A DNA stretch of 64,000 bases from Methylomarinum sp. Ch1-1 (GTDB lineage: Bacteria; Pseudomonadota; Gammaproteobacteria; Methylococcales; Methylomonadaceae). The translations under genes were made by a program, and so were the position numbers. The DNA is taken from NCBI RefSeq assembly GCF_030717995.2, contig NZ_CP157743.1, positions 1,674,001 through 1,738,000 of the forward strand. The letters run 5' to 3'. Numbering within the stretch: position 1 is the first letter of the stretch; the number at the start of each line of letters is the position of its first letter. The notes beneath the pieces are model-generated. The model was not told where the DNA came from. It was given only the letters and a program-made list of their open reading frames with translations, and ran no database searches. Shown here piece after piece: positions 1-64,000 of this stretch.

Positions 1-1
1 C

Positions 2-1948
2 ATTCAGGATATTAATGCCCGCAAACTGACCGAACAACAACTGAAGGAAAGCGAGGAGCGTCTCAGTGTCGCGATCGAAGGCGCCGGCGACGGCATCTGG
101 GACTGGAATATGCGGACCAATCAAATGGAATTTTCCACGTTATACGCGCAAATGCTGGGTTATCAGCAATCGGAATTGAAGCCGCGCGCCGACACCTGGA
201 TCAACACTATCTATCCGGGCGATCGCGACCGGGTCAATCGAACCCTGTTGGATTATTTGAATGGCAAGATTCCGAAGTTCGAAATCGAGATGCGTCAGCG
301 CTGCAAAGATCATAGTTGGAAATGGATGCTATGTCGTGGCAAGGTAGTCAGTCGTGGCCGTAACAATAAACCGGTTCGGATGACGGCGATACAAACCGAT
401 ATTAGCCAACGGAAAAAACTGGAAGAAAAGCTGTTGTTATTTAGCCATATCTTCGAAGTTTCCGAGCAATTCATCGGCATTGCCGATCATCAAGGCTTTC
501 TAACTTATGTTAATCCGGCCTTATGCAAGCGGGTAGGCTATCGTTCGAGCGACATCGTCGGTCGTCATTTTCGTTGTCTGTTGCCTAAGCACAGACGGGA
601 CCAGGATGCGAAAAACATCATGGTCTCGATGGAAACGAATAAATCCTGGACCGGTGAGCTGCCCATCTTGTGCAGAAACGGCAGTCAATTCATTTCTTCC
701 AGCAATATCGGCTCAATCACCGATCAGCAGGGCAACATAAAAAGCATTTTCAATATATTTAGTGATTTTGGCGATGAGTTGAAACGCCGTAGTGAGCTGG
801 CGAGAGCCAAGGATGCAGCCGAGCAGGCCAATCAGGCAAAATCGGAATTTTTATCGCGTATGAGTCATGAATTGCGCACGCCGTTGAATGCGATCTTGGG
901 ATTTGCGCAGATTCTGCAGTTCGATGACGATATGAGCATGGAGCAACAGGAAAGTCTGCATGAGATTATCAAGGCTGGCGACCACCTGTTGCAATTGATC
1001 AACGAGATCTTGGACTTAGCCAAGATCGAAGCCGGCCATATCGATCTTTCGTTGGAAGCGGTGGCGCTGCATTCGGCGGTGCAGGAAAGCGTCAGTTTGA
1101 TTGAGCCTTTGGCGTCAGCCCGTTCAATCAGCATCGCTAACGCCATTGATGCCGCGATCAACGTTAAAGCGGACGCGGTCCGGCTCAAGCAGGTCTTGCT
1201 CAACTTGCTTTCCAACGCGGTCAAATATAACCGTCCAAACGGCTGGATAAGGATCGATAGTCAAACGCTTGCTAATGGCTATTTGCGCATCATGGTCTGT
1301 GACAACGGGATTGGCGTTTCGGAGCAGCGACGGGAAGAGCTATTTCAACCTTTCAACCGTCTCGATGCCGAGGAAAGTGGCATCGAAGGAACGGGGATAG
1401 GCCTGCCGATCACCAAGCGCCTGATCGAACTGATGGGAGGGAAAATTGGGGTTGACAGTAAGCCTGGAGAGGGCTCGGTCTTCTGGGTCGAAATGCCTGT
1501 TGCAAGTGCGCAAAAGCCTGCAAGCGGTTTTAACAAACGGATAACAGGCGGGAACGCCGATGCGTCGGTCAATGTCGTGCAGCAGGTATTATGTATTGAC
1601 GATAATCCGGTCAATATTAAGTTGATGAGACAAATACTGGGGGGGCGCGATAATTTGAAGATTCTAATCGCTCATACGCCTAAGCTTGGCATCGAGCTCG
1701 CCTTAGCCCATCGCCCCGATTTGATTCTGCTGGATATCCATATGCCCGGCATGAATGGCTATGAGGTGCTGAAAATCTTACAATCTGACCCGGCGATAAA
1801 AAATACACCGGTGGTCGCGGTGACGGCCAATGCGATGAAAAAAGAGATCGAACAAGCGATAGCGGCCGGTTTTACCGCTTATGTCAGCAAGCCGATTCAA
1901 ATTCAGGCGTTTTTGGGAACTATAGACAAATTGCTCAATAACGATTGA
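2..1948 (+). CDS. Hybrid sensor histidine kinase / response regulator (5' end outside window)
   Basis: The reading frame is open from base 2, so the N-terminus lies upstream of the window; the ATG at 110 falls inside a PAS-like domain and is not the start. Visible domains in order are a PAS/PAC repeat (residues WDWN and the TDISQRKK tail), a second PAS, a HisKA domain with the phospho-acceptor in SHELRTPLNAI, a HATPase domain (N-box SNAVKYN, G-box GTGIGLPI) and a C-terminal receiver with DLILLDIHMPGMNG. No membrane segment is visible, so the sensory part may be cytosolic or lie upstream. It probably autophosphorylates and passes phosphate to its own receiver or to a phosphotransfer protein. 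The receiver-phosphatase gene that follows is a plausible partner by position only. Confidence 0.9.
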   Translation: MQDINARKLTEQQLKESEERLSVAIEGAGDGIWDWNMRTNQMEFSTLYAQMLGYQQSELKPRADTWINTIYPGDRDRVNRTLLDYLNGKIPKFEIEMRQRCKDHSWKWMLCRGKVVSRGRNNKPVRMTAIQTDISQRKKLEEKLLLFSHIFEVSEQFIGIADHQGFLTYVNPALCKRVGYRSSDIVGRHFRCLLPKHRRDQDAKNIMVSMETNKSWTGELPILCRNGSQFISSSNIGSITDQQGNIKSIFNIFSDFGDELKRRSELARAKDAAEQANQAKSEFLSRMSHELRTPLNAILGFAQILQFDDDMSMEQQESLHEIIKAGDHLLQLINEILDLAKIEAGHIDLSLEAVALHSAVQESVSLIEPLASARSISIANAIDAAINVKADAVRLKQVLLNLLSNAVKYNRPNGWIRIDSQTLANGYLRIMVCDNGIGVSEQRREELFQPFNRLDAEESGIEGTGIGLPITKRLIELMGGKIGVDSKPGEGSVFWVEMPVASAQKPASGFNKRITGGNADASVNVVQQVLCIDDNPVNIKLMRQILGGRDNLKILIAHTPKLGIELALAHRPDLILLDIHMPGMNGYEVLKILQSDPAIKNTPVVAVTANAMKKEIEQAIAAGFTAYVSKPIQIQAFLGTIDKLLNND

Positions 1949-2121
1949 TTGGGGATAGGCGCTGTGAAATATCCGGGTTTAGCGCAGCCCCATTCGACTT
2001 GCATTCGGCAGAATTTCCGATAAATAAAGTAAGATAATCGCTTTTATTCGGTGTCGATTGTTGGGTGCTGAATAAATTCGACGCTCATGTCACCTCTCGA
2101 TTTTTTTTCGACATCTCAACA

Positions 2122-3288
2122 ATGAAAACGAAACTCGACAACTCGCTGAAAATTCTGATTGCCGAAGATAATCGCGCCACTATCGCCTTGCTGGTCAAGT
2201 TTCTTCAGAGGCAGGGGCATACACTGTTATTGGCTAAAGATGGCCGACAGGCGCTGGATTTATACCGTCTTGAACAGCCGGATGTGGTGTTGACCGATAT
2301 CAACATGCCGATCGTCAATGGTCTGGAGGTTATCGAGCAAATGCGGCGATGGCATGCCGATACCTGGGTTCCGATTATCATACTCAGCGCTTATATTCAG
2401 GAAGAGGATATCATCAATGGCTTAAAAGCCGGCGCCGATGATTACATGACCAAACCGGTGAACCTCAATATCCTGAGCGCCAAGATCCAGTCGATACGGC
2501 ATTTCGTATATTTGCAAAGAATTAATCAGCAAACCGCCTTGTCTTTGAGCGAGGCTCATCGGGCATTGGAAAACGAGCAACGGCTGGCTAAGAGTCTGCT
2601 CGATAAAATGCTGGATCTCGGCGATTTGGATTATCCTGGTCTGCAATATTGGCTATGCCCGAGCACTCGATTCAGCGGCGACTTGATCGCGGCCACTCGC
2701 ACCATTGGCGGCAAGTTGTATCTGATGTTGGCCGACGCCACCGGCCATGGGCTCACCGCAGCGCTGCCCACATTGTTGATCGCCAGGACCTTTCATGCGA
2801 TGTCGGACAAGGGGTTTACGTTGCCCAGCATGCTCGTTGAAATGAATCGCAACGCAAAAAAATATCTGACCAAGGGACATGCTATCGCGGCCGCGCTGTT
2901 TGCCATCGACTTCGATCACCAGACCATAGAATATTGGAATGGCGGTTTGCCCGATGCCTTGTTGATCGATGATGAAGGTCGGGTGATGCAGGCGTTGCCT
3001 TCGAGCCATCAGACAATCGGTTTACTCGACCGGCCGCGTTTCAATACGACGACTCGCTTATTGCATTGGGAAAAACCCTGTGAGCTGATTGGCTATACCG
3101 ACGGCTTAGCAGATGTCCGCGATCAACAGGGAAATAGTTTTGATAGGCAAGCATTGGTTGGCATGCTATGCCAGCATGGTCCGGGACAGCGTGTCAATGT
3201 TGTCAAGAATCGCGTTCAAGTCTATCTACAGGGCGGCGGGGAAAATGATGATATATCGCTGTTTGCCTTGCGCTGTGGACTCACATGA
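2122..3288 (+). CDS. Response regulator with PP2C-type (SpoIIE/RsbU-like) phosphatase output
   Basis: Residues about 10-125 form a receiver domain with the acceptor Asp in VVLTDINMPIVNG and the conserved Lys in MTKPVN. A linker follows, then a SpoIIE-type Ser/Thr phosphatase domain (metal-binding Asp in FSGDLIA and LADATGHG, Asp in ENDDISLF near the end). Such proteins usually dephosphorylate an anti-sigma-factor antagonist in a partner-switching pathway; no such partner is seen nearby. An upstream in-frame GTG at 2065 would add 19 residues rich in Phe that match no domain, so the ATG at 2122 is preferred, although no strong ribosome site precedes either. It lies about 170 bp behind the hybrid kinase in the same direction. 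Confidence 0.85.
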   Translation: MKTKLDNSLKILIAEDNRATIALLVKFLQRQGHTLLLAKDGRQALDLYRLEQPDVVLTDINMPIVNGLEVIEQMRRWHADTWVPIIILSAYIQEEDIINGLKAGADDYMTKPVNLNILSAKIQSIRHFVYLQRINQQTALSLSEAHRALENEQRLAKSLLDKMLDLGDLDYPGLQYWLCPSTRFSGDLIAATRTIGGKLYLMLADATGHGLTAALPTLLIARTFHAMSDKGFTLPSMLVEMNRNAKKYLTKGHAIAAALFAIDFDHQTIEYWNGGLPDALLIDDEGRVMQALPSSHQTIGLLDRPRFNTTTRLLHWEKPCELIGYTDGLADVRDQQGNSFDRQALVGMLCQHGPGQRVNVVKNRVQVYLQGGGENDDISLFALRCGLT

Positions 3289-3303
3289 GCGCGAAGGCTG
3301 CGT

Positions 3304-4719
3304 TCAACCACCGCGTAATGGCAGCGGTTGACCCGAAGCGACTGCGGCGTTGCCGCCTTGCTTGATTAACAGTTTTTGTCCCGGCTGCAGAGGCGTTGTC
3401 AATGACAGTTGGTTCCAGCGGGCTATGTCCCGGCTGTTGACGGAAAATTTGCGGGCAATTTGCCAGAAAGTGTCGCCTTTTTTGACCGTGTAGACTTGAC
3501 TCGTCTGCGGGTGGTCGCGGCTCGCCGCCATGTTCAGAGGGCGCTGGGAAACCGGAATCAGCAGATATTTACCGGCGCGGATCATGTTTCCGCTTAAGCG
3601 GTTGCTCCGCTTGATAGCGATGACGCTTGATTGGTATTTATGGGCGATGATGCCCAAATTTTCGCCGGGTTGAATTTTATGGCGAATCCATTTCATGCGT
3701 TCTTTTTCCGGTAAGCGGGCCAGTTTGTGTTTAAACTGGTCGGCCTTGTCAATTGGAATCAATAAACGATGCGGGCCGTCCGGATCGGTGCTCCAGCGGT
3801 TGAATCCGGGATTGAGTTTGAAGAAGGCGTCAGTAGGCGTCTGCGCCATTTCTACGGCCTTGCTCAGATCGAGTTGCGATTGAATGTTAACAACCTCGAA
3901 ATAAGGTTGGTTAGGGATGTCGTGCAGCTTGATGTTATATTGTTGTGGATCGGCGAAGATCTTGGCGATGGCCAGCAGGCGCGGCACATAGTCCATCGTT
4001 TCTTGGCGTAACTGCAGCGCCCAGTAATCGCTTTCTAGGTCGAGGTCGAGGTTTCTTTTGATGGCTTTGCGTATATTGCCTTTCCCGGCATTATACGAAG
4101 CCAGCGCCAATAACCAGTCATCATCGAATTCTTCGCTGAGCTCCTTCAAATAGCGGGTGGCGGCCTGTGTTGAAGCGAAGACGTCACGGCGGCCATCATA
4201 CCACCAGTTTTGTTTAAGCCCGAAAAAACGGCCGGTAGAGGGTATGAACTGCCATAGTCCGGCGGCCCGGCTAGACGAATAGGCTTGGGGTTTGAAGGCG
4301 CTCTCAATCGCTGGCAATAGGGCCAGCTCGCCGGGAATCTTTTTCGCTTCCACTTCCTCGAGGATGAAGTATAGATAAGGTTCCGCGCGTTGTTGAATTC
4401 GCTCGATATATTCGGGGTGTCGCAGATACCACTGTAATTGTTGGTTTATGCGTTCATTATCGATCTCCGGCAGCGCGTAAAGCGATAATAAACGTTCCCA
4501 GACGGTGGCGTGTTCGGCGTTATTTTTTGCGGCGGCCATGTTTTTCCGGGCCGTGCTGGCTACAGGCGAGCGAGCTTGCGGAGGGCGGTTGAGAGACGCC
4601 ATAGTATCCGGCGGTATTTCACTGATGGTGAAATGCGAAGGGGATTGTTGCGCGCATCCTGTCGCCAATATAATGGATAGATAAATAAAATGATGGGTCA
4701 GAGGGGTGGAACGTGTCAT
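3304..4719 (-). CDS. mltD: Membrane-bound lytic murein transglycosylase D with LysM repeats
   Basis: The N-terminus has a short hydrophobic stretch ending in LATGC, a plausible lipobox, so a lipoprotein is likely. The lytic transglycosylase (SLT) domain spans roughly residues 110-230, with the catalytic Glu in PAIESAF, the GLWQFIP motif and the LASYNAGKGN motif. Two LysM peptidoglycan-binding repeats follow near residues 345-390 and 410-455 (YTVKKGDTFWQIARKF in the second). The enzyme cleaves the MurNAc-GlcNAc bond of peptidoglycan to give a 1,6-anhydro end. The length of 471 residues is normal for MltD. It is divergent from the methyltransferase-rnhA pair, an order also seen near mltD in enterobacteria, though gloB is absent here. 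Confidence 0.92.
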   Translation of the reverse strand: MTRSTPLTHHFIYLSIILATGCAQQSPSHFTISEIPPDTMASLNRPPQARSPVASTARKNMAAAKNNAEHATVWERLLSLYALPEIDNERINQQLQWYLRHPEYIERIQQRAEPYLYFILEEVEAKKIPGELALLPAIESAFKPQAYSSSRAAGLWQFIPSTGRFFGLKQNWWYDGRRDVFASTQAATRYLKELSEEFDDDWLLALASYNAGKGNIRKAIKRNLDLDLESDYWALQLRQETMDYVPRLLAIAKIFADPQQYNIKLHDIPNQPYFEVVNIQSQLDLSKAVEMAQTPTDAFFKLNPGFNRWSTDPDGPHRLLIPIDKADQFKHKLARLPEKERMKWIRHKIQPGENLGIIAHKYQSSVIAIKRSNRLSGNMIRAGKYLLIPVSQRPLNMAASRDHPQTSQVYTVKKGDTFWQIARKFSVNSRDIARWNQLSLTTPLQPGQKLLIKQGGNAAVASGQPLPLRGG

Positions 4720-4811
4720 TATTGATACACATTACTAATTCGGAAAAGCTTTAATTATAGCCTGTTTTTCCTTGATTTTCCTAAGTTGCCGCTATTTCTA
4801 AATGATTACTG

Positions 4812-5534
4812 ATGAAAAGAATATTTCTGTTTGACCTGTATCAGACGCCACGGGGAAAGTTGTTGCAAACGATGGAAGGGCAGTACTTAAAGCGTTCTAT
4901 CACCGTCAGTTGTAAACAGCAGCTATTGCAAATCGGCGGCCTGAGTTGGGAAGACAGTTTTATAGACTGCTCGCTGTATCAGCGTTATTGTATACTCGAT
5001 GTCGATGCGCTCGGTTGCGAAGGCGCGCAACGAGTTCAAGGAAAAGCCTATACCCTGCCGGTGCAGAGCGAATCGATCGATTTGATTATTTTGCCGCATT
5101 TGTTGGAATTTGATGAATACCGGTTTCAGACGATGAGGGAAATCGAACGGGTGTTAAAACCGGGTGGGGAGGTGATTATTATAAACTTCAATCCGCTCAG
5201 TTTTTCGGTGCGTTATCTATATTTATGGGATGTGAAATTGGCCAATTCCTGGCGTAGTCATTTTATAACCCGCGGTAGAATCAGAGATTGGCTGAAATTA
5301 ATGAATTTTGAAATGCTGAATACCGTCGAGTTCAATCTGGATACCTTTACCATTAGACCGGGTAAATTTCAGTTTAGCGGGCGTTCGATTTTCGCCATGG
5401 CCTATGGAGTCAAGGCGGTCAAACGACGTTACCGACTCATCCCGGTCGGTGAGACTGGCAAACAAAGACCGCGTTTTGCCGGCGTTGGCAACGGTCTGGA
5501 ATCAAATCTGCAAAGGAAGAAAAAACATGACTGA
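4812..5534 (+). CDS. SAM-dependent methyltransferase, YafS-like
   Basis: This 240-residue protein has a class I methyltransferase core. The acidic strand end [11 protein letters not shown] and the post-core motif [20 protein letters not shown] are typical of the Methyltransf_11 group. The first glycine-rich SAM motif is poorly conserved, with the region around [13 protein letters not shown] taking its place. In enterobacteria the yafS gene sits beside rnhA and near mltD, and the same neighbourhood here supports orthology. The substrate is unknown. Its last 8 bases overlap the rnhA start, so the two are probably translationally coupled. Confidence 0.8.
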
Positions 5535-5970
5535 AACCGTCATCATCTATACCGATGGCGCCTGTAGAGGCAACCCGGGGCCGGGAGGCTGGGGAGTTTA
5601 TTTATCTTATAAAGGCACGGAAAAAGAACTCTATGGCGGCGAAGCCGAAACGACCAATAACCGCATGGAATTGATGGCGGCAATCCAGGGGCTGGAAGCC
5701 TTGAAACGGCCTTGCAGGGTGAAATTGAACACCGATTCAAAATACGTCTTGCAGGGGATTACCGAGTGGATGGCGAATTGGAAAAAACGCGGTTGGAAAA
5801 CCGCCAGTAAACAACCGGTTAAAAACGTGGATTTATGGCGACGCCTGGATAAGGCTTTGTTACAGCATGAGGTCGAATGGATTTGGATAAAAGGTCATTC
5901 CGGCAATCATGGCAATGAAAAAGCGGATAGTCTCGCCAATAAAGGCATCGATTCACTGCAGGCGGCGTAA
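5527..5970 (+). CDS. rnhA: Ribonuclease HI
   Basis: Ribonuclease HI degrades the RNA strand of RNA-DNA hybrids during replication and R-loop removal. Starting at the ATG at 5527, the 147-residue protein places all four catalytic acids at the standard positions: Asp10 in [11 protein letters not shown], Glu48 in NNRMELMAA, Asp70 in LNTDSKYV and Asp134 in GNEKADSLA. His124 in KGHSGNHGN is also kept. The frame is open further upstream to 5404, but that part overlaps the methyltransferase and has no homology to RNase H. A GGAAGAAAAAAC stretch before 5527 gives a ribosome site. Confidence 0.97.
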
Positions 5971-5982
5971 AAGGATTTCAGT

Positions 5983-6447
5983 ATGGCGCGTTATCACCAT
6001 ATCTTAATGGCGTTGGATTATTCCGAACAGCATCGACAGGTCGCTGAAAAGGCGTCGGCGTTGGCCGAGCAGCATCGCGCCCGGCTCAGTATCGTGCATG
6101 TGCTGGATAACATCGCGATGCCCGATACCGGCTATGGCTCGGTGATTTCTCTGCAGGCTGATGGCGACAATGAACCGCTAGATGCAGAAAAACAACGATT
6201 TAAGATACTGGCCGAACGGTTAGGGGTTGGGCCAGCTAATCGTTGGTTGGTTTGGGGCAATCCGCAACGGGAGATAGTCGAATTGGCGGGCAAGCAGCAG
6301 GTCGATTTGATTGTCGTAGGCTCGCACGGTCGTCATGGCCTGGCGTTGTTATTGGGTTCTACCGCCAATGCCGTCATTCATCATGCGCGCTGCGATGTCT
6401 TGGCGGTGAGAACGACGGAGGCTTTGCATTTGGTTGCGCCGGCTTAA
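5983..6447 (+). CDS. Universal stress protein, UspA family
   Basis: This is a single-domain Usp fold of 154 residues. It starts with the family strand YHHILMALDYS, and the C-terminal half contains VDLIVVGSHGRHG followed by LLGSTANAV, the nucleotide-binding pattern G-x2-G-x9-G-S/T. It therefore belongs to the ATP-binding subgroup. It is probably a cytosolic dimer induced under growth arrest or stress. It lies 12 bp behind rnhA and may share its transcript. A TAACTGG/CCAGTTA hairpin without a T run begins at the stop codon. Confidence 0.9.
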   Translation: MARYHHILMALDYSEQHRQVAEKASALAEQHRARLSIVHVLDNIAMPDTGYGSVISLQADGDNEPLDAEKQRFKILAERLGVGPANRWLVWGNPQREIVELAGKQQVDLIVVGSHGRHGLALLLGSTANAVIHHARCDVLAVRTTEALHLVAPA

Positions 6448-6530
6448 CTGGTTATACTGAGCCAGTTATCGGCTGCAGAAGATTTCGCCGAATAATACGG
6501 GATATCAATAGAACATTAGAGGTAAGAGTT

Positions 6531-6812
6531 ATGATTGGTTCGGTTGTCGCTGCCTTTGTCGCAATATGGTTTTATCACACCGCTAAACAGACCGGGCGCC
6601 AGCCTATTTCCTGGGCGGTGGCCGGTATCGTTGTTTATTTTATGGTGGCGCTGATGTGGACTAATTTCGTCACCCCACCGATCAAGGATGCGGCCTCGCA
6701 CAGCCAGAACGGATTTTTGATTTTTCTGACCCGTTACGCCTATATAATGGTGGGCTTGGCCTGTGCGGTATTTTTTAATCTGAAATTCGCCGGCAGCAAA
6801 GAGCGGGATTGA
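6531..6812 (+). CDS. Small membrane protein of unknown function
   Basis: This is a 93-residue protein preceded by a clear AGAGGTAAG ribosome site. Three hydrophobic segments are visible: about residues 1-13 (IGSVVAAFVAIWF), 25-45 (ISWAVAGIVVYFMVALMW) and 65-85 (AYIMVGLACAVFFNL). A short polar loop with TPPIKDAASH lies between the second and third. I do not recognise a family. The open frame reaches back to 6243, but that part is antiparallel to coding logic within the stress-protein gene and lacks a start signal. The small size and position before a GIY-YIG gene give no functional clue. Confidence 0.7.
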   Translation: MIGSVVAAFVAIWFYHTAKQTGRQPISWAVAGIVVYFMVALMWTNFVTPPIKDAASHSQNGFLIFLTRYAYIMVGLACAVFFNLKFAGSKERD

Positions 6813-6829
6813 CTTCGGTTTGAACGGCG

Positions 6830-7096
6830 ATGGCTTGGTTCGTTTATATCATATTGTGCAGTGATGACAGTCTGTACACCGGTATCAGCAACGATGTGGA
6901 AAGCCGGTTCAATCAGCATCTTAAGGGTCAGGGCGCTAAATATTTTCGGGGGCGCCGACCCAAACATGTGATCTATCTCGAGGGCGGGCATGATCGCAGC
7001 TCCGCCAGCAAGCGGGAAAGCGTGATCAAGAAGTTAACGCGGGCGGAAAAGTGGCGGCTGATCGGTTCGGCAGATAATGAATTGCAAATGAAGTAG
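6830..7096 (+). CDS. GIY-YIG nuclease-superfamily protein (UPF0213/YhbQ-like)
   Basis: This 88-residue stand-alone GIY-YIG domain has the variant motif WFVYIILCSDDSLYTGIS, the conserved Arg and His in ESRFNQHLKG, and the Glu-rich helix KRESVIKKLTRAEK. YhbQ-type proteins have been linked to DNA damage responses in some bacteria, but the exact role of this group is uncertain. The start is 17 bp behind the small membrane gene. A degraded class 2 repeat begins just after its stop codon. Confidence 0.87.
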   Translation: MAWFVYIILCSDDSLYTGISNDVESRFNQHLKGQGAKYFRGRRPKHVIYLEGGHDRSSASKRESVIKKLTRAEKWRLIGSADNELQMK

Positions 7097-7102
7097 GTAT
7101 CG

Positions 7103-7218
7103 CCGCAATTCCCGGTTTGATCGTTTTAACGGTGTTTAGGGCCTGGGGTGTGTCTGTCGAGGAACCCATCCTCGCCCCCAAGAGCCCTCTTCGTTATCCA
7201 AATTGATGGGGATTGCCG
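7103..7218 (+). repeat. Degraded class 2 MITE copy
   Basis: The left end CCGCAATTCCCGG and the following block GTGTTTAGGGC...GTGTGTCTGTCGAGGA match the left arm of the element at 62221, while the right end GGGGATTGCCG is a diverged inverted copy. The central part is shortened compared with the copy at 11154. No convincing target duplication remains. It fills the gap between the GIY-YIG gene and the phosphoesterase gene. Confidence 0.7.
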
Positions 7219-7254
7219 AGCTAACAGCGCTTTATTTGCTATAAGGGAACAGCG

Positions 7255-7926
7255 ATGACAAACGAGTGCAGAATATTATTTGCAGGCGATCCGCATGGCG
7301 ACTTTGCACCGCTAATCCGAGCCGTGCTCACCCAAAAGCCTGAGGCAGTGGTGTTGTTGGGTGATTATGACCTGGAAAAACCGCTGCAAGACTATTTGCG
7401 TCCCATTGTCGATGTAACCGAGATCTGGTGGATCGCCGGCAATCACGAATTTGAGCACCCGGATAAGCACCGCTATTTGTTTGATTCGTCACTTGCCGAC
7501 AACGGACTGCATTTGCAGGTCAAGGACGTCGCCGGGCTCAGAATAGCTGGGTTGGGCGGGATTTTCCTGGGGCGGGTTTGGTATCCGCCGAATCGACCTA
7601 GATGGAAAAGCAAAAGCCATTTTCTCAGTCAACAACCCTCCCATGTCAGGACGGCGGGATTGTCTTTAAAGTACCAAGCGGCCATCTGGCATGATGAAGT
7701 GCAGCGCCTGAAACAATTGGATGCCGATATCCTGGTTTCCCATGAAGCGCCGCGTAGTCATCGACACGGTTTTATCGTCATCGATGAATTGGCAGCCGCG
7801 TTGAAGGTCAGCAAGGTTTTTCATGGGCATTTGCATGAGCATTATACCGCGACGATTAGGGCCGGCATCAAGGTGCATGGCATTGCCGACAGAATGGTTG
7901 CCGATTTAAACGGTCATCCGGTTTAG
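7255..7926 (+). CDS. Calcineurin-like metallophosphoesterase
   Basis: The full set of dinuclear metallophosphoesterase motifs is visible in 223 residues: GDPHG (D-x-H), LLGDYD (GD), AGNHEF (GNHE), VSHEA and the C-terminal GHLHEH. An insert with GRVWYPPNRPRW separates GNHE from the later His motifs. The substrate cannot be told from sequence; related proteins cleave phosphomonoesters, cyclic nucleotides or nucleic acids. No signal peptide is seen, so it is probably cytosolic. It stands alone, ending before a strong terminator. Confidence 0.88.
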   Translation: MTNECRILFAGDPHGDFAPLIRAVLTQKPEAVVLLGDYDLEKPLQDYLRPIVDVTEIWWIAGNHEFEHPDKHRYLFDSSLADNGLHLQVKDVAGLRIAGLGGIFLGRVWYPPNRPRWKSKSHFLSQQPSHVRTAGLSLKYQAAIWHDEVQRLKQLDADILVSHEAPRSHRHGFIVIDELAAALKVSKVFHGHLHEHYTATIRAGIKVHGIADRMVADLNGHPV

Positions 7927-7960
7927 TCCCATTCAACAAAGGCAAGTTTACGACAGCCAT

Positions 7961-7990
7961 AAAAAAGGCCGGCGAGTGCCGGCCTTTCTT
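7961..7990. terminator. Bidirectional rho-independent terminator
   Basis: An AAAGGCCGGC / GCCGGCCTTT stem with a four-base loop is flanked by an A run on the left and a T-rich tail on the right. It lies between the convergent phosphoesterase and porin genes and can serve both strands. Confidence 0.85.
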
Positions 7991-8016
7991 GAACTTTATC
8001 CGAGAGTTTCGGCTGC

Positions 8017-9384
8017 TTAGAACGCCAATTGGGTTCTGAAGGTGAAGGCATGGACGTCTTCGATGTCTTCGCCGGCGACTTCCGCTGGTGAGCTGCTCAG
8101 ATCGAAGGCGTGACGATAATCCGCCATCAGGCGCAGGTTTTCGTTCAGATACCAGTTCAACGCGACGGTCACCGCTTTTTCGCTGCCACCGTCGTGACCG
8201 TCCGAGTTAAGGTCGTTTTGGTCGTAACGAGCGGCCAATTCAACCGCGCCCCAGCCGCCGTTTTTCAGGCTGAAGTTTTGCGAAGGTTTCAGACGTTTGA
8301 ATTCGCCGTCTGAGCCTTTGTATGAACGCGATTCGCCGGTCAAAGTCCAAGCGGTTTGAACATAGAAAGCATCTAAGTCCAAAGTTTCGCCGTTTTCAAG
8401 GTCCGCCCAGACACGACCGTACTCACCCTGTACCGAGAACGGGCCTTGCATATAGGCCGCCTCGAAACCGGCCATTTTGAAGTCTTTCGCATCGAAAACT
8501 TTAAGTTTCGAGGTCTTTACGTTCGACATATGCGTGGTTTCATAGGAGAACTCGACATGATCCTTGCCGTTGGACATTGCGCCACCTTGGGTGTCCGGAG
8601 CACGATAACCGCCATAGGCGCCCAAGTGCAGAACTTGATCTTTTTTGTTGATCGGCGCGTAAGTCAAACGGGAAGCCGCGCCCCAGCCTTCATCGACGGT
8701 ATGGTCTTTTTCCGGCGACATGGCATCGCCGTAAGCGCCGATCTGCGCCGACCAGTCGTCGCCGGATGATTTCAAATGGATACCGATGGCCCGGTCGAAC
8801 AGGCTGGCGGTCAGCGAGTTGACCAGCGAACGCTCGGTGAACATGATGTCGTTCGAGCTTTCCTGCAACTCCATGCTGATCGGTTGTTTTTGGTGACCGA
8901 CGGTCAATTCCAGCCAATCGAGGCCCTGATAGGTGATGAACATATCTTTGACGGCCGTCTTGTTGTCGGCGAAGTCGACTTCTGAGACGAATTTGAAATC
9001 ATCCCAAAATAAGCCTTTGAAAGCCAGGCGGCCGCGGCGGATCTCGGTGCCGTCGGTTGCGCCACCGACACCTTTGTCACCGGCAGCTTTATCGTTGCTG
9101 TGGAATGTGGCGTCGGCATGGATACGGCCGCCAAAGCCGAATTTGAAGTCGCCGTCGCCGGATTCAACCTGCAGGCCTTTTTTGCCCAGCTTGATTTTGA
9201 TGTTATCAACATCGCTTTTGCTGAGTGTTTCCTGTTGGATCAGTTTGTTGTATTGGGATTGGTTGATTGCGCCATTTTGCAGCAGCATGTCCAATAATTC
9301 TTTGTCCGCCGCTTGCGCCGTCATGCTGCCCAGTGTTGTTGCAGCGCCCAGTGCTAACATTTTGGCTGTTTTGTTAATCGCCAT
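8017..9384 (-). CDS. Phosphate-selective porin, OprP/OprO family
   Basis: The N-terminal signal peptide ends near AQAADKELLD. It is followed by a short helical region typical of OprP-type porins (LLQNGAINQSQYNKL) and then by beta strands with alternating residues, starting at FGFGGRIHADATF. The last residues FTFRTQLAF end in Phe, as expected for outer-membrane barrels assembled by BAM. The length of 455 residues fits a 16-strand monomer of a trimeric porin. Family members pass phosphate or polyphosphate, although substrate cannot be fixed from sequence alone. A Pho-box-like site 72 bp upstream supports a phosphate role. Confidence 0.87.
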   Translation of the reverse strand: MAINKTAKMLALGAATTLGSMTAQAADKELLDMLLQNGAINQSQYNKLIQQETLSKSDVDNIKIKLGKKGLQVESGDGDFKFGFGGRIHADATFHSNDKAAGDKGVGGATDGTEIRRGRLAFKGLFWDDFKFVSEVDFADNKTAVKDMFITYQGLDWLELTVGHQKQPISMELQESSNDIMFTERSLVNSLTASLFDRAIGIHLKSSGDDWSAQIGAYGDAMSPEKDHTVDEGWGAASRLTYAPINKKDQVLHLGAYGGYRAPDTQGGAMSNGKDHVEFSYETTHMSNVKTSKLKVFDAKDFKMAGFEAAYMQGPFSVQGEYGRVWADLENGETLDLDAFYVQTAWTLTGESRSYKGSDGEFKRLKPSQNFSLKNGGWGAVELAARYDQNDLNSDGHDGGSEKAVTVALNWYLNENLRLMADYRHAFDLSSSPAEVAGEDIEDVHAFTFRTQLAF

Positions 9385-9455
9385 CAGTCGTACCCTATAT
9401 GTTGTGTGAAAAAAGCAATTTGTTGTAAAAACTCGACACAGGATAGGGGATGTTT

Positions 9456-9473
9456 ATTACAAAATTATGACGG
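9456..9473 (-). promoter_or_regulatory. Pho-box-like site with -10 for the OprP-type porin
   Basis: On the minus strand the sequence reads CCGTCAT-AATT-TTGTAAT, a 7-4-7 direct repeat close to the PhoB consensus CTGTCAT-N4-CTGTCAT. Exactly 10 bases later comes TATCCT, a usable -10, which is the same spacing as in the classic E. coli phoA promoter. The porin ATG follows 72 bp from the site. This is by-eye matching, not a scored motif. Confidence 0.5.
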
Positions 9474-9512
9474 GCCGGGATCGGCGGCATTTTTTTTTGG
9501 TCTGATAGGGCT

Positions 9513-9530
9513 TTGTCATAATGTTGTAAT
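9513..9530 (+). promoter_or_regulatory. Second Pho-box-like site facing the rightward porin
   Basis: The plus strand reads TTGTCAT-AATG-TTGTAAT, nearly the same 7-4-7 sequence as the minus-strand site 40 bp away. No good -10 is found 10 bases downstream, so assignment to the porin at 9661 is weaker than for the divergent gene. Confidence 0.35.
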
Positions 9531-9660
9531 CAGGCAACATGAAGGTGTGGGCAGGTGGAAGGCTGGTTGATTTCGATTGTTAAATAATACAGTTGAGAAT
9601 GATTTGCATTAAGTTTAGTTGTTGGTTTAAAATTAAGCTTTATTTTTTTTGGAGTGCATA

Positions 9661-11046
9661 ATGAAAATCAGCAACCGACAGTTTTGTTCCGCGCTGGCGT
9701 TGGCTGCTCTCGGCAGTAGCGCCTATGCCGCGGAAGGCGAGTTGAGCAAGCCGCAGACGATGGAAGAGATGTGGAAAATCATCCAGGCGCAACAACAGCA
9801 AATCAATCAGATGACGCAAAAGCTGGAAGCCGTTTCGGAAACGGCGAAAAACCAGGAAGTACAGGCATTGGATCGCAAGACCAATGTGCTGGCCGAGGAG
9901 GTGGAAAAAATTCGCACCGAGATGTTCATTCCTGAAGATATCGAGTACAAAAGTCAATACGGTCTGGGGCCGGCGGCGTCGAAGGTCTATCAGGTCGGCA
10001 AGGGCTTGTCGATCGGCGGTTATGGCGAAGCCAATTACCAGGCGATCGTCAACGACGAGACAGGCAAGAACGATAATGCCGATTTCGAACGCTTGGTGCT
10101 GTATGCCGGTTATAAATTCACCGATAACATTCTGTTCAACAGTGAAATCGAATTCGAGCACGGTTCGACCGATAAAAATGGTTCCGTGTCGGTCGAATTC
10201 GCCGCGCTGGATTTCTTTATCGACCCGATGGCCAACGTCAGGGCGGGTATGGTATTGATGCCTATGGGGTTCATCAACCAGATCCATGAGCCGCCGTTTT
10301 ATTTCGGCAACAATCGTCCCGAGGTTGAGCGTAGGATCATTCCCAGCACCTGGCGGGAAATCGGCGCCGGCCTGTTCGGCGAGCTGTTGCCTGGCCTGAC
10401 CTATACCACTTATGTCGTCAATGGCTTGGATGCAGACGGTTTTGGTTCTTCCGGCATACGCGGCGGTCGTCAAAAAGGCAGCGAGGCGAGGGCGGAGGAC
10501 TTGGCGTTCGTCGGTCGCGTCGATTATGAGTTGCCGCAAGTACCGGGCGTGACCTTAGGCGGCTCGGCTTATTTGGGTAACTCCGGCCAGAATCAGAAGT
10601 TTGCCGGGCAGCAGGTCGATGCATTTACGCAACTGTATGAAGGTCATGTGCAGGTGAAGTATCGCGGCTTGGAATTCCGAGCCTTGGGGTCTTGGGGACA
10701 TATCGATGATACGGCGACGCTGAGTGCTGCGAAAGGCGAGGTCATCGGCGAGGAGAGCTTTGGTTGGTATGCCGAAGTCGGTTACGACGTCATGCCTCAC
10801 CTGTTTCCGGAAACGACGCAATATTTGGCGCCATTCTTCCGTTATGAAAGGCTGGACACCGTGGCCAGTGTCGCGGCGGGCAATGCATTCGGCGATGATC
10901 CGACTATGGACAGACAAATCTTCCAGGTCGGCGTGAATTATAAGCCGATTCCAAATGTCGTTATTAAAGCCGATTACCGTAACTGGGATTCCGAAGGCGG
11001 CGACTTGCCGGATGATTTCAACCTGGGCTTGGGCTTTATCTTTTAA
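9661..11046 (+). CDS. Outer-membrane porin with N-terminal coiled coil
   Basis: The 461-residue protein has a signal peptide ending at AYAAEG. Next comes a coiled-coil stretch of about 60 residues (QAQQQQINQMTQKLEAV and following), as in trimeric or DcaP-like porins. A beta-barrel then starts near GLSIGGYGEANYQA, and the chain ends in LGLGFIF with a terminal Phe. The region resembles the OprP/DcaP superfamily. The ATG at 9661 follows TTGGAG and is favoured over an upstream in-frame start at 9649, which would spoil the signal peptide. It is divergent from the OprP-type porin and may be co-regulated through the shared Pho-box-like region. Confidence 0.82.
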   Translation: MKISNRQFCSALALAALGSSAYAAEGELSKPQTMEEMWKIIQAQQQQINQMTQKLEAVSETAKNQEVQALDRKTNVLAEEVEKIRTEMFIPEDIEYKSQYGLGPAASKVYQVGKGLSIGGYGEANYQAIVNDETGKNDNADFERLVLYAGYKFTDNILFNSEIEFEHGSTDKNGSVSVEFAALDFFIDPMANVRAGMVLMPMGFINQIHEPPFYFGNNRPEVERRIIPSTWREIGAGLFGELLPGLTYTTYVVNGLDADGFGSSGIRGGRQKGSEARAEDLAFVGRVDYELPQVPGVTLGGSAYLGNSGQNQKFAGQQVDAFTQLYEGHVQVKYRGLEFRALGSWGHIDDTATLSAAKGEVIGEESFGWYAEVGYDVMPHLFPETTQYLAPFFRYERLDTVASVAAGNAFGDDPTMDRQIFQVGVNYKPIPNVVIKADYRNWDSEGGDLPDDFNLGLGFIF

Positions 11047-11153
11047 AAACGAAAGAAGTAAAGGTTGAGAGGGAATTGCCGCAGTCATCGATTGCGCTTT
11101 TTTCTTCAACCTTACGCTTATTTTGGCATATGAGGTATTTAGCGCTAGATTGA

Positions 11154-11315
11154 CAGCATCAGTTTGAGTATTTTTGCGGGGTTTAGGGCATGGGGTGTGT
11201 CTGTCGAGGAGCGCCGTAAACCCATCCCTGGGGGCTTGACGGCAGCATCCTTGCTGCCGACATCCTCGCCAAACACACCCCATGCCCTTTTTGAACTCCA
11301 AAGTGGGAATTGCTG
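11154..11315 (+). repeat. Class 2 MITE, short form without the inner palindrome, 9-bp target duplication
   Basis: The ends are CAGCATCAGTTTG on the left and TGGGAATTGCTG on the right, inside a direct repeat CTAGATTGA (11145-11153) / CTAGATTGG (11316-11324), 8 of 9 matching. The interior reads TGTCTGTCGAGGAGCGCCG joined directly to TAAACCCATCC, whereas the copies at 31947 and 62221 carry a class 3 palindrome at exactly this junction. It occupies most of the 336-bp gap before the FMN-binding protein gene. Confidence 0.85.
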
Positions 11316-11382
11316 CTAGATTGGCGTTTATTTGCCATATTGATTTATTATAATACGCTTTTTGGCGCTTCTTTTGTTAATC

Positions 11383-11931
11383 ATGTTTAGATTAAAATCT
11401 GTCAAGTTAATCGTTGCCGTGTGCTTGCTATTGTCGGCTCTTCCTTGCGTCGGCAAAATTTATTACAGCAAAAACGAGGCCATGGAATTGGCTTTCGGCA
11501 AGGATGCGACGGTTGAAATGTTGTCGTTGTTCCCAACGGCTGATGAGCTTGCCCAGATCGAAAAGATGGCGCGGGTAAAAATGGAGTCTTCTCTGTATAC
11601 CTTCTATGTCGGCAAAAAAGGCGATCAGGTTATCGCTTATGCGGCGATAGAGAGCCATACCGTTCGCACCAAGCCTGAAACGTTGCTGGTGGTGTTGACG
11701 CCGGAAGGCAAGATCAGCGCCGTCCATACGCTGGCCTTCCATGAGCCGCCGGAGTATCAGCCGCCACAGCGTTGGTATCAACAGCTATATCAGAAGGAGC
11801 TGGAGCGACTCAGCTTCAGCGCCGATATACAAGGCATGACCGGGGCTACGTTGAGTACGCGTTCGGCATTGAACATTTCCCGCAAGGTGATGGCGATTTA
11901 TCAAATATTAGTCAAGAATAAACAGAACTGA
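11383..11931 (+). CDS. FMN-binding domain protein (RnfG/NqrC-like)
   Basis: The 182-residue protein has an N-terminal hydrophobic segment (residues about 5-22, ending LPCVGK) that is a signal peptide or anchor. It is followed by an FMN-binding domain. The motif GMTGATLSTRSA near residue 155 matches the flavinylation pattern in which a Thr receives FMN by a phosphoester bond from ApbE. The protein is therefore likely periplasmic and flavinylated. Its stop overlaps the start of the next gene by ATGA, so the two are translationally coupled and probably form a small electron-transfer unit. The start at 11383 is chosen over an in-frame codon at 11362 because the signal begins there. Confidence 0.82.
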   Translation: MFRLKSVKLIVAVCLLLSALPCVGKIYYSKNEAMELAFGKDATVEMLSLFPTADELAQIEKMARVKMESSLYTFYVGKKGDQVIAYAAIESHTVRTKPETLLVVLTPEGKISAVHTLAFHEPPEYQPPQRWYQQLYQKELERLSFSADIQGMTGATLSTRSALNISRKVMAIYQILVKNKQN

Positions 11932-12449
11932 TGCGTTTTTTTGTAACCGGCGAACAAAATCGTCAAATGATGCTGAATGCCTTGATCCTAATGTTTCTGG
12001 GCTATGTCGCCTTATTATGGCTCAGCAACGGCATGATGTATTTCCATAAAATGGGGCTGACCGCAGATTCGGTGATTGCCTACTATTTGGGCTCCGAGGA
12101 GGAATTTACCCAACCGAAGAGTTACCAGAGCCTGCTGGAAGTCAGTCATTTTCATTTGTTTGCGATGGGGATGCTGATTTTGACCTTGACCCATTTGATG
12201 CTGATGACCAGTTTGCCGACATTGCTGAAGATTTGGGTCAGCGCCCTGGTTTATGTTTCGGCCATTGCTGACGAACTGGCCGGTTGGTTGGTGCGATTTG
12301 TTCATCCAAACTTCGCTTATTTCAAAATCGGCTCTTTCTTGTTGCTGGAGCTCTCCCTGGCGATTCTGATCTTTGTCGTCAGCGCCTCTTTGATTCAGTC
12401 CCGAAGGCAGGCTAACCGTAAAAGTGACAATGCTTTTAGGAAGTGCTGA
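11931..12449 (+). CDS. Four-helix membrane protein coupled to the FMN-binding protein
   Basis: The 172-residue protein has about four membrane segments, near residues 14-35, 72-95, 97-120 and 132-155. Several His residues lie in or next to them: YFHKMG, VSHFHLFAMGM, LTHLMLM and RFVHPNF. That spacing could ligate haem, as in small di-haem b-type proteins, but this is inference. With its translational coupling to the flavinylated partner it may move electrons across the membrane. I do not recognise a named family. Confidence 0.72.
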   Translation: MRFFVTGEQNRQMMLNALILMFLGYVALLWLSNGMMYFHKMGLTADSVIAYYLGSEEEFTQPKSYQSLLEVSHFHLFAMGMLILTLTHLMLMTSLPTLLKIWVSALVYVSAIADELAGWLVRFVHPNFAYFKIGSFLLLELSLAILIFVVSASLIQSRRQANRKSDNAFRKC

Positions 12450-12507
12450 TGTGATTTTCAGTGCCTTTCAGGATTTAGGCGGCAGGTCATTGATTTCTCG
12501 GGACGCG

Positions 12508-12671
12508 TTCACCCAGCACCTAAATACCATGGCTTTTGGACTACATTTTACATTCCAGGATAATTTAGGTGCTGGGGGGCTTGACGGCAGCATCCTTGCT
12601 GCCGACATCCTCGCCAAACACATCCCGTGCCCTTTTTGAACGCCAAACTGATGGCATGGGAATTGCAGCTG
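12508..12671 (+). repeat. Class 3 palindrome joined to the right half of a class 2 MITE
   Basis: Bases 12508-12576 carry TTCACCCAGCACCTAAAT and its inverted partner around a loop that is nearly the one in the copy at 31947. From 12577 the sequence continues as class 2 right half (GGGCTTGACGGCAG to GGGAATTGCAGCTG). The left flank (GGTCATTGATTTCTCGGGA) matches the left arm of the outer element at 62108 instead. This is a mosaic remnant with no clear target duplication. It fills much of the 351-bp gap between the membrane protein and the SulP gene, the rest of which holds only a GCCGCC/GGCGGC hairpin near 12740. Confidence 0.7.
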
Positions 12672-12800
12672 CTTCACGCGCCGCTTGCACTTCCCTTAAA
12701 AGGACGTTGAGTAATTATGCGTTGATTAAATCGGCGCCGCCAAAGTCGGTGGCGGCAAGTCATTGGATGTTATCGACCGGCGGCAAGCCGTTCAGAGGTT

Positions 12801-14396
12801 TTACTTGTCGCTGCGTTCCTTAATGACCTCAGGCATGTGGTGGCGTCGCTTGACGTGTTGTTTGCCATGGAGGTTTTTCACCTCGACTTTAATATTTTCA
12901 TCCTTGGCCGTGGTGAGGAAATCCTCGATCGTTTCCAGGATATCGTGATCGATGAATTGCGCATTGCTGGCGTCTATGGTCACGCTGCTGTTCGGTTCGA
13001 TATGCAAGATGAACTTACGCAGCAAGGCTTTGTTCAGGAACGACACGTCTTTATGCAGCGATAACACATAATGGGTATCATCCTGCACCATACTGATGGT
13101 GGCTTGGTAGTTAGCCTTGATGACGTAATAAAGGCCGACCGCGAGGCCGATGCCGATGCCGATCAGCAGGTCGCTCCATAAGATGGCGATGACGGTGATG
13201 CTGAAAGGCAAAAATTGTCCGCGGCCGCGGTTGTAAAAATCCTTGAACAGGCTGGGGCGGGCCAGTTTATAACCGGTGTGCAGCAATATGGCGGCTAGGC
13301 AGGCGAGAGGAATCTGATTCAGATAAGCGGAAAAAAACAACACGCTGAGCAGCAAACAAATGCCATGTATAAACGAAGAAATGCTGGTTTTGCCGCCGGC
13401 ATTGATGTTGGCCGAACTGCGTACGATCACCGCAGTCATCGGCAGGCCGCCGAGCAGGCCGCTGAGAATGTTGCCGACGCCCTGGGCCTTCAGTTCGCGA
13501 TTGGTCGGGGCGATGCGTTTTAACGGATCGAGCTTGTCCACCGCCTCGATGCTCAATAGCGTTTCCAAACTGGCGATAATGGCCAGGGTCAAGGCGATTT
13601 TATAGGTTTCGGCGTACGCTAAATAACTGAAGTCCGGGAAGCTCAATTGATGAAAAAAGTCGTCGACTCTTGTCGTTTCCGGCAGATGCACCAGATGTTT
13701 TTCGGTGACGGCCCATTGCGGGTCCACTTCTAGGGCCGTGATGTTGTATAACACTCCCCAACCGACCGCGATCAACGGGCCGGGGATCAGCTTCGTCAGC
13801 GTCAGTTTGTTAAAAAATCGAGTCTCCCAGATCAGCATGATCAGCAGGCCGATCATGCTGATGATCGCGGCGCCGGGCGAGATATTGTAAAAGGTGTCCA
13901 GCAATTCCTTGAAACTGCTCTGCGCGGTCTCCTGCATATAACTCTCATCGCCCTCATAGCTGACATGATAGCCCAGCGCGTGAGGAAGCTGTTTGATGAT
14001 CAAAATCAGGCCGATCGCCGCCAGCATGCCCTTGATGACGCTAAGCGGAAAAAAGGCGCCGATAATTCCGGCTCGAAAATGGCCGAGCAAGATTTGTACG
14101 AGGCCGGCGATGACCACGGCGGTGAGCAGGCCCTGAAAACTGCCCAATGTCTCGATGGCGTTCAGCACAATGACCGTCAGGCCGGCCGCTGGCCCCGATA
14201 CGCTTAATTGTGAGCCGCTCAGCCAGGTGACAATGAGGCCGCCAATGATGCCTGTGATGACGCCGGAAAAAAGCGGTGCGCCGGAGGCCAGGGCTATGCC
14301 CAGGCAGAGAGGGAGTGCAACCAGAAATACGACGATGCCGGCCGGAAAGTCGTCTTTAAGATGCTTTAGGTAATATTGGGCGTGCTTATGAATCAT
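12801..14396 (-). CDS. SulP family inorganic anion transporter
   Basis: The 531-residue protein starts its transport core with DFPAGIVVFLVALPLCLGIA, the SulP signature region, and has about 10-12 membrane segments up to residue 410. The C-terminal part (from LHKDVSFLNK through SVTIDASNAQFIDHD) is a STAS domain. Family members carry sulfate, bicarbonate or other anions, and sequence alone does not decide which. The end is unusually His/Lys rich (HGKQHVKRRHHMPE). It is transcribed away from recA and shares an upstream region of 214 bp with it. Confidence 0.9.
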   Translation of the reverse strand: MIHKHAQYYLKHLKDDFPAGIVVFLVALPLCLGIALASGAPLFSGVITGIIGGLIVTWLSGSQLSVSGPAAGLTVIVLNAIETLGSFQGLLTAVVIAGLVQILLGHFRAGIIGAFFPLSVIKGMLAAIGLILIIKQLPHALGYHVSYEGDESYMQETAQSSFKELLDTFYNISPGAAIISMIGLLIMLIWETRFFNKLTLTKLIPGPLIAVGWGVLYNITALEVDPQWAVTEKHLVHLPETTRVDDFFHQLSFPDFSYLAYAETYKIALTLAIIASLETLLSIEAVDKLDPLKRIAPTNRELKAQGVGNILSGLLGGLPMTAVIVRSSANINAGGKTSISSFIHGICLLLSVLFFSAYLNQIPLACLAAILLHTGYKLARPSLFKDFYNRGRGQFLPFSITVIAILWSDLLIGIGIGLAVGLYYVIKANYQATISMVQDDTHYVLSLHKDVSFLNKALLRKFILHIEPNSSVTIDASNAQFIDHDILETIEDFLTTAKDENIKVEVKNLHGKQHVKRRHHMPEVIKERSDK

Positions 14397-14610
14397 GACA
14401 CCATTCCTAATCTAGCAGGGTGGCTTCAGTGTAATTGATATCGACTCATTGACCAATGACGGACTATTGAAATTTCCGCGGGCTCATCGGGTTTAATTGA
14501 TTTGCTTATGGCCGGGTAATATTTATTGCTGCAAGGCTGTTTCCTTGCGCTGCTCTATGTGATAATAACGTGTTTATTTTCCAACTATTCAGATACGGCC
14601 AGGCAGAACA

Positions 14611-15675
14611 ATGGACGAGAACAAGAAAAAAGCGCTCGGTGCGGCGCTGATGCAGATAGATAAGCAGTTTGGCAAAGGTTCTGTGATGCGCATGGGCGAT
14701 GTGGCGGCAAGCCGCGATATCGATGTGGTGTCTACCGGATCTTTATCGCTGGATATTGCCTTGGGGTGCGGGGGCTTGCCGCGTGGACGCGTAGTCGAGA
14801 TATACGGGCCGGAATCGTCCGGTAAAACGACGCTGTCGTTACAGACCATCGCTCAGATGCAGAAACTTGGCGGAACCGCGGCATTTGTCGATGCCGAACA
14901 TGCGTTGGACCCGGTTTATGCAGAAAAAATCGGCGTCAATGTCGATGACTTGCTGGTTTCGCAGCCGGACACCGGCGAACAGGCACTGGAAATTACCGAT
15001 ATGCTAGTGCGTTCCGGCGCCGTCGACATTGTGGTTGTAGATTCAGTGGCGGCGCTGACGCCCAAGGCCGAAATCGAAGGCGAAATGGGCGATTCTCATA
15101 TGGGCCTGCAGGCTCGCTTGATGTCCCAGGCGTTAAGGAAGCTGACCGCCAATATCAAGCGTTCCAACACCTTGGTCATTTTTATCAATCAATTGCGGAT
15201 GAAAATTGGGGTGATGTTCGGTAATCCAGAGACCACTACCGGCGGGAATGCCCTGAAGTTTTATTCTTCCGTACGGTTGGATATTCGCCGTATCGGCGCG
15301 ATCAAGAAAGGCGAAGAAGTGATCGGCAACGATACCCGAGTGAAAGTCGTTAAAAATAAAGTGGCCCCGCCGTTCAAACAGGCTGAATTCGAAATTCTCT
15401 ATGGAGAGGGCGTCTCTTTCCTGGGCGAGCTGGTTGATTTGGGGGTGCAATACGGTTTTGTGCAAAAGGCCGGCTCCTGGTATAGCTACGGCAATGAAAA
15501 AATTGGCCAAGGCAAGGAAAACGCCAAGCAGTTTTTGAAAGACAATCCCGACAAGGCGGAAGAATTGGAAGCGGCTATCAGAGGCGAGGCGTTGGGCGAT
15601 TTAAAGAAAAAGGCTGAGGCGGCTAAGGAAAAAAAGGCTGAAGCGACTAAGGAAAAGGGAAGCCCCAAGTCCTAG
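14611..15675 (+). CDS. recA: Recombinase RecA
   Basis: This ATP-dependent strand-exchange protein also stimulates LexA self-cleavage. The Walker A motif GPESSGKTT lies near residue 67, loop L2 follows [15 protein letters not shown], and the DNA-binding core is complete. At 354 residues the length is normal. The tail after residue 325 is Lys/Ala/Glu rich ([19 protein letters not shown]), net basic at the very end, unlike the acidic tail of the E. coli protein that restrains DNA binding. No E. coli-type LexA box (CTGT-N8-ACAG) is visible in the 214-bp upstream region. Confidence 0.98.
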
Positions 15676-15844
15676 CCTTGAAAAATCCTGTGGAAGCAGA
15701 TAAAAAGCAAATTGAATTTTGTTTTTGGGATATGGCCGAAAATAACTTCCTTTTTTACTTCATGTTTACTTGGGACAGGTTCAGCCGCCGACACACAGGG
15801 ATATCCATGCACGTCAAGCAGGAGCGGTGAGTTGTCGGGGATTT

Positions 15845-16081
15845 CCCAGTCCTAAATACTCTAGGCTATTGGCTATGATTAATCATCTTCGATGATTTAG
15901 GTGCTGGGTGAATGGCGTCTTCTGGAGCAAGTAACGGATAGAAAAAGCATTTTTATACTGAATAGGTAACTGCTCACCCCCATTCGTAGGGTGGATAAGC
16001 GGAGCGCATCCACCGGGTCGGCATCTTTGGTGGATACGCCCTAAACCCTGAAAGATACTGAATAGTTACCTGAATAGTTAC
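15845..16081 (+). repeat. Composite repeat island between recA and recX
   Basis: From the left it holds a class 3 palindrome with a diverged left arm (15845-15912, loop like the copy at 39918), then the block GGCGTCTTCTGGAGCAAG to CTGAATAGG that duplicates the right half of the element at 16624, then a REP-like unit. It ends in two tandem copies of CTGAATAGTTAC (16058-16081), which is the class 1 terminus. It explains most of the 458-bp recA-recX gap. The first 170 bp after recA show nothing recognisable. Confidence 0.7.
15986..16014 (+). repeat. REP-like palindrome with GTAGG head
   Basis: GTAGG is followed by the imperfect palindrome GTGGATAAGCGGAGCGCATCCAC. Related units are at 26185, 53143, 56995 and 62524. 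The layout (short conserved head plus GC-rich hairpin) is that of REP elements. Confidence 0.6.
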
Positions 16082-16133
16082 TTTTGTTTTTAGTCATGAA
16101 TCTTGACGACGGGAAAAGACCGATAACTAAATC

Positions 16134-16598
16134 GTGACAGAACAATATCAGCAAATTAAGGACATCTGCCTAAGATTGTTGGCTCGGCGCGAGCATAGCC
16201 AGAAGGAGTTGCAAGACAAGCTGGTGCTGAGAGGGTTCGATCGCATTAGTTCACAGGAAGTGATCGCAGAGCTGGCGGAGCAGGGCTGGCAAAGCGACGA
16301 CCGTTATGCGGAAAGTTATGCCCGCCAACGCATCGAGAAGGGGTGCGGTCCTGTGCGTATCGCCCATGAGTTGAAGCTGCGCGGGGGAGGCGACGCCGAC
16401 CTCGATGCGATCGTGACCGAACTGGCCGGTAGCTGGATGGAGGCCTTGCAACGAGTTTATTTGGGCAAATATGCAAACGATAAGCGCATGCCCGCGAAAG
16501 AGTGGCTTAAACGCAGCCGGTTTTTGCAACAGCGAGGATTCAGCGGCGATATGATCAAGGCGCTTTTTGTGCAATTGGATATTAGTCTGGAGCGCTGA
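16134..16598 (+). CDS. recX: Regulatory protein RecX
   Basis: RecX caps and limits RecA filaments. The 154-residue protein shows the family pattern of three-helix repeats: CLRLLARREHSQKELQDKL, then LAEQGWQSDDRYAESYARQR and the motif GCGPVRIAHELKLRG. It starts with GTG at 16134, with no good ribosome site in the immediate upstream bases. In most relatives recX lies close behind recA or overlaps it. Here 458 bp of repeat sequence separate them, which may weaken their co-transcription. A further small mobile element starts 26 bp behind the stop. Confidence 0.93.
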   Translation: MTEQYQQIKDICLRLLARREHSQKELQDKLVLRGFDRISSQEVIAELAEQGWQSDDRYAESYARQRIEKGCGPVRIAHELKLRGGGDADLDAIVTELAGSWMEALQRVYLGKYANDKRMPAKEWLKRSRFLQQRGFSGDMIKALFVQLDISLER

Positions 16599-16623
16599 TG
16601 CTCAGGCGTTTCTAAAAAGATAT

Positions 16624-16788
16624 GTAACTATTCAGCTTGATACCGAGAAAATATTTCTTTTACTATCAATTGCTTGCGGAAGAAGTGTATGCGACAGGGA
16701 TGTCGCATCCAAGCCTATAGGGATATATTCACGGCGTCTTCTGTAGCAAGTAACTGATAGTAAAAACATTTTTATACTGAATAGTTAC
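16624..16788 (+). repeat. Class 1 (IS66-like) MITE with perfect 8-bp target duplication
   Basis: The 165-bp element begins GTAACTATTCAG and ends CTGAATAGTTAC, perfect 12-bp inverted ends, and is bounded by AAAGATAT on both sides (16616-16623 and 16789-16796). Much of the interior is an imperfect palindrome (TTTTACTATCAATTGCTTGC against an inverted partner on the right). The ends match the first 12 bases of the IS66 copy at 45349 at 11 and 10 positions, and 8 bp is the usual IS66 duplication length. It has no coding capacity. Confidence 0.88.
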
Positions 16789-16827
16789 AAAGATATAAAT
16801 ATAGCGTAGTTATTACACCTAAACATT

Positions 16828-19440
16828 ATGAAATATATGACCAGCGCAGAATTGCGCAGTGCATTTCTGGAGTTTTTTCGAGCCAGAGGACATTCCATCC
16901 AGCCGTCGAGTTCGCTAGTGCCGGGCAATGACCCGACCTTGTTGTTTACCAATGCCGGCATGGTGCAATTCAAGGATGTTTTTCTGGGGCGGGAAAAGCG
17001 TGATTACAACCGCGCCGCGACCAGTCAGCGTTGTGTTCGCGCCGGCGGCAAACATAATGACCTGGAAAATGTAGGCTATACCGCCAGACATCATACCTTT
17101 TTTGAAATGCTGGGCAATTTCAGTTTCGGCGATTATTTCAAAAAAGACGCCATTCACTTTGCCTGGGACTTCCTGACCAAGGAGTTGGGCATTCCGACGG
17201 AAAAACTGTGGGTGACGGTGTTCGAAGAAGACTCCGAAGCGGAAGCGATCTGGCTGGAGGAGGTTAAGGTCGATCCGGCGCGTTTTTCCCGTATCGGCGC
17301 CAAGGATAACTTCTGGTCGATGGGCGATGTCGGTCCTTGCGGTCCATGCACTGAAATTTTTTACGACCATGGCGCAGAGGTGGCCGGCGGACCACCGGGC
17401 AGCCCCGATGAGGAAGGCGACCGTTACATCGAGATCTGGAATCTAGTGTTCATGCAGTATGACCGGGATAAGGACGGTAATCTGACGCCGTTGCCGGCGC
17501 CTTCTGTCGATACCGGCATGGGCTTGGAGCGGATTGCCGCGGTGTTGCAGGGGGTGCATAGCAACTATGAAATAGATCTGTTCCAGAACATCCTGAAATC
17601 GGCGGCGCGACTCGCCGATAGCTCTGATCTGGACAATAGTTCGCTGCGAGTCATCGCCGATCACATCCGTTCCTGTGCGTTCTTGGTGACCGATGGTGTG
17701 TTGCCGTCGAATGAAGGGCGTGGTTATGTGTTGCGCCGGATCATACGCCGTGCGATACGTCACGGTTACCGTCTAGGTATTCATGAGGTCTTCTTTCATA
17801 AGCTGGTGGCGCCGTTGGTTGCGGAAATGGGCGAGGCCTACCCTGAATTGAAACAGGCGCAAGAACAGGTGGAGCGGGTCCTGAAAAAAGAAGAGGAACG
17901 TTTTGCCGAAACTCTGCAGCAGGGCATGAAGGTGCTGGAAGCCTGTGTCGCCAAATTGGAAGGTCGAGTCATTCCCGGCGATGTGGTTTTCCTGCTTTAT
18001 GATACTTACGGTTTTCCGGTGGACTTGACGGCCGATTTTGCCCGTGAACACGAGCTGAGTGTCGACCATGCCGGTTTCGAGGTGGAAATGGCGGCTCAGC
18101 GGGAGAGAGCGCGCGCCGGAGGCCACTTTTCCGCCGATTACGACCAAGACATCAAACTGGACGGTCAGACCGAGTTTACCGGTTATCAGCACATCGAGGA
18201 TGGCGCGAAGATTATCGGTCTGTTCCACAAGGGACAAGCGGTCGACAGCCTAAAGCAAGGCGAAGACGGCATCGTCGTATTGGACCGGACGCCGTTTTAT
18301 GCCGAATCCGGTGGTCAGGCTGGCGACAGCGGCCGCATCGAAGCCGGTGAGGCGGTTTTTCAGGTAAACGATACGCAAAAACAGGGCGGTGATTTGTTCC
18401 TGCACAAAGGCAGGGTGCTGCAGGGTGAAATCAAACGGGATGGGGCTTGCCGGGTTCATGTCGATGCCGAGAAACGGAAGGCAACGGAGCTGAATCATTC
18501 GGCCACCCATTTGTTGCATGCGGCGCTTAGAAAAACGCTGGGCGATCATGTCGCGCAGAAAGGCTCATTGGTGAATTCGGAACGCCTGCGTTTCGACTTC
18601 TCGCACTTCGAGCCGCTGACCGCCGATGAAATCGCCACGATCGAGCACCGGGTGAACGAGCAAATTCGGCTGAATAATCCAGTTTCCGCCGAAATCATGG
18701 CTAAGGACGAGGCCGTCAAGGCGGGGGCGATGGCCTTGTTTGGCGAAAAATACGGCGACGAAGTGCGGGTGCTGAAGATCGGCGATTTCTCGACCGAATT
18801 ATGCGGCGGCACCCATGTCGACAGGGCCGGCGATATCGGTATGTTCAAGATCATCGCCGAAACCGGTGTTGCGGCCGGCGTCAGAAGGCTGGAGGCGGTG
18901 ACCGGTCAGGCGGCATTGGATTGGGTGGCGAATCGCGATCAGGCCTTGGGCAACATCGCCGGATTGCTGAAGAGCTCGCCGGAAAAAGCTTTGGACAAGG
19001 TTCAGCAATTGCTGGAAAAAAACCGCACATTGGAAAAAGAGCTGGAAAAATTCAAGGCAAAACTGGCTAGTACGGCCGGTGGAGAGTTGAGCAGTCGGGC
19101 GATCGATGTCGATGGCGTTAAGGTGTTGGCGGTGAAATTGGACGATGTCGATCCCAAGGCCATGCGCGATATGGTCGATCAGCTCAAAAACAAACTGGGC
19201 AGTGCCGCGATTGTGTTGGCGACCGTCAAAGACGACAAGGTCAGCCTGATTGCTGGGGTGTCCAAGGATCAAACGCCCCGTCTGAAAGCCGGCGACCTAG
19301 TGAACTCGGTCGCCTCCAAGGTAGGCGGCAAAGGCGGCGGCCGGCCGGATATGGCGCAGGCCGGAGGCAATGATCCGTCCGGCTTGGAGGAGGCCTTAAA
19401 ACAGGTGCCGGAGTGGGTCAAACAGCAGTTTGGGGCTTGA
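16828..19440 (+). CDS. alaS: Alanine--tRNA ligase
   Basis: The 870-residue enzyme charges tRNA-Ala. Class II catalytic motifs lie in the first 250 residues ([30 protein letters not shown] region, [16 protein letters not shown]). The editing domain carries the zinc-site pair [11 protein letters not shown] and [13 protein letters not shown], and the C-Ala domain ends with the Gly-rich [17 protein letters not shown]. It is complete and of normal length. The start at 16828 lies 32 bp behind the target duplication of a class 1 MITE, so the promoter may lie within repeat sequence. Its place between recX and lysC is the standard gammaproteobacterial order. Confidence 0.98.
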
Positions 19441-19561
19441 ATTCGTTAACGACTGCTTGCTGTATATATGCGCCCATTAACCTGTGATGCGGCCTGGCTG
19501 CGTCGGCAGGGGAGTTGGCCGGCGATGACGATTGATTTTTGGTTTTTAAAAGACGATTAGA

Positions 19562-20785
19562 ATGGCGGTTTATGTTTATAAGTTCGGCGGCACATCCGTC
19601 GGTTCGGTGGAGCGCATCAAGGCGGTCGCCGAGAAAATAAAAAAGGCTCGTGATCAGGGGGATCAGATTATCGCTGTCGTTTCGGCGATGAGTGGAGAGA
19701 CCAATCGCCTGGTTGCCTTGGCGAAGGAAATACAGTCGCAACCCGTCGAAAGGGAAATGGACGTGCTGTTGTCGACAGGCGAGCAGGTCACGATATCGCT
19801 GCTGTGTATGGCGTTGCATGAAATCGGTTGTCAGGCTTGTTCCTATACCGGTGCGCAGGTCAGAATTTTGACCGACAGCAGTCATACCAAGGCGCGTATA
19901 CAGGAAATCGACGATCGCAAGATTCATGCGGATCTGAATGCCGGCAAAGTTGTCGTTGTAGCCGGTTTTCAGGGGGTCGATGAGCATGGCAATATCACCA
20001 CGTTGGGGCGCGGCGGTTCCGACACCACGGCTGTGGCGTTGGCGGCGGCGATTAAGGCAAAAGAGTGCCATATTTACACCGATGTCGACGGTGTTTACAC
20101 CACCGACCCAAGAGTGGTGCCTAAGGCTCGCCGGCTGAATAAGATCACCTTCGAAGAGATGCTGGAAATGGCTAGCTTGGGTTCTAAGGTGTTACAGATT
20201 CGTTCGGTGGAATTTGCCGGAAAATATAATGTCGCGTTAAGAGTGTTATCATCATTTGAACAAGGTCAGGGTACGCTGATTACCTATGAGGAATCGGAAA
20301 TGGAAAAAGCATTAGTTTCGGGAATTGCGTTTAACAAGGACGAAGCCAAACTAACGGTGACCGGTGTGCCGGATTTGCCGGGGGTGGCGTCGAAGATTCT
20401 GGGGCCGATTGCCGAGCAGAACATCGAAGTCGATATGATCGTGCAGAATATCGCCGATGACGCAACGACTGACTTTACCTTTACCGTGCATCGTAACGAT
20501 TATCAGCGCGCCATGAGCATCTTGGAAAGCGTCTGCCGGGAGATGGGCGCCAGACAGGTCACTGGCGATGATCGTATCGTAAAGGTTTCCATCGTTGGCG
20601 TCGGTATGCGCTCACATGCCGGAATTGCCAGTACGATGTTTAAAACATTGGCAGAAGAGGGAATTAATATTAGAATGATCTCGACATCAGAGATTAAGAT
20701 TTCTGTTGTGGTTGATGAGAAATATTTAGAGCTTGCTGTTCGTTCTTTGCATAAGGCATTTGGGCTGGAAGAGAAGGAAGAATAA
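19562..20785 (+). CDS. lysC: Aspartate kinase, monofunctional
   Basis: It phosphorylates aspartate in the first step toward lysine, threonine, methionine and diaminopimelate. The kinase domain opens with YVYKFGGTSVGSVERI and contains the GRGGSDTTAVALAAA loop. Two ACT domains follow residue 260 (TGVPDLPGVASKILGPIAE and VGVGMRSHAGIASTMFKTL), the usual allosteric sites for lysine or threonine. At 407 residues it is the alpha/beta-type enzyme without a homoserine dehydrogenase fusion. It lies between alaS and csrA. No lysine riboswitch is apparent upstream. Confidence 0.97.
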   Translation: MAVYVYKFGGTSVGSVERIKAVAEKIKKARDQGDQIIAVVSAMSGETNRLVALAKEIQSQPVEREMDVLLSTGEQVTISLLCMALHEIGCQACSYTGAQVRILTDSSHTKARIQEIDDRKIHADLNAGKVVVVAGFQGVDEHGNITTLGRGGSDTTAVALAAAIKAKECHIYTDVDGVYTTDPRVVPKARRLNKITFEEMLEMASLGSKVLQIRSVEFAGKYNVALRVLSSFEQGQGTLITYEESEMEKALVSGIAFNKDEAKLTVTGVPDLPGVASKILGPIAEQNIEVDMIVQNIADDATTDFTFTVHRNDYQRAMSILESVCREMGARQVTGDDRIVKVSIVGVGMRSHAGIASTMFKTLAEEGINIRMISTSEIKISVVVDEKYLELAVRSLHKAFGLEEKEE

Positions 20786-20814
20786 TCGGTCTTTCTTTTC
20801 GTGAAAAAAAAAGA

Positions 20815-20820
20815 TATAAT
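20815..20820 (+). promoter_or_regulatory. Candidate -10 hexamer for csrA
   Basis: A perfect TATAAT lies 60 bp before the csrA ATG, behind an A-rich tract. The -35 position holds only TTTCTT, so the promoter may depend on the A tract or an activator. Confidence 0.4.
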
Positions 20821-20880
20821 ACACAGCTTGGTTGAGCACTGCACGAGCGGCAGAAATTTTAGGAAACGTAGGGAGAGAGT

Positions 20881-21072
20881 ATGCTTATCTTAACTCGGCG
20901 GGTAGGAGAGACCTTGATGATCGGTGATGATGTGACTGTTACCGTTCTAGGTGTTAAAGGTAATCAAGTTCGTATCGGTGTTAATGCGCCGAAAGAAGTG
21001 TCAGTGCATAGAGAAGAGATCTACGAAAGAATCAAGAAAGAGCAGGCCGATTCTTCGAGCTCTGACGAATAG
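20881..21072 (+). CDS. csrA: Carbon storage regulator CsrA
   Basis: The 63-residue RNA-binding dimer represses or stabilises mRNAs by binding GGA motifs, often over ribosome sites. The sequence is fully canonical: it starts [20 protein letters not shown], has the RNA-contacting region around [12 protein letters not shown], and ends in a short acidic Ser-rich tail. The ribosome site AGGGAGAGAGT precedes ATG and itself contains GGA, as in autoregulated csrA genes. It sits directly before tRNA-Ser, the conserved gammaproteobacterial arrangement. Confidence 0.98.
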
Positions 21073-21088
21073 CTAAAATGTTTTACTA

Positions 21089-21180
21089 GGAGAGTTGGCC
21101 GAGAGGCTGAAGGCGCTCCCCTGCTAAGGGAGTATGGGTTTTATCGCCCATCGAGGGTTCGAATCCCTCACTCTCCGCCA
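21089..21180 (+). tRNA. tRNA-Ser (anticodon GCT)
   Basis: A class II tRNA with a long variable arm. The acceptor stem GGAGAGT pairs with ACTCTCC, the anticodon loop reads CTGCTAA, and the T loop is GGTTCGAATCC. CCA is encoded at the end. Confidence 0.97.
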
Positions 21181-21212
21181 CATTTTAAAGGTCAAAATTT
21201 TAAGGAAAAGTC

Positions 21213-21241
21213 TTGACATTAAAAAAGATAAAATGGATAAT
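21213..21241 (+). promoter_or_regulatory. Sigma-70-type promoter for the tRNA-Arg / tRNA-Asn pair
   Basis: TTGACA at 21213-21218 is followed by a 17-base spacer and GATAAT at 21236-21241, about 15 bp before the tRNA-Arg 5' end. Both hexamers and the spacing are near ideal. It suggests that the last two tRNAs can be expressed apart from csrA and tRNA-Ser. Confidence 0.75.
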
Positions 21242-21255
21242 AGTCGGCTCAATAG

Positions 21256-21332
21256 GCGCCCGTAGCTCAGCTGGATAGAGTACTCGGCTACGAACCGAGC
21301 GGTCGGGAGTTCGAATCTCTCCGGGCGCGCCA
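21256..21332 (+). tRNA. tRNA-Arg (anticodon ACG)
   Basis: The acceptor stem GCGCCCG pairs with CGGGCGC, the anticodon loop reads CTACGAA, the T arm has GAGTTCGAATCTC, and CCA is encoded. The A at position 34 would be deaminated to inosine by TadA in the usual way. Confidence 0.96.
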
Positions 21333-21350
21333 TTGAACAAAAAGTTTTAA

Positions 21351-21426
21351 TCCCCTGTAGCTCAGTTGGTAGAGCGGGTGACTGTTAATCACTAGGTCGG
21401 CGGTTCGAGCCCGTCCGGGGGAGCCA
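21351..21426 (+). tRNA. tRNA-Asn (anticodon GTT)
   Basis: The acceptor TCCCCTG pairs with CGGGGGA through a G-T pair. The anticodon loop reads CTGTTAA and the T arm has CGGTTCGAGCCCG. CCA is encoded, and a terminator follows 7 bp later. Confidence 0.96.
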
Positions 21427-21433
21427 AATCAAA

Positions 21434-21470
21434 TAAGGGCTTAGGTATTTTTACCTAAGCCCTTTTTTTA
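21434..21470 (+). terminator. Rho-independent terminator of the tRNA cluster
   Basis: The stem AAGGGCTTAGGTA / TACCTAAGCCCTT with a short T-rich loop is followed by a run of T. Confidence 0.9.
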
Positions 21471-21540
21471 TGCCCGCCGTTTTTAAAGGCCCGGACTGGA
21501 TCATAACGATATTGAACGAAAAAATTCTTTTAAAAACACC

Positions 21541-21960
21541 ATGCATTTAAACATTGTCGCGCTATTATTAATGAGTTTCTCCGTTCAGGCCTCAACCTAT
21601 GGCGATGCCAGGGTGAAACAGGTGACCAGTATTTACGACGCCGATACCTTTCGCGTCGATATTGACGGTTGGCCGGAAATTATCGGCAATCATGTTCCCA
21701 TACGCGTCAACGGCGTCGATGCGCCGGAAATTAGAGGGAAATGCAAGGCGGAAAAAATTGCCGCCCGCAAAGCTAAACAGCACACGGTTGCGTTATTGCG
21801 CGCCGGTAAAATGATAGAATTGAGAAACATGCAACGAGGCAAATATTTCCGGATTTTGGCCGACGTCTATATTGCTGGAAACAGCTTGGCGTTCAGTTTG
21901 ATCGCCAAAGGTCTCGCCCGGCCTTACCAGGGAGGCAAAAGGCAAAGCTGGTGTCGTTAA
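21541..21960 (+). CDS. Secreted thermonuclease-like protein (SNase fold)
   Basis: The 139-residue protein begins with a signal peptide (LLLMSFSVQAS). The SNase fold follows: DADTFRVDI with the metal-binding Asp, VPIRVNGVDAPEI with the catalytic Arg and Asp, a conserved basic stretch, and RGKYFRILADVYI with the second catalytic Arg region. The protein probably degrades extracellular or periplasmic nucleic acids. It has a stand-alone domain of normal length, with a C-terminal Cys (QSWCR) that may pair with the Cys in GKCKAE. It lies alone after the tRNA terminator. Confidence 0.85.
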   Translation: MHLNIVALLLMSFSVQASTYGDARVKQVTSIYDADTFRVDIDGWPEIIGNHVPIRVNGVDAPEIRGKCKAEKIAARKAKQHTVALLRAGKMIELRNMQRGKYFRILADVYIAGNSLAFSLIAKGLARPYQGGKRQSWCR

Positions 21961-22216
21961 TCCGGATCTGCCGATGCTTGACTGTTGATAAGCATGATGT
22001 GAATAAATGATTTTGGCTCGGAGACGCCAAGCATTTGCCTTGATCATTGAGCGCTATCTGTTGCCGCTAAGGAGTGCGACGGCGCTCTTTGCGGTTGACC
22101 ATTTTGCCGTTACCTTTGAACATAGGTGATTAGGCGTGGAATTTTTTGCTAAGCCTTGCTAGTCTGATTGTGGACTCCCTCGCTGACTCGTCAATTATTT
22201 AAAGGAAAACTTGGTT

Positions 22217-24382
22217 ATGGGCAAAGAAACAGGCAAACTCTATATCGCCTTACTCAGTATTCATGGTTTGATTCGCGGTAAGAATCTTGAGTTGGGTCGT
22301 GATGCCGATACGGGCGGACAAACCTTGTATGTGCTCGAATTGGCTCAGGCATTGTCGCTGCAGCCGGAAGTGGCGCGGGTGGACTTGATCACCCGGCGCG
22401 TGATAGATGAATCGGTTGCCGATGATTATGCCGAGCCCGTTGAAATGCTTTCGGAAAGCTTACGTATTGTTCGCATTAATGCCGGTCCCGATGAATATAT
22501 CTACAAGGAGCAGCTATGGGATCACCTGGATGGTTTTGCCGATAACGTCGATTGTTTTTTCAGGCTGAATGGCGAATTCCCCGATATCATCCATAGCCAT
22601 TATGCCGATGCCGGCTGGGTTGGCGCGCATTTAGCCAATCTGTTGGGGATACCCCTGATCCATACCGGGCATTCTCTGGGACGGGTCAAGCGTTTGCGAT
22701 TGTTGGCCAGCGGGCTTTCCAATGCCGACATCGAAGAACGCTATAACATGGCGCGACGCATCGAGGCGGAAGAACTGGTGCTGGCGACGGCCGAGCGGGT
22801 GATTACCAGCACTCATCAGGAAGTCGAGGAGCAATATGAGCTTTATGACTTCTATCAGCCGAAACAGATGTGTGTCGTGCCGCCGGGGACCGATCTGACT
22901 AAGTTCATGCCGCCTAGCGGGGATGAATTGAATTCGCCGCTGTTCGCAGAAATCACCCGGCATTTAAAGGCGCCGGACAAACCGGTCATCATGGCCTTGT
23001 CTAGGCCGGATAAACGCAAAAATATCACGATGTTAGTCGAAGCCTTTGGCCAGTCGGCCAGGCTGCAGGAGCTGGCCAATTTGCTTATCGTCGCCGGCAA
23101 TCGTGACGATATCGACGATTTGGAAGAGGGCGCCCAGGAGGTTTTTCATGAGCTGTTGGTCGCCATCGATCGTTATGAGCTCTACGGTAAGGTGTCGATG
23201 CCTAAGCACCATAATCGGGATCAGGTGCCGTTTATTTACCGAATCGCGGCCGCTTCAGGCGGCGTTTTCGTCAATCCAGCGCTGACCGAACCCTTCGGCC
23301 TGACCTTGATCGAGGCGGCGGCTTCCGGTTTACCCCTCGTCGCCACCGAAGACGGCGGGCCGCAGGATATTGTCGGCAATTGTCATAACGGCTTTTTAAT
23401 CGATCCGTTGGAAGCCGATAGCATTAGCGAAGCCTTGGAAAAATTGCTGCTCGATAAGGCATTATGGCAGCGCAATGTGGATCAAGGTTTGCAAGGGGTG
23501 CGCGAGCACTATTCATGGGATGCTCACGCCAAACGCTATTTGCGCTTGATCCTGCCGATCGCAAAATCCTCGGAGCGTTTGCAGCGCGATCCTGTTTGGC
23601 GTCGCCCAGGACTGTATGCAGACCGCGTCATCGTCAGCGATCTGGATCAAAACCTAATCGGTGATGATCAATCATTGCAGCAATTGATCGATGTTCTGCG
23701 TCAGCATCGCAAGAGTTCCAAATTCGTCATCGCAACCGGTCGCCGCCTAGATTCGGCCTTGAAACTGATGAAAAGACACAGCATCCCGGAGCCGGATATC
23801 TTAATCACCAGCGGCGGCACCGAGATTTACTATGCGCCTAAATTAACGGCCGATGTCGCCTGGGCCAAGCACATCGATTATCACTGGACACCGCATAAGG
23901 TGAGGCAGTTAATAGAAACATTTCCTGGTCTGAAGAGACAGCCTAAATCGGAGCAGAGTCGCTATAAACTCAGCTATTATATCGATCCGGAAGTCGCCGA
24001 TATCGAAGAAGTTAAGAGCGTGCTGCATAAGGAAGAGCAATCGGTGCATGTGCAACTGGCTTTCGGTCAATATCTGGATATCATGCCGATGCGCGCCTCC
24101 AAGGGCTTGGCGTTGCGTTATGTCGCCGATAGGCTACAAATTCCGTTGGAGCGTATTTTTGTGGCCGGAGGTTCCGGCGCCGATGAAGACATGATGCGCG
24201 GCAATACCCTCGCCGCTGTTGCGGCCAATCGTCATCACGAAGAACTCTCTCAATTGGTCGATGTGGAGCGTATCTATTTCGCCAGCCAGCCTTTTGCCGC
24301 CGGTATATTGGAAGCGCTGGACTATTACGATTTTTTTAATCAATGCCAAGATCCGAAGGAGATCGAGCAATCTCATGAGTGA
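22217..24382 (+). CDS. sps: Sucrose-phosphate synthase with degenerate C-terminal HAD domain
   Basis: It transfers glucose from a nucleotide sugar to fructose 6-phosphate. The GT4 glucosyltransferase part covers residues 1-465 (SIHGLIRGKNLELGRDADTG, the HTGHSLGR motif, and the E-x7-E region TEPFGLTLIEAAASGLP). After about residue 470 comes a HAD domain like that of sucrose-phosphate phosphatase, but its first motif reads SDLDQN instead of DxDxT and its last reads GGSGADED instead of GDSGND. That domain is probably inactive and structural. ATG at 22217 is preferred over an upstream TTG because AAAGGAAAAC is well placed. It overlaps spp by 8 bp. Confidence 0.93.
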   Translation: MGKETGKLYIALLSIHGLIRGKNLELGRDADTGGQTLYVLELAQALSLQPEVARVDLITRRVIDESVADDYAEPVEMLSESLRIVRINAGPDEYIYKEQLWDHLDGFADNVDCFFRLNGEFPDIIHSHYADAGWVGAHLANLLGIPLIHTGHSLGRVKRLRLLASGLSNADIEERYNMARRIEAEELVLATAERVITSTHQEVEEQYELYDFYQPKQMCVVPPGTDLTKFMPPSGDELNSPLFAEITRHLKAPDKPVIMALSRPDKRKNITMLVEAFGQSARLQELANLLIVAGNRDDIDDLEEGAQEVFHELLVAIDRYELYGKVSMPKHHNRDQVPFIYRIAAASGGVFVNPALTEPFGLTLIEAAASGLPLVATEDGGPQDIVGNCHNGFLIDPLEADSISEALEKLLLDKALWQRNVDQGLQGVREHYSWDAHAKRYLRLILPIAKSSERLQRDPVWRRPGLYADRVIVSDLDQNLIGDDQSLQQLIDVLRQHRKSSKFVIATGRRLDSALKLMKRHSIPEPDILITSGGTEIYYAPKLTADVAWAKHIDYHWTPHKVRQLIETFPGLKRQPKSEQSRYKLSYYIDPEVADIEEVKSVLHKEEQSVHVQLAFGQYLDIMPMRASKGLALRYVADRLQIPLERIFVAGGSGADEDMMRGNTLAAVAANRHHEELSQLVDVERIYFASQPFAAGILEALDYYDFFNQCQDPKEIEQSHE

Positions 24383-25241
24383 ACGAAGATTATTGCTGTG
24401 CACCGACATGGATAGAACGGTGATTCCCAATGGCGTACAATCGGAACACCCCAATGCGCGCAAACGCTTTGCGGCTTTTTGTCGGCAACCGGGAGTTAAA
24501 TTGGTTTACGTGACGGGGCGTCATCAGGCGTTGGTCAAGCAGGCCATCAAAAACTATGCCTTGCCTGACCCCGACTTTGTCATTACCGATGTCGGCAGCA
24601 AAATTTATCGGGTCATTGACGATCAATGGCGTGAATTGAGCGCCTGGGAAATGGAAATCGATAAAGATTGGCATGGGAAATCGCATCAACAGATCAAGCA
24701 GTTGCTTGGCGATATTTCCAATCTCCATCTACAGGAGCCCAGTAAACAAAATACCCATAAGCTCAGTTATTATTTGCCACTGCATGTGGACAAAGACGGC
24801 GTGATCGCCGCGATCAAGGATCGTTTGGAGAAGGAAAACATCGATGCCAGCTTGGTGTGGAGCATCGATGAGCCTAAGGGCATCGGGTTGCTGGATGTGT
24901 TGCCGCGTAATGCGACCAAATTGCATGCGATCGAGTTCCTACAACAACAGTTGGGTTATCATCCGACTGACGTGGTTTTTGCTGGCGACAGTGGCAATGA
25001 TTTACCCGTCTTGGGTAGCGCCATTCGGTCAGTATTGGTGGCCAATGCCACTGATGAAATAAAACAGGCGGCCCAACAATTGGCGCGGCGTAACGGTCAT
25101 GGTGATGCGCTTTACATCGCTGCCGCTAGAGGCTTGCACATGAATGGCAATTATGCGGCCGGGGTATTGGAAGGCGTTTGGCATTTCGCTCCTGACTTTC
25201 GTGACAAACTGCAACAAGACGAGGTTGATGATGACGGATAA
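24375..25241 (+). CDS. spp: Sucrose-phosphate phosphatase
   Basis: The 288-residue HAD-family enzyme (S6PP group) hydrolyses sucrose 6-phosphate to sucrose. It has intact motifs: LCTDMDRTV (DxDxT nucleophile), VTGRH (motif II), and VFAGDSGNDLPVLG (motif IV). Its ATG at 24375 is inside the last codons of sps, and its end overlaps the fructokinase start, so the three genes are tightly coupled. Together with sps it makes sucrose, used as an osmolyte or carbon reserve in halotolerant methanotrophs. That physiological role is inferred from the family. Confidence 0.93.
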   Translation: MSERRLLLCTDMDRTVIPNGVQSEHPNARKRFAAFCRQPGVKLVYVTGRHQALVKQAIKNYALPDPDFVITDVGSKIYRVIDDQWRELSAWEMEIDKDWHGKSHQQIKQLLGDISNLHLQEPSKQNTHKLSYYLPLHVDKDGVIAAIKDRLEKENIDASLVWSIDEPKGIGLLDVLPRNATKLHAIEFLQQQLGYHPTDVVFAGDSGNDLPVLGSAIRSVLVANATDEIKQAAQQLARRNGHGDALYIAAARGLHMNGNYAAGVLEGVWHFAPDFRDKLQQDEVDDDG

Positions 25242-26106
25242 AGCGCAAGTATTGGTGTTCGGCGAAGTGTTGTTTGACTGTTTTCCCGGCGGAGAGCAGG
25301 TTTTAGGCGGCGCGCCGTTCAATGTCGCTTGGCATTTGCAGGCCTTAGGCGAGCAACCGCATTTTATTTCCCGAGTCGGAGACGATGAGCTCGGCGGGAA
25401 AATCCTCAGTGCGATGAATGACTGGGGCATGGATGCGTCGACTGTTCAGCTAGACCCAGTGCACTCGACCGGACGCGTGGAGATCGAGGTCATCGAGGAC
25501 GAGCCACATTATACGATCATTCCGGATTGCGCCTATGACTTCATCGATGCCGAGGGCGTTGCCGGCCTGCCATCCAACGGAATTCTCTATCATGGCACGT
25601 TAGGCTTGCGAAATCCTGTTTCCCGCGCGGCATTTCAGAGGCTTGCCAAACAGCCGGAGTTATCGATCTTTTTAGATGTGAATTTGCGTTCTCCCTGGTG
25701 GAGCAAAGACGAGGTTTATCGGTGTCTGGAACGGGCGCAATGGGTCAAATTGAATGAAGATGAATTGCAGCAATTAGGCTTTTGCTCCGCCGATATCAGA
25801 GAGGAAATGAGCAAAATGCAATCCCAGTTCCAGTTGCAACAGCTGATCGTGACGCGGGGCGGGGAAGGCGCTTTGGTCTTGAGCGAGGGCGGCGGGTTTG
25901 ATAGCGTCAAACCGAAGTCGGTTAAACACATCGTCGATACGGTCGGCGCCGGCGATGCCTTTACCGCGATCTATATTCATGGACTGATGTCTGATTGGTC
26001 GGTGGCCGATAGCTTGACGATGGCGCAACAGTTTGCCAGTGAAGTAATCGGGCTGCGCGGCGCGATCACCACCGATCCTGATTTCTATCGGCATTTTATT
26101 GACTAA
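25231..26106 (+). CDS. Fructokinase, PfkB family
   Basis: The 291-residue sugar kinase opens with VLVFGEVLFDCFPGG and has the substrate region LGGAPFNVAWHL. The PfkB signature DTVGAGDAFTAIYIHGL carries the catalytic Asp. It phosphorylates fructose released from sucrose, which completes a synthesis-breakdown loop with amylosucrase. Two ATGs lie at 25228 and 25231; the second has better spacing from GAGG at 25221 and is used here. The start overlaps the end of spp by 11 bp. The corresponding gene is called fruK in methanotroph sucrose operons. Confidence 0.9.
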   Translation: MTDKAQVLVFGEVLFDCFPGGEQVLGGAPFNVAWHLQALGEQPHFISRVGDDELGGKILSAMNDWGMDASTVQLDPVHSTGRVEIEVIEDEPHYTIIPDCAYDFIDAEGVAGLPSNGILYHGTLGLRNPVSRAAFQRLAKQPELSIFLDVNLRSPWWSKDEVYRCLERAQWVKLNEDELQQLGFCSADIREEMSKMQSQFQLQQLIVTRGGEGALVLSEGGGFDSVKPKSVKHIVDTVGAGDAFTAIYIHGLMSDWSVADSLTMAQQFASEVIGLRGAITTDPDFYRHFID

Positions 26107-26164
26107 TGCGCCTATAAACAGTCGATATTGGGCGTTTCCCTGTCAATGATATCCTTAATTGATC

Positions 26165-26259
26165 GTAACTACTCACCCCCATTCGTAGGGTGGATGCGCT
26201 CTTCAGGCTTATCCACCCTACATGCCCTGCCGCGTTCGATAAGTGGGGCGAGCAGTTAC
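26165..26259 (+). repeat. Small element with GTAAC ends carrying a REP-like palindrome
   Basis: GTAACTACTC at the left and GAGCAGTTAC at the right are inverted (9 of 10). Inside is a hairpin with perfect 11-bp arms, GTAGGGTGGAT / ATCCACCCTAC (26185-26221). The flanks AATTGATC and GATTGATT agree at 6 of 8 positions and may be a worn 8-bp duplication. It divides fruK from ams. The first 16 inner bases recur at 15966. Confidence 0.6.
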
Positions 26260-26377
26260 GATTGATTTTAGCTCAACATGGCGTTTACGTTAACGATAGT
26301 CAATGAATGCCATTGTTTTTGTTACGGCAGGGATGATTGATTGCCGTTTATAAATTTTACAAAATTGGAAAAGCTAG

Positions 26378-28336
26378 ATGTACGAACAGGTTTCCCATTC
26401 ACTGCTGAATGATGTTCTCAATAAGTTAGAGACCGAGATTTCCAAGCAGGACTTACGTTATTTTTATACCCGCTTGGGGGCGAATTTTTATGCCATCCAC
26501 TCCTTATTTTATCGTTTATATGGCGATCGGCCCGATTTTGAGGAACAGGCCCAGCGTCTGGTGGAAACGATGGCGCGCAAATATATCAACCGGCCGGAAA
26601 AACTCCGACAGCTCGATATCGACAGGGAAAAGGATCACAACTGGTTCCTGCATCAGCAATGGGTTGGCATGGCGCTTTATAGCAACGGCTTTGCCGGCGA
26701 TCTGAAAGGCATGCGTGAGCACCTGGGCTACTTCCAGGAACTGGGGGTGAACCTGGTTCATATCATGCCGATACTGCGCTGTCCGGAAGGACGTAGCGAT
26801 GGCGGTTATGCGATCAGTGATTTTCGTCAGATCGACGAACGCGTCGGTTCGCTGCAGGACTTGAGGGATCTTTCTAAGGACATGCAGGAACGAGAAATTT
26901 TACTGGTGCTGGATGTGGTCGTGAATCACACATCCGACGAACACGAATGGGCGCAGCGGGCGCGGGCCGGAGATTCGGTTTACCAAAATTATTACTATAC
27001 GTTTAAAAATCGTAACGTACCGGATATGTTTGAGCAAAGCATGCCGGAAATTTTTCCTGAAACCTCGCCGGGAAACTTTACCTGGGATGAGGAAATGGGG
27101 CGCTGGGTGATGACGGTGTTCAATGATTACCAGTGGGATTTGAACTATAGCAATCCTGCGGTCTTCATCGAAATGCTGGATATTCTGCTATATTGGGCCA
27201 ATCAAGGCGCCGATATTTTGCGTCTCGATGCCGTTGCGTTCCTGTGGAAGAAAATCGGCAGCACCTGTCAAAATGAACGCGAGGCTCATCTCATTCTGCA
27301 ATTAATGAAGGATTGTTGTCAGGTGACGGCGCCGGGCGTTCTATTCATTGCCGAGGCGATCGTGGCGCCGGTCGAAGTGATCAAGTATTTCGGCGAGGAT
27401 GCGGTCATCGCCAAGGAGTGCGAAATAGCCTACAACGCCACCTTCATGGCGTTATTATGGGATGCGGTCGCGACTAAGAACTCCAAGTTGCTGAAGCAGG
27501 GCATCAAGAGCCTGCCCGTCAAATTGGAACGCGCGACTTGGCTCAACTACGTTCGTTGTCATGATGATATCGGTTTGGGTTTCGATGATAGGGATATCGT
27601 ATTGGCGGGCTATGAGCCCTTCAATCACCGCAAATTCTTGATCGACTACTATACCGGACAGTTCGATGACTCACACGCCCGCGGACTGCCGTTCGGGCAT
27701 AATGAAAAAACCGGCGATGCGCGTATTTCCGGTTCCCTCGCCTCGTTGGTCGGGTTGCAATACGCCTTGGAAATAGGCGATGACGTAGCGGTTGAAAACG
27801 CCATCAACATCATCTTGCTGTTGCACAGCATGATACTCTCATTTGGCGGCATACCGCTGCTGTATTATGGCGATGAAATAGGCACCTTGAATGATCCGTC
27901 CTATTTGGATGATCCGCATAAGCAGGGGGATACGCGTTGGGTGCATCGTCCGACGGTAGATTGGGAAAAGGCGGAGCTCAGAAATACCAGTGGAACGGTG
28001 GAGTATCAGATCTTCAGCGCCCTGAAGAGGATGATTGCGGTTCGCAAGGAAATCGACACCTTCGCCGATTTCAATAATCGCGAGCTGATAGACGTCGACA
28101 ATCCACATTTGTTTGTATTCGAGCGTTATAATCTGAACCAACAAAGCGAAAACGTCTTGGTGATCGCCAATTTCGACAGCAAGCCGCAATCGCTCAATTT
28201 GGAGGCGATCGGAAACTGGAATAGTCCTAGCTTTGGTCAGATCATTGATTTATACAGCGGTCAATATCCCGATATTTTTAATAATACCCTGGTAGTTCCG
28301 GGCTTCGGATTTTATTGGTTGAGCGAGATGTTGTAG
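26378..28336 (+). CDS. ams: Amylosucrase
   Basis: The 652-residue GH13 enzyme uses sucrose to build an alpha-1,4-glucan, releasing fructose. Catalytic motifs are visible: the nucleophile Asp in DILRLDAVAF, the acid/base Glu in LFIAEAIV, and the third Asp in RCHDDIG. Region I is LVLDVVVNHTSDEHEW. The long N-terminal helical domain (about 90 residues) and the C-terminal beta domain are both present, and the length is normal. No signal peptide is seen, so it acts in the cytosol, probably on endogenous sucrose. It follows fruK by 271 bp, the gap holding a repeat element. Confidence 0.93.
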   Translation: MYEQVSHSLLNDVLNKLETEISKQDLRYFYTRLGANFYAIHSLFYRLYGDRPDFEEQAQRLVETMARKYINRPEKLRQLDIDREKDHNWFLHQQWVGMALYSNGFAGDLKGMREHLGYFQELGVNLVHIMPILRCPEGRSDGGYAISDFRQIDERVGSLQDLRDLSKDMQEREILLVLDVVVNHTSDEHEWAQRARAGDSVYQNYYYTFKNRNVPDMFEQSMPEIFPETSPGNFTWDEEMGRWVMTVFNDYQWDLNYSNPAVFIEMLDILLYWANQGADILRLDAVAFLWKKIGSTCQNEREAHLILQLMKDCCQVTAPGVLFIAEAIVAPVEVIKYFGEDAVIAKECEIAYNATFMALLWDAVATKNSKLLKQGIKSLPVKLERATWLNYVRCHDDIGLGFDDRDIVLAGYEPFNHRKFLIDYYTGQFDDSHARGLPFGHNEKTGDARISGSLASLVGLQYALEIGDDVAVENAINIILLLHSMILSFGGIPLLYYGDEIGTLNDPSYLDDPHKQGDTRWVHRPTVDWEKAELRNTSGTVEYQIFSALKRMIAVRKEIDTFADFNNRELIDVDNPHLFVFERYNLNQQSENVLVIANFDSKPQSLNLEAIGNWNSPSFGQIIDLYSGQYPDIFNNTLVVPGFGFYWLSEML

Positions 28337-28451
28337 GGAAAAGAATTTGAGCCGTTCTCCGGCCCAGTCTCTTGTCCGTCCAGGCAATCATGGAATTATG
28401 TTCGAGGACGTGACGAAACGATTTTTAATGGCATAGACTTTCGAGGTCATC

Positions 28452-29039
28452 ATGAATAAGCAAAAAATCAGCCGCTATTTTTATTTCCTGTTTCTGTTTG
28501 CGTTGTCGTTTTCGGCTCACGCCCATAGCGGAGCCGGTTCGATGCACGGCTTTGCCGATGGTTTCATCCATCCCTGGTTAGGCATCGACCATCTGTTGGC
28601 GATGTCTGCGGTCGGCTTGTGGGCAGCCCTGATGGGCGGGCGCAGTTTATGGCAATTGCCGGTCGCTTTTTTGACGGCGATGGCCGCAGGAGTCGGCCTG
28701 AGTTTTGCCGGTATCGAGCATCAGGGTGCGGAAGCCTGGGTGGCGTTTTCGCTATTGGCGCTGGGTTTGATTTTATTTATTAATCGCCGCCTATCCACGC
28801 CTTTTGCGAGTGCTTTGGTCGGCTTGTTCGCGCTGGGACACGGTTATCTGCATGCCGCCGAGATCGGCGTCGAGTCAAATGCATTCAGTTATGCGTTGGG
28901 CTTTTTGTTGGCAACGGCATTATTGCACGGCGTCGGCATTGCGGCCGGTCTTTCCGGGCCGGCTGTACGGCGGGTGGCAAGAGCCGGTTTCGCACTGAGT
29001 TGTACTTTGACTGGCGCGATGTTGTTGGCCGGAATCTAG
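28452..29039 (+). CDS. HupE/UreJ family membrane protein (nickel/cobalt permease type)
   Basis: The 195-residue protein has a signal-like N-terminus ending in SAHAHSGAG and about six membrane segments. The family signature is present as HPWLGIDHLLAM (H-P-x3-G-x-D-H), together with the second His-rich motif GHGYLHAAE. Members transport Ni or Co for hydrogenase, urease or B12 enzymes. No such gene lies nearby, so the metal is not determined. It stands alone, without a recognisable cobalamin riboswitch upstream. Confidence 0.88.
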   Translation: MNKQKISRYFYFLFLFALSFSAHAHSGAGSMHGFADGFIHPWLGIDHLLAMSAVGLWAALMGGRSLWQLPVAFLTAMAAGVGLSFAGIEHQGAEAWVAFSLLALGLILFINRRLSTPFASALVGLFALGHGYLHAAEIGVESNAFSYALGFLLATALLHGVGIAAGLSGPAVRRVARAGFALSCTLTGAMLLAGI

Positions 29040-29160
29040 CTTTCTAGACAGAGTCGGTTGAGCGGATTAGTCGTTGGCTTTACCGCTCGGTATGGGATTG
29101 ATCCCATCAGCTAAATCATTGACAATGGGCTATTGCCAATAATATCGCTCGGAAGTTTAA

Positions 29161-29634
29161 ATGCGCAACGTCAAACAAATTATCTCTATAGCTGGGTTAT
29201 CGCTGGTCTGCGCAGCGGCTGGCGCGGAAACCGTAGGCCATGTCGACACCCATTTTAAGCTGATTGGTCCCGACGATAAGATTGTGGTCGAGGCTTTTGA
29301 CGATCCCGGAGTGCCAGGCGTCACTTGCTACTTGAGTCGGGCTAAAACCGGCGGGCTCTCCGGCGCGGTCGGTATGGCCGAAGATACCTCGGATGCCTCG
29401 ATCTCTTGCCATCAAACCGGGCCCATCGACCTGGACCCGGAAATAAAAAGCGGCGAGCGTGAAGGGGAGCATGTCTTCAAGAAAAGAACGTCGCTGGTTT
29501 TTAAATCGATGCAGGTGGTGCGTTTTTATGACCAAAAACGCCATACCTTGGTTTATTTGGTTTACAGCGACCGAGTCGTCGAAGGTTCGCCGAAAAATAG
29601 CGTTGCTGCGGTACCGGTAATACCGTGGCGTTAG
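29161..29634 (+). CDS. creA: CreA family periplasmic protein
   Basis: The 157-residue protein has a signal peptide ending near AAAGAET and the CreA pattern through [31 protein letters not shown] and the closing region [19 protein letters not shown]. Two Cys residues are placed to form a disulfide. The biochemical function of CreA is unknown. The end of the gene is only 16 bp from a truncated transposase on the opposite strand. Confidence 0.9.
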
Positions 29635-29650
29635 TTGAGAAAAAGCTGAA

Positions 29651-30328
29651 CTAATCGGTTTTCCAAGCGCGCAGGCCAACGTCTTGTTGCAACTGGGCCA
29701 TATGCCGCTCAAGCATCTGTTTAAAGCTGGTTTTATCGGCATTATTGCCGCTCAACGGCTCCATGAGCAACGGAATCCCGGCTTGTCTTTCGACCGGCAA
29801 TTGCAAAACCACCTGATTCAAATCCGGTCGATGATCACGGCTATAACCTTGGGTAATGTGAATCAATTGGCTGTCTTCATCGGCCGGCAACTCGCCGTTA
29901 TAGACGCCGTCGACATGAAAGCCGGTCGAATCCAGATGGCCGGTTTGACAGAGCAAACCCAGCTTTTGGACACTGTGAACCGCCAGTTGACCGTACAAAG
30001 AACTGCAGCCATACGCATGGATGGCGTCCAACGTCCGCCCCAGCAAATCGTCATTCAGTTGGGCCGCCGTGATGCCTTCGCCAATTAAATGTTCAACCGG
30101 TTTGTCCCGGAAAAAATGCGGGGTCAGATACAGCGCTCTCTGAGTAAAGCCCAAACCATTTAAAATTATGGCTTTAACCGCCTGGCCATACGATACGATC
30201 TGTTGCTCTTTTTTCGGCATCAGGGCATCAATCCGTTCGACCAAACCCAGTTCATCGATCATCCCCGAAACCAAACCGAGATGATGAATGACTCGGCTGT
30301 GATAGGCTTCTTGTTGAGGCGTAGCCAT
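29651..30328 (-). pseudogene. Truncated IS1634/IS4-type transposase (DUF4277 N-terminal part)
   Basis: The 225-residue frame starts with a DUF4277 domain (VIHHLGLVSGMIDELGLVERID) and continues into the first catalytic region (LDSTGFHVDGVYNG, with an Asp at the expected place). It then stops right after LRAWKTD. Full-length relatives run to about 500 residues or more with the rest of the DDE core, so the C-terminal half is missing. The break lies next to creA. No matching right-hand sequence or inverted ends could be recognised, so the element appears to be dead. Confidence 0.8.
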
Positions 30329-30428
30329 GCTGCCTGTTTCAATATGAATCGCCAGATTAAAACTCCTAATCAGTCAAAGATAATGGATATTCCCATAAGC
30401 AACGATTAATGCTTGCTTCAGCACTTCC

Positions 30429-30932
30429 TTAAGGAAAAAGTCGTAAAATCCCGGATAGGCCTTTCATGTCGCCGATAACCCAAATCTGTTCAAACGGATG
30501 CGCTACCGGAAGCGTGACTTGATGAAGATTGGTTGCAAAATCCTGCCGGCTCCACAGCGGATTGGCGTTACGCAATACCAGCCAAACGCGGTCGCTGTGA
30601 TAAGATTTTTCAGCCTTACTGGCCAAGATTGCATTCAACGCGTTCAACAGCCGCTGATCGACTGGCACCTCAATCAGGCGATGCAGCGCTTCCAACGTGC
30701 GAATATTGGCCTCGCGCCCTAAAATCAGCTTGGCTTCTGCCTCGCTACCGTAAAGATGAGCAATTTCAAGGTCTAGTCGTTGATCGTCTAGATAGCATGA
30801 CACATCCGGTTTTTTCGGCTCGTTATGCCATATATGCCGCATCGGAATGCCGAATTTCTGCTCATATAGCCTCATGAACAGACGCGCTGCCTGATGCTCC
30901 AGTTCGATTTTTTCCTGCATATTTCGATTCAT
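30429..30932 (-). CDS. Hypothetical protein with nuclease-like PD...DLE motif
   Basis: The 167-residue protein belongs to no family I recognise. It contains KKPDVSCYLDDQRLDLEIAHL near residues 40-60, a spacing reminiscent of PD-(D/E)xK nucleases, though the expected Lys is replaced (EIA). An N-terminal helix rich in Glu and Arg and a C-terminal beta-rich end (FEQIWVIGDMKGLSG) complete it. The nuclease idea is only inference. It sits beside the transposase remnant and may be part of an acquired segment. Confidence 0.6.
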   Translation of the reverse strand: MNRNMQEKIELEHQAARLFMRLYEQKFGIPMRHIWHNEPKKPDVSCYLDDQRLDLEIAHLYGSEAEAKLILGREANIRTLEALHRLIEVPVDQRLLNALNAILASKAEKSYHSDRVWLVLRNANPLWSRQDFATNLHQVTLPVAHPFEQIWVIGDMKGLSGILRLFP

Positions 30933-31083
30933 AGTGCATTGATTTTATCGGGAAAGTGAAATCATTGGCTAAATAATAGTGAAATCGAACCGTTAAAAAG
31001 CGACTTTTCTCAATTTGTTTTTAATCGATATTAACTTGATTTCCGCCCCGCGCTCGGATTAAATAACGCTATTTGTTACACCT

Positions 31084-31455
31084 ATGGATAATGCGAATCT
31101 CCAGTTTATTTGCAGCACTGAAAAGCTGCTCAATCTTGATTATTTGATCTGCCATATCGAATACCGCGAGAATAAATCGACCGCCGTCATTTTCTATTAT
31201 GACGGTCAAGCATACGCCTACCTGAATAATTGCAGGCATAGGCAACGAAGATTGGATTGCGAGGCCGACACCGTGTTCGATGCCAACGGTCAATTGCTCA
31301 GTTGCTCCATGCATGGCTATGTGTTTGAACCGACTACCGGCGAATGTATGATTCCACCTCGCGCAGGAAAAAAACTGCAATCATTGCGTATTGTCGAACA
31401 GGACGGGGCTTTGTATTTTGCCGATGAACGCGTTCGCATGATCAATCCTTTTTGA
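31084..31455 (+). CDS. Rieske [2Fe-2S] domain protein
   Basis: The 123-residue single-domain Rieske protein has cluster ligands in NCRHRQ (C-x-H) and LSCSMHGYVFEPTTG (C-x2-H), with 21 residues between the boxes. It has no signal peptide or membrane segment, so it is probably a soluble ferredoxin-like carrier or the small component of an oxygenase system. No oxygenase gene is adjacent. The start ATG at 31084 has a weak ribosome site. It is followed by a long repeat island. Confidence 0.85.
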   Translation: MDNANLQFICSTEKLLNLDYLICHIEYRENKSTAVIFYYDGQAYAYLNNCRHRQRRLDCEADTVFDANGQLLSCSMHGYVFEPTTGECMIPPRAGKKLQSLRIVEQDGALYFADERVRMINPF

Positions 31456-31576
31456 ACGCCATATAAGGGAAATTCTGAGGTAGGGGCGAATTTATACGCA
31501 CAGCGCGGCTAAATCCGAAGCAACATACACAATTGCCGACAGAATAATATCGACCATGTACTTAGACAATGGCGCC

Positions 31577-31806
31577 AGGGCTCCCTCATTAAAAAATACC
31601 TTCTGGGAGGGGCGAGTTATTTAACCCGCCCCGAACGTTAACTTACTCTATTCACGGTTGAATCATTCAGGACCTCGTTGACCTGTATTTCACATAGCGA
31701 TGCGGACTCCTTGCTTTTCACGCCGAGGGCGGCGCTCCTACGCAAAGCACCGTCTTGCCTTCGGATGTGCTGAACTGTGTGAAGCGCATCAAAAATGGTG
31801 CGCTTC
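31577..31806 (+). repeat. Long dispersed repeat X, inverted partner at 57050-57278
   Basis: The block from AGGGCTCCCTCATT to GGTGCGCTTC is the reverse complement of 57278-57050, with roughly nine in ten positions matching by eye. It contains GC-rich hairpins (CCGAGGGCGGCGCTCC) and no plausible gene. The stretch 31456-31576 upstream holds nothing recognisable, and 31807-31937 is degenerate repeat sequence. Confidence 0.75.
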
Positions 31807-31946
31807 ACGCTGTTCAGCACACCCTACCCACATCCGTGAGATGGATCACGCGCAGCGGATCGGCTAAAAGCATTCTCAATGCGCGCGGGGCGGGTTATTT
31901 AACACACCCTAAACGTTTAACTTAACTTACTTTAGGCGTATTTGTT

Positions 31947-32182
31947 CAGCAATTCCCACTTTGGCGTTCAAAAAGGGCATGGGGTGTGTTTGGCGAGGAT
32001 GTCGGCAGCAAGGATGCTGCCGTCAAGCCCCCATGGATGGGTTTACCCAGCACCTAAATTCCATGGCTACTGGACTATATTTTACATACCAGGATAATTT
32101 AGGTGCTGGGTGAACGGCGCTCCTCGACAGACACACCCCATGCCCTAAACCTCGCAAAAATACTCAAATATGGGAATTGCTG
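31947..32182 (-). repeat. Class 2 MITE with inner palindrome and perfect 9-bp target duplication
   Basis: The 236-bp element starts CAGCAATTCCCA and ends TGGGAATTGCTG, perfect 12-bp inverted ends. It is flanked by GTATTTGTT at 31938-31946 and 32183-32191. The unoccupied form of this site, with a single GTATTTGTT, is present in inverted orientation at 56751-56759. It lies in the opposite orientation to the copy at 62221. Bases 32042-32114 are the class 3 palindrome. Confidence 0.92.
32042..32114. repeat. Class 3 palindromic module inside the class 2 MITE
   Basis: TTTACCCAGCACCTAAAT and ATTTAGGTGCTGGGTGAA form the arms around a 37-base loop almost identical (in reverse complement) to the loop at 62306-62342. 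Confidence 0.8.
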
Positions 32183-32236
32183 GTATTTGTTGCTAATTTT
32201 CTGTTTTGCCACTCATTCATTTAATGAGGTAGCCCT
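32183..32236 (+). repeat. Dispersed repeat Y, inverted partner at 56707-56763
   Basis: TTCTGTTTTGCCAC and CATTCATTTAATGAGGTAGCCCT match the reverse complement of 56707-56763 with a few changes. Together with repeat X it forms an extended inverted pair about 25 kb apart, interrupted here by the class 2 MITE. Confidence 0.7.
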
Positions 32237-32240
32237 GATT

Positions 32241-32618
32241 ACACCAGGCCAGATAATTGACTACGGCGACGGGCAGACGCCTGTTTTTTCAGAGACTTTG
32301 CTGACACGTTTTCAGCAGGTCGATAGCAGGATAGGCGGAGCATTTGCGTTAGAGCAGGGCATCATCCTGACCGCGATGATAGTGGCGGCATTGACCGTTG
32401 CGATTATCGAACGTCAGTTTAACAAGGCGGCGTTGTGGAGCGTTACAGCCGGCCTGGGAATAAGCGGCCAGCTGTGCACTCATGAGTCAATGATTCTTAA
32501 GCGCGAAGGGGGCTTTGCGTCGAAGACTGAAGCGCTCGATGCTGAAGATCTGTGGTACTGCTTTACAGTGGAAGGGATAGTTTATATAGTTGATCCAGGA
32601 CAGCACATAAACCGATAG
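32241..32618 (+). pseudogene. Fragment of a membrane protein gene of uncertain family
   Basis: A frame open from 32103 encodes 171 residues, but its first 45 or so are read from repeat DNA. The remainder (from about ITPGQIIDYGDG) has one clear hydrophobic segment (GIILTAMIVAALTVAII), then FNKAALWSVTAGLGISG and a conserved-looking tail ALDAEDLWYCFTVEGIVYIV. The pattern recalls the end of a multi-spanning permease, possibly purine/xanthine type, but that is a weak guess. It is probably the 3' remnant of a gene cut by repeat insertion. Confidence 0.5.
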
Positions 32619-32730
32619 CCAAGTCGGATATTTCACATTGCATTTTTTACCGGCCCAGATAAATTCAGGATGAATCGATTCGGCGCTTCGTAAAGAGCCG
32701 CTTCCAAATCATGCAAATGCCAAAGGATTC

Positions 32731-34371
32731 ATGATGAGCAAGAAAACTGCTGATATTACCCGCCCGGCGGATTTACAACGGCACGATCGAGGAACGGGGC
32801 CGGTTCGTAGTCAACGCCCCGTCTATCAAGATTTCCTGCCACCTTGCAATAACGCTTGTCCGGCCGGGGAAAATATTCAGGCTTGGCTGGATTTGGTGCA
32901 GGCGGGTCGCTATCAACAGGCTTGGCAGGTTTTGATGAAAGACAACCCGTTGCCGGCCGTGCATGGTCGGGTTTGTTATCACCCCTGCGAATCCCAATGC
33001 AATCGAGAACAGCTCGATGGTGCAGTCAGCATTCATGCGGTCGAGCGTTTTCTCGGCGACCTGGCCTTGAGCGAGGACTGGAGGATCGAACCAGACGCGC
33101 CCGAAAGCGGTAAGCGCGTGTTGATCATCGGCGCCGGCCCCAGCGGCTTGTCGGCCGCCTATCATCTGGCCCGCCTCGGTCATAAAGTCGTGATTCATGA
33201 AGCGGGCCCGGTTGCCGGCGGTATGATGCATTTCGGTATTCCGGCCTATCGTCTGCCGCGCCGGGAACTGGAACGGGAAATCGAACGCATCGAAGCGCTG
33301 GGCGTCGATATCGTATTGAACCGCAAGGTCGACAATCTGCTGGCCGACAAGCAAGAGGGACGCTTCGATGCGGTGTTCGTCGCGGTAGGCGCCCACTTGA
33401 GTAAGCGTATCGACATCCCGGCCAGAGACGCCTCGAAAATGCTGGACGCCGTGGCCTTTTTGCGCCAGGCCTCGTCCGGGAACGCCCCTAAATTGGGCCG
33501 CCGGGTGGCGATATACGGCGGCGGAAATACCGCGATGGACGCGGCCCGCACCGCCAAACGCTTGGGCGCCGAAGAAGCCTTGATCATTTACCGGCGAGAC
33601 CGTGAACACATGCCGGCCCATAGCTTCGAAGCCGACGAGGCGATCGAGGAAGGGGTCAAGATCAACTGGTTGCGCACCATCAAGGAAATCGATGAAGGCT
33701 CGTTGAAAGTCGAGGTGATGGAGCTGGATCAACATGGCCGGCCGCAGCCGACCGGTCGCTATGAAACACTGGAGGCCGATGCGCTGATCATGGCGGTCGG
33801 CCAGGACACCGATACCTCCTTTTTGCGAGACGTGCCGGGCATCGAATTCAAAAGCGACGGCACCGTGATCGTCGATTCCGGCATGCAGACCGGCGTGGCC
33901 GGCATCTTCGCCGGCGGCGACATGGTGCCTAGCGAACGCACCGTCACCGTCGCGGTCGGCCACGGCAAGAAAGCCGCCCGTCACATCGACGCCTGGCTGA
34001 GAGGCGAACGCTATTGTCCGCCGCCGAAACACGATTTGATCGACTATCGGCAGTTGCACATTTGGTATCACACCGACGCCGAACAAAAAGCTCAAGGCCA
34101 CTTACCCTTGCCACTGCGCAGCGAAAGTTTCGATGAAATCGTCGCCGGCCTGAGTCCGGCCGATGCGACTTTCGAGGCGCAACGCTGCTTCTCCTGCGGC
34201 AATTGCTTTGAATGCGACGGCTGTTACGGCGCCTGTCCCGAAAACGCCATCATCAAACTAGGACCGGGTAAGCGTTACCGTTATGATTACGAGTTATGCA
34301 CCGGTTGCGCCGTCTGTTATGAACAATGTCCCTGTCACGCCATAGACATGGTGCCGGAAAAGGAAGTTTAA
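32731..34371 (+). CDS. GltD-like FAD oxidoreductase with C-terminal ferredoxin domain
   Basis: The 546-residue protein has an N-terminal Fe-S region as in the glutamate synthase small subunit (CNNACPAGENIQAW and GRVCYHPCESQCNR). A FAD site (VLIIGAGPSGLSAAYHLAR) and an NAD(P) site (VAIYGGGNTAMDAA) follow, and the end carries two ferredoxin-type [4Fe-4S] motifs (CFSCGNCFECDGCYGACP and CTGCAVCYEQCPCHA). No glutamate synthase large subunit is present. It is directly followed (3 bp) by PFOR, so it probably shuttles electrons between NAD(P)H and ferredoxin or PFOR. Two ATGs (32731, 32734) follow AAAGGA, and either may be used. Confidence 0.9.
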   Translation: MMSKKTADITRPADLQRHDRGTGPVRSQRPVYQDFLPPCNNACPAGENIQAWLDLVQAGRYQQAWQVLMKDNPLPAVHGRVCYHPCESQCNREQLDGAVSIHAVERFLGDLALSEDWRIEPDAPESGKRVLIIGAGPSGLSAAYHLARLGHKVVIHEAGPVAGGMMHFGIPAYRLPRRELEREIERIEALGVDIVLNRKVDNLLADKQEGRFDAVFVAVGAHLSKRIDIPARDASKMLDAVAFLRQASSGNAPKLGRRVAIYGGGNTAMDAARTAKRLGAEEALIIYRRDREHMPAHSFEADEAIEEGVKINWLRTIKEIDEGSLKVEVMELDQHGRPQPTGRYETLEADALIMAVGQDTDTSFLRDVPGIEFKSDGTVIVDSGMQTGVAGIFAGGDMVPSERTVTVAVGHGKKAARHIDAWLRGERYCPPPKHDLIDYRQLHIWYHTDAEQKAQGHLPLPLRSESFDEIVAGLSPADATFEAQRCFSCGNCFECDGCYGACPENAIIKLGPGKRYRYDYELCTGCAVCYEQCPCHAIDMVPEKEV

Positions 34372-34374
34372 ACG

Positions 34375-37300
34375 ATGAGCGAAAATCAGATGACCACCCT
34401 AGACGGTAACGAAGCGGTGGCCTATGTGGCCTACCGGATCAATGAAGTTTGCGCGATCTATCCGATTACGCCGTCGTCGGCGATGGCGGAATGGGCCGAC
34501 CAATGGGCGGCCGAAGGAAAAACCAATATCTGGGACAACGTGCCGTTGATCGCCGAGATGCAGAGCGAGGGCGGCGCTGCCGGCGCGGTGCACGGTGCGT
34601 TGCAAAGCGGCGCGCTGACGACGACTTTTACCGCGTCTCAGGGTTTGTTGCTGATGATCCCGAATATGTACAAAATCGCCGGTGAACTGACGTCGACGGT
34701 TTTCCATGTCGCGGCCCGTTCGTTGGCGGCGCAGGGCCTGTCGATTTTTGGCGATCATTCAGATGTGATGGCGGTGCGCGACACCGGCTTCGCTTTGCTC
34801 GCTTCCAGTTCGGTGCAGGAAGCCCACGATATGGCCTTGATTGCCCAGGCCGCGACGCTGGAAGCGCGAGTGCCGTTCCTGCATTTCTTCGACGGCTTCC
34901 GCACCTCGCACGAGGTGAATAAGATCGAAGTGCTGTCCGACGCACAAATCAAGGCGATGATCGACAACGACAGGGTTAGGGCGCATCGAGAGCGCGCCTT
35001 GAACCCGGACCGGCCGTTCATTCGCGGCACGGCGCAAAACCCCGACGTTTATTTCCAAGCCCGGGAGACCGTCAATCCATTCTATGCGCAAACGCCGGCT
35101 ATCGTGCAGAAGGCGATGGCGCGCTTCGCCGATATCACCGGCCGAAGTTACCGGCTGTTCGAATATGAAGGAGCCGAACAGGCTGACAGGGTGATCGTGA
35201 TCATGGGCTCGGCCGCCGAAACAGTGAAACAGACGGTGGCGGCTTTAGTGCGGAGAGGCGAAAAGGTCGGTGTCGTGCATGTGCGTCTTTATCTGCCTTT
35301 CGCCCAGGATGCCTTTGTCGAAGCGCTGCCCGCCGGCGTCTGCGGCATTGCCGTGCTGGATCGCTGTAAATCGCCCGGTTCGACCGGCGAGCCGCTGCTG
35401 CACGATGTCGTGATGACGCTGTCCGAAGCCTATAGCAACGGTCAACTGAAGACGCTGCCGAAGGCGATAGGCGGGCGTTATGGCCTGTCTTCGAAGGAAT
35501 TTACCCCGGCGATGGTCAAAGGTGTCTTCGACGAATTGAGTAAGGCGCAACCGAAAAGTCGCTTCACGATCGGCATACACGATGACGTTTCACACAGTAG
35601 TCTGGATTACGATCCCGCCTTCAACATCGAAGCCGATAATGTCATCTCGGCGTTATTTTATGGCTTGGGCGCCGACGGCACGGTCGGGGCGAATAAGAAC
35701 ACGATCAAGATCATTGGCGATTTGCCCGATTGTTACGCCCAAGGCTATTTCGTTTACGATTCGAAAAAATCCGGTTCGCAAACCGTTTCGCATCTGCGTT
35801 TCGGTCCCGAACCGATCCATGCGCCGTATTTGGTGCAGACCGCCAAGTTCATCGGCTGCCATCAGTTCAATTTCCTGTTCAAGACCGACATCCTGGCGTC
35901 AGCCGCCCCGGAAGCGGTGTTCCTGCTGAACAGCCCTTATGGTCCCATCGAAGTCTGGGACAGGCTGCCCCGTCACGTGCAAGAACAGATCATCGCCAAA
36001 CGCCTGTCTTTTTATGTCATCGATGCCTCCACTGTGGCCCGCGATACCGGTATGGGCAGCCGCGTCAACACGATCTTGCAAACCTGTTTCTTCGCCCTGT
36101 CCGGCGTACTGCCGAAAGAGCAGGCCATCGCCAAGATCAAGGAAGCGATTCAGAAAACCTACGGTAAGAAAGGCGCGGAAATCGTGCAGAAGAACTATGC
36201 CGCGGTCGATCAGGCTCTGGCCCATTTGCATCAAGTTAAAGTGCCGCTGCAGGCGAATGGGACGCTAGCGATGCCGCCGATCGTGCCGGCGGAGGCGCCG
36301 GCCTTCGTCCAGCAGGTGACCGCTAAGATGATGGCCGGCTTGGGTGACAGCCTGCCGGTCAGCCAGCTGCCGCCGGACGGCACTTATCCTTCCGGCACCA
36401 CCGCCTGGGAAAAACGCAATGTGTCCACCTACGTCCCGGAATGGAAGCCGGAATTGTGTATACAATGCGGCAATTGCAGCTTCGTCTGCCCGCATTCGGT
36501 GATTAGGGCCAAGTTTTATCATCAAAACCAATTGGAATCGGCGCCGGACGGTTTCAAATCCGCCCAAATCAGCGCGCGCGGTTTTCCGGAAACCCGTTAT
36601 ACGCTGCAAATCTATCTCGAGGACTGCACCGGCTGTAATCTTTGCGTCAATGTCTGTCCGGCGCTGAGCCTGAAAGAGAGCGGCGTCAAGGCCATCAATA
36701 TGCAGCCTAAGGCGCCGTTGCTGGAGCGGGAAAAGGAAAACATCCGTTTTTTCGAGACATTGCCGGTCAACGATCGGGCGCGGGTGGATTTTTCTTCGGT
36801 GCGCGGCGCCCAGTTTCTGGAGCCGTTGTTCGAATTTTCCGGCGCCTGCGCCGGCTGCGGCGAAACGCCTTACGTCAAACTGGTTTCGCAGTTGTTCGGC
36901 GATCGCCTGATCGTCGCCAACGCCACCGGCTGCTCGTCGATTTATGGCGGCAACCTGCCGACGACGCCGTGGGCCAAAAACGCCGAAGGGCGGGGACCTG
37001 CCTGGTCTAACTCCTTGTTCGAGGATAACGCCGAATTCGGCCTCGGCTTTAGGCTGACCGCCGACAAGCACCGGGCGCTGGCGCGGCAGTTGGCGCGCGG
37101 TTTCCTCGCAGACTTCGGCATCGATTTCATCAACGAGATATTAGCCGCGCCGCAGCAGACGGAATCGCAAATCCGCAGGCAGCGGGAACGGGTCGCCGAG
37201 TTGAAAGCCTTGTTGTTGCAGACCGATTCGGAACCGGCCCGCGACCTGTTGTCCGTCGTCGATCATCTGGTTCGGCGCAGCATCTGGATCATCGGCGGCG

Positions 37301-37956
37301 ACGGCTGGGCCTACGATATCGGTTCCGGCGGTCTCGACCATATCCTGGCCAGCGGCCGCGATGTCAATGTGCTGGTCATGGACACCGAGGTCTATTCCAA
37401 CACCGGCGGGCAGATGTCCAAGTCGACGCCGCTGGGCGCGGTGGCCAAGTTCGCCGCCGGCGGCAAGACCGTGGCGAAGAAGGATCTCGCCCTGCAAGCG
37501 ATCTCGTACGGCAATGTCTATGTAGCCCGGATCGCGATGGGGGCTAATCCGCAGCAGACCCTGCTGGCGATGCGCGAGGCGGAAGCCTATCCGGGACCGT
37601 CGCTGATCCTGGCCTACAGTCACTGCATCGCGCACGGCATTCCGATGCAGAACGGCCTGAAACAGCAGGCGCTGGCGACGGCCAGTGGTTATTGGCCGTT
37701 GGTTCGCTATAACCCGATGCTGCGTCAGTCCGACAAGAATCCCTTCGTGCTGGATTCGCCGCGGCCGCGGGTCTCTTTCAAAGACTACGCTTATAATGAA
37801 TTGCGCTACAAGATGCTGCAGCGTACCAATCCGGACGAAGCCGAATACCTGTTGCAACTGGCGCAACAGGTCGTCAATCAAAAATGGGATGATTATGAGC
37901 AGATGGCGACCCGCCCGGGCAGTCATTTTCATCCCGACGCCGCCGTCACCGAATAG
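34375..37956 (+). CDS. nifJ: Pyruvate:ferredoxin (flavodoxin) oxidoreductase, single-chain
   Basis: The 1193-residue enzyme carries all PFOR domains in one chain. Domain I (YPITPSSAMAEWADQ) is followed by the transketolase-like and gamma parts and by two [4Fe-4S] motifs (CIQCGNCSFVCPHS and CTGCNLCVNVCPA). The TPP domain has the proximal cluster Cys residues in CAGCGETPY and the GDGWAYDIGSGGLD signature. It oxidises pyruvate to acetyl-CoA with reduced ferredoxin, or runs in reverse. Such enzymes are usually oxygen sensitive, so its presence suggests use under micro-oxic or fermentative conditions. It is flanked by partners on both sides in a compact operon. Confidence 0.95.
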   Translation: MSENQMTTLDGNEAVAYVAYRINEVCAIYPITPSSAMAEWADQWAAEGKTNIWDNVPLIAEMQSEGGAAGAVHGALQSGALTTTFTASQGLLLMIPNMYKIAGELTSTVFHVAARSLAAQGLSIFGDHSDVMAVRDTGFALLASSSVQEAHDMALIAQAATLEARVPFLHFFDGFRTSHEVNKIEVLSDAQIKAMIDNDRVRAHRERALNPDRPFIRGTAQNPDVYFQARETVNPFYAQTPAIVQKAMARFADITGRSYRLFEYEGAEQADRVIVIMGSAAETVKQTVAALVRRGEKVGVVHVRLYLPFAQDAFVEALPAGVCGIAVLDRCKSPGSTGEPLLHDVVMTLSEAYSNGQLKTLPKAIGGRYGLSSKEFTPAMVKGVFDELSKAQPKSRFTIGIHDDVSHSSLDYDPAFNIEADNVISALFYGLGADGTVGANKNTIKIIGDLPDCYAQGYFVYDSKKSGSQTVSHLRFGPEPIHAPYLVQTAKFIGCHQFNFLFKTDILASAAPEAVFLLNSPYGPIEVWDRLPRHVQEQIIAKRLSFYVIDASTVARDTGMGSRVNTILQTCFFALSGVLPKEQAIAKIKEAIQKTYGKKGAEIVQKNYAAVDQALAHLHQVKVPLQANGTLAMPPIVPAEAPAFVQQVTAKMMAGLGDSLPVSQLPPDGTYPSGTTAWEKRNVSTYVPEWKPELCIQCGNCSFVCPHSVIRAKFYHQNQLESAPDGFKSAQISARGFPETRYTLQIYLEDCTGCNLCVNVCPALSLKESGVKAINMQPKAPLLEREKENIRFFETLPVNDRARVDFSSVRGAQFLEPLFEFSGACAGCGETPYVKLVSQLFGDRLIVANATGCSSIYGGNLPTTPWAKNAEGRGPAWSNSLFEDNAEFGLGFRLTADKHRALARQLARGFLADFGIDFINEILAAPQQTESQIRRQRERVAELKALLLQTDSEPARDLLSVVDHLVRRSIWIIGGDGWAYDIGSGGLDHILASGRDVNVLVMDTEVYSNTGGQMSKSTPLGAVAKFAAGGKTVAKKDLALQAISYGNVYVARIAMGANPQQTLLAMREAEAYPGPSLILAYSHCIAHGIPMQNGLKQQALATASGYWPLVRYNPMLRQSDKNPFVLDSPRPRVSFKDYAYNELRYKMLQRTNPDEAEYLLQLAQQVVNQKWDDYEQMATRPGSHFHPDAAVTE

Positions 37957-37968
37957 AGGAGAGCCGCG

Positions 37969-38979
37969 ATGGATTTATCAACCCGCTACCTGGGGCTGGA
38001 CTTGAAGCACCCGATCATCGCTTCGTCGACGCCGTTGTCGGAAACGCTGGACGGCATCAGGTTACTGGAGGATTCGGGGGCATCGGCGATCGTGATGTTT
38101 TCGCTGTTCGAGGAACAGATCCGGCGGGAAAACGAGGCCTTCGATTTTTTGCTGGAGTCCGGCACCGAAAGCTTCGCCGAATCGTTGAACTACTTTCCCC
38201 ATGTCGACCGTTCCCCGAAAGGACCGGAGCATTATCTGAATCTGATCAGCAAGGCCGTCGCGGCGACCGAGATCCCGATCATCGGCAGCCTCAATGGTGT
38301 CACCAACGAAGGCTGGATCGATTACGCGAAACAGATACAGGACGCCGGCGCCCATGCCTTGGAACTGAATGTCTATTTCATCCCGACCGACCTTGAATTA
38401 TCGCCGGCCGAGGTTGAACAACGCTATTTCGATATTCTGCAGGCGGTCAAGGCCTCGGTGTCGATTCCGGTGGCGATTAAATTGAGTCCGTTCTTCAGCG
38501 CGATCGGCAACATGGCCAAACGCCTGGCCGAGGCCGGCGCCGACGGTCTGGTATTGTTCAACCGCTTCTATCAACCGGATTTCGATTTGGAACGCCTGCA
38601 AGTCGACCCGCGGGCAAGCCTCAGCACAGCGGAGGAAATCCGCTTGCCGCTGTTATGGATTGCGGTCTTGTATGGACGCATCAATACCTCGTTGGCGGGC
38701 AGTCGCGGCGTGCACAGCGCCACCGAAGTGATCAAGTATCTGCTGGCCGGAGCCGATGTCGTGATGGTCGCCTCGGCGCTGATGAAACACGGACCGAATC
38801 ATCTACAGGTGCTGTTCGAGGGTCTGGAACAATGGTTGGAAGCGCGCGATTACCAATCGCTGGATGAAGTCAAGGGGGTGATGAGCCGGCTTAACGCGGC
38901 CAACCCGGGCGCTTTCGAACGCGTCAACTACATCAAGGTCTTGGAGAGTTTCGAAGCCCCGCAGTTCCCGGGAGCATAG
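37969..38979 (+). CDS. Dihydroorotate dehydrogenase-like FMN protein (PFOR operon)
   Basis: The 336-residue TIM-barrel flavoprotein starts STRYLGLDLKHPIIASSTPL, with phosphate/FMN-binding regions in IPIIGSLNG, HALELNVYF, IPVAIKLSPFF and AGADVVMVASALM. It resembles class 1 dihydroorotate dehydrogenases, but the active-site Cys/Ser loop is not clear, and relatives next to nifJ are thought not to act in pyrimidine synthesis. Lying 12 bp behind PFOR, it probably has an accessory redox role. GAGGAGAG precedes the start. Confidence 0.85.
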   Translation: MDLSTRYLGLDLKHPIIASSTPLSETLDGIRLLEDSGASAIVMFSLFEEQIRRENEAFDFLLESGTESFAESLNYFPHVDRSPKGPEHYLNLISKAVAATEIPIIGSLNGVTNEGWIDYAKQIQDAGAHALELNVYFIPTDLELSPAEVEQRYFDILQAVKASVSIPVAIKLSPFFSAIGNMAKRLAEAGADGLVLFNRFYQPDFDLERLQVDPRASLSTAEEIRLPLLWIAVLYGRINTSLAGSRGVHSATEVIKYLLAGADVVMVASALMKHGPNHLQVLFEGLEQWLEARDYQSLDEVKGVMSRLNAANPGAFERVNYIKVLESFEAPQFPGA

Positions 38980-39041
38980 CCATTAAGGCGATGCCTATGT
39001 TGCCGGATGGCTGAACGCTGGGAGATACCGATTGGGTTGTA

Positions 39042-39815
39042 CTAACGTTTTCCTGTAAAGAAGGTGGAAATTCCCGGTAGAAAACGGGGCGGTGTTTTTT
39101 GCCATTGAGCCAATGCGACACTGATATTATCGCAATGCTGGCCGCCATTCTCTAATGCGATGCCGACCAGTCGTTCGGGACCGTCGTCTTCGAGAGGATG
39201 GTTGTCAAGAATAGCCGGGATGCGTTGTGTTTCTATCGATTGCCAGAAACCATCGCTGCAGAGCAGAAACAGGTCGCCGTTTTCCAACATGCTTGCATGA
39301 ATATCGGGTTGCGGGTCTTTGCAACCGCCCAAACGTTTATAGAGTTGATTTTGTACCGCATCAGCCTCTTCGCTCGTTCGTTCAAGCACGCCTTGCTCAA
39401 TCATCAATTGTCGTAAGGAATGATCCAAAGTTCGGTTGATCAGGCGGTTTTGTCGGTAATGATACAGGCGCGAGTCGCCGATATGCGCCCAGTGGGCGTG
39501 CCGTTTGTCGAGGTATAAGAGAGCGCAAGTCGTCCCGGGCGCCGATCCGCCATCTGTTTCCAGCTGATTAATTTTTTCATGGGCCTGAACACAGATGTCT
39601 TCCAGTAATGATTCGGGAATATCCGTTTTGTTGTTATTGAAGGCCTGTTCAGCGGTGTCCACGACGATTTGCGCGGCTAGATCTCCTTTGGGAATGCCTC
39701 CCATGCCGTCGGCGACCACCATCAAATGTTTGTCGCCATTGTGAAATATACCCACACGGTCTTGCTGTTGACTACGTTTACCTATATTCAGTGCTTGTCC
39801 AAATTTCCAGGGCAT
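39042..39815 (-). CDS. PP2C-type Ser/Thr protein phosphatase
   Basis: The 257-residue Stp1-like phosphatase has motifs QQQDRVGIF (metal Asp), VVADGMGGIPKGDLA, AHIGDSRLYHY, FLLCSDGFW and CDNISVALAQW, so both metal sites are intact. The start at 39815 follows GAGAGGAA. The frame extends to 39929, but the extra part is read from a class 3 repeat and is not believable. It lies behind the Ser/Thr kinase and FHA genes on the same strand and is the natural antagonist of that kinase. Confidence 0.9.
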   Translation of the reverse strand: MPWKFGQALNIGKRSQQQDRVGIFHNGDKHLMVVADGMGGIPKGDLAAQIVVDTAEQAFNNNKTDIPESLLEDICVQAHEKINQLETDGGSAPGTTCALLYLDKRHAHWAHIGDSRLYHYRQNRLINRTLDHSLRQLMIEQGVLERTSEEADAVQNQLYKRLGGCKDPQPDIHASMLENGDLFLLCSDGFWQSIETQRIPAILDNHPLEDDGPERLVGIALENGGQHCDNISVALAQWQKTPPRFLPGISTFFTGKR

Positions 39816-39917
39816 CGGTGATTCCTCTCGTTGATAGGTTGCCATCCATTGTTTAATCAAACCTGAGTTCGGGTTAACAAACCAGCCTGTATCAGGCAGC
39901 TCTTCCAGAAGACGCCG

Positions 39918-39990
39918 TTCACCCAGCACCTAAATAAACGAAGATGATTTATCGCAGCCATTAGCCTATGGAATTTAGGTGCTGGGTGAA
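39918..39990. repeat. Class 3 palindrome with perfect 18-bp arms
   Basis: TTCACCCAGCACCTAAAT and its exact inverse ATTTAGGTGCTGGGTGAA surround a 37-base loop whose sequence resembles the loop at 15858 but not those at 31947 or 62221. AGAAGACGCCG precedes it, as at 15913 in inverse orientation. It lies in the 336-bp gap between kinase and phosphatase genes; the rest of that gap shows no further feature. Confidence 0.8.
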
Positions 39991-40151
39991 TACGTCCATG
40001 GCAGCTAACAGCTCCTGCTTACCGCTGCACTTACACGTCCTTGTGCGGCGTAGGCTTGAGCGCGGCCTCCATGCCGCGCACACTTCCTCCTGAGCTACCT
40101 GATACTGTCTTAACCTTTTGCAATATATGATTCTTTCATCCCGAACTGAGG

Positions 40152-41723
40152 TTAGTCAAAGATCGACGTGACTTTGCCGAATAGGCGCTTGGGAGCATCG
40201 GTAAATGCATTGGTTTTATTTTTTAGCGCCAGCAATCTTGCCGATGTCGGGTCTATGGCAAGCCCTTTGTCGAGATTTGCTTTCGCTTTGGCGTATCTAA
40301 AATCCGATAAATTGGATTCGACCAGGTCTGCGTAGGCGTCTGCAATCTTGAATTTACCTTGCTGTGCTTCGGGGTGAGCGGGAGCTAGGGTCAGGGCTCG
40401 GTGGTAATAAAACATGGCGTTATCGTTTGCCGGTGTTGTCAACCTGAAGGCTCTTATAGCCTTGTCGGCCTCGCTAAGATTGAGGTCGATTTCATCGCGA
40501 ATATTTCTGTCCAATACGGCAACGCGCCTGATCCCTGTCAATGTCCTGGCATCATCAGGCGCGATGGTCAGCGCTTGATTGTAAATAGCGAGAGCTTGTC
40601 GCAGAGCCGGCAGGGATAAATTGGCTTGCGTCAATATGGCGTCCGCCTCGTCCAATAGGTGTTGAATCTCGTTGTGTTCAGATTCGTATGCAACGGCATT
40701 CTCTGCGACGTCGGCAGCCAAAACATTATCGGCTGGTTCGGTAGGCTCTTTAGGGTGAAAATAATAAAGAGCGGTCGCCCCGGCGAGAGTGATGGCCAGC
40801 CCTAAGCCTATGAACGCGTGCAGGCGGCGTTGGCTTTGCGGGGCGCTAGAGAGTTTATGGAGCGATGTGTTGGCGGCTGTTTTTTTCGCGGCAACGATTT
40901 TATTGAATTTATGCGTTATCGCATGCTTGCTGCCGGTGTTTTGGAAACTTTCTATATAGTCGATTAAATCGGCCGTCGAGGCAAAGCGGTTATCGGCATC
41001 GGTGGCGATCATTAAATCCACTAACTGCTGATAACGGGTAAGGTGGTCGGGAAGAGGCGCGGCTTCGGTCGTTAAATGGGCGATGATGGTTTCGATCGGG
41101 GTATCGCCTTGGAACGGTTTTTGACCGGTTAGCATTTCGTAAAACATAATGCCCAGGCTATAGATATCGGTTCTCGGGTCCAGAGGTCTTTGTTGAGCCT
41201 GTTCTGGACTGATGTAATGAGGGCTGCCGATAGTCGAGCCGTCCATCGTTAACGAGGTATCGGTTTGTAATAGTTTGGCGACGCCAAAATCGGTTAACAC
41301 GAGCGAGTCGTCTGTTCTGAAGAGAATATTTTCGGGTTTGATATCCCGGTGAATGATGCCTTTTTGATGGACGAAGTCAAGACAACGGGCGATCAGCTTA
41401 ATCTGTTTGAGGGCCGCGTCAGGCGTCAATCCGGTTTCGATGCGTTGCTTCAGATCACCGCCTTCGAGATACTCCATAGCCAGGAAGCATTGCCGATCGA
41501 TCTCGCCCAGGTCGTGAATGGTGATGATATTACGTTGATTCAATGACGCGATGATTTTGCCTTCATTGAAAAAACGTTGGACTTGCTCCTCGGTGTCAAA
41601 TCTTTTTAAGATTTTTAACGCGACCAGCCGGTCGAGAGAGTTTTGTATCGCCAAGTAAACGGCCGCCATGCCGCCTTCGCCTAGCTGTCGTTGGATTGTG
41701 TAGCCGGGGACTTGGATAGTCAA
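40152..41723 (-). CDS. Membrane-anchored Hanks-type Ser/Thr protein kinase with TPR-like periplasmic part
   Basis: The 523-residue protein has an intact kinase domain: GEGGMAAVYLA (P-loop), Lys37 in VALKIL, the HRDIKPEN catalytic loop at 125-132, DFG at 145-147 and the SPEQA (APE) motif. A single membrane segment lies near 300-322 (GLGLAITLAGATALYYF). The outer part contains helical repeats (ALAIYNQALTIAPDDA, YYHRALTLAPAHPEA) of TPR type. It probably phosphorylates cytosolic targets in response to a periplasmic signal. It follows the FHA gene by 40 bp and precedes a PP2C gene. Confidence 0.93.
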   Translation of the reverse strand: MTIQVPGYTIQRQLGEGGMAAVYLAIQNSLDRLVALKILKRFDTEEQVQRFFNEGKIIASLNQRNIITIHDLGEIDRQCFLAMEYLEGGDLKQRIETGLTPDAALKQIKLIARCLDFVHQKGIIHRDIKPENILFRTDDSLVLTDFGVAKLLQTDTSLTMDGSTIGSPHYISPEQAQQRPLDPRTDIYSLGIMFYEMLTGQKPFQGDTPIETIIAHLTTEAAPLPDHLTRYQQLVDLMIATDADNRFASTADLIDYIESFQNTGSKHAITHKFNKIVAAKKTAANTSLHKLSSAPQSQRRLHAFIGLGLAITLAGATALYYFHPKEPTEPADNVLAADVAENAVAYESEHNEIQHLLDEADAILTQANLSLPALRQALAIYNQALTIAPDDARTLTGIRRVAVLDRNIRDEIDLNLSEADKAIRAFRLTTPANDNAMFYYHRALTLAPAHPEAQQGKFKIADAYADLVESNLSDFRYAKAKANLDKGLAIDPTSARLLALKNKTNAFTDAPKRLFGKVTSIFD

Positions 41724-41763
41724 TGTTCGCTATGCTCTGTTGCGTAAAAGAAATCAATCCCTT

Positions 41764-42486
41764 CTAAGTCCTATCCATGTCTTGGAGATGGTAGCTGAAA
41801 TGGAATATCGTTCCCCCGATTTCAATAATGCTGTCATCTTTAAGTTTGCTCCTGATCTTAACCGGTTTGCCATTAAGCCGGGGTTTGCCTCTTTTCTCTG
41901 GAACCAGGTAATAACCATTGCTTTGTCGGACAATGCTTGCGGCAATTTTCGGCGCAAACCAACCGCCGACTTGGAAATCGCACTCCGCCGATTTTCCGAG
42001 AGTAAAGCGGGGGCTTGTTAATTTGAATTGACGGCCGCTGAATTTTCCGCTGGAAATTTCAAGAGCAGCCTGTCTTTCCATGCTTTTTTTCAATAGACCG
42101 TTCAGTTTCGAAATGTCGACCTCGACGGTAGCCGAATTTGAGTTGTTTCCAGTTTCGGCCGAGGCGTTTGTCGCGCTCGTTTTCACCGCGTCTGGCAAAT
42201 CAACGGCGAGGAATTTTAATTTATGTTTGAAAATCCCTATTTCGTCGCCGAACCTTAATTCTTTATCCGCTATACGCTCGCCGTTGACATAAACGCCATT
42301 TGTGCTATTGAGGTCATAAACGGTGTATTTGTCGCCGTTTTTGATGATTTCGGCATGGTTGCCGGAAACCCCTGGATTGTCGATGATCACGTCATTGCCC
42401 TTATTGCGGCCAATTCTCGTAATCAAAGGATTGAGTTCGTGTTTGGACCTGAGTTCATCGTTAAAATAAACATTTAGGTAACTCAT
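41764..42486 (-). CDS. Tandem FHA-domain protein
   Basis: The 240-residue protein has two forkhead-associated domains. The first (residues about 15-90) carries the full phosphothreonine-binding set: ITRIGRNKGND, VSGNHAEI and DLNSTNGVYVNG. The second (residues about 145-230) is diverged: FTLGKSAECDF is kept, but the Ser-x2-His is replaced by PKIAAS. It is therefore likely to bind one phosphopeptide and use the other domain for dimerisation or protein contact. It heads the kinase-phosphatase cluster and is the probable substrate or adaptor. Confidence 0.9.
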   Translation of the reverse strand: MSYLNVYFNDELRSKHELNPLITRIGRNKGNDVIIDNPGVSGNHAEIIKNGDKYTVYDLNSTNGVYVNGERIADKELRFGDEIGIFKHKLKFLAVDLPDAVKTSATNASAETGNNSNSATVEVDISKLNGLLKKSMERQAALEISSGKFSGRQFKLTSPRFTLGKSAECDFQVGGWFAPKIAASIVRQSNGYYLVPEKRGKPRLNGKPVKIRSKLKDDSIIEIGGTIFHFSYHLQDMDRT

Positions 42487-42756
42487 AGCATAGTGTCGAT
42501 AGCAAAGGAGACGAAATAATTGGCGTTCAGGTTACGCTAAAATCAAGATGATTTTTTTGAGCTCTATCACCGTATGGGAAAATAGTGGGTGTGCGGCTCA
42601 CGTGAGGAATTGTCTATGGGCGACGATAAGACGTTTTACCTGGTTAGCAAGGTTGTCGATTCAGGCGCTTTGGCATGAGGTCATGCCATTTAATTTGCAG
42701 TAGTTTGGTTCTGAACAGGGCGGGCTTGATAATCCATAGCCATCAGGCTAAAAACC

Positions 42757-42832
42757 CAGAAATTCCCAATTAGGATAGAGGGCTTGGGGGTATTTGGCGA
42801 GGATGTCGGCGGCATGGATACCGCCGATTGAA
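42757..42832 (-). repeat. Degraded class 2 MITE fragment
   Basis: CAGAAATTCCCAATT followed by TTTGGCGAGGATGTCGGC and a GCGG..CCGC hairpin matches the left part of the copy at 31947 with many changes. The right end and target duplication are lost. The rest of the 440-bp gap 42487-42926 shows no feature. Confidence 0.55.
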
Positions 42833-42926
42833 ACGCTCACACATCAACTTGGCCAACATTTAGATATTAAATTGGTATGGGCCTGGAAAGGCAAACCCCA
42901 CACCTTCAATAACATGATACGGCCAT

Positions 42927-43979
42927 TTATTGGGTTTGGGGCATTTTAAGCCAGCCAAAGCTGACCAACTTTTGTCCTTCTTCGTGCCATAGATTCAGCC
43001 ATAGCGAGTTCAGGCTTTTTCTGATAGTCAGAGGCTGCACTGTCTGCAAGGTCGGGATGTCGTCATAACAGCGTTGCAGGTTGTAGTTGGGTATATTCGC
43101 TCTGAGGTGATGAATATGGTGCAGGCCGATGTTGCCGACGATCCATTGCAATATTTTTGGCATTTGGTAATAAGAGCTTCCATCCAGCCCGGCCTGAGTC
43201 ATATCCCAGGTCGGTTGACGGCTCCAGTAGACATCTTCGTACTGATGTTGAACATAAAACAGCCACATGCCGGTGCCGGCGGCTATGAAAATGATTGGCA
43301 GTTGAATCATCAAATAGGTTTGAAGCCCTATCGTGAAACTCATCAAAGCAATGACGGCCACTATCGCTAGATTTGTAACGACGACGCTGAAGCGTTCGCG
43401 TTTCCCGGCGCCGGCGCTTGTAAATCGCTGGACAACCAGGAACAGCGCGATCGGAATCAGGCCAAATAACACCAAAGGATTGCGGAAAAGTCGATAGGCC
43501 AAGCGCTTTCCTTTCGAAGCCGCCTGATATTCATCCACCGTCATGGTCCAGATATCACCGATACCGCGGCGATCCAGGTTTCCGGCCGCCGAATGATGGA
43601 TCACATGAGTGCGTTGCCAATCTTCAAACGGGGTGAACGTCATGATACCCGCGATATAGCCGAATATCCGATTCGCCCTGAGCGTGGGAAAGAACGCGCT
43701 GTGGGTGCAATCGTGGAAAAAAATGAAGATGCGCACCAAGAGGCCGGCAGCAGGTATCGCTAATAACAGGGTCAGCCAATAAGAAAAACCCTGCAGCATG
43801 AAATAAATCATCAAGCCCCAAAGTATTATATAAGGGATAAAGGTATTGGCGATTTGCCAGAAAGCCTTGTTGGTATTGGCCTGTGCATATTGCGATAGGC
43901 GTTGGATCAAATCTTGACGTTGGGTATGGGGGGGATTTTGTTTCGCTGATTTTTCAGGACTTGAAAACTGTAGAGACAT
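42927..43979 (-). CDS. Membrane fatty acid desaturase
   Basis: The 350-residue protein has the three His boxes of membrane di-iron desaturases: HDCTH (about residue 89), HVIHH (about 125) and GLHHIHH (about 287). Four or so membrane segments lie between them. It probably introduces a double bond into membrane acyl lipids, which affects fluidity; the position of the double bond is not predictable. It is related to the omega-6 type by box spacing. It stands alone, with a divergent-looking AT-rich upstream region. Confidence 0.9.
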   Translation of the reverse strand: MSLQFSSPEKSAKQNPPHTQRQDLIQRLSQYAQANTNKAFWQIANTFIPYIILWGLMIYFMLQGFSYWLTLLLAIPAAGLLVRIFIFFHDCTHSAFFPTLRANRIFGYIAGIMTFTPFEDWQRTHVIHHSAAGNLDRRGIGDIWTMTVDEYQAASKGKRLAYRLFRNPLVLFGLIPIALFLVVQRFTSAGAGKRERFSVVVTNLAIVAVIALMSFTIGLQTYLMIQLPIIFIAAGTGMWLFYVQHQYEDVYWSRQPTWDMTQAGLDGSSYYQMPKILQWIVGNIGLHHIHHLRANIPNYNLQRCYDDIPTLQTVQPLTIRKSLNSLWLNLWHEEGQKLVSFGWLKMPQTQ

Positions 43980-44373
43980 ATAGGTAACTTTATAAAACTA
44001 ATATCGGATTTCTGCTTTCGCAGAAAAAATAAATTGCCAAATCGGCATATTATTTAAAATTAATAAATAAATGGAATAAAAAAAAGCTATACCCGCATGT
44101 GGATATAGGACATGGAAATTGGAGAATGTGGCTCAGGAAAGGCGTTGATATCAATGTGGTCAGAGGAGACGATCGAGGCGCTATCTGTGCTTACTATACA
44201 AATCGATTAGTACATCAATAGCACGATAAGTTCCCGCTTCATGAAATGAATGACAGCGTCGTTATTTGAAAGTGATTTTTAACGAATGGGTTGGAAAAAA
44301 GGCTAGCCCAAATCTAATCTGACAGACACCCTTAAAAATAGGTATTGTCAGATCAAATCTGACTCAGGGAGGA
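43980..44373. other. AT-rich gap without a gene
   Basis: The first 130 bp are strongly AT-rich and may hold the desaturase promoter. The last 90 bp contain the inverted pair TCTGACA / TGTCAGA and a repeated AATCTGAC, a possible mobile-element scar. No coding region or RNA gene is apparent. Confidence 0.5.
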
Positions 44374-44856
44374 TTATTCCAGCGCGATATCAAAGCCGCA
44401 TGTTTCATCGCCGAGTCCGCCGATGCAGGTGATTTCTCTTGCGCGAGCTTTGCGGCCACTGATGGTTTGGACTGCGCCGGCAATTAATCCGCCCTCAAAA
44501 TGGCAAATAGGGCGACCAACGGTTTCCAAGCCGCTACAGGTGACGCATTCGTAGACATCGACATGTATTTGCGTTTCTGTGGCGACAGGCACTTCAATAA
44601 TGCCGATATTGAGGTCTTTGCACAATTGCAAAAAATCTTCTAGTTCCGTCAGTCCCAATGATATGCCGAGTTTTTTTCCGGCCAGGTAAGCCGCCCCGGA
44701 CGCGCCTCTACCGATGATGTCTTCCAGCGCGACCAGTCGTAACAAGCGGTACAAGGCCACGCCGGCGTTATCGCCCAATGTCGGGCGGACCACATTCAGG
44801 GCGTTTCCCACATCGATGTTCTTATATTCTTTGATAAGCCGTTCTTCAGTGGTCAT
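44374..44856 (-). CDS. V4R (4-vinyl reductase) domain protein
   Basis: The 160-residue single V4R domain has the conserved Cys pattern CVTCSGL, then ICHFEGGLIAG and GGLGDETCGFDIAL, which could bind a metal or small ligand. V4R domains sense hydrocarbons or act in signalling (for example in XylR-type regulators and with bacteriochlorophyll enzymes). No output domain is attached. It lies 63 bp behind the roadblock gene on the same strand, so a shared complex is plausible. Confidence 0.85.
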   Translation of the reverse strand: MTTEERLIKEYKNIDVGNALNVVRPTLGDNAGVALYRLLRLVALEDIIGRGASGAAYLAGKKLGISLGLTELEDFLQLCKDLNIGIIEVPVATETQIHVDVYECVTCSGLETVGRPICHFEGGLIAGAVQTISGRKARAREITCIGGLGDETCGFDIALE

Positions 44857-44919
44857 GGTTAATTACCTGTTTTTTTAGCGAGCCATATCGCGGTGGCTTG
44901 AATTATTGAGTTTAAAAGT

Positions 44920-45327
44920 TCACGGTCGTGCCGAGGGCAAATCATTGTTTAACGAGCTCAGGGAGTCATAGACATCTTGTAATTGCTCGGCGGTTCTTTG
45001 TATTTCCAGAAAGAGGAGTCCGAGTTTAGCCTGTTTAGTCGCCAGTACTAACAATAAAGCCTGATGACCGATTGCATTGAGCATGACATAGCCGTTGGGA
45101 GAACGCACATAGACCTGGTCTAACTCTGAGTCCATTAACTCCGAAGAGATTCTTTCTCCAACACCCAGCATCGTCGAACTCATGCCGCCAATTAAGTCTT
45201 CGTCAACTTTATGGGTTAAAACTGAGGCGGTGATTACGCCTTCGATATCAATCACGGCGCTTCCGATGACGTCTGGCGTATCACTGCAGAATTTTTTTAA
45301 ATAAAAGTTTATCTGTTCCATCGCCAT
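44920..45327 (-). CDS. Roadblock/LC7 domain protein
   Basis: The 135-residue protein has the roadblock fold pattern VIGSAVIDIEGVITAS, then SPNGYVMLNAIG and LLVLATKQAKLGLL. Bacterial members such as MglB regulate small Ras-like GTPases; no MglA-type GTPase is in view. A helix of about 25 residues extends the C-terminus. The start at 45327 keeps a GGGAG ribosome site, and the end of an inserted IS66 element is only 21 bp further upstream, so the native promoter has been displaced. Confidence 0.85.
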   Translation of the reverse strand: MAMEQINFYLKKFCSDTPDVIGSAVIDIEGVITASVLTHKVDEDLIGGMSSTMLGVGERISSELMDSELDQVYVRSPNGYVMLNAIGHQALLLVLATKQAKLGLLFLEIQRTAEQLQDVYDSLSSLNNDLPSARP

Positions 45328-45348
45328 GTTAATGGGGGCTCCCGAGAT

Positions 45349-47021
45349 GTAATTATTCAGACACCCTAACAATTGGCAAGGCCGGTACCGGCAAGCCTGA
45401 CCGCTGACTTGCGATCACTTGTGCCAAATAAATCCACGGTGACTGATTTCTTTTGCGGCAGGTTTCAATGACGCTGATTAAAATAGCGAACACACGCGTC
45501 CCATTTTCCGAGCGCGTGCCATAGCAAATGCCGCGTAAAATAACCCAGTGGCGCAACGCTCGCTCCGCTTCATTATTCGTTAAGGGCTGATGCGGTTGAT
45601 CCAGAACTTGAAAAATAGCTGCCCAGTCATTTAGCATTTCCGTGGCTAATGCTGCTGTTTTCTTATGTTCATGGGTTTTCATTTGTATACACATCTGCTG
45701 ATAGAGCAGTAATTGCAGGCGATAAGTTTCAGAAAGTGGCGTATCAGGTGGTGTTATTCGCGCTTTGCGTACCGCACCTATCAACACAGCCAGTAAATCG
45801 TGCGTTTGTTGACCAAAAAGCTGGGCGTCTCTGTTTAAGCTTTCATTGAGCCCTTTCGCTTTACGCAGAAGATGAGCCCAGCAACGTAACCGACTCAGAT
45901 ATTTGCGATAAACCGTGTAGCCATCGCTCATTAACCAACCATTAAAGTCGTCGCCTAAAAGATTTTCCAATAATTCAGCGCTACGCGTAGCAATCCAATA
46001 GGCTGTGACGCGATTCGTACTGAACACCCATAACCAAAGAAAAGTCGTGTGCTCCATCCAGGAGGTTTCGTCTACATGCAGCAATTCGCTGTTAATGATT
46101 TCTTGTGCAAACTCATCTTCAAGCGGCATAGCCGCTGCGCCACTTTCATGCAGGGTATTATTGATGGTGCCAACACTTAATTTAATACCTAACCAGTCAT
46201 ATAAAAATTCCTGAATACGCTCACGCGATAGGCGCATACGGTAGGCAAGACAAACAATCATTGCTGCCAGTCCAGGCCCCACTAAACGCCATTCAGTTCG
46301 GCTAATACCCGGCAATTGAGCATGACTGCTACGACTGACTTCTTTGCGCGTGATATGTCCATTGGCGCACACTACTTCATAGAGAGTGTGCTTGGTATGG
46401 GTGACTAGAATGCCTGGATACTCAACATCGCCCCATTCGACATTGATTGTTTCATACGCGGCATAGGCGATAGCATGACGCGGCTCTAATGTTTGATGGC
46501 AGCAGGCACATATTTCAGGGTAATGATCTTGATAGTGGGTAATGGCTAGCTTTTGTGTTCGGCCAAAGCCTTGTGCGCCTGGTTGTTTGCCGGGTTTGCG
46601 GGGTTCTTGATGTTCATTGTTAGGATCAGCGGACTGTTGCTGATCTTTTTTAGAAGGCGACGGGGGGGGGACGGTGTCTTCCGTTTCAGCAGACTTATCG
46701 ATCTCCGTTTGTTCTTGATCGTTTGTATTATCTGTAGCTGCTTTATCCCAAGGCGCTTCGCTGCTAGGTGGACGAGAGCTGTTGCGCGAATTTTGGCTTA
46801 AGCGCTCACGCGCTTCTTTTAGGTCGTTAAGTAACTTAATCGATAGGTAACGTAATTCCTCTTCCGGTAAATTGAGAAGCTCGTCTTCATCGATTTGGCT
46901 TAGGTCCTGGTTACTGAGTTGCATGGGATAAATACTAAGGCTTCTTAATGGATTTGTACAATGTTCTTGTGTCGGTTTGTCAATTATTTTGTATTTTCAG
47001 CTAGGGTGTGTGAATACTTAC
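45349..47021 (-). mobile_element. Complete IS66-family insertion sequence, single-ORF type, 8-bp target duplication
   Basis: The 1673-bp element has 20-bp inverted ends with 18 matches: GTAATTATTCAGACACCC on the left and, inverted, GTAAGTATTCACACACCC on the right. It is flanked by perfect CCCGAGAT duplications (45341-45348 and 47022-47029). GTAA ends and 8-bp duplications are typical of IS66. Only the transposase is encoded; the small tnpA and tnpB genes of classical IS66 are absent, as in the ISBst12-like group. The intact state suggests recent arrival. Confidence 0.93.
45353..46924 (-). CDS. IS66-family transposase
   Basis: The 523-residue DDE transposase has an N-terminal leucine-rich helix and a SQNSRNSSRPPSS linker. 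A zinc-binding motif (ICACCHQTL) follows, then the catalytic Asp in LLHVDETSW, the Asp in WLMSDGYTVY and the Glu in NNEAERALRHW. It ends with the C-terminal IS66 domain (ICYGTRSENGTRVFAILISVIETC). All three acids are present, so the enzyme looks active. The stop codon lies inside the terminal inverted repeat. A Pro/Gln-rich, charged stretch near residues 60-110 is typical of the family. Confidence 0.95.
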   Translation of the reverse strand: MQLSNQDLSQIDEDELLNLPEEELRYLSIKLLNDLKEARERLSQNSRNSSRPPSSEAPWDKAATDNTNDQEQTEIDKSAETEDTVPPPSPSKKDQQQSADPNNEHQEPRKPGKQPGAQGFGRTQKLAITHYQDHYPEICACCHQTLEPRHAIAYAAYETINVEWGDVEYPGILVTHTKHTLYEVVCANGHITRKEVSRSSHAQLPGISRTEWRLVGPGLAAMIVCLAYRMRLSRERIQEFLYDWLGIKLSVGTINNTLHESGAAAMPLEDEFAQEIINSELLHVDETSWMEHTTFLWLWVFSTNRVTAYWIATRSAELLENLLGDDFNGWLMSDGYTVYRKYLSRLRCWAHLLRKAKGLNESLNRDAQLFGQQTHDLLAVLIGAVRKARITPPDTPLSETYRLQLLLYQQMCIQMKTHEHKKTAALATEMLNDWAAIFQVLDQPHQPLTNNEAERALRHWVILRGICYGTRSENGTRVFAILISVIETCRKRNQSPWIYLAQVIASQRSGLPVPALPIVRVSE

Positions 47022-47537
47022 CCCGAGATTAATATTTATGCGCTCTTAGTTTGCCGGTTCATTCATTATCGAGATAAATAATAAAATTTCTGAGACTTAT
47101 TAATCATTAATAACAATAAGGGAATGATTTCGGTGAAAAGAGCTATGTCCTCTAACCCTCATCGTTATACATAAGTCAAAAAAACCAATGCGCTTTCTAT
47201 ATTGTCACAGGATTGATTGATAAGATGTATTCCGATCGGCGTAAAGAGTGAGCGTTCCGTTGGAGATTGATGGGATTGAATGTTTATGGATGTCCTCACA
47301 AGCATGCCTGCGCTCTGTGCCGGAATGCTCCTGGGAGTGCAAAAGCTTGAGCTTTTGCTTAAAAAAGCTCAAGCTTTTTTACTCCGACGTCATTGCGCAT
47401 GAGGCTCAACGCGATGTCGAGACAAGATGTGTATAACGATGAGCCTCTAACCATGAATTGAAAATATTATATATGGCCAACTCAGTGTTTATGGTAAGGT
47501 TAAACTAAGCTCGGATTTAAAGCATGGCATATAGGCA
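47022..47537. other. Gap of about 520 bp with a terminator-like hairpin
   Basis: It is AT-rich and starts with the target duplication of the IS66 element. It would include the former upstream region of the roadblock gene. Apart from the hairpin near 47350 nothing was recognised, and a small open frame at 47248-47436 has no ribosome site or homology. Confidence 0.5.
47341..47383 (+). terminator. Strong hairpin followed by T run
   Basis: AGCTTGAGCTTTT and AAAAGCTCAAGCT form a 13-bp stem followed by TTTTTT. It looks like a rho-independent terminator or an attenuator before the DUF427-egt genes, although no gene precedes it on this strand. Confidence 0.6.
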
Positions 47538-47819
47538 ATGAAAGCGATCTGGAAGAATTCTCTTATTGCAGAAAGTGATGATATTATCGAGGTCGAGGGT
47601 AATTGTTATTTTCCTGCAGCCTCGGTTAATCATCAATTTTTGCGTGCAAGCAACAGCCATACCGTGTGCCCTTGGAAAGGCGAGGCTAGCTATTACGATG
47701 TCGTCGTCGGCAATGACGTGAACCGGGATGCGGCTTGGTATTATCCAGAACCTAAGGCAAAAGCTCTGAACATAAAAAATCGCATCGCGTTTTGGCGGGG
47801 CGTCGAAGTGACCGAGTAA
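47538..47819 (+). CDS. DUF427 domain protein
   Basis: The 93-residue protein has the DUF427 pattern from VEGNCYFPAASVNHQFL through HTVCPWKGEASYYDV to AAWYYPEPKAKA. The fold is small, and the function is unknown. It lies 53 bp before egtB, which may be transcribed with it. Confidence 0.88.
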   Translation: MKAIWKNSLIAESDDIIEVEGNCYFPAASVNHQFLRASNSHTVCPWKGEASYYDVVVGNDVNRDAAWYYPEPKAKALNIKNRIAFWRGVEVTE

Positions 47820-47872
47820 CGGATAGAGGCAGGTCAATGTTTCAATGCGGTTATTTGATATCACGGTAAACC

Positions 47873-49153
47873 ATGAGTAACAGTCCTAACTCGACTTTCA
47901 GCTTAAACGACCTTGGAGGCTTATTTAGGCGGGTTCGCCGGCAGAGTGAATTACTTTGCGAGCCGCTGATTGCCGAGGACTATGTGGTTCAGACGATGCC
48001 GGACGTCAGTCCGCCCAAATGGCATTTGGCTCATGTCAGTTGGTTTTTCGAAACATTTATTCTGATTCCTTTTCACCCCGGTTATCGCCGGTTTAATCGG
48101 CAGTTCCACGATCTCTTCAATTCTTATTATCAAGGTGTCGGCACGCCGTTTCCGAGGCCCAGGCGTGGCTTGCTGAGCAGGCCTTCGGTAGTCGAGGTTT
48201 ACCGTTACAGAAAACACGTCGACCGTTTTGTCGAGGAATTGATCGCCGGCTTGGATCGACAGCCGGATTGCGAAAGGATTCAGCAATTGCTGATACTCGG
48301 TCTTAATCACGAACAACAGCACCAAGAGTTGCTGATGACCGATATCAAGCATATTTTTGCGCAAAATCCACTATTTCCCTGCTACTGCGAACAACGGCAT
48401 TGCGATAAGCAGGCGCTGAATGTCGATTTGGAATGGATCAAAATTACGGGTGGCGAAGTGAATCAAGGCTATGATGGGGACGTTTTTCATTTCGATAACG
48501 AATCGCCCCGCCATAAAGTGCTGCTGAATGATTTTTTTCTGGCCAATCGTCTAATCACCAATGCCGAATATCTTGATTTTGTTCGCGATGGCGGTTATCA
48601 AAATCCATTGCTGTGGCTGTCGGATGGCTGGGCGATCCTGCAAAAAGAGTCGTGGAATGCGCCATTATATTGGCAGGAGTTGGATGGGGAATGGCGGGTC
48701 ATGACCTTGAGTGGCTTGCAGACGCTGGAATTCGACGAGCCGGTTTGCCATATCAGTTATTACGAAGCCGACGCCTATGCGAACTGGGCAGGCAAGCGTT
48801 TACCCACCGAATCGGAATGGGAACATGCGGCAAATCAAGGCTCGATTGCAAGGGGGAATTTCCTGGAATCCGGATTGTTTCATCCGCGTCCGGCGCTCTC
48901 CGGTCAGGGGCTGATGCAAATGTTCGGCGATGTTTGGGAATGGACGCAAAGTCCTTATAGTGCTTATCCCGGCTATCGTATACCTGAGGGCGCGGTCGGC
49001 GAATACAATGGCAAATTCATGTGCAATCAAATGGTGTTGCGGGGAGGGTCTTGTGCGACGCCGGAAAGTCATATCCGCAAATCCTACCGCAATTTCTTTT
49101 ACCCCCATAACCGTTGGCAGTTTATGGGGTTACGTTTGGCGGCGGATGCATGA
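47873..49153 (+). CDS. egtB: Ergothioneine biosynthesis protein EgtB (iron-dependent sulfoxide synthase)
   Basis: The 426-residue protein has a DinB-like N-terminal domain with iron ligands in WHLAHVSWFFE and GLNHEQQHQELL. A formylglycine-generating-enzyme-like C-terminal domain closes the active site (ISYYEADAYANWAGKRLPTE and FGDVWEWTQSPY, ending LRGGS...FMGLRLAAD). It joins hercynine to a thiol donor (cysteine or gamma-glutamylcysteine) with oxygen. Its stop overlaps the egtD start as ATGA. The two genes form the minimal route to ergothioneine, the final C-S lyase not being adjacent. Confidence 0.92.
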   Translation: MSNSPNSTFSLNDLGGLFRRVRRQSELLCEPLIAEDYVVQTMPDVSPPKWHLAHVSWFFETFILIPFHPGYRRFNRQFHDLFNSYYQGVGTPFPRPRRGLLSRPSVVEVYRYRKHVDRFVEELIAGLDRQPDCERIQQLLILGLNHEQQHQELLMTDIKHIFAQNPLFPCYCEQRHCDKQALNVDLEWIKITGGEVNQGYDGDVFHFDNESPRHKVLLNDFFLANRLITNAEYLDFVRDGGYQNPLLWLSDGWAILQKESWNAPLYWQELDGEWRVMTLSGLQTLEFDEPVCHISYYEADAYANWAGKRLPTESEWEHAANQGSIARGNFLESGLFHPRPALSGQGLMQMFGDVWEWTQSPYSAYPGYRIPEGAVGEYNGKFMCNQMVLRGGSCATPESHIRKSYRNFFYPHNRWQFMGLRLAADA

Positions 49154-50115
49154 CGATTTCCAATCGACTTCATTTTCACGATTTTCAGCCTGCGCTAGGC
49201 GATATCAAAGACGATGTGCTCAGCGGCTTGCAAACAGAACAAAAAGTCATCGCGCCGAAATATTTTTATGATGCCCATGGTTCAAAGCTGTTCGATCGGA
49301 TTTGCCGGTTGCCGGAATATTACCTGACCCGGACGGAAATTGGATTGTTGAAACAATACGGCAGTGAAATCGCGGAATGTATCGGCAGCGGCGCGACCTT
49401 ATTCGAGCTGGGTAGCGGAAGCAGCAGCAAGATCCGCTTATTGCTCGATGCCGTCAGGCCGTCCATTTATGTGCCGATGGATATTTCAAAAGAACATCTG
49501 TTTGGCGCTGCCTCCAGTCTGGCCAACGACTATGACTGGCTCGAAATTCATGCCGTTTGTATCGATTATTCGAATTCCTGGCAATTGCCCCGATCACTGC
49601 AGGGAAACCGCAGAATCGCTTATTTTCCTGGCTCGAGCATCGGCAATTTACACGATAATGAAGCCCACGCCTTGTTGAAACGCATTGCCGAGCTGGTCGG
49701 CGTTGACGGCGGCTTATTGATAGGCGTGGATCTGATTAAGAATGTCAAATTGCTGGAAGCGGCTTATAACGACCGTCAACAGGTGACGGCCGCATTCAAC
49801 AAGAATTTATTGACGCGGCTCAATCGCGAATTGAATGCGGATTTCCGATTGGAACGCTTCGAACATCAGGCCTTTTATAATCGGGACATGAACCGCATCG
49901 AAATGCATTTGTCGAGCATCTGCTCACAGTTTATTCAGGTCGCCGGTCAGCGTTTTCATTTTAGAGCTGGCGAGACGATACATACCGAAAATTCCTATAA
50001 GTACAGCATCGCCGGATTTCATCAGCTAGCCTTACGCTCCGGGTTTGCTGCGGTCAAGGTCTGGGTCGACCGGGACAATTTATTCAGCATTCATTATCTG
50101 GAAAGCCGCCGATGA
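49150..50115 (+). CDS. egtD: L-histidine N-alpha-methyltransferase EgtD
   Basis: The 321-residue enzyme trimethylates histidine to hercynine. Markers are IAPKYFYDAHGSKLFDRI, the SAM motif TLFELGSGSSSKIRLLLDA, YVPMDISKEHL, and FPGSSIGNLHDNEA. The C-terminal region contains MHLSSICSQ. The frame runs in from 49114 within egtB, but ATG at 49150 is the correct start by homology and by overlap with the egtB stop. It ends 17 bp from the convergent GGDEF-EAL gene. Confidence 0.93.
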   Translation: MTISNRLHFHDFQPALGDIKDDVLSGLQTEQKVIAPKYFYDAHGSKLFDRICRLPEYYLTRTEIGLLKQYGSEIAECIGSGATLFELGSGSSSKIRLLLDAVRPSIYVPMDISKEHLFGAASSLANDYDWLEIHAVCIDYSNSWQLPRSLQGNRRIAYFPGSSIGNLHDNEAHALLKRIAELVGVDGGLLIGVDLIKNVKLLEAAYNDRQQVTAAFNKNLLTRLNRELNADFRLERFEHQAFYNRDMNRIEMHLSSICSQFIQVAGQRFHFRAGETIHTENSYKYSIAGFHQLALRSGFAAVKVWVDRDNLFSIHYLESRR

Positions 50116-50132
50116 AGGGAGGGCGGCAAATC

Positions 50133-52901
50133 TTAAGCCGTTTCGGCCATAGCGGGTCTGGTGTTCAACTCCTGAGCGGCAACCGGCTTCGAGAACCAAT
50201 AGCCCTGGACGGCGTCGCAGCCATGGTCGGTCAGAAATTGCAATTGCTGCTCGGTTTCGACGCCTTCGGCGATCACTTTCTTGTGCAACGCATGGGACAT
50301 GGCGATCACTGCATGGACCACAGCCTGGTCTGTCGTGCTATGCAGGATGTTGTGAATAAAGGATTGGTCGATCTTGATATAGTTGGCCGGCAGATTTTTC
50401 ATATGGACTAATGAAGAATAACCGGTGCCGAAGTCATCGATGGCGATGAAAACGCCGGCATTAGTCAGTTGCTCCATGGTCTTGATGGCGATATCCGGGG
50501 TTTTCAACAGTGCGCTTTCGTTGATTTCCAATTCTATCCAATCACAACGGGCATGGTGAGCGCTAATTTGCTCGATGATGTTCTTGGCCAGTTCCAGATT
50601 GATCAATTCCAGCGCGGAAATGTTGATGGCGATCTTGCCAAAGTCGATGCCTGTCTGGGACCAACAGACCGCCTGATGGCAGACCTGACGAATCATCCAG
50701 CGGCTCAATTCGCAGATCAATCCGCTTTCCTCGGCCAGCGGAATAAACTCGACAGGCGAGATCTCGCCTAACTCCGGATGTTGCCAACGCATTAAGGCTT
50801 CATAACCGATTAATTGATGACTGCGCGCGCAATGCTTGGACTGGTAAACGACTTTTAACTCAAAGGTGTCGTCGTAACATTGTTGCGCCAATGCCTTGCT
50901 TAGGTCCCGCTCAAGGATCAAGCGGCGATTGTTGTTATGTTGCTGATCACTCGAACAGAATGCGAAGCCCTTTTTGCCTTTCTTGGCAAAATACATCGCA
51001 TCATCGGCTTGTTGCAGTAGGGTGTCGATGTCATTGCCATGCTGGGGGAAAATGGCGATGCCTATGCTGGAACCCAATCGAAATTGCTGTTCGTTCAGTT
51101 CATAGGGTTTTGAAAATTTTTTCTGCAGTTTTTTGGCGACGATTTTAGCGGCTTCGGCATCGGCCCCGGGCAGAATCAACGTGAATTCATCGCCTCCCAT
51201 TCTTGCCGCGATATCCGATTCACGCACGACCGATTTGAGTCGGGCGGCGGTTTCTTTCAGGACCTCGTCACCGGCAGCATGGCCGAGGCTGTCGTTGACA
51301 AATTTAAACCGGTCCACGTCGAGAAATAACAAGGCCATCGGCTCTTGATTACGTTGGCAGAGAGCGATCATTTGTTCGGCCCGGTCGGTGAATAAGCGGC
51401 GATTGGCCAGCCCCGTCAAGTCGTCGTAATATGACAGCCAATTCAGACGTGCGCAGGTTTGTTTCAGCAGGGTGATGTCATGGGCAATACCTTCCACCCC
51501 GATGCATTGCTCGTTGTCATCGAGCAGGGGGTTGGCCAGAACCTCCAGGCAGCGTTTATGTCCTTCATTGTCGTAGAGTTCGATTTGATAAATAGGCACT
51601 TTTTCGCCGTTCAGGCAACGGGCGGTATAATCGCCAATCTTGGCGTTATCGGGATGGTCGGTTAAAAATTGGCTGTAATGGCTGGAAAATTGTTCGATGC
51701 TGTAGCCCAATATCGTCGTTACCGATGGACTCAAATAAGTGAATACGCCATCCGGGTTTTGTCGATAAAAAAAGTATTCGTCCTGCAGGTTTTCCACCAA
51801 ACTGCGGTATTTTTGTTCGCTATGCTGCAATTGGTGCGTACGCTGTGAAACCTGGTTTTCAAGATCTTGTTTCAATGAGTTCAGCTCTTCATTGGCTTGC
51901 TGCAATTTATTGCGAGTTAACGTAATGCGTCGATTCTTGCGTTTCATTTGGCCGATCCAAATCAGCAAAGCCAAGGAGATCAACAGTAACGAAATAACGA
52001 CCTTAGCGATGGTTTCATAGTCAACCGGTAGTTTCGTCGGCGCATACCATTTGTCGTTAATGGCTTGTTTTTCCGCCGGACTTATCGCGTCCAAGCCTTT
52101 TTGTAAAATCCCGGCCAAGATCGGCCAGTCGCTGCGGACAGCGATGCTTTCGTTTGCGCTGTTGTGGTCATAGAAGGACGTGAATTTGATTTGACTGAAT
52201 TGGTGCTTATTTTGCAGATAGTAGCTGGTGGCGAAGAAGATGATGGCGGCGTCGGCCTGACGTGTTTCGATCGCGACCAAGGCGTCTCGCATACTGTCGA
52301 CATAGTATGGAGTGATGCTGGGAAACTCTTCGAGTACGCGCAGCGAATATTGATAATTCTCGACCAGCGCGACCGTCTTGCCGGCCAGGCCGCTGCGGTC
52401 TTTTATCTGCTGATTGTTCTTATGGGTCACGATCACCAGAGACTTGAATACATAGGGCTTGGTGAACTCAAATTGGAATTTACGCTCCGGTCTGTTCACC
52501 ATCGTTGCGATGACATCGACTTCCTTATCGAGAGCGGCCGGATAAATATCGCTCCAAAGCGTTCTTTGATCGATCTCGAAGTCAATGTCGAGTTTTTCGC
52601 TGATCAATTTAATCGTGTCATAGGCGATGCCTTTGATGTGACCGCCTTGATCGATAAAGCTGTAAGGGGGAAAGTGGCCGTCGAAGGCAATACGAACAGG
52701 TTCATGGGCTTTAAGCCAAGCTTTTTCATCGTCGTCTAGGATGACGACTTTCGAGGGCGCCGGGGTCGGCGTTTTCACGCCGCCATGCCATGGTAGATAG
52801 CGCACGGCTGACATCAACAGTAGCGCCGCGGCGATAGTGAATAACAATATTTTAAAAGTTTTGACCACAAACTTTCCTTGAGCTGACATGATTTTGTTCA
52901 T
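50133..52901 (-). CDS. Membrane-bound diguanylate cyclase/phosphodiesterase with periplasmic substrate-binding sensor
   Basis: The 922-residue protein has membrane segments near residues 13-32 and 285-305. Between them is a bacterial extracellular solute-binding (SBP_bac_3) sensor (PVRIAFDGHFPPYSFIDQGG). After a coiled coil comes a PAS domain, then GGDEF with the intact signature RMGGDEFTLIL and an I-site RESD five residues before it, and an EAL domain with YEALMRWQHP, IAIDDFGTGYSS and IKIDQSF. Both catalytic parts look active, so it can make or degrade cyclic di-GMP in response to a small ligand such as an amino acid. It stands alone. Confidence 0.93.
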   Translation of the reverse strand: MNKIMSAQGKFVVKTFKILLFTIAAALLLMSAVRYLPWHGGVKTPTPAPSKVVILDDDEKAWLKAHEPVRIAFDGHFPPYSFIDQGGHIKGIAYDTIKLISEKLDIDFEIDQRTLWSDIYPAALDKEVDVIATMVNRPERKFQFEFTKPYVFKSLVIVTHKNNQQIKDRSGLAGKTVALVENYQYSLRVLEEFPSITPYYVDSMRDALVAIETRQADAAIIFFATSYYLQNKHQFSQIKFTSFYDHNSANESIAVRSDWPILAGILQKGLDAISPAEKQAINDKWYAPTKLPVDYETIAKVVISLLLISLALLIWIGQMKRKNRRITLTRNKLQQANEELNSLKQDLENQVSQRTHQLQHSEQKYRSLVENLQDEYFFYRQNPDGVFTYLSPSVTTILGYSIEQFSSHYSQFLTDHPDNAKIGDYTARCLNGEKVPIYQIELYDNEGHKRCLEVLANPLLDDNEQCIGVEGIAHDITLLKQTCARLNWLSYYDDLTGLANRRLFTDRAEQMIALCQRNQEPMALLFLDVDRFKFVNDSLGHAAGDEVLKETAARLKSVVRESDIAARMGGDEFTLILPGADAEAAKIVAKKLQKKFSKPYELNEQQFRLGSSIGIAIFPQHGNDIDTLLQQADDAMYFAKKGKKGFAFCSSDQQHNNNRRLILERDLSKALAQQCYDDTFELKVVYQSKHCARSHQLIGYEALMRWQHPELGEISPVEFIPLAEESGLICELSRWMIRQVCHQAVCWSQTGIDFGKIAINISALELINLELAKNIIEQISAHHARCDWIELEINESALLKTPDIAIKTMEQLTNAGVFIAIDDFGTGYSSLVHMKNLPANYIKIDQSFIHNILHSTTDQAVVHAVIAMSHALHKKVIAEGVETEQQLQFLTDHGCDAVQGYWFSKPVAAQELNTRPAMAETA

Positions 52902-53728
52902 TTGAGTCTATGGGCGAAATCTTAAGGTAAACTTACTGTAGCGCCGGTAAAAAGAGGTAAAAAGTGAACTGGATAACAAGTTTAGGATTTACCCGAAAGG
53001 TTTGAAAAAGAGACTGTTACAACGTGATGAAGGTTCAGTTTGTGGCGGGAATAGATGTTCTGTTCACAGTCAACAAAATCATATCGATTTCTGCCAGGGT
53101 TAATCGACGCCGGAATCGCATAATGCCATGAGTTGCATGAAGTTCGGGTGGATCAAGCGCAGCGGATCCACCAATAAATTTATCCCATTTAGAGCTCTCG
53201 CCGCCTGGTCTCCATGGGATGAAACCCATGGGTCGAATGAAGCTTCTCGCGCCGAGGGCGGCGTTCCCAAGGTATTGTGATTAATTTGGATGCCCTTGGT
53301 TCGTAGGGCGGATAATATCCACATTTTATTTGTTAGAACTCACTGGGTCGTTCTAACGTCACGGCGAGGCAACATGACGGAGCGCGGTGACACTGTTTTG
53401 GTGCATAAAAGCGTTGTGTCGGATAATATTTTTCCATAGGCGCACAAGTGTATTGACAGCTTAGAAGTCACATGTAATGGTTTAGCTGAATAGACGGACG
53501 GCTTCTTTTGTTCGGCGGCCTGGCGGATTGGTCGGGAAAGGGTTGAATGTCGAATCTCAGCCTTTGCCGATGAGCTGGCAAAGATGACTGGAGTCATTTG
53601 AACAGCATCATTTTAAAACTGGAGACCGATGAAAACGCATGAGAACGTGTCCGGACCTTCAGTTCGTTGTTCGTATCCGCTCGCTGAAGCGAGTGATTGT
53701 AAAGTTCACCTACAAACAAGGGCGCATT
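52902..53728. other. Gap of about 830 bp with worn repeats and the gnd leader
   Basis: Near 53143-53175 is a REP-like palindrome (GTGGATC...GGATCCAC), and near 53240-53270 GCGCCGAGGGCGGCGTTCC resembles part of repeat X. GTAGGGCGGATAATATCCAC lies at 53305. The last 250 bp before gnd show no clear promoter, riboswitch or gene. Confidence 0.5.
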
Positions 53729-55174
53729 ATGAAAGCAAATATTGGATTGATCGGTCTTGCCGTGATGGGACAAAATCTGGTGCTGAACATGAACGACCAC
53801 GGCTTTAAAGTCGCGGTTTATAACCGTACCACCGCTAAAGTCGATGAGTTTCTGCGAGGGCCGGCCAAAGGCTCGGACATCGTCGGCACTTACTCGCTTG
53901 AAGAGCTGGTGGACAGCCTGGAGGCTCCCCGGAGAGTTATGCTGATGGTCAAAGCCGGCGAGGTGGTTGATCTGTATATTGAAAAGCTGCTGCCTTTGTT
54001 ATCGGCCGGCGATATCATCATCGATGGCGGTAATTCGCTTTATTCCGATACCAATCGCCGCACCGACTATTTGCGTGGCAAGAACATCTTGTATATCGGA
54101 ACCGGCGTTTCCGGCGGGGAAGAAGGGGCGAGACATGGGCCTTCGATAATGCCCGGCGGCAATAAAGACGCCTGGGAGGCGGTTAAACCGATTTTTCAAG
54201 CGATCAGCGCCAAGGTCGATGGCGATCCTTGCTGTCAATGGGTCGGCGACAACGGCGGCGGTCATTATGTCAAAATGGTGCATAACGGCATCGAATATGG
54301 CGACATGCAACTGATCTGCGAAGCCTATCAGTTGATGCGAGAGGGATTGGGCTTGAACGTCGATGAGATCCAGGCCATTTTCGCCGAGTGGAACCATGGC
54401 GTCTTGGATTCCTATCTGATCGAGATCACCGCCAACATCCTGGCCTACAAAGATGAAAACGGTGAGCCGCTGATCGACAGCATATTGGATACGGCGGGAC
54501 AGAAAGGCACCGGTAAATGGACCGGCATCAATGCCCTGGAGATGGGCATTCCGCTGACTTTGATCGCCGAATCGGTGTTCGCCCGTTGTCTGTCGGCGCA
54601 AAAACAAGAAAGAGTCAAAGCGGCTCAGCATTTGCCGAAGCAGCCGGGCGGCTTCTCCGGCGATAAACAGGTCATGATCGACGCTATTCATGACGCGCTC
54701 TACGCCTCCAAGATCATTTCTTATGCGCAAGGCTTTCAGTTAATGCGCGAGGCCGCCAAAGAATACCAGTGGAGCTTGAATTACGGCGACATCGCGTTGA
54801 TGTGGCGCGGCGGCTGCATCATACGCAGTCAGTTTTTGGGCAACATCAAACAGGCCTATGACCACAATCCCGAATTGGAAAATCTGTTGTTGGCCGATTT
54901 CTTTGCCGAGGCGATGGCTAAGGCCGAGTCTGGATGGCGCAAAGCGGTCATCCAAGCGATCGAACTGCAGGTGCCGACGCCGGCCTTTTCCTCGGCCCTG
55001 GCTTATTTCGATGGTTACCGCACGGCCAGGTTGCCGGCCAATTTATTGCAGGCGCAGCGCGACTATTTCGGCGCCCATTCCTACGAGCGCACCGACAAAC
55101 CGCGCGGTGAGTTTTTTCATACCGACTGGACCGGGCACGGCGGCAAAACGGCCTCGTCCACTTACACCGTATAA
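53729..55174 (+). CDS. gnd: 6-phosphogluconate dehydrogenase, decarboxylating
   Basis: The 481-residue enzyme converts 6-phosphogluconate to ribulose 5-phosphate with NADP reduction and CO2 release. The Rossmann motif is [15 protein letters not shown] with NRT after strand two (NADP type), and the substrate site has [20 protein letters not shown] and the catalytic Lys in [16 protein letters not shown]. The length fits the long (E. coli-type) form. The frame begins at 53639, but ATG at 53729 follows AAGGGCGC and starts the Rossmann fold properly. It is 6 bp ahead of zwf, so the oxidative pentose-phosphate genes form an operon. Confidence 0.96.
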
Positions 55175-55180
55175 GGCGAT

Positions 55181-56671
55181 ATGATGAAAGCAGAAGCCTG
55201 TACTTATGTGATTTTCGGTGCGACCGGCAATTTGTCGCGCATCAAGTTAATGCCCGCCCTCTACCATTTGGATGTGGAAAATTTGCTGCCGGAAGGGACG
55301 AAAATTCTCGCCATCGGCCGCCGCGATTGGGATCAACAGCAATGGCAAGCCGAAGTGCGCGAGATGTTGCAAGCGAAGGCGCGCAACGGTCTGGATGAGA
55401 CGGTTTACAAGCGTTTTTGTCAGCGTCTGTATTTCCATCAGGGCGATTTGAAACAAGCGGAAAGCTATACTGGGCTGGCGGAAACACTGCATGACAGTAA
55501 AAAATATCCTCAAAACAAGGCCTTTTACCTGGCGATCAGTCCGGCCGACTTCGGCGGCACGATAGAACGGCTGAGCGATGTCGGCCTGTTGCAAGAAGAA
55601 GCGGGCTGGAGCCGTGTCATCATCGAGAAACCGTTCGGTTATGACCTGCAAAGCGCCCAGGCCTTGCAAAGGCGCATCGGTCACTATTTGCGCGAAGAGC
55701 AGATTTACCGGATCGATCATTATCTGGGCAAGGGCACCGTGCAGAATCTATTGGTGTTCCGTTTCGCCAACACGATGTTGGAGCCGTTATGGAACCGCAA
55801 TTTTATCGATCATATCCAGATTACCCATTCGGAGGAGCTGGGCATCGGCAGCCGGGCGCAATATTACGACAGTTCCGGCGCGATGCGCGACATGCTGCAA
55901 AGCCACCTGATGCAATTGATGACGCTGGTGACGATGGAGCCGCCGGCGTCGATGGAAGCGGAGGCCTTGCGCGACGAGAAAGTCAAGGTGTTGAAATCGA
56001 TCCGTCCCATCGTCAAAGAAGCCGTCAACGCCTACGCTTTTCGCGCCCAGTATGCCGGCGGCAACATCAACGGCGAGAAGGTCAACGGTTATCTGCAGGA
56101 GACAGGTGTTCCGCAAAACAGCGTCACCGAAACCTATGCCGCGTTGAAACTGTATATCGATAACTGGCGCTGGAAAAACGTCCCCATTTATCTACGCACC
56201 GGAAAACGCATGGCCAAGGCGCAATCGGTGATTTCCATCTGTTTCCGCCGGCCGCCGTTGCAGTTTTTCCGTGATACCCATGTCAGCTGCAACAGTCCGA
56301 ACTGGCTACTGCTTGGCATACAGCCGGAAGAATGCATTCGTATGGAAATGACGGTCAAAGAGCCGGGCTTGGAAATGAGCACCCGCATCACCAGCCTGGA
56401 CGCCAGCTATCGCAATCATGACGAACATCATACCGATGCCTATGAGGATCTATTGCTCGATGTGCTACAGGGGGATCGTTCGTTGTTTTTACGTTGGGAT
56501 GAAGTCGAGCACGCCTGGCGCATCGTCGACCCGATTCTGCAAAAATGGTCCGAAGAACGCGACTACATCGCCACCTATCCGGCCGGTTCCTGGGGGCCGG
56601 AGGAATCTCGCCGCCTGTTCGACAAGGAACACCAGCACTGGCGTTATTCGCTGACGCCGGAATGTAACTAA
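55181..56671 (+). CDS. zwf: Glucose-6-phosphate 1-dehydrogenase
   Basis: The 496-residue enzyme has the coenzyme motif [21 protein letters not shown], and the catalytic signature [15 protein letters not shown]. That signature has Gly-Thr where most members have Glu-Thr after LGK. It makes 6-phosphogluconolactone, feeding gnd next door and edd-eda 6 kb away. A separate lactonase gene is not seen between them. Two ATGs at 55181/55184 follow AAGGCGAT. Confidence 0.96.
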
Positions 56672-56706
56672 TGGGCGCTGAGTTCAAAGGGAAGCTAGCA
56701 ATCTCC

Positions 56707-56763
56707 AGGGCTACCTCATTAAATGAATGCGTGGCAAAACAGAATTTAACAACAAATACGCCA
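56707..56763 (-). repeat. Dispersed repeat Y with an unoccupied target site
   Basis: It is the inverse of the Y block at 32183. It contains a single AACAAATAC (GTATTTGTT on the other strand) at 56751-56759, the site occupied by a class 2 MITE at 31947. Confidence 0.75.
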
Positions 56764-56800
56764 GGGGGATCCGCTGTGCGTGATCCATCTCACGGGTAGG

Positions 56801-56869
56801 GTGTGCTGACGATAGGAAGCGCACCGGTTTTTGATGCGCTTCACGCTGTTCGACACATCCGAAGGCAAG
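56801..56869 (+). repeat. First unit of a direct repeat pair
   Basis: GGAAGCGCACCGGTTTTTG and CATCCGAAGGCAAG recur at 57035-57103 with few changes. Both units match part of repeat X at 31577 in the opposite direction. Between the two units, a GTAGGGTGATTCG stretch and a REP-like palindrome (GGATCCGCTGCGCTTGATCC) near 56995 fill the gap. Confidence 0.65.
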
Positions 56870-57049
56870 GCTACATTGGCATGCAACCGTAGGGTGATTC
56901 GCCGCCAGGCAATGCGCCTGGATACCACAATGACCAATTTTGCCTCCGGTGGCGTTTTTTGGCGGCTTGCTTCGCGAAGCCGCCCTACGTTGGCGGATCC
57001 GCTGCGCTTGATCCGCCCTACCTGTGCGGGTAGAGTGTGATGACGAGAG

Positions 57050-57278
57050 GAAGCGCACCGGTTTTTGATGCGCTTCACGGTGTTCAGCACATCCGAAGGC
57101 AAGACGGTGCTTTGCGGAGGAGCGCCGCCCTCGGCGCGAAAAGAGTAGTCCGCATCGCTATGTGAAATGCAGGTCAACGAGGTCCTGAACGATTCAACCG
57201 TGACTAGAGTAAGTTAAACGTTCGGGGCGGGTTAAATAACCCGTCCACCAAAAAGGTATTTTTTAATGAGGGAGCCCT
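57050..57278 (-). repeat. Dispersed repeat X, inverted partner of 31577-31806
   Basis: It contains the same CCGCCCTCGGCGC hairpin block, the AAGTTAAACGTTCGGGGCGG segment and the terminal TTTTTAATGAGGGAGCCCT. It ends about 70 bp before the PEP-CTERM gene's stop codon. Confidence 0.75.
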
Positions 57279-57345
57279 GCGGGCATACCATCGGCGTCTT
57301 GATAAATTAGAGCCGAGTGCCTGTAAAGCAAAAGGCCCTAAAGGG

Positions 57346-58032
57346 TCAAATCTTTTTGCGGCGGCCGATAACGAAGCCGAACACGCCCAGTCCGACAAGC
57401 GCCAGTGTCGCTGGTTCCGGAACTTGTTGCGCTTGTGCCGCCTTATTTACATGAACGGTTAATGTTGACTTTAGGAACAGGAAATCGCTTCTGTCTTCTG
57501 GTTTCTTATTCGTGGTGCCGGTGTTTTGAAGCTTGACTTGCAAGAGGCCATCGCTTAACAATGAATTCAAGTCGCTTGAAAATGTGGCGATATAGGATGT
57601 TCCGCCGCTGGTGATCGTTTGTGTCCCAAAAGAGTCTTGATCAAAGAAAAAAGACACCGACTCTGCGGCACTGTCGTCACTTTCATCGGCAACACACGAT
57701 GCTTGGTTTCGTGACTTTCCTGACCGGCACTCTGGGGCGCTTCCGTCACTTCCATCCTTGAATCTGAGCTCGATCGATGCGCTGGATATTAAATCGCTGT
57801 GCTGATCATAGCCGTATAGACCGCTCCACTCATCGTCGGCGCCATCCTTGTCGTCGATGATGCTGTGGATAAATTCAAATGTCTTCTTAGCGCCAAAACT
57901 TATCAGCTTATCGGAGGCTGGATCATATGTATCGGTAAAAGTCATCGATGCCGCACTGGCGCCAGGGGGCTGTAACAAAAGCGTGGCGGCAATCAATGCC
58001 GAGAGTTTGGCGATCTTTTTGATGATATTCAT
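57346..58032 (-). CDS. PEP-CTERM sorting domain protein
   Basis: The 228-residue exported protein has a signal peptide (ALIAATLLLQPPGASAAS). Its acidic, Ser/Asp-rich middle has two Cys residues close together (PECRSGKSRNQASC), and its C-terminus is VPEPATLALVGLGVFGF followed by VIGRRKKI, the signal cleaved by an exosortase. It is probably secreted together with exopolysaccharide; the exact role is unknown. A sigma-54-type promoter lies about 80 bp upstream, and the divergent gene encodes a sigma-54 activator, which fits known control of PEP-CTERM genes. Confidence 0.9.
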   Translation of the reverse strand: MNIIKKIAKLSALIAATLLLQPPGASAASMTFTDTYDPASDKLISFGAKKTFEFIHSIIDDKDGADDEWSGLYGYDQHSDLISSASIELRFKDGSDGSAPECRSGKSRNQASCVADESDDSAAESVSFFFDQDSFGTQTITSGGTSYIATFSSDLNSLLSDGLLQVKLQNTGTTNKKPEDRSDFLFLKSTLTVHVNKAAQAQQVPEPATLALVGLGVFGFVIGRRKKI

Positions 58033-58110
58033 TTTTTGTTTGACCGATTTTCAGTCATCTAAACGGGGCGATGGCTGTTTTTTGTTGAAAACTTGTTGAC
58101 TAAATCTCTT

Positions 58111-58126
58111 ACAATTTCAATGCCAA
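58111..58126 (-). promoter_or_regulatory. Sigma-54-type promoter of the PEP-CTERM gene
   Basis: Read on the minus strand, TTGGCATTGAAATTGT matches TGGCAC-N5-TTGC closely, except for T in place of the final C of the GC element. The GG lies 10 bases before that position, as required. The PEP-CTERM ATG is about 80 bp downstream. Confidence 0.55.
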
Positions 58127-58178
58127 GTTTGATAAGCCTGTGAATCGGCGGTTGATCGACTAGAATAGTCGTTGGGGC

Positions 58179-58213
58179 TGACAGAGTCGTCAGACTGGCT
58201 GACGCGGCTGTCA
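58179..58213. promoter_or_regulatory. Paired TGAC-N6-GTCA palindromes, likely activator binding sites
   Basis: TGACAGAGTCGTCA and TGACGCGGCTGTCA have centres exactly 21 bp apart, two turns of the helix. They lie 55-100 bp upstream of the sigma-54-type promoter and 70-105 bp before the activator gene. They are well placed as an upstream activating site for the enhancer-binding protein encoded next door. Confidence 0.5.
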
Positions 58214-58284
58214 TGTCAGTGTAAGCGGAATGCTGACAAACGCGGCTCGACTTAGGATTTAGGAAAAACCGGCTTATTGGAACT

Positions 58285-59601
58285 ATGCGCACAAACTCAT
58301 TTACGTTGGACTCTCTGCTGGAAACGCATGACCAACCCTTTAGCATCATCAATGCGGACCAACAAATCATCGCCGTCAATCGCGCCTGGGAAGGTCATTT
58401 CGCCCTTCCGCGCGAACGGCGTTTAGGCGCTATTTGCTGCAATAATCCGAGTGATTGCCGGCATAAACGTTTTTTTCAGACGCTTGAACCCTATACTGGG
58501 ATGTTTAGCGAAACTTTGGGGAGTCAGGAACATCTTCTGAAAGTGCGCGGTTATCCCTTGCTCGATGTGGACGGCACGGTTTATCTGGGCGAGTCGGTTT
58601 TAACGGTCGGTAAATCTGCCTCGATGACAGGAAATCCGCAGATGGTTGGCACATCTTCTGCTTTCTTAAATTTGAAAACCAAATTGCAACAAGCGGCTCA
58701 GTCGAATGTTCCGGTTATGTTGAACGGCGAAACCGGCACCGGTAAGGAGTTTGCCGCCGAATATATACATCGTCAATCATCGAATGCCGATGGCGAATTC
58801 GTCATCGTCGATTGCACGGTGCTGGGTGAGGATCTGTTCGAAAGCGAACTTTTTGGTCACGAAAAAGGCGCCTTTACTGGAGCCGCTACGGTAAAAAAAG
58901 GTTTGTTCGAGCTGGCCGACGGAGGAACATTGTTCCTCGATGAAGTGGGTGAATTACCGATCTCGTTGCAACCTAAATTGCTGAGGGCGTTGGAAAGCGG
59001 CCAGTTCAGACGGGTGGGCGGAACGACAGCGTTAAAATCGACGGTTCGTGTCGTGACGGCGACACATCGAAATCTCAGCGGGATGGTTAAGGAAGGCCTG
59101 TTCCGGGAGGATTTGTTTTACCGATTATCGGTTTTCCCGTTGGAGATTCCGGCATTGCGGGATAGAGTTGAAGACATTCAAGAACTTGTCGAATATTTTC
59201 TTGAGTCCTTCGGACAACGTGACCGATGCGTTTACCGGATGAGTGGCGCGGCCTTGCAAAAATTAATGGGCCATCGATGGCCGGGCAATATCCGCGAATT
59301 GAAAAATTGTCTACAACTGGCGACCTGTCTTTGCAACAAACATCATATCGAAGAGCGGGATATTTCGATCATGCGCCGAAACGAGATGCCTTTAAAGCCA
59401 GGGATGGTCGAGAGGCGTGGTCAAGGATCGGCCACTGAAGCGCGGAAGGCTACGGACATGAATCCTTTAGAGGCTATCGAAGCCGAATACATAAGGTCCT
59501 TGATCGATAAACATCAAGGAAACCGCAAACTGATTGCCGCTGAAATGAACGTCAGTGAAAGAACGTTGTACAGAAAATTAAAACGCCTTAACGTGAATTA
59601 A
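58285..59601 (+). CDS. Sigma-54-dependent transcriptional activator with PAS-like sensor
   Basis: The 438-residue protein has a PAS-like N-terminal domain (residues about 10-110) with an unusual Cys cluster, GAICCNNPSDC. The AAA+ core has Walker A GETGTGKEF, the sigma-54-contacting GAFTGA loop and Walker B GGTLFLDEVGEL. A Fis-type helix-turn-helix ends it (HQGNRKLIAAEMNVSERTLYRKL). Lacking a receiver domain, it is likely controlled by ligand or redox through the N-terminal domain. The paired palindromes before it suggest that it acts on the divergent PEP-CTERM promoter and perhaps on itself. HDOD follows 10 bp later. Confidence 0.92.
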   Translation: MRTNSFTLDSLLETHDQPFSIINADQQIIAVNRAWEGHFALPRERRLGAICCNNPSDCRHKRFFQTLEPYTGMFSETLGSQEHLLKVRGYPLLDVDGTVYLGESVLTVGKSASMTGNPQMVGTSSAFLNLKTKLQQAAQSNVPVMLNGETGTGKEFAAEYIHRQSSNADGEFVIVDCTVLGEDLFESELFGHEKGAFTGAATVKKGLFELADGGTLFLDEVGELPISLQPKLLRALESGQFRRVGGTTALKSTVRVVTATHRNLSGMVKEGLFREDLFYRLSVFPLEIPALRDRVEDIQELVEYFLESFGQRDRCVYRMSGAALQKLMGHRWPGNIRELKNCLQLATCLCNKHHIEERDISIMRRNEMPLKPGMVERRGQGSATEARKATDMNPLEAIEAEYIRSLIDKHQGNRKLIAAEMNVSERTLYRKLKRLNVN

Positions 59602-59611
59602 CGAGCCTGCA

Positions 59612-60541
59612 ATGGAACCTTACCTACGCAGTTGGACACTCAATACCATCGATTCGGGTTTAGACGACTTTGCGCCCCCGGTCGACATGCGTGATCACAT
59701 TAATCGCATCAAGGCTTTGCCGCCCTTGCCGGGCATCGCGCAACAGATCATACAATTGGCCTCGGATCCACTGGCCGATGCGAAAAAACTAGCGTTGATT
59801 ATAGAATTGGACCCATTGCTGACCTCGCAAATCATCCGTTGGGCGGGTTCGGCATTGTACGGATATCGCGGTCGTATCGTGTCGGTGCAAGAGGCGATAG
59901 TCCGAGTATTGGGCTATGATTTTGTGATGAATTTGGCTCTGAGCCTCAGTGCGCTATCAGCGCTTAAAGCACCTAGCCAGGGAAAAATCGGAACCCGCAT
60001 GTTTTGGTTACAAGCGATAGCCGGATCGCGTTTGGCTGTGTCGCTGAGCGAAAACATGCCTAGGCAGGAAAGACCGGATCGTAAAACAATATTTCTGTCC
60101 GCTTTACTGCATAACATCGGTTTTCCATTAATGGGCCATGAGTTTCTAGATGAATTCAACTACTTGGCAACGATGATTGACGCCAATCCTTCGCTCACTG
60201 TCTACAGTGTCGAGCGTTTCGCATTTGGTGTCGATCACTGTTCATTGGGCGCCTGGCTGATGCGAACCTGGTCGATGCCAAAACCGATTATCGATGTCGT
60301 TTATCACCATCATAACCCTCATTATCGCGGCGACAACTATCAAATCAATTTGCTGGTGTATTTGAGCGATTGTCTATTAGGAACACTGGGAATCGGCGAT
60401 GGACAAAATCAGTCTTATGACGATGAAGTATTCGCAGCGTTGAATTTGGACTGTGAGTTCGCCATGCAAAAAGTCGCCGAATTAGAGGATTCGCTTGAAC
60501 AGATTGACTCGATGGCGGTACGGCTAACCCGCTACCAGTAA
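59612..60541 (+). CDS. HDOD domain signalling protein
   Basis: The 309-residue protein has an HDOD domain, visible from IKALPPLPGIAQQIIQLA through LIIELDPLLTSQIIRWAGSALYG to VQEAIVRVLGYDFVMNLALS. The catalytic His-Asp of true HD hydrolases is not at the usual place, although LSALLHNIGFPLMGHE and VDHCSLGAWLMRTW are present. Such proteins serve as signalling scaffolds. Being 10 bp behind the sigma-54 activator, it probably shares its transcript and may modulate the same pathway. Confidence 0.88.
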   Translation: MEPYLRSWTLNTIDSGLDDFAPPVDMRDHINRIKALPPLPGIAQQIIQLASDPLADAKKLALIIELDPLLTSQIIRWAGSALYGYRGRIVSVQEAIVRVLGYDFVMNLALSLSALSALKAPSQGKIGTRMFWLQAIAGSRLAVSLSENMPRQERPDRKTIFLSALLHNIGFPLMGHEFLDEFNYLATMIDANPSLTVYSVERFAFGVDHCSLGAWLMRTWSMPKPIIDVVYHHHNPHYRGDNYQINLLVYLSDCLLGTLGIGDGQNQSYDDEVFAALNLDCEFAMQKVAELEDSLEQIDSMAVRLTRYQ

Positions 60542-60578
60542 GGCTATATACCTGCGCCAACCTCGTCGATTTAATGAT

Positions 60579-61343
60579 TTAGAAATCGATTTCGATGCCG
60601 ACCGGGCAGTGATCCGAGCCGGTGATTTCCGGCGCGATGAAGGCGTCATCGATTTTGTCGAGTAATGTTTCGCTGGTCAATACGTAGTCGATGCGCCAGC
60701 CGATATTTTTTGCTCGGGCATTGGCGCGGTAGCTCCACCAGCTATAGGCGACCGTGTCCGGATGGAAGTGACGGAAGCTGTCGGCCAAGCCGATGTCGAG
60801 GAAGCGGCTGAAGCCGTCGATTTCGGCTTGGGTATAGCCGGCCGTTTTATTGTAATTCGGCTTGGGACGTGCGATATCGATTTCCTGGTGAGCGACATTG
60901 AAATCGCCGCAAGCGATCAGCGGTTTTTGCTTTTGCAGTTGCTGCAGATAGGCGCAAAATTCGCGATCCCAGTTTTGCCGGTAATCCAGGCGCACTAGAT
61001 CCTGGCCCGAATTCGGGACATAGACATTGAGCAGAAAGAAATGTTCGTATTCGGCGACGAGCACGCGACCTTCCTGATCGTGCTCATCTATGCCGATATC
61101 ATTGCTCAGCTTTAGCGGCGGCTGCCGAGTCAATAGCGCGACGCCGGAGTAACCCTTGCGTTCCGCACAATTGGAATAAACATGGTAACCGTCGATGTCG
61201 TCCAATGCCTTGAAGACTTGATCATCCTGGGCTTTGGTTTCTTGCAGCAAAATGCAGTCGGCGTCTAACTGGGCTATCGTTTCGGCAAAGCCTTTTTTTT
61301 GTATGGCGCGTATGCCGTTGACGTTCCAGGAAATGATTTTCAT
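60579..61343 (-). CDS. xthA: Exodeoxyribonuclease III
   Basis: The 254-residue AP endonuclease/3'-exonuclease has motifs SWNVNGIRAI (Asn), LQETKAQDDQ (catalytic Glu), GDFNVAHQEID, WWSYRANARAKNIGWRIDY and SDHCPVGIEI (Asp-His). All metal and catalytic residues are visible and the length is normal. It repairs abasic sites and 3'-blocked ends. It is followed, still on the minus strand, by nothing coding; the eda gene lies 105 bp upstream. Confidence 0.95.
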   Translation of the reverse strand: MKIISWNVNGIRAIQKKGFAETIAQLDADCILLQETKAQDDQVFKALDDIDGYHVYSNCAERKGYSGVALLTRQPPLKLSNDIGIDEHDQEGRVLVAEYEHFFLLNVYVPNSGQDLVRLDYRQNWDREFCAYLQQLQKQKPLIACGDFNVAHQEIDIARPKPNYNKTAGYTQAEIDGFSRFLDIGLADSFRHFHPDTVAYSWWSYRANARAKNIGWRIDYVLTSETLLDKIDDAFIAPEITGSDHCPVGIEIDF

Positions 61344-61448
61344 CTGATGATTCCTTCCGATGAGCTAGGCGTTGAGGACTTAATAGGTTAACGAGGCCTC
61401 GACTGGCCTTTTCGGCGGGTCGAGGCTTTGTTGGGGGCTAATCGATGC

Positions 61449-62075
61449 TTAGGCCGAGAGGGCCGAGGCTTCTTTTGCTCGACGGGTGATTTCCGTCCAG
61501 TCTTCGGCATCGACCAGATCGGCCGGCGCCATCCAAGAGCCGCCGACACAGGCGACGTTTTTCAATGCCAGGTATTCGGCGGCATTTTTCGGACTGACGC
61601 CGCCGGTTGGGCAGAAGGTCACTTGCGGCAACGGGCCGCCGATCGATTTCAACATCGGTATGCCGCCTGCCGCTTCGGCCGGGAAGAATTTCATTTCGGA
61701 GATGCCTTTTTCCAGCAAACGCATCACTTCGCTGGGGCTGATGACGCCCGGTAGAATCGGTACGCCGGATTTCAGCGCGGCATCGATCAGGTTGTCGGTG
61801 ACCCCTGGACTGACCAGAAATTCTGAGCCGGCATCGACGGCTTGTTTCAGCGTCTCCTGGTTGATCACGGTGCCGGCGCCGACGATCGCATCCGGCACCT
61901 CGGCTTTGATTCGCTTGATCGCTTCCAGAGCCACCGGAGTGCGCAGGGTGATTTCCAGCACTTTCAGGCCGCCTTCGACCAGGGCGTGAGCCAAGGGAAC
62001 CGCATGCTCGAGCCGGTTGATGACCATCACCGGGATGACCGGGGAGGTGTGCATGATGTCTTTGATCGCTGTCAT
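61449..62075 (-). CDS. eda: 2-keto-3-deoxy-6-phosphogluconate aldolase
   Basis: The 208-residue class I aldolase cleaves KDPG to pyruvate and glyceraldehyde 3-phosphate. Motifs are VLEITLRTP (catalytic Glu), FLVSPGVTDNL and the Schiff-base Lys in EMKFFPAEAAGG. The start ATG at 62075 has a poor ribosome site, and the region upstream is nested mobile-element DNA, so its translation or promoter may have been altered. In most relatives eda lies directly behind edd; here 488 bp separate them. Confidence 0.95.
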   Translation of the reverse strand: MTAIKDIMHTSPVIPVMVINRLEHAVPLAHALVEGGLKVLEITLRTPVALEAIKRIKAEVPDAIVGAGTVINQETLKQAVDAGSEFLVSPGVTDNLIDAALKSGVPILPGVISPSEVMRLLEKGISEMKFFPAEAAGGIPMLKSIGGPLPQVTFCPTGGVSPKNAAEYLALKNVACVGGSWMAPADLVDAEDWTEITRRAKEASALSA

Positions 62076-62220
62076 AATTTTTATGTGATTAAGATGATTC
62101 GTAGGTTGTAACTATTCAGGGTCTTGCAGTCTTTAGGGAGCAGGTCATTGATTTCTCGGGACGCGTGAATACATCCGTGTAAGCTCTGACTGTAACCTCC
62201 TGTTGCAGACAGCCCGATAA

Positions 62221-62455
62221 CAGCAATTCCCAGTTTGAACGTTTTAGCGGTGTTTAGGGTATGGGGAGTGTCTGTCGAGGAGCGCCGTTCACCCAGCACC
62301 TAAATTATCCTGGAATGTAAATTATAGTCCAGTAACCATGGAATTTAGGTGCTGGGTAAACCCATCCCTGGGGGCTTGACGGCAGCATCCTTGCTGCCGA
62401 CATCCTCGCCAAACACATCCCATGCCCTTTTTGAACGCCAAAGTGGGAATTGCTG
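62221..62455 (+). repeat. Class 2 MITE inside the class 1 MITE, perfect 9-bp target duplication
   Basis: The 235-bp element begins CAGCAATTCCCA and ends TGGGAATTGCTG and is bounded by GCCCGATAA on both sides (62212-62220 and 62456-62464). Confidence 0.92.
62288..62360. repeat. Class 3 palindrome inside the class 2 MITE
   Basis: TTCACCCAGCACCTAAAT and ATTTAGGTGCTGGGTAAA form the arms. The copy at 11154 lacks this segment at the exact same junction (GCCG / TAAACCC). Confidence 0.82.
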
Positions 62456-62523
62456 GCCCGATAAATCAATAACCTACTCCCTCTGAAAAAAAACTATACT
62501 GAATAGTTACCCGTAGGTTTTAG

Positions 62524-62555
62524 TTGTAGGTCGGGTTAGCGAAGCGTAACCCGAC
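62524..62555 (+). repeat. REP-like palindrome (GTAGGTCGGGTTAGCG type)
   Basis: GTAGGTCGGGTTAGCGAAGC followed by GTAACCCGACAG is a head-plus-hairpin unit just behind the edd stop codon. It could act as a transcript end or be a REP copy. Confidence 0.6.
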
Positions 62556-62563
62556 AGCTTCTT

Positions 62564-64000
62564 TTAATCCACCGGAAACAGATTCGATGCGCCGGTTTCG
62601 GCGGTCGAGGCGCCTAAGCGGAAATTGCCGAACATCTCGCGTCCCATGCCGTAATGGTGATTGTTGGCGCGATTCGGAATCGGCGTGCGGGCATTGAATT
62701 CCGCCTCAGCGACCTTCGCGGTGATCTCGCCGGTTTGCAAATTCAGCGAAATGATGTCGCCGTCTAATACCTTGGCCAGCGGCCCGCCCATTTCGCATTC
62801 GGGGCATAAATGAATCACCGAAGGCACTTTGCCGGAGGCGCCGGACATACGACCGTCGGTGACCAGCGCCACTTTGAAGCCCTTGTCTTGCAATACGCCT
62901 AAAGGCGGCGTCAGCTTATGCAGCTCCGGCATGCCATTGGCCCTAGGGCCTTGGAAGCGAATCACCGCGACAAAGTCTTTTTCCAGTTCGCCACGTTTGA
63001 ACGCGGCCAGAAAATCTTCCTGGTCATCGAATACCACCGCCGGCGCTTCGACAATTCGGTGATCGGCCGAGACCGCGGAGAGCTTGGAGACGCCGCGTCC
63101 CAGATTGCCTTGCATCACATGCAGGCCGCCGGTGGCGGCGAAGGGTTTTTCCACCGTGCTCAGGACCTCGGTGTCCATCGAGCTTGTCGGGCAGGGTTCC
63201 CAAACCAATTTGCCGTCTTTTAATTTCGGTTCCTGGGTATAGCTGTTCATGCCTTTTTCATCGGCGACGGTCAGTATGTCTTCATGCAATAGACCGTGTT
63301 TCAGCAGTTCGGCGATCAACACGCCCATGCCGCCGGCGGCATGGAAATGGTTGACGTCGGCCGGACCGTTCGGATAGATTTTGCTCAGCTGTGGAATGGC
63401 CTTGGACAGATTGTCGAAATCGTCCCAATTCAATGTGATGCCGGAAGCTCGGGCGATGGCGATCAGGTGCATGGTATGGTTGGTCGAACCGCCGGTCGCC
63501 AGCAGACCGATGACGGCGTTGATAATCGCTTTCTCGTCGACCATGCGGGCGATAGGGCGGTAATCATCGCCCAAGGCAGTGAATTTCAGCACTTGCCGCG
63601 CCGCTTGCTTGGTCAATTCGTCGCGCAACGGCGTATAAGGGTTGACGAAGGAACTGCCGGGCAGATGCAGACCCATGATTTCCATCATCATCTGGTTGCT
63701 GTTGGCGGTGCCGTAGAAGGTGCAGGTGCCGGGAGAATGGTAGGACGCCGATTCCGCTTCCAGCAACTCTTTGCGACCGATCTTACCGACGGCATAGGCC
63801 TGTCGGGCGCGGGCTTTTTCCTTGTTGGTCAGGCCGCTGGGCATCGGACCGGCAGGGACGAAGACGGCCGGCAAGTGGCCGAAGCTGAGGGCGCCGATCA
63901 ATAGGCCCGGTACGATCTTGTCGCAGACGCCCAGATACAAGGCGGCGTCGAACATGTTGTGGCTCATGCCGATCGCCGTCGCCATCGCGATAAGATCGCG
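62564..64000 (-). CDS. edd: Phosphogluconate dehydratase (5' end outside window)
   Basis: It dehydrates 6-phosphogluconate to KDPG, the first committed Entner-Doudoroff step. The 479 residues in view begin in frame before the ATG at 63985 (RDLIAM), so the N-terminus continues beyond the window. IlvD/Edd features are visible: [15 protein letters not shown] with a cluster Cys, [19 protein letters not shown] with another, [14 protein letters not shown], and the C-terminal [21 protein letters not shown]. It shares direction with eda, 488 bp downstream, with three nested repeats between them. The repeats may cut eda expression or provide a new signal. Confidence 0.95.

Follow-up and report, generated by a model that had tools for sequence, protein, structure and literature searches.

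MITEs with parent ISs are known, and REP and REPIN sequences are short, abundant palindromes that go together with RAYT (Y1) transposases. Among other short intergenic repeats, the Correia/NEMIS elements of Neisseria are described in the accessible part of one source as having short and long forms, of 107 and 155 bp, which differ by a single internal segment, a 50-bp internal sequence of one element group (PMC2229807). The same partial text presents ERIC and YPAL as hairpin-forming repeats of intergenic DNA, which can be co-transcribed with adjacent genes (PMC2229807).

In the stretch of Methylomarinum sp. Ch1-1 analysed here (64 kb, hereafter the window), three distinct repeat classes lie nested between the genes edd and eda: an outer MITE (class 1), an inner MITE (class 2) and, inside the latter, a palindrome termed P (class 3). 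Class 1 resembles IS66-mobilised MITEs in having the ends of resident IS66 elements, 8-bp duplications, a length of about 159 bp and many near-identical copies. Class 2 is comparable to MITEs of ISs with DDE (PF01609) transposases, as it has the 12-bp end CAGCAATTCCCA and the 9-bp duplication of a resident 1.4-kb IS. Class 2 also occurs in short and long forms, of about 166 and 235 bp, and so parallels Correia/NEMIS as reported in the portion of that source consulted; in contrast to that group, the segment that makes the difference here is a palindrome present in at least three MITE families and in three other genomes. P is like REP and REPIN in being a short, abundant palindrome, but it is not tied to Y1 transposases, it sits inside MITEs, and it has 4-bp direct repeats in a genome of another genus, G015. 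Compared by description, again from part of the source, ERIC and YPAL are likewise intergenic hairpin-forming repeats and differ in ends and duplications.

A search of the open-licence literature found no description of these MITEs, of nested methanotroph MITEs or of a palindrome targeting MITE cores, and the available part of PMC10969869 mentions neither nesting nor IS66. P is apparently an undescribed palindrome that may target MITE cores, and the locus is a clear but ordinary case of bacterial mini-transposons piling up.

The edd-eda gap

The genes on either side of the insert, and a further repeat beside it, are as follows.

61449-62075, minus strand: eda (KDPG/KHG aldolase, 208 aa; PF01081 257.8 bits; TIGR01182 277.3, cut-off 156)
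62564-63985, minus strand: 3' part of edd (phosphogluconate dehydratase), the gene extending past the window edge (TIGR01196 799.7 bits, cut-off 708, profile 133-600 of 601)
62526-62555, unstranded: separate short hairpin repeat, GTAGGTCGGGTTAGCG...CCCGAC, bordering the insert but outside it (read from the sequence)

The gap between edd and eda measures 488 bp, the size given in a preliminary description of this DNA, which had regarded the gene pair as normally tight and had proposed to compare its spacing in close relatives. Such a comparison finds the gap enlarged here. In the closest relative, G001 (Edd 93%, Eda 91%), it is 76 bp long and has no insert, and subtracting the insert, one duplication and one extra C from the present gap also leaves 76 bp. 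The notion of tight spacing is correct in that the gap is often short, as in G001, but not as a general rule, since it ranges from 26 to 385 bp in the 21 relatives with both genes at the locus; these lengths end at the start of the aligned part of Eda, and some are overstated by a few dozen bases. The edd match is absent at one of 23 relative loci. Among the closest named records (best Eda identities 89% in Methylobacter marinus A45 and 86% in Methylobacter luteus, as would fit a gammaproteobacterial methanotroph), the 12 gaps measured, with locus L064 left out, are 29-294 bp long, again with the end point that overstates some of them.

Some of the longer gaps hold repeat-like sequence of other kinds, for example those at L166 (385 bp) and L065 (294 bp), so the spacer tolerates insertions in other lineages. 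The 385-bp gap of L166, in genome G012, has within it CTGAATAATTAC, whose 12 bases are identical to an IS66-type end, and may represent an IS66-type insertion into the edd-eda gap in a separate lineage. Sequence similar to the hairpin at 62526-62555 is present in the edd-eda gaps of G001 and of the Methylomonas records L067 and L072. An Rfam search over the window returned three tRNAs and nothing else.

The outer element

62108-62510, unstranded: outer element, IS66-type MITE (12-bp inverted ends; 29 uninterrupted copies; ends common to resident IS66)
62100-62107, unstranded: target duplication to the left of the outer element, 8 bp, CGTAGGTT (direct repeat)
62512-62519, unstranded: target duplication to the right of the outer element, 8 bp, CGTAGGTT (8/8 match)
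45349-47021, minus strand: IS66 element of 1673 bp, bordered by CCCGAGAT as its 8-bp duplication and of the type that is likely to mobilise the outer element (NF033517 193.7 bits, cut-off 180)

The outer element is bounded by GTAACTATTCAG (62108-62119) and CTGAATAGTTAC (62499-62510), an inverted match of 12/12, and is 159 bp long once the inner element and its second 9-bp repeat are removed. Both the ends and the duplication had been recognised before; what the preliminary description lacked is an additional C at 62511, which separates the right end from its repeat and displaces the right duplication by one base. The class 1 end occurs seven times in the window against 0.09 expected, and no dinucleotide shuffle reached seven.

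The genome (4.77 Mb, three contigs) was searched with a 159-bp query of the joined flanks (best 40 of 236 candidates scored). Thirty class 1 loci were fetched, one being this locus, and in all of the other 29 GCCCGATAA, the 9-bp repeat of the inner element, is present and aligned straight through. An 8-bp duplication at 7/8 or better borders 27 of these 29 copies (L200 and L212 fail), and the nearest three siblings have 96-98% identity. Most siblings have GTAATTATTCAG, which is also an IS66 end, as their right end, and the copy here has GTAACTATTCAG, an 11/12 match.

The outer MITE thus exists in many copies and is without a transposase gene, the insert being overlapped by only two mechanical ORFs (72 and 54 aa). 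IS66 transposases account for 24 matches in this genome. GTAACTATTCAG is found at no more than one mismatch in 11 of 12 fetched IS66 loci, and all six loci checked for both ends, among them the copy at 45349-47021 in the window, are 1670-1673 bp long with a perfect 8-bp duplication. Judged by its ends and duplication length, the outer element is an IS66-type MITE, probably mobilised in trans by resident IS66.

The inner element and its candidate mobiliser

62221-62455, unstranded: inner element, a P-containing class 2 MITE of 235 bp (ends; copies; resident 1.4-kb IS with the same 12-bp ends)
62212-62220, unstranded: target duplication to the left of the inner element, 9 bp, GCCCGATAA (present once and unbroken in the sibling copies of class 1)
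62456-62464, unstranded: target duplication to the right of the inner element, 9 bp, GCCCGATAA (9/9 match)
62292-62356, unstranded: P, a 65-bp palindrome, CCCAGCACC...GGTGCTGGG, with TTCA (62288-62291) on its left and TAAA (62357-62360) on its right
11154-11315, unstranded: P-free class 2 copy with duplication CTAGATTGA/CTAGATTGG (8/9)
31947-32182, unstranded: P-bearing class 2 copy with duplication GTATTTGTT (9/9 read directly)

The inner element runs from CAGCAATTCCCA (62221-62232) to TGGGAATTGCTG (62444-62455), and the ends and perfect 9/9 duplication attributed to it earlier are present. So are the arms of the class 3 palindrome, at 62288-62305 and 62343-62360, with zero and one mismatch to TTCACCCAGCACCTAAAT. 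As single-stranded DNA the hairpin of P is predicted at -18.3 kcal/mol (z -7.2). In the window the class 2 end occurs seven times against 0.41 expected and the P arm nine times against 0.04, counts that no dinucleotide shuffle reached. Genome searches were made with the P-bearing form of about 235 bp (best 40 of 480 candidates scored) and with the P-free form of about 166 bp (best 40 of 302 scored). With a scan that let each end slide up to 4 bp, a 9-bp duplication at 8/9 or better was found at 24 of 30 P-bearing class 2 loci, this one included, and at 9 of 12 P-free ones.

A 1.4-kb IS with CAGCAATTCCCAATTT ends, which has its 12-bp end in common with class 2, is found at seven places in this genome. 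Six of them are 1408-1410 bp long and the seventh is interrupted by another IS. The adjacent 9-bp duplication is perfect at four of the seven, and at the other three the eight visible letters match if one extra left-end base is allowed. An uninterrupted copy (L357) has an ORF of 433 aa, whose product matches PF01609 in its C-terminal part just above the cut-off (25.8 bits against 23). The NCBIfam models for IS4 and IS1380 lie far under their cut-offs (19.4 against 152 and 18 against 180), and the IS is therefore placed in no family. More distant relatives, also with 9-bp duplications, occur here (L373, L375) and in G015 (L362, L368). This resident IS with its 433-aa DDE transposase is the likely mobiliser of class 2, acting in trans. 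The genome search for each class that had been proposed earlier yielded many copies of each, together with matching resident IS ends for classes 1 and 2.

One locus, L340, was considered as an IS within a class 2 MITE and rejected, as there is no class 2 interior there. It is a copy of the 1.4-kb IS (L340:832-3095, contig C2 of this genome, G000) with a perfect 9-bp duplication TCATAAGAC, interrupted by an IS of about 0.86 kb, of which five or more near-identical copies exist.

Order of events at the locus

It is highly probable that the edd-eda gap grew from about 76 to 488 bp when two non-autonomous mini-transposons inserted one after the other, the second already carrying P, with resident IS66 and the resident 1.4-kb IS as the likely mobilisers. 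A 159-bp MITE with IS66-type ends, mobilised in trans by the former, would have entered the gap and duplicated CGTAGGTT; a MITE of a different family, 235 bp long and mobilised in trans by the latter, would then have entered the outer MITE and duplicated GCCCGATAA. P would have been aboard by that time, following an earlier entry into the core of an ancestral class 2 copy. That class 2 was inserted in class 1, as the preliminary description held, is shown by the 29 uninterrupted class 1 copies. Because these siblings are without class 2 at this point, and because there is no second composite among the best 40 candidates, outer before inner is the simplest order. The same description had counted three nested elements. 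There are indeed three distinct classes, nested and with readable boundaries, but P very probably represents no third insertion at this place and came inside class 2.

How the layers came together can be read in other ways, each of which fits the evidence less well. The outer and inner elements might have been joined elsewhere and have moved into the gap as one unit, for which the intact outer ends would in principle suffice, and class 2 also lies beside or inside class 1 at other loci (L305, L313 and, on one side, L002). Those nested cases have different junctions, however, and no second composite with the junction seen here was found among the best 40 of 480 candidates, the 420-bp query matching end to end only at this locus; a move as one unit is accordingly very unlikely. 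Slightly more improbable still are three independent insertions with P as the last. In their favour are the existence of class 2 copies that have no P and the behaviour of P in G015, where it resembles an inserted element, but in the P-bearing class 2 copies that were fetched P occupies one and the same internal position, between the same flanks, so that a late arrival would have to repeat that position exactly. For this reason P was rejected as a third insertion and very probably arrived inside class 2. The argument draws on the identical position and on the existence of P-free copies; the P-bearing copies were ranked by likeness to a P-bearing query, which makes the fraction that carries P uninformative. 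Finally, the one-base displacement of the right outer duplication might be expected if the boundaries were chance repeats in ordinary spacer DNA. That idea has next to no probability against the dozens of copies with duplications and the relatives without an insert, and the dinucleotide-shuffle controls on all three repeat classes rule it out. Two successive insertions, with P carried in by the second, are thus the preferred reading.

Other nests in this genome

Nesting recurs and is common in this genome. Among 42 class 2 loci, class 1 sequence flanks class 2 on both sides at L305, at L313 and at the present locus, and on one side at L002; at L314, P-bearing class 2 sequence lies on both sides. 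The insertion points within class 1 are only a few bases apart, at 105-113 here and at about 109-116 in L313, which suggests a preferred insertion spot.

Other arrangements were observed as well. At L216 (G000:C2:3502070-3502227) the nesting is reversed, and a class 1 MITE lies in P within class 2, with an 8/8 duplication. At L382:60-1560 (G000:C2) there are three layers, an IS630-type element sitting in the loop of a P that is itself in a class 1-type MITE; both ORF pieces of this element match NF033545, under its cut-off.

Palindrome P and the cores of MITEs

This genome has 380 copies of the exact arm of P, ACCCAGCACCTAAAT (196 + 184), and none of the reversed control. The arm was found in 4 of 61 genomes, namely this one, G001 (6), G015 (26) and G021 (13). 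Among 369 genomes drawn class-wide, two had it (this one and G015), and four others had the reversed control once each.

The surroundings of P were studied in the first 82 listed forward matches, of which 80 were readable; 73 had a partner arm and 7 of the 80 had none within reach. Nearly all paired copies (69 of 73) adjoin core sequence from one or more of three MITE families. P lies between both halves of one core in 46 of the 73, 26 being A/B (class 2), 11 E/F and 9 C/D (class 1-like). A further 6 lie between halves of different families, although the D and F modules are alike and four D/E cases may be E/F variants; 17 lie beside one half and 4 beside none. The orientation of P hardly varies: where both halves were recognised (67 copies), a marker in the loop of P was on the same side in 52, on the other side in 3 and unclear in 12. 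Loop types cross MITE families, the other type being present in 4 of the 26 A/B copies.

The third of these families is also represented in the window.

16624-16788, unstranded: P-free 165-bp MITE of the third family (E/F), with the same 12-bp IS66-type ends and duplication AAAGATAT (8/8 read directly)

Between 15700 and 17000, class 1-type ends, a degenerate P and the intact 165-bp E/F MITE cluster round a small gene, upstream of another coding region.

Since half of the copies in G015 have 4-bp direct repeats, P may once have inserted as an element. In that genome an exact direct repeat (TTCA, TGAA or TTTA) borders 8 of 16 paired copies and an exact inverted one borders none; five distinct P-free core sites have a single TGAA or TAAA, these sites being paralogous and not orthologous. 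In the present genome, direct repeats are found in 3 of 94 P pairs and exact inverted ones (TTCA with TGAA) in 27, and 41 further pairs combine TTCA with TAAA or are the reverse complement of this, in a set that includes loci picked by class 2 similarity. A further copy (L387) has TGAA on both sides and a right arm one base short. Direct 4-bp repeats border 1 of 10 copies in G021 and 0 of 4 in G001. This distribution could be explained by a single type of insertion with a 4-bp duplication, whose left repeat would later have become TTCA in this genus and so extended the hairpin.

A broader proposal is offered tentatively, with the balance lying slightly against it. P would be a small palindromic mobile element that targets, in one orientation, a core (about GACGCCG, then TRAAT) common to several otherwise different MITE families, and that is amplified by whichever MITE is active; its left 4-bp repeat would mostly have changed as above, extending the palindrome, and MITE families would have exchanged P types with one another. 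Extension by about 3.5 kb from each of seven unpaired arms in this genome and one in G001 revealed no autonomous partner. L382 was examined as an autonomous P element and dismissed: a distant exact arm exists, but the DNA between the arms is the IS630-type element inside P. P was also rejected as a RAYT-driven REP, as none of 15 loci with Y1 transposase matches has a P arm nearby at two or fewer mismatches, and a single arm at three mismatches is seen in 2 of the 15.

Possible effect on eda

The preliminary description had suggested that eda expression may now depend on the inserted DNA. As RNA, the 488-nt spacer is predicted to form one nested hairpin of -202.1 kcal/mol (z -11.0), and none of 100 shuffles was as stable. 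Together with a second, weak and AU-rich hairpin (-2.8 kcal/mol, equalled by 9 of 200 shuffles), which precedes a run of eight U where the insert ends towards edd, and with the reported effect of ERIC elements on messenger stability in the accessible part of that source (PMC2229807), this would be compatible with co-option of the insert, the long hairpin altering edd-eda expression through messenger stability, polarity or termination. However, the strong folding arises because nested inverted ends must fold in this way, with or without any function, and scans of 61900-62700 gave promoter-like and terminator-like matches at chance level (1 against 0.7 expected and 1 against 0.9 expected, respectively). 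Co-option is consequently considered unlikely. Most likely the genes would be transcribed through the long spacer, which folds on itself, and eda would be little affected.

Concluding remarks

The locus is an unusually complete case of nested bacterial MITEs, with uninterrupted copies, duplications and the likely mobilisers of both moving layers in one genome. This makes it possible to reconstruct and test the order in which the events took place. Unless transcripts reveal an effect on eda, the gene context would carry little weight. Should P be a mobile element as proposed, MITEs would themselves be the niche that a smaller palindromic element targets, and this would help to explain why MITE families have long and short forms. 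The main value of the locus lies in being a well-resolved example and in palindrome P, which is the part worth following up.
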